Virus record (IMG/VR): IMGVR_UViG_3300014913_000067
Coordinates: 1-26,381 of that record
DNA: 26,381 bases
Direction: 5' to 3' (one strand)
From: a virus
Of the stretch, positions 1 to 26,381 are shown piece after piece. The notes under the pieces were generated by a model that was given only the letters and a program-made list of their open reading frames with translations, did no database searches and was not told the DNA's origin. The position numbers and the translations under genes are program-made. Numbering within the stretch: position 1 is the stretch's first letter; every line of letters begins with the position of its first letter.

Positions 1-2
1 GC

Positions 3-536
3 ACCCCCGGGGGTGCCCTTTTGTTCCGTCGGCCAGGTAAGGCGACCGCGCCCGTTGCGAGGCTCCGGCAGGGCGAAGGCCCGTTATTAAGCGTAACGCC
101 TCAGTTCCGTCCGCAAGCGTACTATAGCGATATAACGGGGGTGGAGCCGGTTTTTTTCGGGCTTGATGGCGATCAGCACCCCTGGCGAAACGAACGGCTT
201 ACGGGGGTGCTGCGGCCGTCAACGTTTGATATCGGGGACGCCGAGGCGGCGGCCGCGGTTGCGGCGGTTGAGTCAAAGGCCGGCCGGATGTTCGCCAATG
301 CGGTGGCGTATAGCGTAAAAGTGGCGACGATGCGTGACGCGGCGGGCAATCTGTGGGCCCCCGATACGACAGTAACGCTTGAGGCACCAGACGCCATGGT
401 TTATGGTGAGTACGCTTTCACGATTCGATCGGTGGGTATTTCTCGGTCACGAGATAAGGAATCCGCTATCTTAAATCTTGTTATGCCGGGGTCACTCGGC
501 GGCCAGATCCCGGAGGCGCTACCGTGGGACGATTAG
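3..536 (+). CDS. Mu P (gp44)-like baseplate hub protein, C-terminal part (cut by window start)
   Basis: The reading frame is open to the left edge, so this is the C-terminal part of a longer protein; a TTG at 21 is only an internal possibility. The visible ~177 residues end in a stretch with YSVKVATMRD, GNLWAPDT and a closing region rich in beta-strand (TIRSVGISRSRDKESAILNLVMP). That pattern is typical of the last domain of the Mu P / P2 gpD-like baseplate hub, which forms the ring on which the spike sits. The next four genes follow the Mu order 45-46-47-48, which supports the call strongly. The end overlaps the spike gene by 13 bp. A full-length family member is about 350-400 residues, so roughly half is missing to the left. 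Confidence 0.75.
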   Translation, partial: TPGGALLFRRPGKATAPVARLRQGEGPLLSVTPQFRPQAYYSDITGVEPVFFGLDGDQHPWRNERLTGVLRPSTFDIGDAEAAAAVAAVESKAGRMFANAVAYSVKVATMRDAAGNLWAPDTTVTLEAPDAMVYGEYAFTIRSVGISRSRDKESAILNLVMPGSLGGQIPEALPWDD

Positions 537-1045
537 CCAAAACACTTTCATTTGTGCAACGGTTGTATAACGGTATCGTAGTCGGTGACGTGAAAGCCGA
601 TACCGGCGGGGGGTACAATCTGACGGCGCGGCACATGGCGCCCCCGGGCGATGATTCGCAGCCCCTACCGGGGGACTATGTGGCGACGATACCAACGACC
701 GGCGAAGGTAACCAGCTTGCTATTGCGTATCTGGACCCCGTAAATCAGTCTTCAGTTGGGGCCGGCGGTAAGCGGATCTACGCCCGGGACCCCGCGACAG
801 GCGCCACGGTTTGCCAGGTGTGGCTACGTAATAACGGGGATATCATTATAGCAACGGCGGCCGGATCTTTCACCATGGGCGCCTCTGGTGACGTTACGAT
901 AAATGGGGTCACGATTGATACGTCCGGCAACATAACAACGACTGGGGCGATTTCTGCGCCGTCGGTTATCGCCGCAACTAAGGAGCTTGCCGGTCATACG
1001 CATAGCGTTACGACAGCGCCGGGAACCACGGGGCCGAACTTATGA
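524..1045 (+). CDS. Baseplate spike protein (gpV / Mu gp45-like)
   Basis: This 173-residue protein would be the membrane-piercing spike at the tip of the contractile tail tube. The start is GTG at 524, preceded by GGAGG at 512-516, inside the end of the hub gene. The N-terminal half looks like an OB-fold (about residues 15-90). The second half is a repetitive Gly/Thr/Ile-rich segment (SGDVTINGVTIDTSGNITTTG) expected of a narrow beta-helix. Near the C-terminus, H158-T-H160 forms the HxH motif; in P2 gpV and phi92 gp138 this motif binds an iron ion at the spike apex from three chains. Gene order and length fit Mu gp45. Assignment rests on fold-like pattern and context, with the HxH motif as the best single clue. 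Confidence 0.85.
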   Translation: MGRLAKTLSFVQRLYNGIVVGDVKADTGGGYNLTARHMAPPGDDSQPLPGDYVATIPTTGEGNQLAIAYLDPVNQSSVGAGGKRIYARDPATGATVCQVWLRNNGDIIIATAAGSFTMGASGDVTINGVTIDTSGNITTTGAISAPSVIAATKELAGHTHSVTTAPGTTGPNL

Positions 1046-1485
1046 GCCAGCAAGGCGACGTGATGCTATACCAGACGGACGACGGCGGAGACGTTACCGT
1101 AACGGGCGGTGTTATGGCGATGGACGGCGGTTTAGGTACGACCGTTTATCTATCGCTTTTCGGGGGGAACGAAGACGACCCGGGCGGGTCCGACGCGGGC
1201 TCAAGTTGGTGGGCGAATCTTTCGGAGACTGATCCGGTCGACTGGTACCGGAGCGAAACGCAACATTTGCTTCAGGCGCTGGCCGCTACGTCAGAAAACT
1301 TACGGCGCGTTGAGGACGCCGTTAACCGGGACCTGGCGTGGCTTGTTACCGAGGGCGTGGCGTCAACCGTTTCGGCCACCGCGGCCATCCCGCAGTTGAA
1401 TAAAATCCACATTGCGGTTAGTGTTGTAGCGCGGGGGTTAGCTACGGATTTTGCCTTTATTGAAAATTGGAAGGCCAGCGTATGA
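1042..1485 (+). CDS. Phage GP46-like baseplate wedge protein
   Basis: A 147-residue protein whose start overlaps the previous stop as ATGA (1042-1045), so translation is probably coupled. It carries a GP46-family signature: a start in GDV..., a GGVMAMDGGLGTTVYLSLFGGN stretch (residues about 22-43), then SSWWANLSE and a helical second half. GP46 proteins are baseplate wedge components (functional equivalents of P2 gpW / T4 gp25) that join the hub to the J-type wedge protein. Position between the gp45-like and gp47-like genes is exactly that of Mu. No unusual feature is visible. Confidence 0.85.
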   Translation: MSQQGDVMLYQTDDGGDVTVTGGVMAMDGGLGTTVYLSLFGGNEDDPGGSDAGSSWWANLSETDPVDWYRSETQHLLQALAATSENLRRVEDAVNRDLAWLVTEGVASTVSATAAIPQLNKIHIAVSVVARGLATDFAFIENWKASV

Positions 1486-2678
1486 GCTTGACGACACCGA
1501 CAACGCAAGAGATAAGCGAAAACATAATTTCGCGGCTTGAAGCGGAATTAAACCAGTCTATCCCGCTGCTTCCTAAGTCTTTTATGGGGGTGCTGGCTAA
1601 GGTTTTGGCCGGCGTTTACGTGATTTTATATAAATACTCCGGGTTTATATTCCAGCAGATTTTCCCGCAGACCGCTACGATAAACCGGACAGATATTAAC
1701 GGCGTGACGGTCGAGCCCTTGATCCAGTGGGGGCGTTTGGTTGGCGTCGGGGAGCCTACGGCGGCAACCCGGGCGGAGCTCGTTTTAGATGTCACCGTGC
1801 AACTCCAAGGTGGGACCTTGGATGCCGGGGCGCAATTAGTGGGCCGGGATAATGGCGTAACGTACTTGACGATAAATGCTGTTTTGCTTGATGCGTCTAT
1901 AGTCCAGGTGACCGCCCGGGCAGCGTCAGATCCGGCCGGCGCGGGCGGCGCGGGGGCAGTCGGCAACCTCGGTGCGGGGGCGGTCGTATCGTTTGCGAAC
2001 CCGCTTGCGAACGTAGCACGAGACACGATTGTAGACTCGCAGCTTGTTACAGGCGCTGACGCGGAAGCGGTGGAAGTCTACCGCCAACGTGTGATAGATC
2101 GATTCCAGAAGCGGCCGCAGGGCGGGGCGTACGCGGACTATGAAGCTTGGAGCGAAGAGGTGCCGGGGATCGTCAGTATCTACCCGTACACGAGCGTTAA
2201 CCCGGGCCAAGTCGACGTTTACGCCGAGGCTACAGAAGAAAGCTCAGGATCAGCGGACGGGATCCCGACGTACGCCCAGCTTCAAGCGGTGTTAGACGCC
2301 ATAAACACGAATCAGAACGGGTTGGCTACACGGCGGCCCGCTACGGCCTTGGCGAACGCGCTAGCGATAACGCGGACTGGATTTGACGTTACGGTTACAG
2401 GGCTCACGGTGGACAACCCGTCGCAGGTTCAAGCGGATATCGAAGCGGCCCTTGTGGAATACTTCCTGGCGCGGGCGCCGTTTATCTCCGGGCTTTCGAT
2501 CTTGCCGCGGCTTGACCGCGTGACTAATAGCGGGGTTACTGGGGTTGTGAACGATATTACAAGCGCGGCCGGTGGTGTGCTCACCTCGGTAACTGTCGAA
2601 GAGTCGTCCACGCCATTTTCGCTGTATACTCTCGGTGTGGGTGAAAAGGCTAAATTAGATTCGGTGACGTTCGCATGA
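1482..2678 (+). CDS. Baseplate J / Mu gp47-like wedge protein
   Basis: Start chosen at ATG 1482, which overlaps the GP46 stop as ATGA; an in-frame ATG at 1467 would overlap more and has no better ribosome site. The 398-residue product has the Baseplate_J layout: a helical N-terminus (residues ~1-60) with IFPQTA, a beta-rich middle with LVGVGEPTAATRAEL and GTLDAGAQLVGRDNG, a loop rich in Gly/Ala (about 150-170), and TGADAEAVEVYRQRVIDRFQKRPQGGAYADYEAW, a hallmark of the family. The protein forms the wedge arms (T4 gp6 / P2 J counterpart) that open during contraction. Context in a 45-46-47-48 series makes this secure. Confidence 0.92.
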   Translation: MSLTTPTTQEISENIISRLEAELNQSIPLLPKSFMGVLAKVLAGVYVILYKYSGFIFQQIFPQTATINRTDINGVTVEPLIQWGRLVGVGEPTAATRAELVLDVTVQLQGGTLDAGAQLVGRDNGVTYLTINAVLLDASIVQVTARAASDPAGAGGAGAVGNLGAGAVVSFANPLANVARDTIVDSQLVTGADAEAVEVYRQRVIDRFQKRPQGGAYADYEAWSEEVPGIVSIYPYTSVNPGQVDVYAEATEESSGSADGIPTYAQLQAVLDAINTNQNGLATRRPATALANALAITRTGFDVTVTGLTVDNPSQVQADIEAALVEYFLARAPFISGLSILPRLDRVTNSGVTGVVNDITSAAGGVLTSVTVEESSTPFSLYTLGVGEKAKLDSVTFA

Positions 2679-3379
2679 TAACTAAACATCTTCTACCGGT
2701 GGCCCGGGCTTGGCGTATAACGACGGAAAAACAGTTACGTCAGTTTTTCGTTGGCTTGTCGGGTTTAGAGGTGGACGTACGGGCGTTTATTGATGGCGTC
2801 TGGAGTGACATCGGGCCGCAAACGACGCGCGAGCTTGAAGCGTGGGAGCGTCAATTCGGCTTGCGGGATATCGTGCTCACCGAACAGGAGCGGCGAGATC
2901 GATTGGCGGCGGCGTGGGCGGCTACGGGCGGTCAGAGCCCCCGCTACATCCAGGATACGCTACAGGCGGCCGGGTTTGACGTATATGTCCATGAATGGTG
3001 GGAGCCTGGAACAGAACCCCCGTTAGGGGTTAGTGCGGCGGCTACGGCCAGAAGCCCGGTCTTATGGCTACAGAGCGACTCCGGTACGACACGTTCGGGG
3101 GTGGACTGCGGCGAAGCGTTGGCGGAGTGCGGCGAGGTTTTCGCCGAGTGTGGTAATGGGACTGAGGCCCCGGGGTACCCGTTGGTTAACCGAGGCCCGG
3201 GTGTTGTCTACACGGTGCCGGTAGACTCAAGTAAGTGGCCGTATTTTATCTATATCGGCGCCGGGGTTTTCGGTGATATGGCGGCGGTTCCGACGGCCCG
3301 AAAAGACGAGTTTGAAGCGCTTTGTTTGGGCGTCTGCCCGGCGCAGAACTGGCTCGGAATGTTGGTCAATTACAGCTAA
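2675..3379 (+). CDS. Mu gp48-like (DUF2313) baseplate/tail protein
   Basis: A 234-residue protein overlapping gene J as ATGA. The N-terminal half matches the DUF2313 pattern: LLPVARAWRI start, ELEAWERQFGL, then ERRDRLAAAWAATGGQSPRYIQDTLQAAGFDVYVHEW. The C-terminal part is shorter and includes a Cys-rich run (CGEALAECGEVFAECG), a variant seen in this family near the fibre-binding end. DUF2313 proteins occupy the position of P2 gpI and connect the wedge to the tail fibre, which is the next gene. The six Cys in the segment around residues 144-160 are notable in a phage virion protein, but their role is not known. Confidence 0.85.
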   Translation: MITKHLLPVARAWRITTEKQLRQFFVGLSGLEVDVRAFIDGVWSDIGPQTTRELEAWERQFGLRDIVLTEQERRDRLAAAWAATGGQSPRYIQDTLQAAGFDVYVHEWWEPGTEPPLGVSAAATARSPVLWLQSDSGTTRSGVDCGEALAECGEVFAECGNGTEAPGYPLVNRGPGVVYTVPVDSSKWPYFIYIGAGVFGDMAAVPTARKDEFEALCLGVCPAQNWLGMLVNYS

Positions 3380-3394
3380 ACAGGAGCGCTTGAA

Positions 3395-5812
3395 ATGGCT
3401 ATTCTACCTTTTATTTCTTTCCCCGGAAAGGTCACGTTCCCGGCGAGCGGCTACCCGTTGGGCAAGGCTCAGAATATAACCACACCGGGGGACGGTACGG
3501 GCACGCCGTGGGACGAGGCCGTGGTTAACGATTGGTTCGGGTTTTTCCAGACGCTTTTGTACGAGGGCCTGATTCCGGGCGGCGGTTTGGTGAGCGGTAA
3601 CGCAGACGAGTATGGCGCGTCGCAGTATTACCAGGCGTGCCGGCGGTTGTTCGGCGCCGTTTTCGTAAACATTTTTGACCTGCAGTCAACGGATAGCTCG
3701 GAGCTCCGGGACGGCACCATTGCCGTTGTGGCCGAAGACACCGAATTTATGTTTGCGGAGGTTAAGACGGGCACGGTTACGGGGGACGGTGTGCGGTTGT
3801 TCCCGTTCACTGACGACGCGAACCGGTACGCCGAGCGCATTACGAAGAGTTATCTTTTCGATTGGTCCGGGAATCTCGCGGCGCTCCCGGCGGCGGATTT
3901 TGGGTATTTTTTGCTCGCCGGTGGGACGTATAGCACGACCGCCCCCGCGGCGGCCGGGTACCGTTTCCCTGTTGGTGCCAAACTAACAGGCGTTGCGGTT
4001 AGTAATAAGGGCTCGCACGATATCGCGGGCCTGGCGTTTTACGCAGATCCAAGCCCGTCCAGCTCGCAACCCGACGATATGGAGTACCGCCTTACGGCGT
4101 GGGTTGACGTGCCGGCCGGCGCTACGCGTTTCGTTCCGGTGGTTGACGAGGCGCCGGAGCTGTCGAGCGCGATGGCCCTCGGTTATGCGGCCAGGAAAAT
4201 TTACGGGACAACGGAGGTTACAATTCAGTTTGTTTATGAGTTACAGGACGACGCGCAAGATAGCGTTATGGCGGGGGCCCAGCGGGGGGACCGGTTGGCC
4301 CTTGTGGAAGCGGCCGGCGCTGTGGATCTGGCGGACCGGATAGCGGACAACAACTATCCTATGGTACGTCCGGACTACGGTAAGACCCCGACAACACAGT
4401 ATATCGTAAAAAACGTGAAGCTCGGAGGCCAGCAGAACATACAGCAATATAGCGAAACCCCGGGTACCGCCTCGTGGTATTCGTTGGTGTCGTCTTCAGC
4501 GTCCCTTGATACTGCCGATACGGTTGATATTGACGTGGACGGCGTCCCGGTAACGTTAACCCGGATTAAAGACACGTCCGCCAACACGCTATTTAAGACT
4601 GCGTATAGCTCGGCGCCTGGCGCGCCGTCGCTTGCCGCGGGGTACTGGTACATGATGTCTTTTTACGTGCTTAACGCAACCGAAGGTGAAGCGCGGTTCC
4701 ATATGCGAGCGGTTGGCCCGCCGCTTTCCAACCCCGGCCACGGGCAACGTTTAGCGACGGATAAGCCCCGGCGCGTGTGGACGAAAGTTTTAGCGGGTAA
4801 TACGACGGAAGTTTACGCGGGTGATAGCGCATCCGGGGGCTACTTCGGCGGTACGCTCCGGGATATAAACTGGTTCGAAGCCAAACTTGCGGCGCTCGTA
4901 GGCGATCTGGCCGATGTCTATATTGGGGGCTTCCAGTTCGAGCGTATGCACAACAGCCATCTGGCCAGCGACGGCATTGCGCTAATCGGCGATGAGACTA
5001 TGGCCGGTGTGGACGCCTACCCGGCTTTTAGTAACACGATTCGCGCGGCGGGCCGGCCGGATGATATACGATCCGTACAGGTGAGTCGGTGGGTCGAAAC
5101 GGAGCTAAACGCCCGAACGTTCAACCGGGCTATGGCGGGCGACACACTGGATGATATGGCGGCTCGGTGGGCTACGGATATGACCCCGATGGCGGCGTAT
5201 TATGCTGACTACGTGATTATCCAGGGCGGGGCCAACGATATGATTACAAACTTTGAGGCCGGCGATAGTTCGGCCACGGTCCTTAGCAAGCTTAAGGTGT
5301 CTATCGCAGCGTTGGCTACGTTGGCCGCAGCGGACAACTACACCCCCGTCTATCTCACGGTGTCGCCACACAGGGGCATCTATGGCGACTTGAACGGGGT
5401 TCGGCAGGCGTATAATGCGTGGCTCAAGTCGGAGTACCCCCTGGTTATTGATATAAACCAAGTGCTTGAGTCTTCGGACGGGGCGTCAATCGTCCGGCAA
5501 CCGGGGTATACGACCGACGGGTTTAACTTCGGCCCGGCCGCTAAAAAAGCCGTGGGGGAATTTATCGCGCGTCAACAGTTCTGGACGTTGCCGGAGCCCA
5601 CACCGTACCAAAAAGCGGCAACGACTACAGTAGACGATAACGTGGGGTTTGAGCTTAACGGGCTCCGGATTTATACAGGTTCCGGAAGTCCTGAGGGCGT
5701 TGTTGCTGCGGTGGTCGGCTCGCGGTACTGGAACGAGGCCCCTACGGGGGCCGGCGACGCGCAGTACGTGAAGATTACGGGGGCTGGGGCTACAGGTTGG
5801 GTGGCGGTATAA
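3395..5812 (+). CDS. Long tail fibre with SGNH-hydrolase-like domain
   Basis: An 805-residue protein right after gp48, where tail fibres sit in Mu-like phages; AGGAG at 3382-3386 precedes ATG 3395. The N-terminus (about 1-90: PGTPWDEA-like, NDWFGFFQTLL, GASQYYQA) looks like the baseplate-attachment part. A beta-rich middle (~100-300) is followed by a carbohydrate-binding-like jelly-roll (about 330-520, ending YIGGFQFE). An SGNH/GDSL-like fold spans about 525-725, with block I G532-D533-E534, block II G582, block III G612-A-N614-D, and block V D708-G-F-N711. The Ser expected in block I is Glu, and the His of block V is Asn. A C-terminal tip (740-805) is short and beta-rich. Likely binds host surface sugar. 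Fibre call is firm; enzyme activity is doubtful. Confidence 0.85.
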   Translation: MAILPFISFPGKVTFPASGYPLGKAQNITTPGDGTGTPWDEAVVNDWFGFFQTLLYEGLIPGGGLVSGNADEYGASQYYQACRRLFGAVFVNIFDLQSTDSSELRDGTIAVVAEDTEFMFAEVKTGTVTGDGVRLFPFTDDANRYAERITKSYLFDWSGNLAALPAADFGYFLLAGGTYSTTAPAAAGYRFPVGAKLTGVAVSNKGSHDIAGLAFYADPSPSSSQPDDMEYRLTAWVDVPAGATRFVPVVDEAPELSSAMALGYAARKIYGTTEVTIQFVYELQDDAQDSVMAGAQRGDRLALVEAAGAVDLADRIADNNYPMVRPDYGKTPTTQYIVKNVKLGGQQNIQQYSETPGTASWYSLVSSSASLDTADTVDIDVDGVPVTLTRIKDTSANTLFKTAYSSAPGAPSLAAGYWYMMSFYVLNATEGEARFHMRAVGPPLSNPGHGQRLATDKPRRVWTKVLAGNTTEVYAGDSASGGYFGGTLRDINWFEAKLAALVGDLADVYIGGFQFERMHNSHLASDGIALIGDETMAGVDAYPAFSNTIRAAGRPDDIRSVQVSRWVETELNARTFNRAMAGDTLDDMAARWATDMTPMAAYYADYVIIQGGANDMITNFEAGDSSATVLSKLKVSIAALATLAAADNYTPVYLTVSPHRGIYGDLNGVRQAYNAWLKSEYPLVIDINQVLESSDGASIVRQPGYTTDGFNFGPAAKKAVGEFIARQQFWTLPEPTPYQKAATTTVDDNVGFELNGLRIYTGSGSPEGVVAAVVGSRYWNEAPTGAGDAQYVKITGAGATGWVAV

Positions 5813-6303
5813 TGCAATCTGACGCGGCGATAACCCACGTACTCAGGTTTGAAGGCGGATACGTCAATGACCCGGACGACCCCGGGGGCGAAACAAACTT
5901 TGGTATCTCGAAGCGGGCGTACCCGGATTGGGAAATTAAGGCACTCACCCGGCAGCAAGCGAAAATAATTTACTTTAAGGATTACTGGCTACCGCTCCGG
6001 TGCGGCCGCGTCCCCGCGCTTTTGGCTCTGCCCCTGCTAGACGCCGGGGTTAACCAGGGCGTCGGGGCTGCGGTCCGGATGTTGCAAGCCTCGGTGGGCG
6101 TCCACACGGATGGGGTTCTCGGGCCGGTAACCATGGCGGCCGTGGCGGGTTACGGTGACGTTGCCGCCCTTGTGGATAGTTTTACATTGGCAAGGATACG
6201 AAGATATGTTCATATTGCGTCTAAACGCGAAGCGTCTAAAAAGTATCTTTTAGGCTGGGTACACAGGGCGCTAACCTGCCTACAATTAACGAAAGGCCCG
6301 TGA
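5812..6303 (+). CDS. GH108 endolysin with C-terminal peptidoglycan-binding domain
   Basis: Start at ATG 5812, overlapping the fibre stop as TAATG; an upstream GTG at 5797 would lie inside the fibre gene. The 163-residue product opens with VLRFEGGYVNDPDDPGGETNFGI, the GH108 core, where E14 is the expected catalytic Glu. The second half (about 75-115: DAGVNQG, then D100-G-V-L-G-P105) matches PG_binding_3. GH108 enzymes are N-acetylmuramidases that cut the glycan backbone of peptidoglycan. No signal peptide or SAR segment is seen, so release should depend on a holin; the HP1-type holin lies at 10836, separated by a 3.3 kb gene. It could instead be a virion-associated lysozyme, but the size favours endolysin. 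Confidence 0.92.
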   Translation: MQSDAAITHVLRFEGGYVNDPDDPGGETNFGISKRAYPDWEIKALTRQQAKIIYFKDYWLPLRCGRVPALLALPLLDAGVNQGVGAAVRMLQASVGVHTDGVLGPVTMAAVAGYGDVAALVDSFTLARIRRYVHIASKREASKKYLLGWVHRALTCLQLTKGP

Positions 6304-6305
6304 CC

Positions 6306-6638
6306 ATGAAATTTTCAGAAGCAACGCTCGAAATCATGTTCCAGACCCTTATTCCTGTAGGCGATATGGTCGCTGGCGGGAAAATCTCCGGGGGTATCGA
6401 CGAGATTGGTGACCGCTCCGAAGCGGCCCGTATCGTGTGCGAGGAGTCCGCAGAGTTTTTCGCGGCCGTGCGTGACGCGGCCCGGCGCGGCGTCCCCACA
6501 GGGTCGATTTCCGAAATTGTATCCGAAGCAAAGGACGTTATGACGGCCAAGGCCCTCCTGGCGGACCCGTCGTTGGTCGTTGAGTTGGACGGCGAGTTGG
6601 TGACGGCGGACGACGATACCGCCGAGGAAAGCGGGTAA
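6306..6638 (+). CDS. Hypothetical 110-residue acidic helical protein
   Basis: Not recognised. ATG 6306 is preferred because GAAAGG at 6291-6296 is well spaced; a GTG at 6300 overlaps the endolysin stop as GTGA and is possible. The protein appears mostly helical (residues 5-90, with EESAEFFAAVRDAARRG and SEAKDVMTAKALLADP) and ends in an acidic tail (ADDDTAEESG). No signal peptide or membrane span is visible. It is co-directional with, and 3 bp from, the next small gene. Position between endolysin and beta-helix protein suggests a late role, but no function can be assigned. Confidence 0.7.
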   Translation: MKFSEATLEIMFQTLIPVGDMVAGGKISGGIDEIGDRSEAARIVCEESAEFFAAVRDAARRGVPTGSISEIVSEAKDVMTAKALLADPSLVVELDGELVTADDDTAEESG

Positions 6639-6641
6639 AGA

Positions 6642-6983
6642 ATGAATACGTTACCAAGCGTTGAGTTTATTGTTGTTGCCACCGGTACGTATACATACGC
6701 TGGCAGCGATGCTTCCGACGAAAACCCGGATACGATAGAGGTGCTCGCCGTCGATGGTGACGCGCTTTTCAGGCTCCAGGATAACGGCCCTGTAACGCCA
6801 CTGGTGTACCCGGAGACGATCGCGCCCTGGTGGCCGGCGGGCGGTGCGTTGGGTAGCGCCCTGTATTCCGCTAAACAAGGGGTTCCCCGTAAAATGAGCC
6901 TAAAAGGGGTAAAAGCGGATTCGTTTTTTGTTGTTCTATCGACTGCGACCGAAGTTATCGTGACACTCTCAAAAGAACGGTAG
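6642..6983 (+). CDS. Hypothetical 113-residue protein, beta-rich
   Basis: Not recognised. Starts at ATG 6642, three bases after the previous stop. The sequence alternates short hydrophobic strands (VEFIVVATGTYTY, IEVLAVDGDALFRLQ, DSFFVVLSTATEVIVTLS), suggesting a compact beta-sandwich of about 100 residues. No Cys, signal or membrane span. Small beta-sandwich proteins at this position in late operons can be virion decoration or fibre-associated proteins; this is only a guess from context. Confidence 0.7.
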   Translation: MNTLPSVEFIVVATGTYTYAGSDASDENPDTIEVLAVDGDALFRLQDNGPVTPLVYPETIAPWWPAGGALGSALYSAKQGVPRKMSLKGVKADSFFVVLSTATEVIVTLSKER

Positions 6984-6987
6984 TAAT

Positions 6988-9900
6988 ATGCGTGCGTTTC
7001 TCTCAGTGTGCGTTGTTGTGTGCCTGGTGGTCTGCGGCGTGGCTATGGTGGCTCTTGGTAACGGGGGGTCCTACGGGACCCCAGGCTACACACCGCATGA
7101 CGTTAACCTAGCTACGTTAGGCCAGGACATAACCCCCGGGGAGTTCTGGACACCAGACGTGGATTTTAGCGACGGAACGAAGTATTACTTCGACCCGTCT
7201 GCGGCCCCCGGCGGGGATGGTTCAATAGGCGATCCGTTCCAGGCTTTCGGGGCGGCTGTTGATGCGGGGGGTATTATCTCGCAGTACCACTATAACGGCT
7301 CTGTTTTGAGCGCGGGCGTGGTCCAGCCCGGGGACGTGTGTGTTTTAAGAGAAGGTAACCACGGGTGGATTTTTTTAAAATTCTATTGGGCTACAGTGCA
7401 GGAACTTTATTACGGCATTGTAGCTATGCCTGGCGAAGATGTCCGTTTCGATGCGTTCGAATTACGCCGCGGGTCCTACTGGTACCTTGAGGGGCTGCGG
7501 AGCTCGGAGCGGCCTCGGCACGAGTGGGCCCGGGCTAATTTAACAGCGGCCGATTCGTTGGACAACTATGACGGCGCGCCGTCACTTATCATAGCTCGCG
7601 ATGACACTACTGGCTCCGGTGATGTTCGGCATTTTATCGTAAAAGATTGTCTTTTGCGATCAGTCGCGCCGGCTGTCGCAGCTACGTGGGACAGCGCCGG
7701 TTGGAATCGGGGATCTGTAAATGGTATCCGAGTAGATGACTCGTTTAACATCCATTTGCAGGGGAACACTCTCGAATGCGTAAACTATGCGTTTGACCTC
7801 CCACGTAACGAAGACGTTACGTTAATCAACAATCACGTCCGGTACCTAAACGGCGACGGGGCGAAATGCGGCACGGCAACGGATTATGAAATCACGCAGA
7901 ATACGTTTCGGGATTGGCGGGTAACGAACAACAACCACGTAGACCTTCTACAGTTTTTCTACGAAAGTTTCAGGACCTCGGTTACGCGAAACTATATTGT
8001 CTCCAATACCGATATAACCGAGCCTCTGGCAGGCTCGATGAATGGGGTGTTGTACTCAAGCGGGCCAAGCAATGACGCAGAAGTATCGAATAACGTCATT
8101 ATCGCAGGTGATTGGGGCGGCATAAAAATTATGGACGGGGACGGTAGCACGATCCGCAATAATACAGTTGTCCCCATATACAGCAACGGCGCGGAACCTG
8201 ATTGGGGCGGCGCCCCGCTTATCTCGTTTGATACGTCTAGTGGCGGTACGACCACCGATTGTACCGCCGTGGATAATATCTGTACGCAAGTGTCGGTTGT
8301 TGCCGGGGCGACGAAATCAGGCAACCTCGAATATACGGATTGGGATATGACTCCCGCCGGTTTCGTTTCGTGGGCGCCCGATGTTGGCCCGGTGGGTTTC
8401 GATTTGCGGCTGACTCCGACATCACCCGCCCGTAACGTTGGCACGGACCGAGCCCCGCCAACGGTTGACGCGAACGGCGCCACCAGGCCCCGCGAGACGT
8501 ACGCGGACATCGGGGCCTACGAGTACACACCTCCGCGTGAGCAAATAGACGCGGCGGCCGTGGGGGCTGATTTAAAGGCCGGCCGGAACTGGAACCCAGA
8601 TATCGATTTTTCGGATGCGGACGTTTATTATTTTGACCCCGAAGCGACCGCCAAAGGGGACGGTTCTTTGGGGGCCCCGTTCCGGTCGTTGTCAGTAGAG
8701 GCGGACAGTGACAGTACGATAGAAAAACGCGACTACGCCACAAATGCCGTTACGAACGCCGTCAACGGTCCGGTAGTTGGGCCGGGGGACCTTTGCGTTT
8801 TGCTCGGGGGCAACCACGAAGATATCTCTTTCAGCAACTACTTCAACCGGGACTGGGTCGGCGTTACGCCTATGCCCGGCCATGACGTACGTTTCGACTC
8901 GTTACAGTTGTACCGCGGGCACTATTTTTACTTCGAGGGCCTGAAGTCAACCCGGCGATACCGTTCGGCCTGGCCTACGCCCGGGACGGGGTATGACGAC
9001 GCGCCGACGTTTGTTGGCGTATACGGACATAGCACGTACGATGCACACCACGTCGTTATAAAAGATTTCGATATCGCGTCAACGGCGGATTGGTCCGGGT
9101 GGTCGGTGTCAGACTGGGCAGATCGCGCCCCGAATGGCCTCAAGTCCCAGTACATGCGTAAGCTGTTCGTACAAGACAACACGTTTTATGGGGTCAATTT
9201 CGGGGTGCATAATATAGACTCGGCGATAACCGAGGTTGTGGGGAATCGCATAGATGGCATATGCGCTGACGGTATGATTACCGAAGCGGATACGCTATCA
9301 ATTAGTCAAAATTACCTGGCTAACTTCTTTGACGTGTCCACAAATCATAACGATTTGATCCAGGGGTACACGTCGTCCGGGCTCACAGAGATATCGGTAG
9401 ACCGGAACTATATTATTCGCCGTGTGGCTACGGACGATGACGAACTGGGCGATCTGAACGGGATAAACTTTACCGGGGGCCCGTGGGAACGGGTGTACCT
9501 GACGAATAATGTTGTTATCGCCGGTCGGCTTTACTACGGGCTGCAACTTAATGGGGCGGTCACAGATTGCCGTATCGCCAACAATACCGCCGTGCCAATT
9601 TACGCCTACTCTGGGACACACTATGGCCCCCGCGTAATTATGGACGGTGACGCCATACGTTGCTACGCGTTGAATAACATCTGTCGGGAGACGGATCTGT
9701 CAGCCACCGGGGTTACTGACGGTGGGAACGTTGAATACGGCGACCCCCCGCCTACAGGGTTCGTCAATTATGAAGTCGGTACAGACCCGTCTTTATTTAA
9801 CATGATCCCGATTAGCGATACGTACATAGGTAAGGGTGTACGGGCGTACGCTCCGGAGACGGACTATACCGGCCGGTACTGGGAGACGGGGCCGGTTATT

Positions 9901-10335
9901 GACGTTGGCGCCTACGAAAACCGCGGGGAAGCTGCGGACGTTGCGCCAGACCCGGAGCCCGGAAGTAGCAACATAACGAGCGTAACAGGTGAGATGTCAG
10001 ACGGCGAGTCGGTCATCATAGCTGGCGTCGGCTTCGGTAGTAAGGGCACCGCGGCGCCGCATTCATACGATAGCTTCCAGGGCGGCGCAACACTCAAGCA
10101 ACACGTATCAGAAATGTACTTCGATACGACACGGGCGCGCGTTGAGGTGGGCGACGCGACGGTTTTCGAAGATTGTACACACCGGGAGATACAGTTACCA
10201 ACGTCCTGGACGGACGCGCAAATAACGTTTGATACAAATCTTGGGACCTTTGCCGATGCTGAAACGGCGTATGTGTTCGTGGTGAATTCCGGTGGAGACG
10301 TTACCGACGGGTACGAAATCACGATAGGAGAATAA
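6988..10335 (+). CDS. Duplicated right-handed beta-helix protein (depolymerase-like) with hydrophobic N-terminus and Ig-like C-terminus
   Basis: A 1115-residue protein. Residues 1-24 (MRAFLSVCVVVCLVVCGVAM) form a signal-peptide-like hydrophobic segment, unusual for a phage spike. Two homologous modules follow: about 35-512 and 516-985. Matching landmarks are W54/W535 with FSD-x-x-x-YYFDP, PGDVCVL/PGDLCVL, DVRFD, the NH-x-DL-x-Q motif at H317-D319 and H787-D789, and an IGAYE / VGAYE ending. Each module reads as a right-handed parallel beta-helix with many NN turns, like polysaccharide lyases. The last ~110 residues (ITSVTGEMSDGESVIIAGVGFGSKG and onward) look like an IPT/TIG Ig-like domain found in phage tail proteins. 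Probable role: binding or cleaving surface polysaccharide, either on the virion or exported. Catalytic residues are not identified. Confidence 0.8.
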   Translation: MRAFLSVCVVVCLVVCGVAMVALGNGGSYGTPGYTPHDVNLATLGQDITPGEFWTPDVDFSDGTKYYFDPSAAPGGDGSIGDPFQAFGAAVDAGGIISQYHYNGSVLSAGVVQPGDVCVLREGNHGWIFLKFYWATVQELYYGIVAMPGEDVRFDAFELRRGSYWYLEGLRSSERPRHEWARANLTAADSLDNYDGAPSLIIARDDTTGSGDVRHFIVKDCLLRSVAPAVAATWDSAGWNRGSVNGIRVDDSFNIHLQGNTLECVNYAFDLPRNEDVTLINNHVRYLNGDGAKCGTATDYEITQNTFRDWRVTNNNHVDLLQFFYESFRTSVTRNYIVSNTDITEPLAGSMNGVLYSSGPSNDAEVSNNVIIAGDWGGIKIMDGDGSTIRNNTVVPIYSNGAEPDWGGAPLISFDTSSGGTTTDCTAVDNICTQVSVVAGATKSGNLEYTDWDMTPAGFVSWAPDVGPVGFDLRLTPTSPARNVGTDRAPPTVDANGATRPRETYADIGAYEYTPPREQIDAAAVGADLKAGRNWNPDIDFSDADVYYFDPEATAKGDGSLGAPFRSLSVEADSDSTIEKRDYATNAVTNAVNGPVVGPGDLCVLLGGNHEDISFSNYFNRDWVGVTPMPGHDVRFDSLQLYRGHYFYFEGLKSTRRYRSAWPTPGTGYDDAPTFVGVYGHSTYDAHHVVIKDFDIASTADWSGWSVSDWADRAPNGLKSQYMRKLFVQDNTFYGVNFGVHNIDSAITEVVGNRIDGICADGMITEADTLSISQNYLANFFDVSTNHNDLIQGYTSSGLTEISVDRNYIIRRVATDDDELGDLNGINFTGGPWERVYLTNNVVIAGRLYYGLQLNGAVTDCRIANNTAVPIYAYSGTHYGPRVIMDGDAIRCYALNNICRETDLSATGVTDGGNVEYGDPPPTGFVNYEVGTDPSLFNMIPISDTYIGKGVRAYAPETDYTGRYWETGPVIDVGAYENRGEAADVAPDPEPGSSNITSVTGEMSDGESVIIAGVGFGSKGTAAPHSYDSFQGGATLKQHVSEMYFDTTRARVEVGDATVFEDCTHREIQLPTSWTDAQITFDTNLGTFADAETAYVFVVNSGGDVTDGYEITIGE

Positions 10336-10336
10336 C

Positions 10337-10723
10337 ATGGCTTTCAAACCCCTAAAAGTGCTCGGGAAATTAATTCAGACGGCGGCCCCGGCAGTGCTTA
10401 CCGTTGCAGCCGGCCCGGCCGCGGGCGCTGTTGCAGCTTCGGTCCTCGGCGGTACTGCCCTCGTGAAAAAGGCCGGCCACATGGCCGAAGACCGGGGCCT
10501 TGGCCGGCCACATAAGATAGCGGCGCCCATGGCGGCCGTGGGGCTCCCGCAAGTGCTGGGCATGATCATGCCGCAGTCCTCGCCTATGGCCGCCGCGGGG
10601 GCGCAAATAACGGCGCTTCTGGAGTCGTTAGGCGTCCACGGCATGCCGCCCATGCTCGTGGTGGGCCTCCTGTTGTGGGTCTCCCACCAGTTCGGAAATA
10701 ATGTTGAAAAATCCGGGGGGTAA
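10337..10723 (+). CDS. Small hydrophobic membrane protein of the lysis region
   Basis: A 128-residue protein with AGGAG just before ATG 10337, one base after the beta-helix stop. It has an Ala/Val-rich hydrophobic segment at about residues 15-44, a second weakly hydrophobic one at about 63-80, and a third at 103-116 (PMLVVGLLLWVSHQF). Charges lie mainly at 46-60. Family is not recognised. Sitting directly upstream of an HP1-type holin, it could be a second holin, an antiholin, or another membrane-acting lysis factor. No spanin lipobox is visible. Confidence 0.65.
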   Translation: MAFKPLKVLGKLIQTAAPAVLTVAAGPAAGAVAASVLGGTALVKKAGHMAEDRGLGRPHKIAAPMAAVGLPQVLGMIMPQSSPMAAAGAQITALLESLGVHGMPPMLVVGLLLWVSHQFGNNVEKSGG

Positions 10724-10738
10724 TGTACCCTCCAGTTT

Positions 10739-10843
10739 ATGTGGGATCTGATCAACAGCATGGACGGCGCCCTGGGTCTCGCAGTGGTCGTGGCGTCCGT
10801 CCTGCGTCATTATCTTAAGTCCCGATGGGGTGACGATGAATAG
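10739..10843 (+). CDS. Putative 34-residue single-span membrane peptide
   Basis: A very short frame starting at ATG 10739, stop TAG at 10841-10843. The peptide begins MWDLINSMDGALG, has one possible membrane span (ALGLAVVVASVL, residues 11-22), then a basic stretch and an acidic end (GDDE). It overlaps the holin start by 8 bp and lies 15 bp after the previous gene, filling the only gap in the cassette. There is no clear ribosome binding site; GGGGGG at 10715-10720 is too far away unless translation is re-initiated. Topology and context support it, but the length makes it uncertain. Confidence 0.45.
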   Translation: MWDLINSMDGALGLAVVVASVLRHYLKSRWGDDE

Positions 10844-11060
10844 ACTAGCGAATACTAAAGTAAGCGCAACGGTGAGTGCGGCAACGACAGGGACGGGGCT
10901 AGCAGACTGGCTTAATTGGATTCCGGACGATATAGGGAAGCTCGCAACGGCGGTAGGTATTTTATTATCTTTAGTGCTGGTCGGCACGACGTTATTTAGG
11001 GCTCGGATGGACTATCAAAAACACCGTGCCGAACTGAAGAAACTTGAAGCCGACGAATAG
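10836..11060 (+). CDS. HP1-family phage holin
   Basis: ATG 10836 is preferred over GTG 10830, as GGGGTG lies just upstream of it. The 74-residue product has DWLNWIPDDIGKLATAVGILLSLVLVGTTLF, typical of the Phage_holin_2_3 (HP1) group: a short polar N-terminus, one strong membrane span (about residues 37-52), then a basic, coiled-coil-like tail (RARMDYQKHRAELKKLEADE). Holins make the inner-membrane holes through which the GH108 endolysin at 5812 reaches the wall. It is the last gene of the late operon; the next gene is convergent with only two bases between stops. Confidence 0.8.
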   Translation: MNRLANTKVSATVSAATTGTGLADWLNWIPDDIGKLATAVGILLSLVLVGTTLFRARMDYQKHRAELKKLEADE

Positions 11061-11062
11061 TG

Positions 11063-11302
11063 TTACCGGTAAATCTTTCTTTCAGTTTTCCCCTCTTCGA
11101 CGGCCCTTGGTAATTCGGGGGTGTCGTCCACATAACAGCAACTTTCCGCTGACGATTTAAGCCGGTGCCGCATACCGCAGATTCCGCATTTGTATTTACT
11201 TGGTTCGGATCCGAATTCCCGGGCTACACTGGCCGGCGCGCGGCCTTCTTTGACCGCACGTCTAAGCTTCCAGCGGTACACGGCGGCGTTAAGGTCGACC
11301 AC
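11063..11302 (-). CDS. Small Cys-rich (zinc-ribbon-like) protein, end of minus replication operon
   Basis: A 79-residue protein with GTG start at 11302-11300, overlapping the upstream stop as TAGTG. Residues 39-56 (CGICGMRHRLKSSAESCC) give a C-x2-C ... CC pattern that could bind zinc, like the one-finger patterns common in small phage proteins. The N-terminal 30 residues are basic and helical. No function is assigned. It is the last gene of the operon and faces the holin gene end to end. Confidence 0.65.
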   Translation of the reverse strand: MVDLNAAVYRWKLRRAVKEGRAPASVAREFGSEPSKYKCGICGMRHRLKSSAESCCYVDDTPELPRAVEEGKTERKIYR

Positions 11303-11610
11303 TACCGCTCTCCCGAGTCAGTAAACCAGAGTGACGCTAAGTACGCGACGGACCTTACGCGGACATCGTGAGACACCCGAAAGGTCGCCATAATACGGCG
11401 GAGGTGATCAACGGCGTGATCGTGGCGGACACCCGGCCGGCAGCACAACCTTGCCGAAGGTATGCCGTCGTACGACCACCGGGACGCGGCCCGAACCCAA
11501 TGGTTTCGGCCGTCGTTAAACTCAAAAGAAATGCTTCGGCCCGGGGGCAGTAAATCTTTTAACGCGGGGGGCGCCGCACCGTTGGCGTCAAAATTACGGG
11601 GGGTCCTCAT
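11302..11610 (-). CDS. Hypothetical 102-residue basic protein
   Basis: Not recognised. The start ATG (11610-11608) overlaps the stop of the upstream gene as ATGA, and its own stop overlaps the next start, so it fits a tightly coupled series. The protein is Arg-rich, with FEFNDGRNHWVRAASRW near the middle. No clear domain. Arg-rich composition also fits a spurious frame, but the two-sided overlap favours a real gene. Confidence 0.55.
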   Translation of the reverse strand: MRTPRNFDANGAAPPALKDLLPPGRSISFEFNDGRNHWVRAASRWSYDGIPSARLCCRPGVRHDHAVDHLRRIMATFRVSHDVRVRSVAYLASLWFTDSGER

Positions 11611-12185
11611 CGGCTACCTTTCTGTTTTAGCGTGGCCAAAAAGCTGTGACGATCGCAACGATTGCCACAAAGGACCGCCACTATTTCGTCTTCGGCGTCG
11701 TAAAATACCGCAGCCGGTATTTCTTTCCCGAGCACAATAGACGCTTCAATCCGGGCGATTTGAGCGCGCCCGCCGTCGTCTACAAGAGCGTAAATCGCTG
11801 ACAGTAGCTGGTTGCTGAAATGATAGCGGCCGCCGCGCGCGTCCGTAAGTATCCGCACGCAGGCCGATACGTTACGGGCGCCCCATGGAAAGTGCATTTC
11901 GTCGGTAATGGTGATCGGGCCGCCTTTAGCGGCCGCTGCGCTATCACGAAGTTCTTTCAACGTGTCTGTTTTATCAACTAGTTCGAGGGGCCCCTGGTTG
12001 GAAGTGCTGAACCGGCCCGGCTCGTTTGGGGTAAGCCAACGGTACGCGGGCGGGAGTTCATCGGCTTCAAGGCGAACAATAAACGCGCCCGGCCCGGCCC
12101 AAAGCGCGCCACTTTCGTTCAGGTGGATATAAGCCCTTTGGTCTTTCGGTACGATTAGTCTTAAATGTCTTGCTTTATACGCCAT
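11607..12185 (-). CDS. Hypothetical 192-residue protein
   Basis: Not recognised. ATG at 12185-12183 is preceded by AAAGGA about 8 bases upstream. The N-terminal half is beta-rich (LRLIVPKDQRAYIHL, GAFIVRLEADELPPAYRWL); the second half is helical, then ends with EDEIVAVLCGNRCDRHSFLATLKQ. No catalytic motif stands out. It is the first gene after the internal promoter at 12233-12261, so this gene and the two below it may be expressed separately from the polymerase. Confidence 0.7.
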   Translation of the reverse strand: MAYKARHLRLIVPKDQRAYIHLNESGALWAGPGAFIVRLEADELPPAYRWLTPNEPGRFSTSNQGPLELVDKTDTLKELRDSAAAAKGGPITITDEMHFPWGARNVSACVRILTDARGGRYHFSNQLLSAIYALVDDGGRAQIARIEASIVLGKEIPAAVFYDAEDEIVAVLCGNRCDRHSFLATLKQKGSR

Positions 12186-12206
12186 GGGCGGCGGTCCTTT
12201 CGTTTA

Positions 12207-12250
12207 GGGGTTATCCATTACTGACAGAACGAACAATAGCGGATAACCCC
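12207..12250. repeat. Perfect 10-bp inverted repeat around an internal promoter (putative operator)
   Basis: GGGGTTATCC at 12207-12216 and GGATAACCCC at 12241-12250 are exact reverse complements, separated by 24 bp. One arm lies in the spacer between -35 and -10 of the minus promoter, the other just downstream of the predicted transcription start. This is a typical position for a two-site repressor. A terminator is less likely: the loop is long and no T-tract follows. Confidence 0.55.
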
Positions 12251-12261
12251 GGCGGTGTCAA
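12233..12261 (-). promoter_or_regulatory. Internal sigma70-like promoter of the minus operon
   Basis: On the minus strand, TTGACA (12261-12256) is followed after 17 bp by TATTGT (12238-12233). The -35 box matches consensus fully and the -10 box at four of six positions. It would drive the 192-residue gene and the two after it. The -35 box overlaps the stop of the upstream gene. The same -10 hexamer and the same spacing occur at the promoter at 18233-18261. Confidence 0.6.
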
Positions 12262-12575
12262 CCCCCTAACGTGGCCTCTTCTTCGGTTGCACCGATATTC
12301 ACAAGGGTGTCAACGATCTGGTGTTCAAGCCTCGCCGTGGGATATAAAAACAAGCCGTCAACAGTATCATGCGTGGTCAGAAACTCCCGATAGCTTGATA
12401 GGGGCGCTAATATCAGGGCCGCCCGGTCGCCGGCCTCCCGGAACAATTCCTGTTGCATCAAAAGAAACGGAATTAAGACATTGTGCAACTGGACTGGCTC
12501 CTGCCACGCAGTCGTAAGTACCGTTTGCTTGTACCCTTCGATAGCTTGCGTTACGGGATTTGTGATCTTCCTCAT
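12258..12575 (-). CDS. Hypothetical 105-residue helical protein
   Basis: Not recognised. ATG at 12575-12573 chosen because AGGAG lies 8 bases upstream; an ATG at 12599 is in frame but has no such site. The protein is mainly helical (NPVTQAIEGYKQTVLTTAW, VLIPFLLMQQELFREAGDRAALIL) with no Cys and no membrane span. It lies 63 bp after the polymerase gene, and its stop overlaps the -35 box of the internal promoter. Confidence 0.7.
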   Translation of the reverse strand: MRKITNPVTQAIEGYKQTVLTTAWQEPVQLHNVLIPFLLMQQELFREAGDRAALILAPLSSYREFLTTHDTVDGLFLYPTARLEHQIVDTLVNIGATEEEATLGG

Positions 12576-12638
12576 GTTAGTTACTCCTCGGTTAATCACG
12601 CGGGGGTATCACTTCGAGGCCGGCCCCGCACCAATGCC

Positions 12639-14834
12639 TCAATCTTTGCGGTACCTACGACCGCGCCAGCCACCGCCAGCACGAATCGGGTAGTCCTTCG
12701 CCCAATCCGGCAGACGGCACATAATGTCTTCGTATTCCTCGATCGAGCCAAAGCCGGTTAAAACTTCGCTGACGGGCTCATCGTGTACGTGGATAACGAT
12801 CGGATAGCCGGCCGCTTCGAGTTGCGGCATCGCGTGCGCCAGGATATCACGGGCGGTCGCTTGCGTAACGTTTTCTGCAAGCTTCCCACCGTAGGTGTCA
12901 AAACGGATCCAGCCTTTAGGGCCTTTCGTGTGGTCCGTATTCCAGCCCATAAACGTAATTTTTTCAACCGGGCGGCCGTACCGATCTGCCCCCGGGATAA
13001 GACGCGGCGTGTGATAACTCAGAAGCCGTCCGCTCGGAAGCCGACAGTATAAAACGTCTCCGCTTACGCCGTACGTTATGTCTCGGTACGAAAAACAATG
13101 ACCGGGGTTTTTAATAGCGTCAGTAGCGGCATCCCGTAACCCGTACCAAAATTTTACGATCATTGGAGACGCCTCACGCCAACGCCGGACGGCCGCGAGA
13201 ATTTTCGCGTCGTCGCCTATGTGTTTATCCGCACCGAAAGCGCGCCAGGCACCAACGGAACCTTGATAACCGCTGGCGAGTTCGGCCACTTTTCCGACCT
13301 TTTTTCTCATCGGGTGATGCTCGCCCGTTTCGGCTTTATGCTTCACAAAATCATCAAAAGGTACCCCGGTTATTTTCGCAGCGGACATTTCGTAAATCAT
13401 TCCGTGCGTGCGGAATACTTCTAGCCGCCACTCCTCGCCGGCCAGGTACGCCAGTACCACGGCTTCAATAGCGGAGTAATCCGAACTTATTAACTCATGG
13501 CCTGGCGCGGCGCAAAGGAGACCCCGTATACACCCGGAAACGGCCGCTACCGGGTCGCCGAAATAATATTCAACACAGTCCACGTTACCGGAGCTCGTTA
13601 CGTGTAACACGTCTTCCACGGCTTCGAGGCCCCATTCTACCGGGGCACTCGTGCCGGCGGACCCACACCAAGGGCACACGATCCATTTACGGGCGTGGTG
13701 GCGCCCACACCGGCAGCGGCTTACCGCGGGTCCGCTGTTCGGTAGGTTCTGGGGCTGTACGCCCCGGCCGGCCCAACGCCCCGTCCGCTCGGCGCCATGG
13801 TACATAAACAGCCCCCGAAGGCGACCGTCTCCACTCATACGGCGGGCCATAGCTTTGAGCTTTAGGACGCTCGCAGCGCCGAGGCTTGCCCGGATCTCAA
13901 GTACCCGGCGAACATCGGGGGGTAAATCGCCGGAAAGTAGACCGGCTACCGCGTCCGCGTCTAAGGTGTCCGTCTGGACCCCCCGCGCAGCGATCCAGGT
14001 CTTAATACTCGGTAGTTGTGTGGGGGCCATAACGGCGCCACCGGTAAGCCCGGGCAACTCCGAAACCGCCCGGGCGGTAGCTTGGCTTACGATCTTCTGA
14101 CAGTCGCGTAGGCTTCTTACGTCAACGCCTACGCCTTTATCATTTATCCGCTGGTCTTGCTTCCAGAGCGTGAGCTCTACCGGGTTTAGGTCCGGTGTCA
14201 GGGCCGACACTGCGGCCTCGGCTTTAATATCGCCGAGACAGTAAGCGTATAGTTTCGCCGCGTCTTCGGGGTCGTCCTCCGGACGTATTCGCCGAGCGGG
14301 GTTTTTCTTTGTCGGGTTTCGGGGCTTGCAGAATTTAGTTATCAGACGCCGGCCTTCGGTCATCTTTTGGTCTTCGGTCCCGAGAACTTTTGCAGCGTTG
14401 CCGAGGGCGCCGGGCAGTGCGTGCGCCCGGGCTTTAGCCATCGCGCAACGTAATTGCTCAAGCGGCAAGACCGGCCAGCCCATACGGGCGTTACAAACGT
14501 TTTTCCAGATCAGATATTCAAAGCCGCTGTTAAACGCTTCGATCAGGCCCCCGACGGCGATATGCGCGAAAAGGTCCACAGGTAACGGCCGGCCGGGTGC
14601 CCACAGGTGCGCCCCGCGGCTTGTTTTCAGATCATACGCGAGGCAGAGCACCTCTGTAGACGGGTGCTCCGAGTAAACCGCGGCCCCGACAGCACCAAGG
14701 CCGTGGGGTGGTGACGATACGATAGACAGCCATTTGTTTGTAGCCTCGTCGAAAACATACCCGGCTTCACTGTACGTCTCGAAATCCATTTCCGGGAGCT
14801 CGGTCGAGTAGCCGCAGCCTGCGGGGCGTCTCAC
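12639..14834 (-). CDS. Family A DNA polymerase with 3'-5' exonuclease domain
   Basis: A 731-residue replicative polymerase. GTG start at 14834-14832 overlaps the upstream stop as GTGA. Exonuclease motifs: D17-x-E19 (MDFETYS), N102...E106 (EAFNSGFE) and Y198-x3-D202. Polymerase motifs: motif A SDYSAIE (D452, E457), motif B R510...K515...Y523, motif C HVHDE (D685). All catalytic residues appear present, so proofreading and synthesis should both work. Between the palm start (RWAGRGVQPQNLP, ~353-365) and motif A there is a Cys4 cluster, C374-x-C376 and C387-x2-C390, a probable zinc ribbon found in this phage subgroup. It lies with an ssDNA-binding-like protein and a nuclease in one operon. Confidence 0.95.
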   Translation of the reverse strand: MRRPAGCGYSTELPEMDFETYSEAGYVFDEATNKWLSIVSSPPHGLGAVGAAVYSEHPSTEVLCLAYDLKTSRGAHLWAPGRPLPVDLFAHIAVGGLIEAFNSGFEYLIWKNVCNARMGWPVLPLEQLRCAMAKARAHALPGALGNAAKVLGTEDQKMTEGRRLITKFCKPRNPTKKNPARRIRPEDDPEDAAKLYAYCLGDIKAEAAVSALTPDLNPVELTLWKQDQRINDKGVGVDVRSLRDCQKIVSQATARAVSELPGLTGGAVMAPTQLPSIKTWIAARGVQTDTLDADAVAGLLSGDLPPDVRRVLEIRASLGAASVLKLKAMARRMSGDGRLRGLFMYHGAERTGRWAGRGVQPQNLPNSGPAVSRCRCGRHHARKWIVCPWCGSAGTSAPVEWGLEAVEDVLHVTSSGNVDCVEYYFGDPVAAVSGCIRGLLCAAPGHELISSDYSAIEAVVLAYLAGEEWRLEVFRTHGMIYEMSAAKITGVPFDDFVKHKAETGEHHPMRKKVGKVAELASGYQGSVGAWRAFGADKHIGDDAKILAAVRRWREASPMIVKFWYGLRDAATDAIKNPGHCFSYRDITYGVSGDVLYCRLPSGRLLSYHTPRLIPGADRYGRPVEKITFMGWNTDHTKGPKGWIRFDTYGGKLAENVTQATARDILAHAMPQLEAAGYPIVIHVHDEPVSEVLTGFGSIEEYEDIMCRLPDWAKDYPIRAGGGWRGRRYRKD

Positions 14835-15355
14835 AACCCTAACGCTTTATTAAGCGCCTCAGTTGAGACGGCGGGTAACTGCGGGGCCGTTTCGGTCGGT
14901 ACGTACGGGGAGGCTTCCGGCCACACCTCAAGTAATTTTTTGACGGTCGTTACGCTATGTAATACCGCCCGGATCTCCCGCCGCGTTTCGTCCTCGGTGT
15001 CGCCTAAGGCACGACGCGCTTGCGTCAAAGCGTTAAACTTACGCCATTGAGGCGTGTCCTTGGCGTACTCCTGCGCGCGGTGGGCGTCGATCGCGGCGAA
15101 TCGCCGGGCGGTGGTCATACGTAAGTGGACGCGCATTAACCCGGTAAAATGCGTGGGCACTCTATCCGTTGTGGCTAGAAAACCTTCGGGTAAACTATCC
15201 ATTAGTTCGCGTGTTTTCGGTGGGTGTGCGTGACGATATATTTCGTCCGCGAAATTCTCAAAACGACGCGTTAGTTTTTTTCGCTTCGGCCCGAACTGTT
15301 TTTCTATCAGGGCGTTTTCAATCTGTTTACGTAATTCTTTGTTGAGTCTCATCAT
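14831..15355 (-). CDS. Nmad5-like protein (nucleotide modification-associated domain), tentative
   Basis: A 174-residue protein starting MMRLNKELRKQIENALIEK, followed by a basic helical segment (FGPKRKKLTRRFENFADEIYRHAH) and SLPEGFLATTDRVPTHF. This layout (RL-x-K/N-x-x-R start, long helix, LPEGWL/F-like turn) resembles the Nmad5 family seen in phage genomes, for which a link to modified nucleotides was proposed from gene context. The match is from memory of the family's look, so keep it tentative. Start could be either of two adjacent ATG codons (15355 or 15352). No base-modifying enzyme is seen in the window. Confidence 0.5.
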   Translation of the reverse strand: MMRLNKELRKQIENALIEKQFGPKRKKLTRRFENFADEIYRHAHPPKTRELMDSLPEGFLATTDRVPTHFTGLMRVHLRMTTARRFAAIDAHRAQEYAKDTPQWRKFNALTQARRALGDTEDETRREIRAVLHSVTTVKKLLEVWPEASPYVPTETAPQLPAVSTEALNKALGL

Positions 15356-15384
15356 TCCGTGAGCCTTCCGTCTAGAGTTCTTGC

Positions 15385-15417
15385 CGGGGCCCCGAACGCT
15401 TGAAGTCCAGGGCCCCG
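15385..15417 (-). other. GC-rich hairpin between ssDNA-binding and Nmad5-like genes
   Basis: CGGGGCCC at 15385-15392 pairs with GGGCCCCG at 15410-15417 around a 17-base loop, in the 71-bp gap between two minus-strand genes. No T-tract follows on the minus strand, so it is not a standard terminator. It may be an mRNA processing or stability element that sets the high ratio of ssDNA-binding protein to downstream products. Function is inference. Confidence 0.4.
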
Positions 15418-15426
15418 CTGTGTGGG

Positions 15427-16314
15427 TTACGCCGTCGGGAGAGCTTGGATCTGCTCTGGGGTGAAACCCGCGTCCCGTAGTCGTGCGGCGGTGTACGGAT
15501 TACCGTCTGACGCGATATATTGCACCTCAACCACTGCCGGCGGGGCTGCAGCTACCGGGGGCGCGAGCGCTGCCGGCGGGGCTGCAGCTACGCCAGGCGG
15601 TTGCAGGAAGTCCGGGGCGGGCGTAACGCCGGGCAACGCGGCCGGTGCTGCGGTGGGCATCGGGGCGCCGGCGGGCGGCGTCAAACTGCAGCCCTGCGGG
15701 AGTGCGCCGACGGGGGCCGCACCGAAAGCGCTTTCCGCGTTGGGGCCCGTAACGGTACGGTCACCGTACCCGATAAACTGGATCATGGAGTGGTTGAGGT
15801 AAACACCCGGGTTTTGCTGGGACCCGTTCGCAGCAACGGTCCCAGCGATCCGGATATAATGGCCGCAGTCAACGTTCGCGGCGTCGTACTCAACAAAGGA
15901 CCCGGCCTCCTCTTTGTAGCATTTCGAGGCGAAGCCCGAAGAGAAACACAGGACCCAATGGCCCGGGAAGCCTTCCTTGTCGCAGGGACGCGCGCCCTTG
16001 GTGTTCGGTACCTGGCTATCGCCGTCGATAACCTTAAACGCGAATTTCGGGGCGGCCAGCTCTCCGGCCGCGTTAAATAACGTCGGGAAGCCGTCCCGGG
16101 CGGCTTGGTGGATTTGCGCCCACAATGCGGCGTACCCGGGGTCACTTTTCGGGATCGCGAGACCCATAAAATACTCAACCCGGGCCTGGCCCTCGTTCGG
16201 ACCGTGTTTGATCCGCAGCGGGTTGCCGTCCGCGTCTTTCGTTTGCGGTTCGCTGAGGCTGCCCATTACAAGGCGGCCGACAGGCGTAACGATCTGCGTA
16301 GCTGGTGTAGTCAT
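15427..16314 (-). CDS. Single-stranded DNA-binding-like protein (DUF2815/gp2.5-type) with Ala/Pro linker
   Basis: A 295-residue protein; ATG overlaps the stop of the nuclease gene as ATGA. Residues 1-200 look like the phage ssDNA-binding family: VTPVGRLVMGSLSEPQ, GLAIPKSDPGYAALWAQIHQAARDGFP, FAFKVIDGDS, PGHWVLCFSSGFASKC, then DCGHYIRIAGTVAANG and QNPGVYLNHSMIQFIGYG. Residues about 205-262 are an Ala/Pro-rich linker, and the last ~33 (YIASDGNPYTAARLRDAGFTPEQIQALPTA) form a small helical unit. T7 gp2.5-type proteins usually end in an acidic tail that recruits polymerase; none is seen here. Next to a family A polymerase and a nuclease, the role in replication and recombination is likely. Confidence 0.75.
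   Translation of the reverse strand: MTTPATQIVTPVGRLVMGSLSEPQTKDADGNPLRIKHGPNEGQARVEYFMGLAIPKSDPGYAALWAQIHQAARDGFPTLFNAAGELAAPKFAFKVIDGDSQVPNTKGARPCDKEGFPGHWVLCFSSGFASKCYKEEAGSFVEYDAANVDCGHYIRIAGTVAANGSQQNPGVYLNHSMIQFIGYGDRTVTGPNAESAFGAAPVGALPQGCSLTPPAGAPMPTAAPAALPGVTPAPDFLQPPGVAAAPPAALAPPVAAAPPAVVEVQYIASDGNPYTAARLRDAGFTPEQIQALPTA
15534..15591 (-). repeat. Two direct copies of a 22-bp unit in the Ala/Pro linker of the ssDNA-binding-like gene
   Basis: A 22-bp sequence beginning CTGCCGGCGG occurs exactly at 15534-15555 and again at 15570-15591 (period 36 bp, a whole number of codons). It codes for the Ala/Pro/Val repeat of the linker. Identity at DNA level suggests a recent in-frame duplication that changed linker length. 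Confidence 0.8.
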
Positions 16315-17486
16315 GACTTAAAAACCTTTCTGGCTTGGTCGGTGTTTTCAGGGATTAATTTAACCCCCGCGGTTGGTCGGTTGGCGTACAGGCTCATCAA
16401 GCTATCGTCAACGCCAAGCTTTCGGGCTTGCGTTGGGGTGATTAATTCGTCTTTTCGCAGCTCCCTCCCCAACAAATCGCCAAGTTTAGCGATCTCGGAG
16501 TATGGTTTAGTCCAAACTTCCCGGCCGGTGGTCGTTTCCATCCGGTAACCGGGGATTATCTCGCCGGCCACGGCCGCGGCTTTTAGTTGCTCCTCGAAAG
16601 CGATAGCCAGCGAACGCATATGCGATAACGAACGCGTTACGTATGTATACATTCTGGCCATTTGGGGCGTCGTAAGACTTAAGGGCGACACGTCCGCCAC
16701 GGATTCGTACAGATGCGGCCCGGCTTCCAAGGCCGCGGGGCAGGAGTGCCGAGCACGGCAGTACCGGCAGTGCGGACCGCTTCGGGTTTCCGGATTGGCC
16801 GCCAACGCCCGACGAGCGCCTTCGACCAACTCCATAAACATCCATTCAACAGATTTCAGAGTCGTACACCACTGCCGAATCGTCCCGTTCCGATGAAATC
16901 CATTTGGCTGGATAATCACAAGGTTGAGTCTCATCGCGTCCAGGGTTTCGGCCGGCAGCGTTAGCAAACCGAGCGTATCAAGTACGCCGTACGCGTAGTT
17001 AACGAGCTGCCAGTTTTCAGACACTTCCACCAGCCCATATCCGTTTTTCAGGTCTACAATAAACAGCTCGTTTGTCGCCTTATCATACAGGTAGAAATCC
17101 ACCGTACCGAAAGAATCCTTGTGGATCACTTCCGCTTCTACCCGGGCTTCAACCCCCAAGCAGTCGCCACCGAAGATCCGCCGGTCCTGCATGAGCTTGA
17201 TAACGTAGCTCGCGTACTCGGCGGCCGAATCGAACAACTCGTTATCAAAGATAATCCCGTTCGTAGCAGCGGTTTCAACGGTTTCGCTTCGGGACGGCAT
17301 CCCGGCGCCCCCGCAGGCCCCGGCTTCCACCATACGGGCGGCCAGCTCGTGCGCCGCGGTGCCTCGTTCGGCGGCTTCGGATCGTTCAGTTTCGGGGTAC
17401 ATTTGGTTCATTGCCACCCAGCCCGGGCAACCGTGCCGGGGCGCCCAGATATGAGCCGAGGACGGTGGTATCAGAGAGTGTGCCAT
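16311..17486 (-). CDS. DUF2800 Cas4/AddB-like PD-(D/E)XK nuclease
   Basis: Start at ATG 17486-17484, one base after the previous stop (TAA-A-ATG); a GTG at 17516 would overlap that gene by 29 bp. In the 391-residue product, H46 (RGTAAHELAARM), D130 (FGTVDFYLYD) and D145-x-K147 (FIVDLKNGYG) form the RecB-type nuclease core. One early Cys (C20, RHGCPGW) plus a late CRYCRARHSC cluster matches the one-plus-three Cys arrangement that holds a 4Fe-4S cluster in Cas4 and AddB. The likely role is end resection or recombination with the adjacent ssDNA-binding-like protein. DUF2800 assignment is from pattern; activity is inferred from intact motifs. Confidence 0.85.
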   Translation of the reverse strand: MAHSLIPPSSAHIWAPRHGCPGWVAMNQMYPETERSEAAERGTAAHELAARMVEAGACGGAGMPSRSETVETAATNGIIFDNELFDSAAEYASYVIKLMQDRRIFGGDCLGVEARVEAEVIHKDSFGTVDFYLYDKATNELFIVDLKNGYGLVEVSENWQLVNYAYGVLDTLGLLTLPAETLDAMRLNLVIIQPNGFHRNGTIRQWCTTLKSVEWMFMELVEGARRALAANPETRSGPHCRYCRARHSCPAALEAGPHLYESVADVSPLSLTTPQMARMYTYVTRSLSHMRSLAIAFEEQLKAAAVAGEIIPGYRMETTTGREVWTKPYSEIAKLGDLLGRELRKDELITPTQARKLGVDDSLMSLYANRPTAGVKLIPENTDQARKVFKS

Positions 17487-17487
17487 T

Positions 17488-18189
17488 TTACACGCCCCCG
17501 AATAGCCCCGCGTCAACCGACGCGATCAGATCCGGCCGCGAGGCCAGCAGGACCAGACTCGGGACATCGTGGGCGGCCAGAACCTCGGTAACCCGGTCAG
17601 GCTTGACCGTACCAGCCGTAATTTTCTGCATGAGATCGCCATAGGTGACCGTTTCGGGGGTCACGGGCGGTGCCGATTCAGGAGCCACGGGCGGTACTGG
17701 CGGGGGACCCACAACCATAAGAGCGTGCAGCTCGTCTTCAACCGAGGCGACCAACTCAGGTTCGACCCCACGCAGCTTTCGCCACTGGCCGCTTTTCGTT
17801 TTCGTCTTACCGCGCGAGTGGATTCGCTCATCCCACGGCAAGCCGTCGGCGTCCAGATCAACGTTCGCCGGCGGCGGGGGCGGCGGTGTGGCCGTCTCTT
17901 CGGTGGCCGACGGGGGTACACCCGGTATGAGTTGGCCCTCGGGGGTGGCACCGATAGGTACGACTCCCGGCGTTGCGAACGTTTCCGCGGGGGCGGGCGG
18001 CGTGGGTTCAAGCCCCAGGATCGTTGGGCCGGGGTCCGCGTCTTTGGGTCGGTCCAACAGGTCTTGCGCCTCGGCGGCGTACCCCGCGGAAGGTGCCGTT
18101 GCGGCATCTTCGGCCAGGCCCTCAAACATAGCGGCCACGGCTCGAAGAACCCCCGGCAACCTCGGAACTGAAATACTGATCTTTTCCAT
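17488..18189 (-). CDS. Pro-rich protein with a conserved LPWDERIH core, function unknown
   Basis: ATG at 18189-18187 is preferred since AAAGGTGGG lies just upstream; the GTG at 18198 has no room for a ribosome site. The 233-residue product has three parts: an N-terminal helix (1-45), a first Pro-rich linker (52-108), a short charged core (110-157: VDLDADGLPWDERIHSRGKT, SGQWRKLRGVE), a second Pro-rich linker (160-180) and a C-terminal helical unit (183-230). The core looks like one seen in other phage replication regions next to ssDNA-binding genes, but I know no function for it. As first gene of the operon it is made in front of nuclease and ssDNA-binding protein. Confidence 0.75.
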   Translation of the reverse strand: MEKISISVPRLPGVLRAVAAMFEGLAEDAATAPSAGYAAEAQDLLDRPKDADPGPTILGLEPTPPAPAETFATPGVVPIGATPEGQLIPGVPPSATEETATPPPPPPANVDLDADGLPWDERIHSRGKTKTKSGQWRKLRGVEPELVASVEDELHALMVVGPPPVPPVAPESAPPVTPETVTYGDLMQKITAGTVKPDRVTEVLAAHDVPSLVLLASRPDLIASVDAGLFGGV

Positions 18190-18220
18190 CTTTCCCACCT
18201 TTCAGTTAAAAAACTTTTTG

Positions 18221-18249
18221 TTGACGACATGGACAATAACCGTTAGTTT
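18221..18249 (+). promoter_or_regulatory. Possible promoter of the helicase operon
   Basis: On the plus strand, TTGACG (18221-18226) is followed after 17 bp by TAGTTT (18244-18249), a poor -10 box. It is the mirror image of the minus promoter. It may be weak or need an activator. Confidence 0.4.
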
Positions 18250-18261
18250 CCATTTCGTCAA
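18233..18261 (-). promoter_or_regulatory. Promoter of the minus replication operon
   Basis: On the minus strand, TTGACG (18261-18256), 17 bp, then TATTGT (18238-18233). Predicted start near 18226 gives a leader of about 37 bases with A/T-rich sequence and the AAAGGTGGG ribosome site. Five of six and four of six positions match consensus. Confidence 0.6.
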
Positions 18262-18286
18262 TAGGGAATTTTAACCGGGGCGAACG

Positions 18287-19942
18287 ATGCAACTAAGACC
18301 GTATCAAACTAATCTAAGGGACGCGATCTATGCCGAGTGGCAAACGGGTAACCGTAACGTGCTCGCAGTCGCCCCCACTGGATCAGGTAAAACGGTTCTA
18401 TTTTCGCATGTTATCCGGCATAACGCCGGGGCCGTGTGCGCGATAGCGCATCGCCAGGAGCTCGTGTCACAAATTTCCTTGGCGCTGGCCCGGGACGCCG
18501 TCCCGCACCGTATAATTGGCCCAAAAAACGTTGTGAAACTTTGCATAAATATTCACCTCACGGAAGTACGGCGAAGTTTTTACGATCCCGCGGCCGCGTG
18601 CGCCGTGGCCGGTGTGGATACCCTAACCCGGCGTAAAGAGTCGTTGGCCTCGTGGGCTAAAACGGTCACGCTCTGGGTTCAGGACGAGGCACACCACCTC
18701 GTCACGGGGAATAAGTGGGACTCCGCTGTTTCTATGTTCCCGAACGCGCGCGGGCTCGGCGTAACAGCTACGCCCGTACGGGCGGACGGGAAGGGCCTCG
18801 GCAGTCACACGGGCGGCGTCTTTGATGCGATGGCCGCCGGTCCGGATATGCGGGGTTTGATCACGGGGGGTTACCTGACGGACTACCGGATTTTTGCCCC
18901 GCCTTCAGACCTGGATTTATCCGGAGTGAAAATAAGCACCGCCACGGCGGACTATAGCCGGGTTGGCCTTAAATCGGCCGTCCGAAAGTCTTGTATCGTC
19001 GGTGACGTTGTCAAACATTACCAACGGATCACGCCCGGCCGGCTTGGGGTTACGTTCGCCACCGACGTAGAAACGGCTACAGATATAGCCGATCAGTTTA
19101 ACGCGGCCGGGGTGCCCGCCGGTATGGTTTGTGCGAAAACGCCAGACGCCGAACGGGTGGCTATCTTACGTCGGTTCCGACGTCGGGAGCTGTTACAGCT
19201 CGTAAACGTGGATATTTTCGGGGAGGGCTTTGACCTACCAGCTATTGAAGTCGTAAGCATGGCCCGGCCAACGCAATCGTATAACCTATACGTTCAGCAA
19301 TTCGGCCGGGCGTTGCGGCCTATGCCGGGCAAAAGCCACGCGGTCATAATTGACCACGTCGGTAACGTTGTCCGGCACGGCCTACCAGATTCCCCGAAAG
19401 AATGGGCCCTGGAACGTCGGGCCCGTAAAGCCCGACAGGACGACGGCGGAATACCTATCCGAGCGTGCCCAGAGTGTACCGCTGTTTATGAGCGATTCCA
19501 CGTAAGTTGTCCGTTTTGCGGCTATAAGCCTGAACCGGTGGCGCGCAGTAGCCCGGAATTTGTGGACGGGGATTTATGCGAGCTGGACGCCGAAACGTTG
19601 GCCCGGTTACGCGGGGACGTGGCGGCCGTCGACCAAGATACTGAGGCGTACCGGTCGCAGCTCATCGCCCGGAACGTGCCTTACGTTGGCCAACTCGCGC
19701 ACGTCAAACGTCACGCCGGGCGACAAGTCGCGCAGGGCGTGTTACGTTCAGCTATCGCCTGGTGGGCGGGGCATCAACGTGCGGCCGGCCACCCGGACTC
19801 GGAAAGTTACAGGCGGTTTTACCACATGTTTGGGGTTGACGTTCTGAGCGCGCAGGCGCTAAACACTGCGGCGGCTGAATCGTTAGCCGAACGCATAAAT
19901 TTAGGTCTTGGCCTAACGGCTACTAACAGAGGGGGTCGGTAA
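18287..19942 (+). CDS. SF2 DEAD/DEAH-type helicase with C-terminal zinc cluster
   Basis: A 551-residue helicase, first gene of the plus replication operon. Motif Q-like start LRPYQTNLRDAI; Walker A APTGSGKT (G32-K35-T36); DEAH box D133-E-A-H136; motif III T160-A-T162; motif VI QQFGRALRP (R341, R344). A Cys4 cluster, C394-x2-C397 and C408-x2-C411, follows the helicase core, and the last ~120 residues are helical. The architecture resembles the Res-subunit/RecG-like helicases common in phage replication modules. It likely unwinds forks or recombination intermediates with the adjacent VRR-NUC nuclease. ATG 18287 lies 25 bp after the palindrome; the upstream purine run (CCGGGGCGAACG) is a modest ribosome site. 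Confidence 0.92.
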   Translation: MQLRPYQTNLRDAIYAEWQTGNRNVLAVAPTGSGKTVLFSHVIRHNAGAVCAIAHRQELVSQISLALARDAVPHRIIGPKNVVKLCINIHLTEVRRSFYDPAAACAVAGVDTLTRRKESLASWAKTVTLWVQDEAHHLVTGNKWDSAVSMFPNARGLGVTATPVRADGKGLGSHTGGVFDAMAAGPDMRGLITGGYLTDYRIFAPPSDLDLSGVKISTATADYSRVGLKSAVRKSCIVGDVVKHYQRITPGRLGVTFATDVETATDIADQFNAAGVPAGMVCAKTPDAERVAILRRFRRRELLQLVNVDIFGEGFDLPAIEVVSMARPTQSYNLYVQQFGRALRPMPGKSHAVIIDHVGNVVRHGLPDSPKEWALERRARKARQDDGGIPIRACPECTAVYERFHVSCPFCGYKPEPVARSSPEFVDGDLCELDAETLARLRGDVAAVDQDTEAYRSQLIARNVPYVGQLAHVKRHAGRQVAQGVLRSAIAWWAGHQRAAGHPDSESYRRFYHMFGVDVLSAQALNTAAAESLAERINLGLGLTATNRGGR

Positions 19943-20134
19943 ATGCTAAGTTACCCTCAAAGAAAATTAGTCCGTCAGATAACAGCACGGCAAGTGCGGA
20001 AGCTTCAACGGGGTGCCGTTCGGGCGCGCAAATACGACCCGTGCCCGTGCGGTTCCGGCGATAAATCCAAGTGGTGTTGTTGGGGGGGGGGCGGGCGCCG
20101 AGGCCCCGCTAAAAAACCGGGGGCCAACAAATGA
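19943..20134 (+). CDS. SEC-C-motif mini-protein (63 residues)
   Basis: ATG 19943 follows the helicase stop directly, with GGGGGTCGG as ribosome site. The basic N-terminus (1-31) leads into PCPCGSGDKSKWCC, where C34, C36, C45 and C46 match the SEC-C zinc motif known from the C-terminus of SecA and from other nucleic acid-linked proteins. The rest is a Gly/Arg/Lys-rich tail. The coding sequence contains ten consecutive G (20082-20091) right after the CC pair. Stop overlaps the next start as ATGA. It may act as a small zinc adaptor for the helicase or nuclease on either side; this is inference. Confidence 0.75.
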   Translation: MLSYPQRKLVRQITARQVRKLQRGAVRARKYDPCPCGSGDKSKWCCWGGGGRRGPAKKPGANK

Positions 20135-20607
20135 CACTGACAGATTGGGCCTGTAAGTGGGGCATCAACCCCGACGCAATAGCAGACCTCCAGGCGTTAC
20201 TTACCGAACCGCCGGAGCAACCGAAGATAAAAGCGCTGCCGGACACCGAGGCCGAAGCGCAGAAGTTGGTACAGATGGAAGCGTCAACCCTCAGGATGCG
20301 GCTCTGGCGTAATAACGTGGGCGCGGCGATGACAGATGACGGGCGCCTTGTGCGGTACGGCCTGGCGAACGTCTCGAAGGCCGTTAACGCCCGGATAAAA
20401 TCAAGTGACCTTATCGGCGTCCGGCCGCTACTTATCGAACCTCGGCACGTTGGCACGATTGTCGGCCAATTTACGGCTCGGGAAATTAAAGCCCCCGGGT
20501 GGAAATTCGGGGCTACCCCGCGCGAAGCCGCGCAGCAGCGGTTTTTGGAGTTAGTTTTATCACTCGGCGGAGACGCGGCTTTCGCAACCGGACCGGGGAC
20601 GTTATGA
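20131..20607 (+). CDS. VRR-NUC domain nuclease
   Basis: A 158-residue protein, start overlapping the SEC-C gene stop. VRR-NUC landmarks: E50 in VQMEASTLRMRLWRNNVGA, the SSDLIG segment with D93, the E118-x-K120 pair in AREIKAPGW, and Q135/Q136 in REAAQQRFLE, then GGDAAFA. This is the Holliday junction-resolvase-like PD-(D/E)XK fold, often found alone in phages beside a DEAD-type helicase. The probable role is cutting branched DNA or trimming flaps. The N-terminal ~40 residues are extra relative to minimal stand-alone VRR-NUC proteins. Motifs appear intact. Confidence 0.8.
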   Translation: MTLTDWACKWGINPDAIADLQALLTEPPEQPKIKALPDTEAEAQKLVQMEASTLRMRLWRNNVGAAMTDDGRLVRYGLANVSKAVNARIKSSDLIGVRPLLIEPRHVGTIVGQFTAREIKAPGWKFGATPREAAQQRFLELVLSLGGDAAFATGPGTL

Positions 20608-20629
20608 CAAACAAACGAAAGGCGAGACG

Positions 20630-21136
20630 GTGAGTAAGGAAAAAATCCTGCAATGCGCGCGCGAAATGGCCGCCGATCCTGAAATTGGGGCTGTCAACAT
20701 AACCCGGGCGGACCTCTGCGAACGCGCCGGCGTACCGGAAGGGTCGTTCAACCGGATCGTTGGGGGGACGTTCGTTAACTTTATACGTGCGCTCGGACCA
20801 GACGACCCGATGCACGAGGGCCGGCTGATCACACGGCGGCGGGTTGCTCCTGAGGCGCGTCAGGGGTCGATCCTTGACGCGGCGCTGCGAGCTTCCGAGG
20901 CCGTCGGGTATATGAGCGTTACACGGCTCGGGGTGGCCGAAGCAGCGGGAATAAGCCCGGCGCTCGTTACGCGGTATTTCGCAAACATGCGGTATTTGCG
21001 AACCCAGATCATGCTTGAGGCCGTGCGGAAGGGTAACGTTGCGGTCGTTCTGCAGGGCCTGGCGGCCGGGGATAAAATAGCTCAGGGCGCCCCGCCGCAT
21101 TTACGTTCAGAAGCGGCTAAATCGATAACCAACTAA
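20630..21136 (+). CDS. Regulator-like protein with two TetR-type HTH units
   Basis: GTG start at 20630 with AAAGGCGAG upstream. The 168-residue product has two similar N-terminal-TetR units in tandem. The first spans residues 4-55 (KEKILQCAREMAADP, NITRADLCERAGVPEGSFNRIV); the second spans 79-128 (GSILDAALRASEAVG, SVTRLGVAEAAGISPALVTRYFANMRYLRTQI). Each has the helix-turn-helix followed by an aromatic/hydrophobic turn, but the ligand-binding domain of real TetR proteins is absent. The tail (140-168) is short and flexible. Likely binds DNA, perhaps as a replication initiator accessory or operon regulator; its place between nuclease and PrimPol does not settle this. Confidence 0.75.
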   Translation: MSKEKILQCAREMAADPEIGAVNITRADLCERAGVPEGSFNRIVGGTFVNFIRALGPDDPMHEGRLITRRRVAPEARQGSILDAALRASEAVGYMSVTRLGVAEAAGISPALVTRYFANMRYLRTQIMLEAVRKGNVAVVLQGLAAGDKIAQGAPPHLRSEAAKSITN

Positions 21137-21152
21137 CCCGCGGGGCCGCAAT

Positions 21153-23519
21153 ATGAAGACACTACCGGGAGCGCTCCGGCCGCTAGAAGCGTATCAGCAG
21201 TTCATCGTGTGGAAACGGGTCCAGCGCGCGGATCGCGTTGACAAGGTCCCGATCGATCACCGGACGGGGCGGCCGGCGAGCGCACACGATCCGGCTATCT
21301 GGCTCTCGGCCGCTGACGCGATAGCCGCAGCTGGACTCGCCGGCCTCGGTGTAGGCTTTACGTTTACCGAAACGGACCCGTTCTTTTTCCTGGATATCGA
21401 TCATTGCGCCGAGCCCGGCGGGTGGTCGCCTACAGCCCTCGGTATCCTAGCGGCGCTACATGGGGCGGCGGTTGAGGTATCACAGTCCGGCGAGGGCCTA
21501 CACGTCTTCGGCCGGACCGCAGCACTCGTGCACGGCACGAAAAACGAACTGCTCGGGCTTGAGCTCTACACGTCAAAGCGTTTCGTTGCCCTTACCGGGG
21601 ATCGGGCCATGGGGTCCGCAGACGTGGACCTAACCGCGCCCCTGGCGGCTATAGCGGCGCAACACTTCCCGCCGCCGGCAGCAAGCACGGCCCCCGCGGA
21701 GTGGACGACCGAGCCCGCCGAGGCCGGCGCGGGCGTCTCCGACGATAAGGACCTGATTAAACGGGCCCTACGGTCTAAATCAGCGGGCGGAGCCTTCGGG
21801 GCAAAATGTACTTTTGCCGACCTATGGGCCGCGGATCCGGATCGCCTCGCGCAGTTCTACCCCGCGAAGAGCCCCCATAAAGCATACGGCGATAGCGAAG
21901 CAGACGCGGCCTTAGCTCAACATTTAGCCTTCTGGACCGGCGGGGACTGCGAACAGATCCACCGTCTTATGTGGGCCTCTGGCCTGGTGCGTGAAAAATG
22001 GGGCCGTGAAGACTATTTATATCGCACGATTACCAACGCGGCCGGGGTGCAAACTCAATATTATACGCCCAAAGAAAACCGCGAACGAATCGAAGAGGCC
22101 GGCCCAACGCTCGGAACGTCGGGCCCCGAAAAGCTCGCGGGCTATCAGTACCTCGGGCCGGACGCGCAGATAGACCATTTCCGCGGGTGTGTTTACGTGC
22201 AAAACCTACACCGGGCCTTTACGCCGAACGGGGCGCTCCTTAAATCAGATCAATTTAACGCTACGTACGGGGGCTACGAATTTCAGCGAGACGACGCCGG
22301 CAAGGCGTCCACGCGGAAAGCATGGGAAGCGTTTACCGAATCCCAAGTTGTACGATACCCTAAAGCCGAAGGTATCTGTTTCCGGCCGGAGCTGCCGTCT
22401 GGGGGCATCATTACCGAAGAGGGCGCCCGCCTCGTTAATATCTATGTGCCTATCGAAACGCCACGCGCGCCGGGCGACCCGGCGCCGTTTCTGGATCATC
22501 TGGCCAACGTCCTGCCGGTCGAACAGGACCAAGCTATATTGCTGGCCTACCTTGCGGCGTGCGTCCAGCACAAAGGCGTCAAATTCCAATGGTGCCCTCT
22601 TATCCAAGGGGCGGACGGTAACGGCAAAACCCTCTTTACGCGTTGCGTGGCTTACGCCGTCGGAAACCGCTACACCCATTTACCCAAAGCGGCGGATATC
22701 GATAATAAATTCAACGCCTGGATAAGCGGAAAGCTGTTTATCGGGGTTGAAGACGTCTTTGTCCCCGAAAGTAAACGGGAGGTGCTGGAAGCCCTAAAAC
22801 CGCTCATAACTAATGATCGGATAGAGATCCACGCGAAAGGCGCGGATCAAACGACCGGGGACAATAGAGCTAATTTCGTCCTAAACGCTAACCGACGCGA
22901 CGCCATACAAAAGACCCGTAATGACCGACGTTTCGCCGTCTTTTTCACCGCGCAGCAACGCATAGACGACCTGGCCCGGGATGGCTTGGACGGCGATTAC
23001 TTCCCCCGGCTTTACGCTTGGCTACGTGGCGGTGGTTACGCCATCGTAGCGGACTATCTAGCTACGTATCCGATTCCGGAGCATTTAAACCCCGCGGGGG
23101 CCTGCCATCGGGCGCCGCAAACGTCAAGTACCGACGCGGCTGTATCTGAAAGCCTCGGAAGTATCGAACAAGAAATACTGGAACTTGTGGAGGAGGGGAA
23201 GCCCGGGTTTGCTGGTGGCTGGATATCGTCGATGGCGATTGAACGTATGCTCGCGAGTCTTCGGGCGGACCGGGTTATCCCACGTAACCGCCGCCGTGAA
23301 ATGCTGCAGAGCCTCGGTTACGACTGGCACCCGGCGTTACCGGGCGGCCGAACGCCGAAGGTGCTCATGGAGGAGGGCGGCAAACCGCGGCTGTTCGTTC
23401 GGTCGGGGCACCCGGATCAGATGATAGCTGACGCCGGAGAGGCCGTCTTAGCGTATCTGAGGGCCCAACAACGGGACGAATCAAAGGCCCCCAACGGGTT
23501 TTTAGCGGCCCGGGGGTGA
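21153..23519 (+). CDS. PrimPol-helicase fusion (primase-polymerase plus DUF5906 SF3-type helicase)
   Basis: A 788-residue protein. The N-terminal AEP (PrimPol) domain, about 1-175, shows D81-x-D83 (FLDIDHC) and S110-x-S-G113-x-G-x-H117 (SQSGEGLHVFG), the metal- and nucleotide-binding residues of the NrS-1-type family. A helical bundle (~200-300) follows, then a linker and an SF3-like ATPase (~440-640) with Walker A GADGNGKT (G486-K492-T493), a B-like strand LFIGVEDVF, and a NRRDAIQKTRNDRRFAVF sensor/arginine region. The C-terminus (~670-788) looks like a winged helix. It would prime and unwind the phage DNA, feeding the family A polymerase. ATG 21153 follows the regulator by 16 bp with no strong ribosome site. 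Confidence 0.92.
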   Translation: MKTLPGALRPLEAYQQFIVWKRVQRADRVDKVPIDHRTGRPASAHDPAIWLSAADAIAAAGLAGLGVGFTFTETDPFFFLDIDHCAEPGGWSPTALGILAALHGAAVEVSQSGEGLHVFGRTAALVHGTKNELLGLELYTSKRFVALTGDRAMGSADVDLTAPLAAIAAQHFPPPAASTAPAEWTTEPAEAGAGVSDDKDLIKRALRSKSAGGAFGAKCTFADLWAADPDRLAQFYPAKSPHKAYGDSEADAALAQHLAFWTGGDCEQIHRLMWASGLVREKWGREDYLYRTITNAAGVQTQYYTPKENRERIEEAGPTLGTSGPEKLAGYQYLGPDAQIDHFRGCVYVQNLHRAFTPNGALLKSDQFNATYGGYEFQRDDAGKASTRKAWEAFTESQVVRYPKAEGICFRPELPSGGIITEEGARLVNIYVPIETPRAPGDPAPFLDHLANVLPVEQDQAILLAYLAACVQHKGVKFQWCPLIQGADGNGKTLFTRCVAYAVGNRYTHLPKAADIDNKFNAWISGKLFIGVEDVFVPESKREVLEALKPLITNDRIEIHAKGADQTTGDNRANFVLNANRRDAIQKTRNDRRFAVFFTAQQRIDDLARDGLDGDYFPRLYAWLRGGGYAIVADYLATYPIPEHLNPAGACHRAPQTSSTDAAVSESLGSIEQEILELVEEGKPGFAGGWISSMAIERMLASLRADRVIPRNRRREMLQSLGYDWHPALPGGRTPKVLMEEGGKPRLFVRSGHPDQMIADAGEAVLAYLRAQQRDESKAPNGFLAARG

Positions 23520-23530
23520 CTCCGGGCCGC
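23505..23530. other. 9-bp GC-rich hairpin across the PrimPol stop codon
   Basis: GCGGCCCGG (23505-23513) and CCGGGCCGC (23522-23530) pair around an 8-base loop holding the TGA stop. It lies between convergent operons. No T-tract follows on plus; on minus it is followed by TAAAAA, not T. So it is an atypical terminator or 3'-end stabiliser at best. Confidence 0.45.
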
Positions 23531-23566
23531 AGGTGGGTACTATAGTGGTCCTATGCCGATTCGGTG

Positions 23567-23785
23567 TCACCCTCGCCAGTGACGCCCCAACAGTTTAAAA
23601 AACCGAGAACTGAGAGTGCTCGGGACGTAAAACGGGCGCTCACCCCAAGGATTCCGCTCAGAGCAATACACGTCGTATTTGAGCTTCCCCGTGACGGAGT
23701 TTGTATCCAGGGCCCCGGCTTGGTACGAACAAAGATGGGTCCCGCGGCCTTTTGCGTGAAACACGCATTTCGCGCAAATATTCAT
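23567..23785 (-). CDS. Small Cys-rich putative zinc-binding protein
   Basis: A 72-residue protein; ATG overlaps the upstream stop as ATGA. It opens MNICAKCVFHAKGRGTHLC and continues to YDVYCSERNPWG: C4-x2-C7-x2-H10 ... C19 ... C41, a pattern shared by many small phage proteins of unknown role (N-x-C-x2-C-x-H/F ... C ... VTG ... C ... R). A structural zinc is likely. It is the last gene of the minus accessory operon. Confidence 0.75.
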   Translation of the reverse strand: MNICAKCVFHAKGRGTHLCSYQAGALDTNSVTGKLKYDVYCSERNPWGERPFYVPSTLSSRFFKLLGRHWRG

Positions 23786-23952
23786 GGCTTTACGCCCCCC
23801 TCGGTTAAGATACGTTCAGCTAACAGGATAACCGTCCTGCTCGGCTTCTGTCCCCGTAGGTACCTGCTAATTTGAGCGGGGTCTACCCCCAACGCTTCGG
23901 CGACCGCTTTCTGACTACCGAGGCGGGCTACTAATTGTTTGACTAGATCCAT
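23782..23952 (-). CDS. Minimal HTH DNA-binding protein (Cro/YdaS-like, 56 residues)
   Basis: ATG at 23952-23950, two bases after the pentapeptide gene stop; longer upstream reading is possible but antisense-like and overlaps that gene. The 56-residue product is almost only a helix-turn-helix: MDLVKQLVARLGSQKAVAEALGV then DPAQISRYLRGQKPSRTVILLAERIL. SQKAVAEALGVDPAQISRYLRG is a classic lambda-repressor/Cro-type HTH. At Cro size, it could repress its own operon through the 13-bp palindrome at 24934-24946, or one of the other palindromes in the window. The link is inference. Confidence 0.8.
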   Translation of the reverse strand: MDLVKQLVARLGSQKAVAEALGVDPAQISRYLRGQKPSRTVILLAERILTEGGVKP

Positions 23953-23954
23953 GG

Positions 23955-24308
23955 TTACAGCCCCGCTTCCGGTTCGGCGATGCCCAATTCGCGCGCCCGG
24001 TGTGACGTTCGCGCGAAGCCTATTATAGCGCCTCTCGCCGCCACGAAATCGGGGTCCTCGCAACTTAAGGCGCAGAAATGCGCGGCGAGTTGGGCGGCAA
24101 TCTTGGAGTCTACGATAACTCCCCGGGAGCCACACCAAAGCGGCCACGCGAAAAAATCTAAGTCGGCGTACCGTAGGTCGGCGTACCGTAGGTCGGCGTA
24201 CCGTAGGTTGGCGTACCGTAGGTTGGCGCACGCCCCCATGCTTGAGTCCACAAGGCATGCCCCATGATCTGTTATAATCCTTGCGAGTTCTTTCGTATAT
24301 ATTGTCAT
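23955..24308 (-). CDS. Phage pentapeptide-repeat-like protein
   Basis: A 117-residue protein; ATG (24308-24306) overlaps the upstream stop as TAATG. Residues 28-52 hold five units of the form A-(N/D)-L-R-Y, fitting the A(D/N)LXX pentapeptide pattern (right-handed quadrilateral helix), though five units make barely more than one coil turn. The C-terminal part (FFAWPLWCGSRGVIVDSKIAAQLAAHFCALSC, ~52-83) is a domain that accompanies such repeats in other phage proteins. Pentapeptide proteins may mimic DNA (e.g. gyrase inhibitors), but with so few repeats no such claim is made. The repeats are nearly identical in DNA. Confidence 0.75.
   Translation of the reverse strand: MTIYTKELARIITDHGACLVDSSMGACANLRYANLRYADLRYADLRYADLDFFAWPLWCGSRGVIVDSKIAAQLAAHFCALSCEDPDFVAARGAIIGFARTSHRARELGIAEPEAGL
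24153..24227 (-). repeat. 15-bp tandem repeat, five copies, within the pentapeptide gene
   Basis: The unit GTCGGCGTACCGTAG (plus strand) is repeated five times with only C/T changes at one position and drift in the outer copies. Each copy is one A(D/N)LRY unit. Near identity suggests recent growth by slippage or recombination, always in frame. Confidence 0.9.
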
Positions 24309-24667
24309 TACGCCTTTCTTTGATTACGTACGAGGCCCATAAGAACCAAAGTAGTACCGTACTCGCCTCGGCGGCATTGCCCCAACAAACGGGCCTTATG
24401 GCGGTCTGACATCGTGGCGTTGTTTATGATGATTTCGGCCTCTTCGGGGGTGAAAGACGTTTTGTTGGCGGCCCCGATATCCCCGCGCACGTCCATACAA
24501 GCTACCCACTCCTCGGCGTAGTCAAGGGCTACCCGCAGTTCGGCAGGACCGTCAGATTCAAACGCCTTCTGAATTTCAAGTTGGATCTGGTCAAGGCTAC
24601 CGCCCCGCCCCCAGCAAGTACAAGCGATAGTTTCGGCGGCTTCTTTGATTTCGTTACGGTGAGTCAC
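24308..24667 (-). CDS. Hypothetical 119-residue protein
   Basis: Not recognised. GTG at 24667-24665 has AAAGGA upstream at suitable spacing. The protein looks helical: MTHRNEIKEAAETIACTCWG, IQLEIQKAFESDGPAELRVALDYAEEW, then SFTPEEAEIIINNATMSDRHKARLLGQ. No domain seen. It lies between the 61-residue gene and the pentapeptide gene, overlapping the latter by one base. Confidence 0.7.
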   Translation of the reverse strand: MTHRNEIKEAAETIACTCWGRGGSLDQIQLEIQKAFESDGPAELRVALDYAEEWVACMDVRGDIGAANKTSFTPEEAEIIINNATMSDRHKARLLGQCRRGEYGTTLVLMGLVRNQRKA

Positions 24668-24688
24668 GGCGTCAGTTCCTTTCGGTTT

Positions 24689-24874
24689 CTAGTAGTGTGT
24701 GGGGTTACTGGTGTCGCAAGAATCATGGCCCGTTGCGGCGTGGTCTTTTGCTTCGGTTGTGGCGTCGCTATCGTCAGTGACCAGAATTTCAACCTCATTA
24801 CGTCCTGAGGCAATAACGACGGCCATGTTAAATCCGGCGTCTTCAAGCTTGCGGTTTATCTGGCGTGCGGTCAT
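24689..24874 (-). CDS. Hypothetical 61-residue protein, first gene of the accessory operon
   Basis: ATG at 24874-24872 is chosen for the AAGGGA site upstream; a frame to 24946 exists but would overlap the promoter. The product begins MTARQINRKLEDAGFNMAVVI, continues SGRNEVEILVTDDSDAT and ends in a polar tail rich in His, Thr and Asp. The first 40 residues look like a small alpha-beta unit. No function known. Confidence 0.65.
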   Translation of the reverse strand: MTARQINRKLEDAGFNMAVVIASGRNEVEILVTDDSDATTEAKDHAATGHDSCDTSNPTHY

Positions 24875-24917
24875 TTCGTTTCCCTTCGTTTGTGTTTTTC
24901 GTCCCGGCCATAGATAC

Positions 24918-24946
24918 AATATAACCCATCTAATTGCGGACCGCAA
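24918..24946 (-). promoter_or_regulatory. Promoter with 13-bp palindromic operator for the accessory operon
   Basis: On the minus strand TTGCGG (24946-24941), 17 bp, TATATT (24923-24918); the -10 box matches five of six. The -35 region is part of a perfect palindrome, TTGCGG-A-CCGCAA (24934-24946), so a repressor bound here would block polymerase. The leader to the first gene is about 35-40 bases. Confidence 0.55.
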
Positions 24947-25036
24947 GTAAAATAATACTAATTATTATAGACGTAAATTAACGCTAACGTTAGTTCGTGG
25001 TGCTACGGCGGTTAATTAACGCTAAGTTAGCCCGGA

Positions 25037-25117
25037 GGCCCGTTCGGGCCAAACCGTTCGGGCCACGGGTAAAGCCTTAAGCGGCTTGGGGTTACGGCTG
25101 CCGCGGCCCGTGGCCCG
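25037..25117. repeat. Nested GC-rich hairpins with GGCCCG/CGGGCC motifs
   Basis: GGCCCG-TT-CGGGCC (25037-25050) is a tight 6-bp hairpin. CGGGCCACGGG (25059-25069) pairs with CCCGTGGCCCG (25107-25117), an exact 11-bp inverted repeat. Inside its loop, AAGCC/GGCTT (25072-25076 / 25083-25087) or GCGGC/GCCGC (25081-25085 / 25099-25103) can pair. Confidence 0.7.
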
Positions 25118-25206
25118 TACCGGCCCCTACCCCCGCCATATCCCCCGCGGGCATGCCCCATAATTACGTACGTACCCTTATTATATACACACAATATAAC
25201 CATACA

Positions 25207-25279
25207 TAAGGGCATAAGAGATATATAAGGGGGTAAGGGGTTGCTAAATAATAACTTACGAGTGGCCCGTACGTAAGGG
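25207..25279 (+). repeat. Iteron-like TAAGGG repeats in AT-rich DNA
   Basis: TAAGGG occurs at 25207, 25226, 25234 and 25274, and inverted (CCCTTA) at 25175-25180. Four direct copies in 73 bp in a mostly AT-rich setting. Confidence 0.5.
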
Positions 25280-25292
25280 CCGTACGGGCCAC
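25262..25292. other. Perfect 12-bp inverted repeat (strong stem-loop)
   Basis: GTGGCCCGTACG (25262-25273) and CGTACGGGCCAC (25281-25292) are exact reverse complements with a 7-base loop. No T-tract follows on either strand, so it is more likely a structural or protein-binding element than a terminator. Confidence 0.7.
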
Positions 25293-25404
25293 ACTAGGTC
25301 GGGGCTGGACGTAAGACCAAGCGGCACAAAGACCTATAATTTTTTGGTTCGGGCCGGGGTTCGGGCCGCTTGACATAAAGAACAATCTGCGGCAAGGTGT
25401 GGGT

Positions 25405-26127
25405 ATGATAAAAATGGATGATAGCGAATTAAAACGTTTGGAGCGGGATTTAAAAGATTTCGCTCGAAAGGCGTACCCGTACGCTACGCGGCACACGATA
25501 AACTCGGCGGCTTTTGAGGCTAGAGACGAGGCCCGGACTAAAATCGGATCTAGCATGGTGCTCAGGAATAAGCACACTGTGCGGGGGGTCATGGTTAACC
25601 CGGCCAAGGGCCTGCGGGTGTCGCGCCAGGTCGCCGCAGTGGGCTCGGTTGATGATTACATGGAACGTCAGGAGTTCGGCGGCACGGTGGCTAAAAAGGG
25701 CAAGCGGGGCGTCCCGTTGGCTACGTCATATTCAGCCCGGTTGCCGATGCACCAGGAACCACGTACGAAACTGCCCGTTAAGTCCAATAAGCTCAGAAAT
25801 ATCAAGCTGAAATACGGCGGCGGCTACAAGAATAAGCGGGGCAAATGGACACCGCAGCAACGAACCGCGGCGGCTATCCGGGTTGCGGCCAAGTCTAAGG
25901 GTAGTCATGTGTTCCTTGGGTTACCCCGTAGCGAAGGGGTATTCAAAGTCATAGGCGGCAAGCGAAAACCGGCCCTACGTATGATCTATGACCTGAGCCA
26001 CAAGAGCATTAGAACGCCTCGAAACCCCTGGCTAGCCCCCTCTGTTGGGGCGGCTAAAGCGAAAATACCCGGAATATATCTGGACGCCTTGCGCTTCCAG
26101 ATCGGCAAACAGCGATTATTCCGTTAG
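25405..26127 (+). CDS. Basic virion-type protein resembling minor tail / tail-completion proteins (tentative)
   Basis: ATG 25405 with AAGGTG (25394-25399) upstream; GTG 25399 and ATG 25414 are alternatives. The 240-residue, very basic product has ELKRLERDLKDFARKAYPYATRHTINSAAFEARDEAR at residues about 5-45, then a VLRNKHTVRGVMVNPAKG segment and GSVDDYMERQEFGGT (~75-90). This N-terminal layout (helix, P-x-A-x-x-x-x-N, helix, then an RNK/T strand) recalls lambda gpZ and HK97 gp10-type tail completion proteins and similar Mu-like virion proteins. A Lys/Gly-rich middle follows. It stands alone: no co-directional gene is adjacent upstream and none is firm downstream. Identity is tentative; a real gene is near certain. 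Confidence 0.6.
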   Translation: MIKMDDSELKRLERDLKDFARKAYPYATRHTINSAAFEARDEARTKIGSSMVLRNKHTVRGVMVNPAKGLRVSRQVAAVGSVDDYMERQEFGGTVAKKGKRGVPLATSYSARLPMHQEPRTKLPVKSNKLRNIKLKYGGGYKNKRGKWTPQQRTAAAIRVAAKSKGSHVFLGLPRSEGVFKVIGGKRKPALRMIYDLSHKSIRTPRNPWLAPSVGAAKAKIPGIYLDALRFQIGKQRLFR

Positions 26128-26247
26128 GGGGCTTGGGCTGTACAAAGATCGTGCCGAACTATTTACGGCGTTGGGTGGTAGTGGGATAACAGCGAAAACC
26201 TAAGTTGTTGCCATTAGCTAACTTGTAATTTGGGGGTTGTTGTAATT
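26128..26247. other. Short non-coding stretch before the window end
   Basis: No gene seen. It contains the palindrome TTAGCTAA (26214-26221) and GTTGTTG at 26204-26210 and 26236-26242, with the inverse CAACAA at 26263-26268 beyond. Confidence 0.5.
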
Positions 26248-26268
26248 ATGGTACAAAAGCTACAACAA
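26237..26268. repeat. 8-bp inverted repeat around a possible start codon
   Basis: TTGTTGTA (26237-26244) and TACAACAA (26261-26268) are exact reverse complements with a 16-base loop holding ATG 26248. Could be an operator or an mRNA hairpin that hides the start. Confidence 0.45.
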
Positions 26269-26381
26269 AGACCGGGGCTGGGTCGACGTTCAAGAAGCGT
26301 GCCAACAGGGGGAATTATTTCACACGTATGCAAGACCTTGCAGGCTTGTAAGTCGTTGCAGGATAATAGGTTCTGTGGAGC
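26248..26381 (+). CDS. Possible start of a gene running off the window (uncertain)
   Basis: ATG 26248 opens 44 codons without a stop to the window edge (begins MVQKLQQRPGLGRRSRSVP; three Cys near the end). GGGGG at 26232-26236 is an 11-base-distant, weak ribosome site. The sequence has no recognisable motif; it may be a chance frame. Confidence 0.25.
   Translation, partial: MVQKLQQRPGLGRRSRSVPTGGIISHVCKTLQACKSLQDNRFCG

Follow-up and report, generated by a model that had tools for sequence, protein, structure and literature searches.

The two replication operons of the virus examined here probably diverge from one compact sigma70-type promoter that works in both directions and is under the control of a TetR-type helix-turn-helix (HTH) protein encoded by the phage itself, a proposal drawn from sequence comparison. 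The window, that is the whole 26.4-kb stretch of an IMG/VR virus record that was analysed, carries a leftward operon with a phrog_11133 gene and genes for a DUF2800 nuclease, an Enc34-type single-stranded DNA-binding protein (SSB), an Nmad5-type protein and a family A DNA polymerase, and a rightward operon with genes for a helicase, an endonuclease-like protein, a dual-HTH regulator and a primase-polymerase. The promoter pair sits in the gap between the minus-strand gene start at 18189 (ATG; alternatively GTG at 18198) and the helicase ATG at 18287 (Table 1). The gene for the Nmad5-type (nucleotide modification associated) protein lies directly before that of the polymerase in the leftward operon.

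Table 1. Positions of the promoter elements, predicted operators and neighbouring genes in the window
Feature	Position	Strand	Detail
Imperfect palindrome with both promoters	18221-18261		17/20 pairs, centre 18241
-35 box TTGACG, rightward (helicase/primase) promoter; also outer half of left operator	18221-18226	+	TTGAC end kept in relatives
-10 box TAGTTT, rightward promoter	18244-18249	+	spacer 17, 3/6
-35 box TTGACG, leftward (polymerase-side) promoter	18256-18261	-	
-10 box TATTGT, leftward promoter	18233-18238	-	spacer 17, 4/6
A/T tract GTTAAAAAACTTTTT, UP-element-like	18205-18219	+	directly upstream of plus -35; from sequence, function putative
Predicted left operator TTGACGACATGGACAA	18221-18236	+	9/10 to TTGAC-N6-GTCAA; overlaps plus -35 and minus -10
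Weaker inverted second copy TTGACGAAATGGAAAC	18246-18261	-	13/16 identical to left copy; 7/10 to TTGAC-N6-GTCAA
Family A DNA polymerase	12639-14834	-	
Nmad5-type protein	14831-15355	-	
Enc34-type ssDNA-binding protein	15427-16314	-	
DUF2800 / PD-(D/E)XK nuclease	16311-17516	-	Pfam E 3.6e-40
Leftward operon gene 1, unknown function (phrog_11133)	17488-18189	-	ATG 18189, AAAGGTGG upstream
DEAD/DEAH helicase, rightward operon gene 1	18287-19942	+	
Dual-HTH regulator, candidate switch repressor	20630-21136	+	TetR_N E 2.3e-9 (C-terminal) and N-terminal HTH-like part
Primase-polymerase/helicase	21153-23519	+	NrS-1 HBD, DUF5906

The sequence of 18221-18261 is TTGACGACATGGACAATAACCGTTAGTTTCCATTTCGTCAA. 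As the first-pass annotation had stated, both strands read TTGACGA-x-ATGGA-x-A-x-TAAC inward from the ends, and each half carries its own -35 box, the minus half with TATTGT at 17 bp. The arms pair at 17 of 20 positions. This is the best 41-bp palindrome anywhere in the window, and its symmetry is beyond chance for this window: 60 Markov simulations, with gaps of 0-4 allowed, gave at most 16 pairs against the 17 of the real sequence. One degenerate 20-mer fits both arms and is found nowhere else in the window at up to 3 mismatches (0.03 expected). Both -35/-10 pairs fit in these 41 bp, so that a single polymerase footprint takes in the sigma70 elements of either strand. The two promoters point apart yet overlap fully, with each -35 box approximately at the predicted start of the other promoter, a geometry that should keep two polymerases from binding at once. 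The predicted starts fall near the ends of the palindrome, and neither transcript would therefore contain it. This geometry, together with -35/-10 spacing that is conserved in many relatives, upholds the earlier description of two divergent, mutually exclusive promoters in one site of about 41 bp.

A consensus promoter scanner flags the minus promoter and not the plus promoter. Lone hits of this scanner occur at chance frequency (3 found versus 3.0 expected in 8 kb), and they were rejected as stand-alone evidence for promoters; the pair exceeds chance because relatives conserve its arrangement. The accompanying prediction that minus transcription would be the stronger is left uncertain. In its favour, TATTGT outscores the weak plus box TAGTTT as a hexamer; against it, the A/T tract lies just upstream of the plus -35 box, and TAGTTT is a single change away from TAGTAT, a -10 common in sister promoters and found at the regulator genes of dual-HTH genomes. 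A further likeness of the window's plus promoter is to L143, another dual-HTH genome, whose promoter at the regulator gene agrees with it at 24 of 30 bases as counted by eye.

Relatives were reached via the helicase and comprised 57 viral-contig loci, then more loci, cultured phages and some bacterial bins; the window's DUF2800 or HTH protein as sole query returned zero relatives, whereas alignments used as queries succeeded. Read side by side, many relatives have TTGAC and GTCAA 41-44 bp apart before the helicase. When such pairs were counted across 139 dereplicated loci (1.2 Mb) with no prior choice of place, they peaked at 40-45 bp end to end, with 82 cases against a background of about 2 per length and a mean of 7.4 (highest 33) for permuted control words. 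Of 137 loci, 66 have an exact pair in the 1.3 kb before the helicase, as against 5 of 569 equally long control stretches; roughly one locus in two thus lacks the exact element there. The -10 signature (A2 and T6) is present at spacer 17 in 49% of plus and 58% of minus promoters and is less frequent at other spacers, and where both -10 boxes score well they are direct neighbours, with 2-6 bp between them (5 bp in the window). Because the TTGAC ends and the spacer-17 -10 boxes are kept while the inner symmetry is at background, what is conserved would be a bidirectional promoter and not a 41-bp palindrome, and the predicted promoter layer has good support from sequence. The leftward -10 box of the Jedunavirus relatives is poor (CACCAC), so that bidirectionality may not be universal.

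The fate of the palindrome itself in relatives is quite different. The first-pass annotation had taken it for an operator and suggested looking for it in related phages, where the full 41 bp proved not to be conserved: a search of viral contigs for close relatives with the palindrome pattern gave zero matches, and in 78 distinct elements symmetry past TTGAC is at background save for the -10 positions. Among 82 elements, inner symmetry at 7 of 8 positions occurs in the window's copy alone. A full-palindrome operator as a feature of the family was accordingly rejected, since the inner positions are at background, and the unit that does recur and has the look of a regulator site is 16 bp long, TTGAC-N6-GTCAA, at one or both ends. 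The same evidence bears on the notion that the palindrome is a replication origin or a cruciform-forming site between the replication operons, which is scarcely credible: replication genes do flank it, but relatives keep the promoter boxes rather than the palindrome, the cumulative GC skew makes no sharp turn there, and the AT-rich gap at 24950-25390 is a better origin candidate. This long gap, between a minus gene starting at 24946 and a plus gene at 25399, contains AT runs, palindromes similar to GTACGTAC and recurring GGGCC and CGCTAA words, and is a possible replication origin or packaging region.

The 16-bp unit forms a second, sharper peak of the pair count, with 71 cases at N6, 1 to 4 at N4, N5 and N7, and none at N8; its consensus is TTGAC G (A/G) N N (C/T) C GTCAA. 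Loci with a TetR-type gene contain 66 copies, where 0.75 would be expected from the average of control spacers, while loci without a detected TetR-type gene contain 5 and 40 distant loci contain 1. The motif looks like the operator of the phage's own TetR-type HTH protein, and because it follows the phage gene, a RutR-like protein of the host is an unlikely reader. It also stands before the regulator gene of relatives, where 37 of 97 loci have a match of at least 9/10. Thirteen dual-HTH genomes have a site at this gene whose inner half scores 3/5 or better, and in all of them a -10 box (A2 and T6) follows TTGAC by exactly 17 bp; with such a -10-like hexamer (e.g. TAGTAT) at this distance, the operator half would serve as a -35 box at regulator genes as well. 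A further scan, which shares some of these genomes, covered 35 dual-HTH loci and placed a site of at least 7/10 in 28 of them, almost always at -50 to -70. Within genomes, the regulator-gene site and the divergent-promoter site covary, agreeing on average at 7.1 versus 5.9 of 11 variable positions, as in Scuro with TTGACAATAATGTCAG and TTGACAATAATGTCAT; none of 5000 permutations reached the observed mean in a test that carries no phylogeny correction and includes L023, where both sites are one element. Such covariation points to one protein reading both.

At the divergent promoter, 38 of 82 elements have on the helicase side an operator whose inner half scores 4/5 or better, where arithmetic predicts about 1.6%; such an operator typically reads (A/T)TGAC-N6-GTCAA, and its inner half overlaps the rightward -10 box. 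One and the same site would thus cover the leftward -35 box and the -10/start region of the rightward promoter. The better operator is the right one in 38 relatives and the left one in 6, and the window, with its better copy on the polymerase side, is the reverse of most. No operator site was found upstream of the window's own dual-HTH gene, and the window's regulator would therefore be controlled through the bidirectional promoter. The predicted operator-regulator link is well supported for the family and only indirectly for the window. In elements of length 41 (the window, L014, L016, L029 and L053) the -10 box frequently reads TATTGT; part of it coincides with the operator half TTGAC (TATTGAC), and it looks like a compromise between promoter and operator. 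Relatives (for example at L061:1309, L061:9405, L064:553 and L068:4349) carry additional perfect TTGAC-N6-GTCAA copies ahead of other genes, among them a gene of the SSB region and a gene that follows the primase, and these copies suggest a small regulon of the TetR-type protein. In dual-HTH loci such as L002, L009, L053 and L084-L086, among others, the operator at the regulator gene has G-(T/G)-C-A-N instead of GTCAA as its second half, which may be the target of a second, different HTH. Within the window, TTGACGACACCGACAA at 1488-1503 is identical to the left operator at 14 of 16 positions; it lies at the start of a structural gene (ATG 1482), inside coding sequence, and may be a chance match.

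These properties of the motif also weigh on the simplest alternative, a bidirectional sigma70 promoter and nothing more, in which TTGAC is kept as a -35 box and the two orientations compete with no phage regulator involved. In relatives the promoters of both strands do have the right -35/-10 spacing, bacteria commonly use bidirectional promoters (PMC12825309), and the window's match to the operator is imperfect. A need for -35 boxes explains neither the exact N6 spacing (71 cases versus 0-4 at neighbouring spacers), nor the concentration of the motif in loci with a TetR-type gene, nor the helicase-side inner half kept in 38 of 82 elements, nor the covariation with the regulator-gene site, and we consider this account unlikely.

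The first-pass annotation had further proposed one regulator for both operons and had named two proteins for binding assays. The idea of a single regulator is supported, and the 168-aa dual-HTH protein is the best candidate, as the conserved operator tracks the TetR-type gene. Its C-terminal half matches TetR_N (PF00440, E 2.3e-9) at residues 81-123, and the PDB sequence matches listed belong to the TetR type, among them RutR and Mce3R (9b7y), a double-TetR repressor. The AlphaFold model (mean pLDDT 85.5, pTM 0.57) consists of two helical HTH-like parts; the linker between them is predicted poorly, and its pLDDT below 50 leaves the relative placement of the two HTHs unfixed. The N-terminal half is a predicted HTH-like helical bundle that matches TetR_N in only 1 of 15 homologues. 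A full C-terminal helical domain for ligand binding and dimerisation is absent from the model, in which the HTH and the helix after it are followed by only about 30 residues with short helices; the single-HTH relatives are about as short. The best Foldseek matches of the model are TetR-family proteins at E above 0.01, and the two parts of the model are not placed meaningfully. A TetR-type gene was detected in 114 loci and has two main forms, a single-HTH form mostly of about 92-127 aa and a dual-HTH form mostly of about 164-171 aa. The phages phiPLPE, CP-T1 and 138 have been noted to carry tetR-like genes (PMC3391216). For the other protein named, the 56-residue Cro/CI-type HTH protein (23782-23952), no evidence of a regulatory role was found; it has an HTH_3 domain, but the conserved operator tracks the TetR-type gene and nothing ties it to the small protein, so that regulation of the site by it is hardly plausible.

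The dual-HTH form raises a further alternative, in which the whole 41 bp is one extended operator (16 + 9 + 16 bp): the dual-HTH protein would form a dimer, whose four HTHs would together recognise a pair of asymmetric 16-bp sites in inverted orientation. The window's arms agree at 13 of 16 positions and its inner symmetry is unlike that of all other elements, the window's regulator is of the dual-HTH form, regulator-gene sites are asymmetric in dual-HTH genomes, and the double-TetR protein Mce3R binds non-palindromic sites (PMC11667970). This symmetry belongs, however, to one genome that was chosen for its palindromic look; in relatives the end-to-end length varies from 40 to 45 bp and the regulator-gene sites are single 16-bp units; and the model does not fix how the HTHs are placed. 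Nor does the share of perfect sites differ significantly between single- and dual-HTH genomes (Fisher p 0.17), and a clean split of perfect operators between the two forms was rejected on the same test. As an account of the site, the extended operator appears very unlikely.

Among known systems, the closest published parallel would be the Escherichia coli PacrA/acrR promoter, where the TetR-family auto-repressor AcrR represses both RNAs of a bidirectional promoter (PMC12825309). As predicted for the phage, two opposed promoters share one polymerase-binding region under a TetR-type regulator. E. coli bidirectional promoters partly share their -10 element, with common start-site distances of 18, 10 and 23 bp (PMC12825309). 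The window departs from this Warman/Grainger type of bidirectional promoter, with a shared -10 and starts 10, 18 or 23 bp apart: its -10 boxes are separate (5 bp gap), its predicted starts lie about 30 bp apart, each -35 box is at about the predicted start of the opposing promoter, and the candidate repressor comes from the phage and lacks an obvious ligand domain. The divergent overlapping promoters of Tn10 tetR/tetA, repressed in both directions by a TetR-family protein, offer a similar predicted arrangement, but Tn10 has two tet operators of another sequence and a ligand-inducible, full-length TetR. Lambda Cro at OR, which acts on divergent promoters through multiple 17-bp operators between them, is alike in role only, as the small early repressor proposed here, and belongs to an unrelated HTH family. 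The consensus of RutR is TTGACCANNTGGTCAA, with the same half-site TTGAC and the same 6-bp spacing as the phage motif, and the sequence matches listed for the regulator include RutR; RutR, however, is a protein of the host that senses pyrimidines, and the phage N6 is not CANNTG. RutR of E. coli is itself a TetR-family protein with a 16-bp palindromic site (PMC10891134), which makes it a helpful parallel. Mce3R has two non-identical TetR-type HTHs in one chain and a non-palindromic operator (PMC11667970); the phage protein may resemble it in having two HTHs in one chain, the N-terminal one HTH-like by prediction, and perhaps in reading a non-palindromic operator, but is only 168 aa long, whereas Mce3R has a ligand-binding domain and 25-bp sites.

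In the switch that we favour, the TTGAC -35 box would double as the outer half of the 16-bp operator, whose inner half would lie in the spacer of the same promoter and overlap the opposing -10 box. A repressor at either end would block one promoter at its -35 box and the other at its -10/start region, so that one 16-bp site could silence both operons; in the window, the left operator is predicted to be strong and the right copy weak. Without repressor, RNA polymerase would occupy the site in one orientation at a time, and early transcription would yield the replication proteins together with the repressor, which is encoded in the rightward operon and would feed back on its own expression. The repressor would then occupy the operator and shut both directions, a Cro-like negative feedback on early replication genes through which one phage protein probably damps the entire replication machinery. 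That the regulator would repress and not activate is suggested by the position of the site, and the start sites, protein binding and timing in this scheme are likewise inferred. A more elaborate version, in which a single chain with two different HTHs reads an asymmetric 16-bp operator and a dimer on two facing operators, each fused to a -35 box, locks the whole 41-bp promoter, rests on the window's unique inner symmetry and is quite unlikely; if it were true, the same bases would serve both as promoter boxes and as operator half-sites.

No description of early gene control in these phages was found in the literature searched, nor was a paper on the operator of this phage regulator. With a regulator candidate, an operator for it and a principal target, the proposed switch provides a control circuit that can be tested across a broad phage group, which includes Jedunavirus, Peatvirus, Acinetobacter phage Scuro, Shewanella phage SppYZU01 and many uncultured members. 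The design would be an economical one: with a -35 box that is also an operator half-site, promoter strength and repressor affinity could not be tuned independently. The presence of single- and dual-HTH forms in one family may moreover offer a natural series from a homodimeric repressor to a single-chain asymmetric one.
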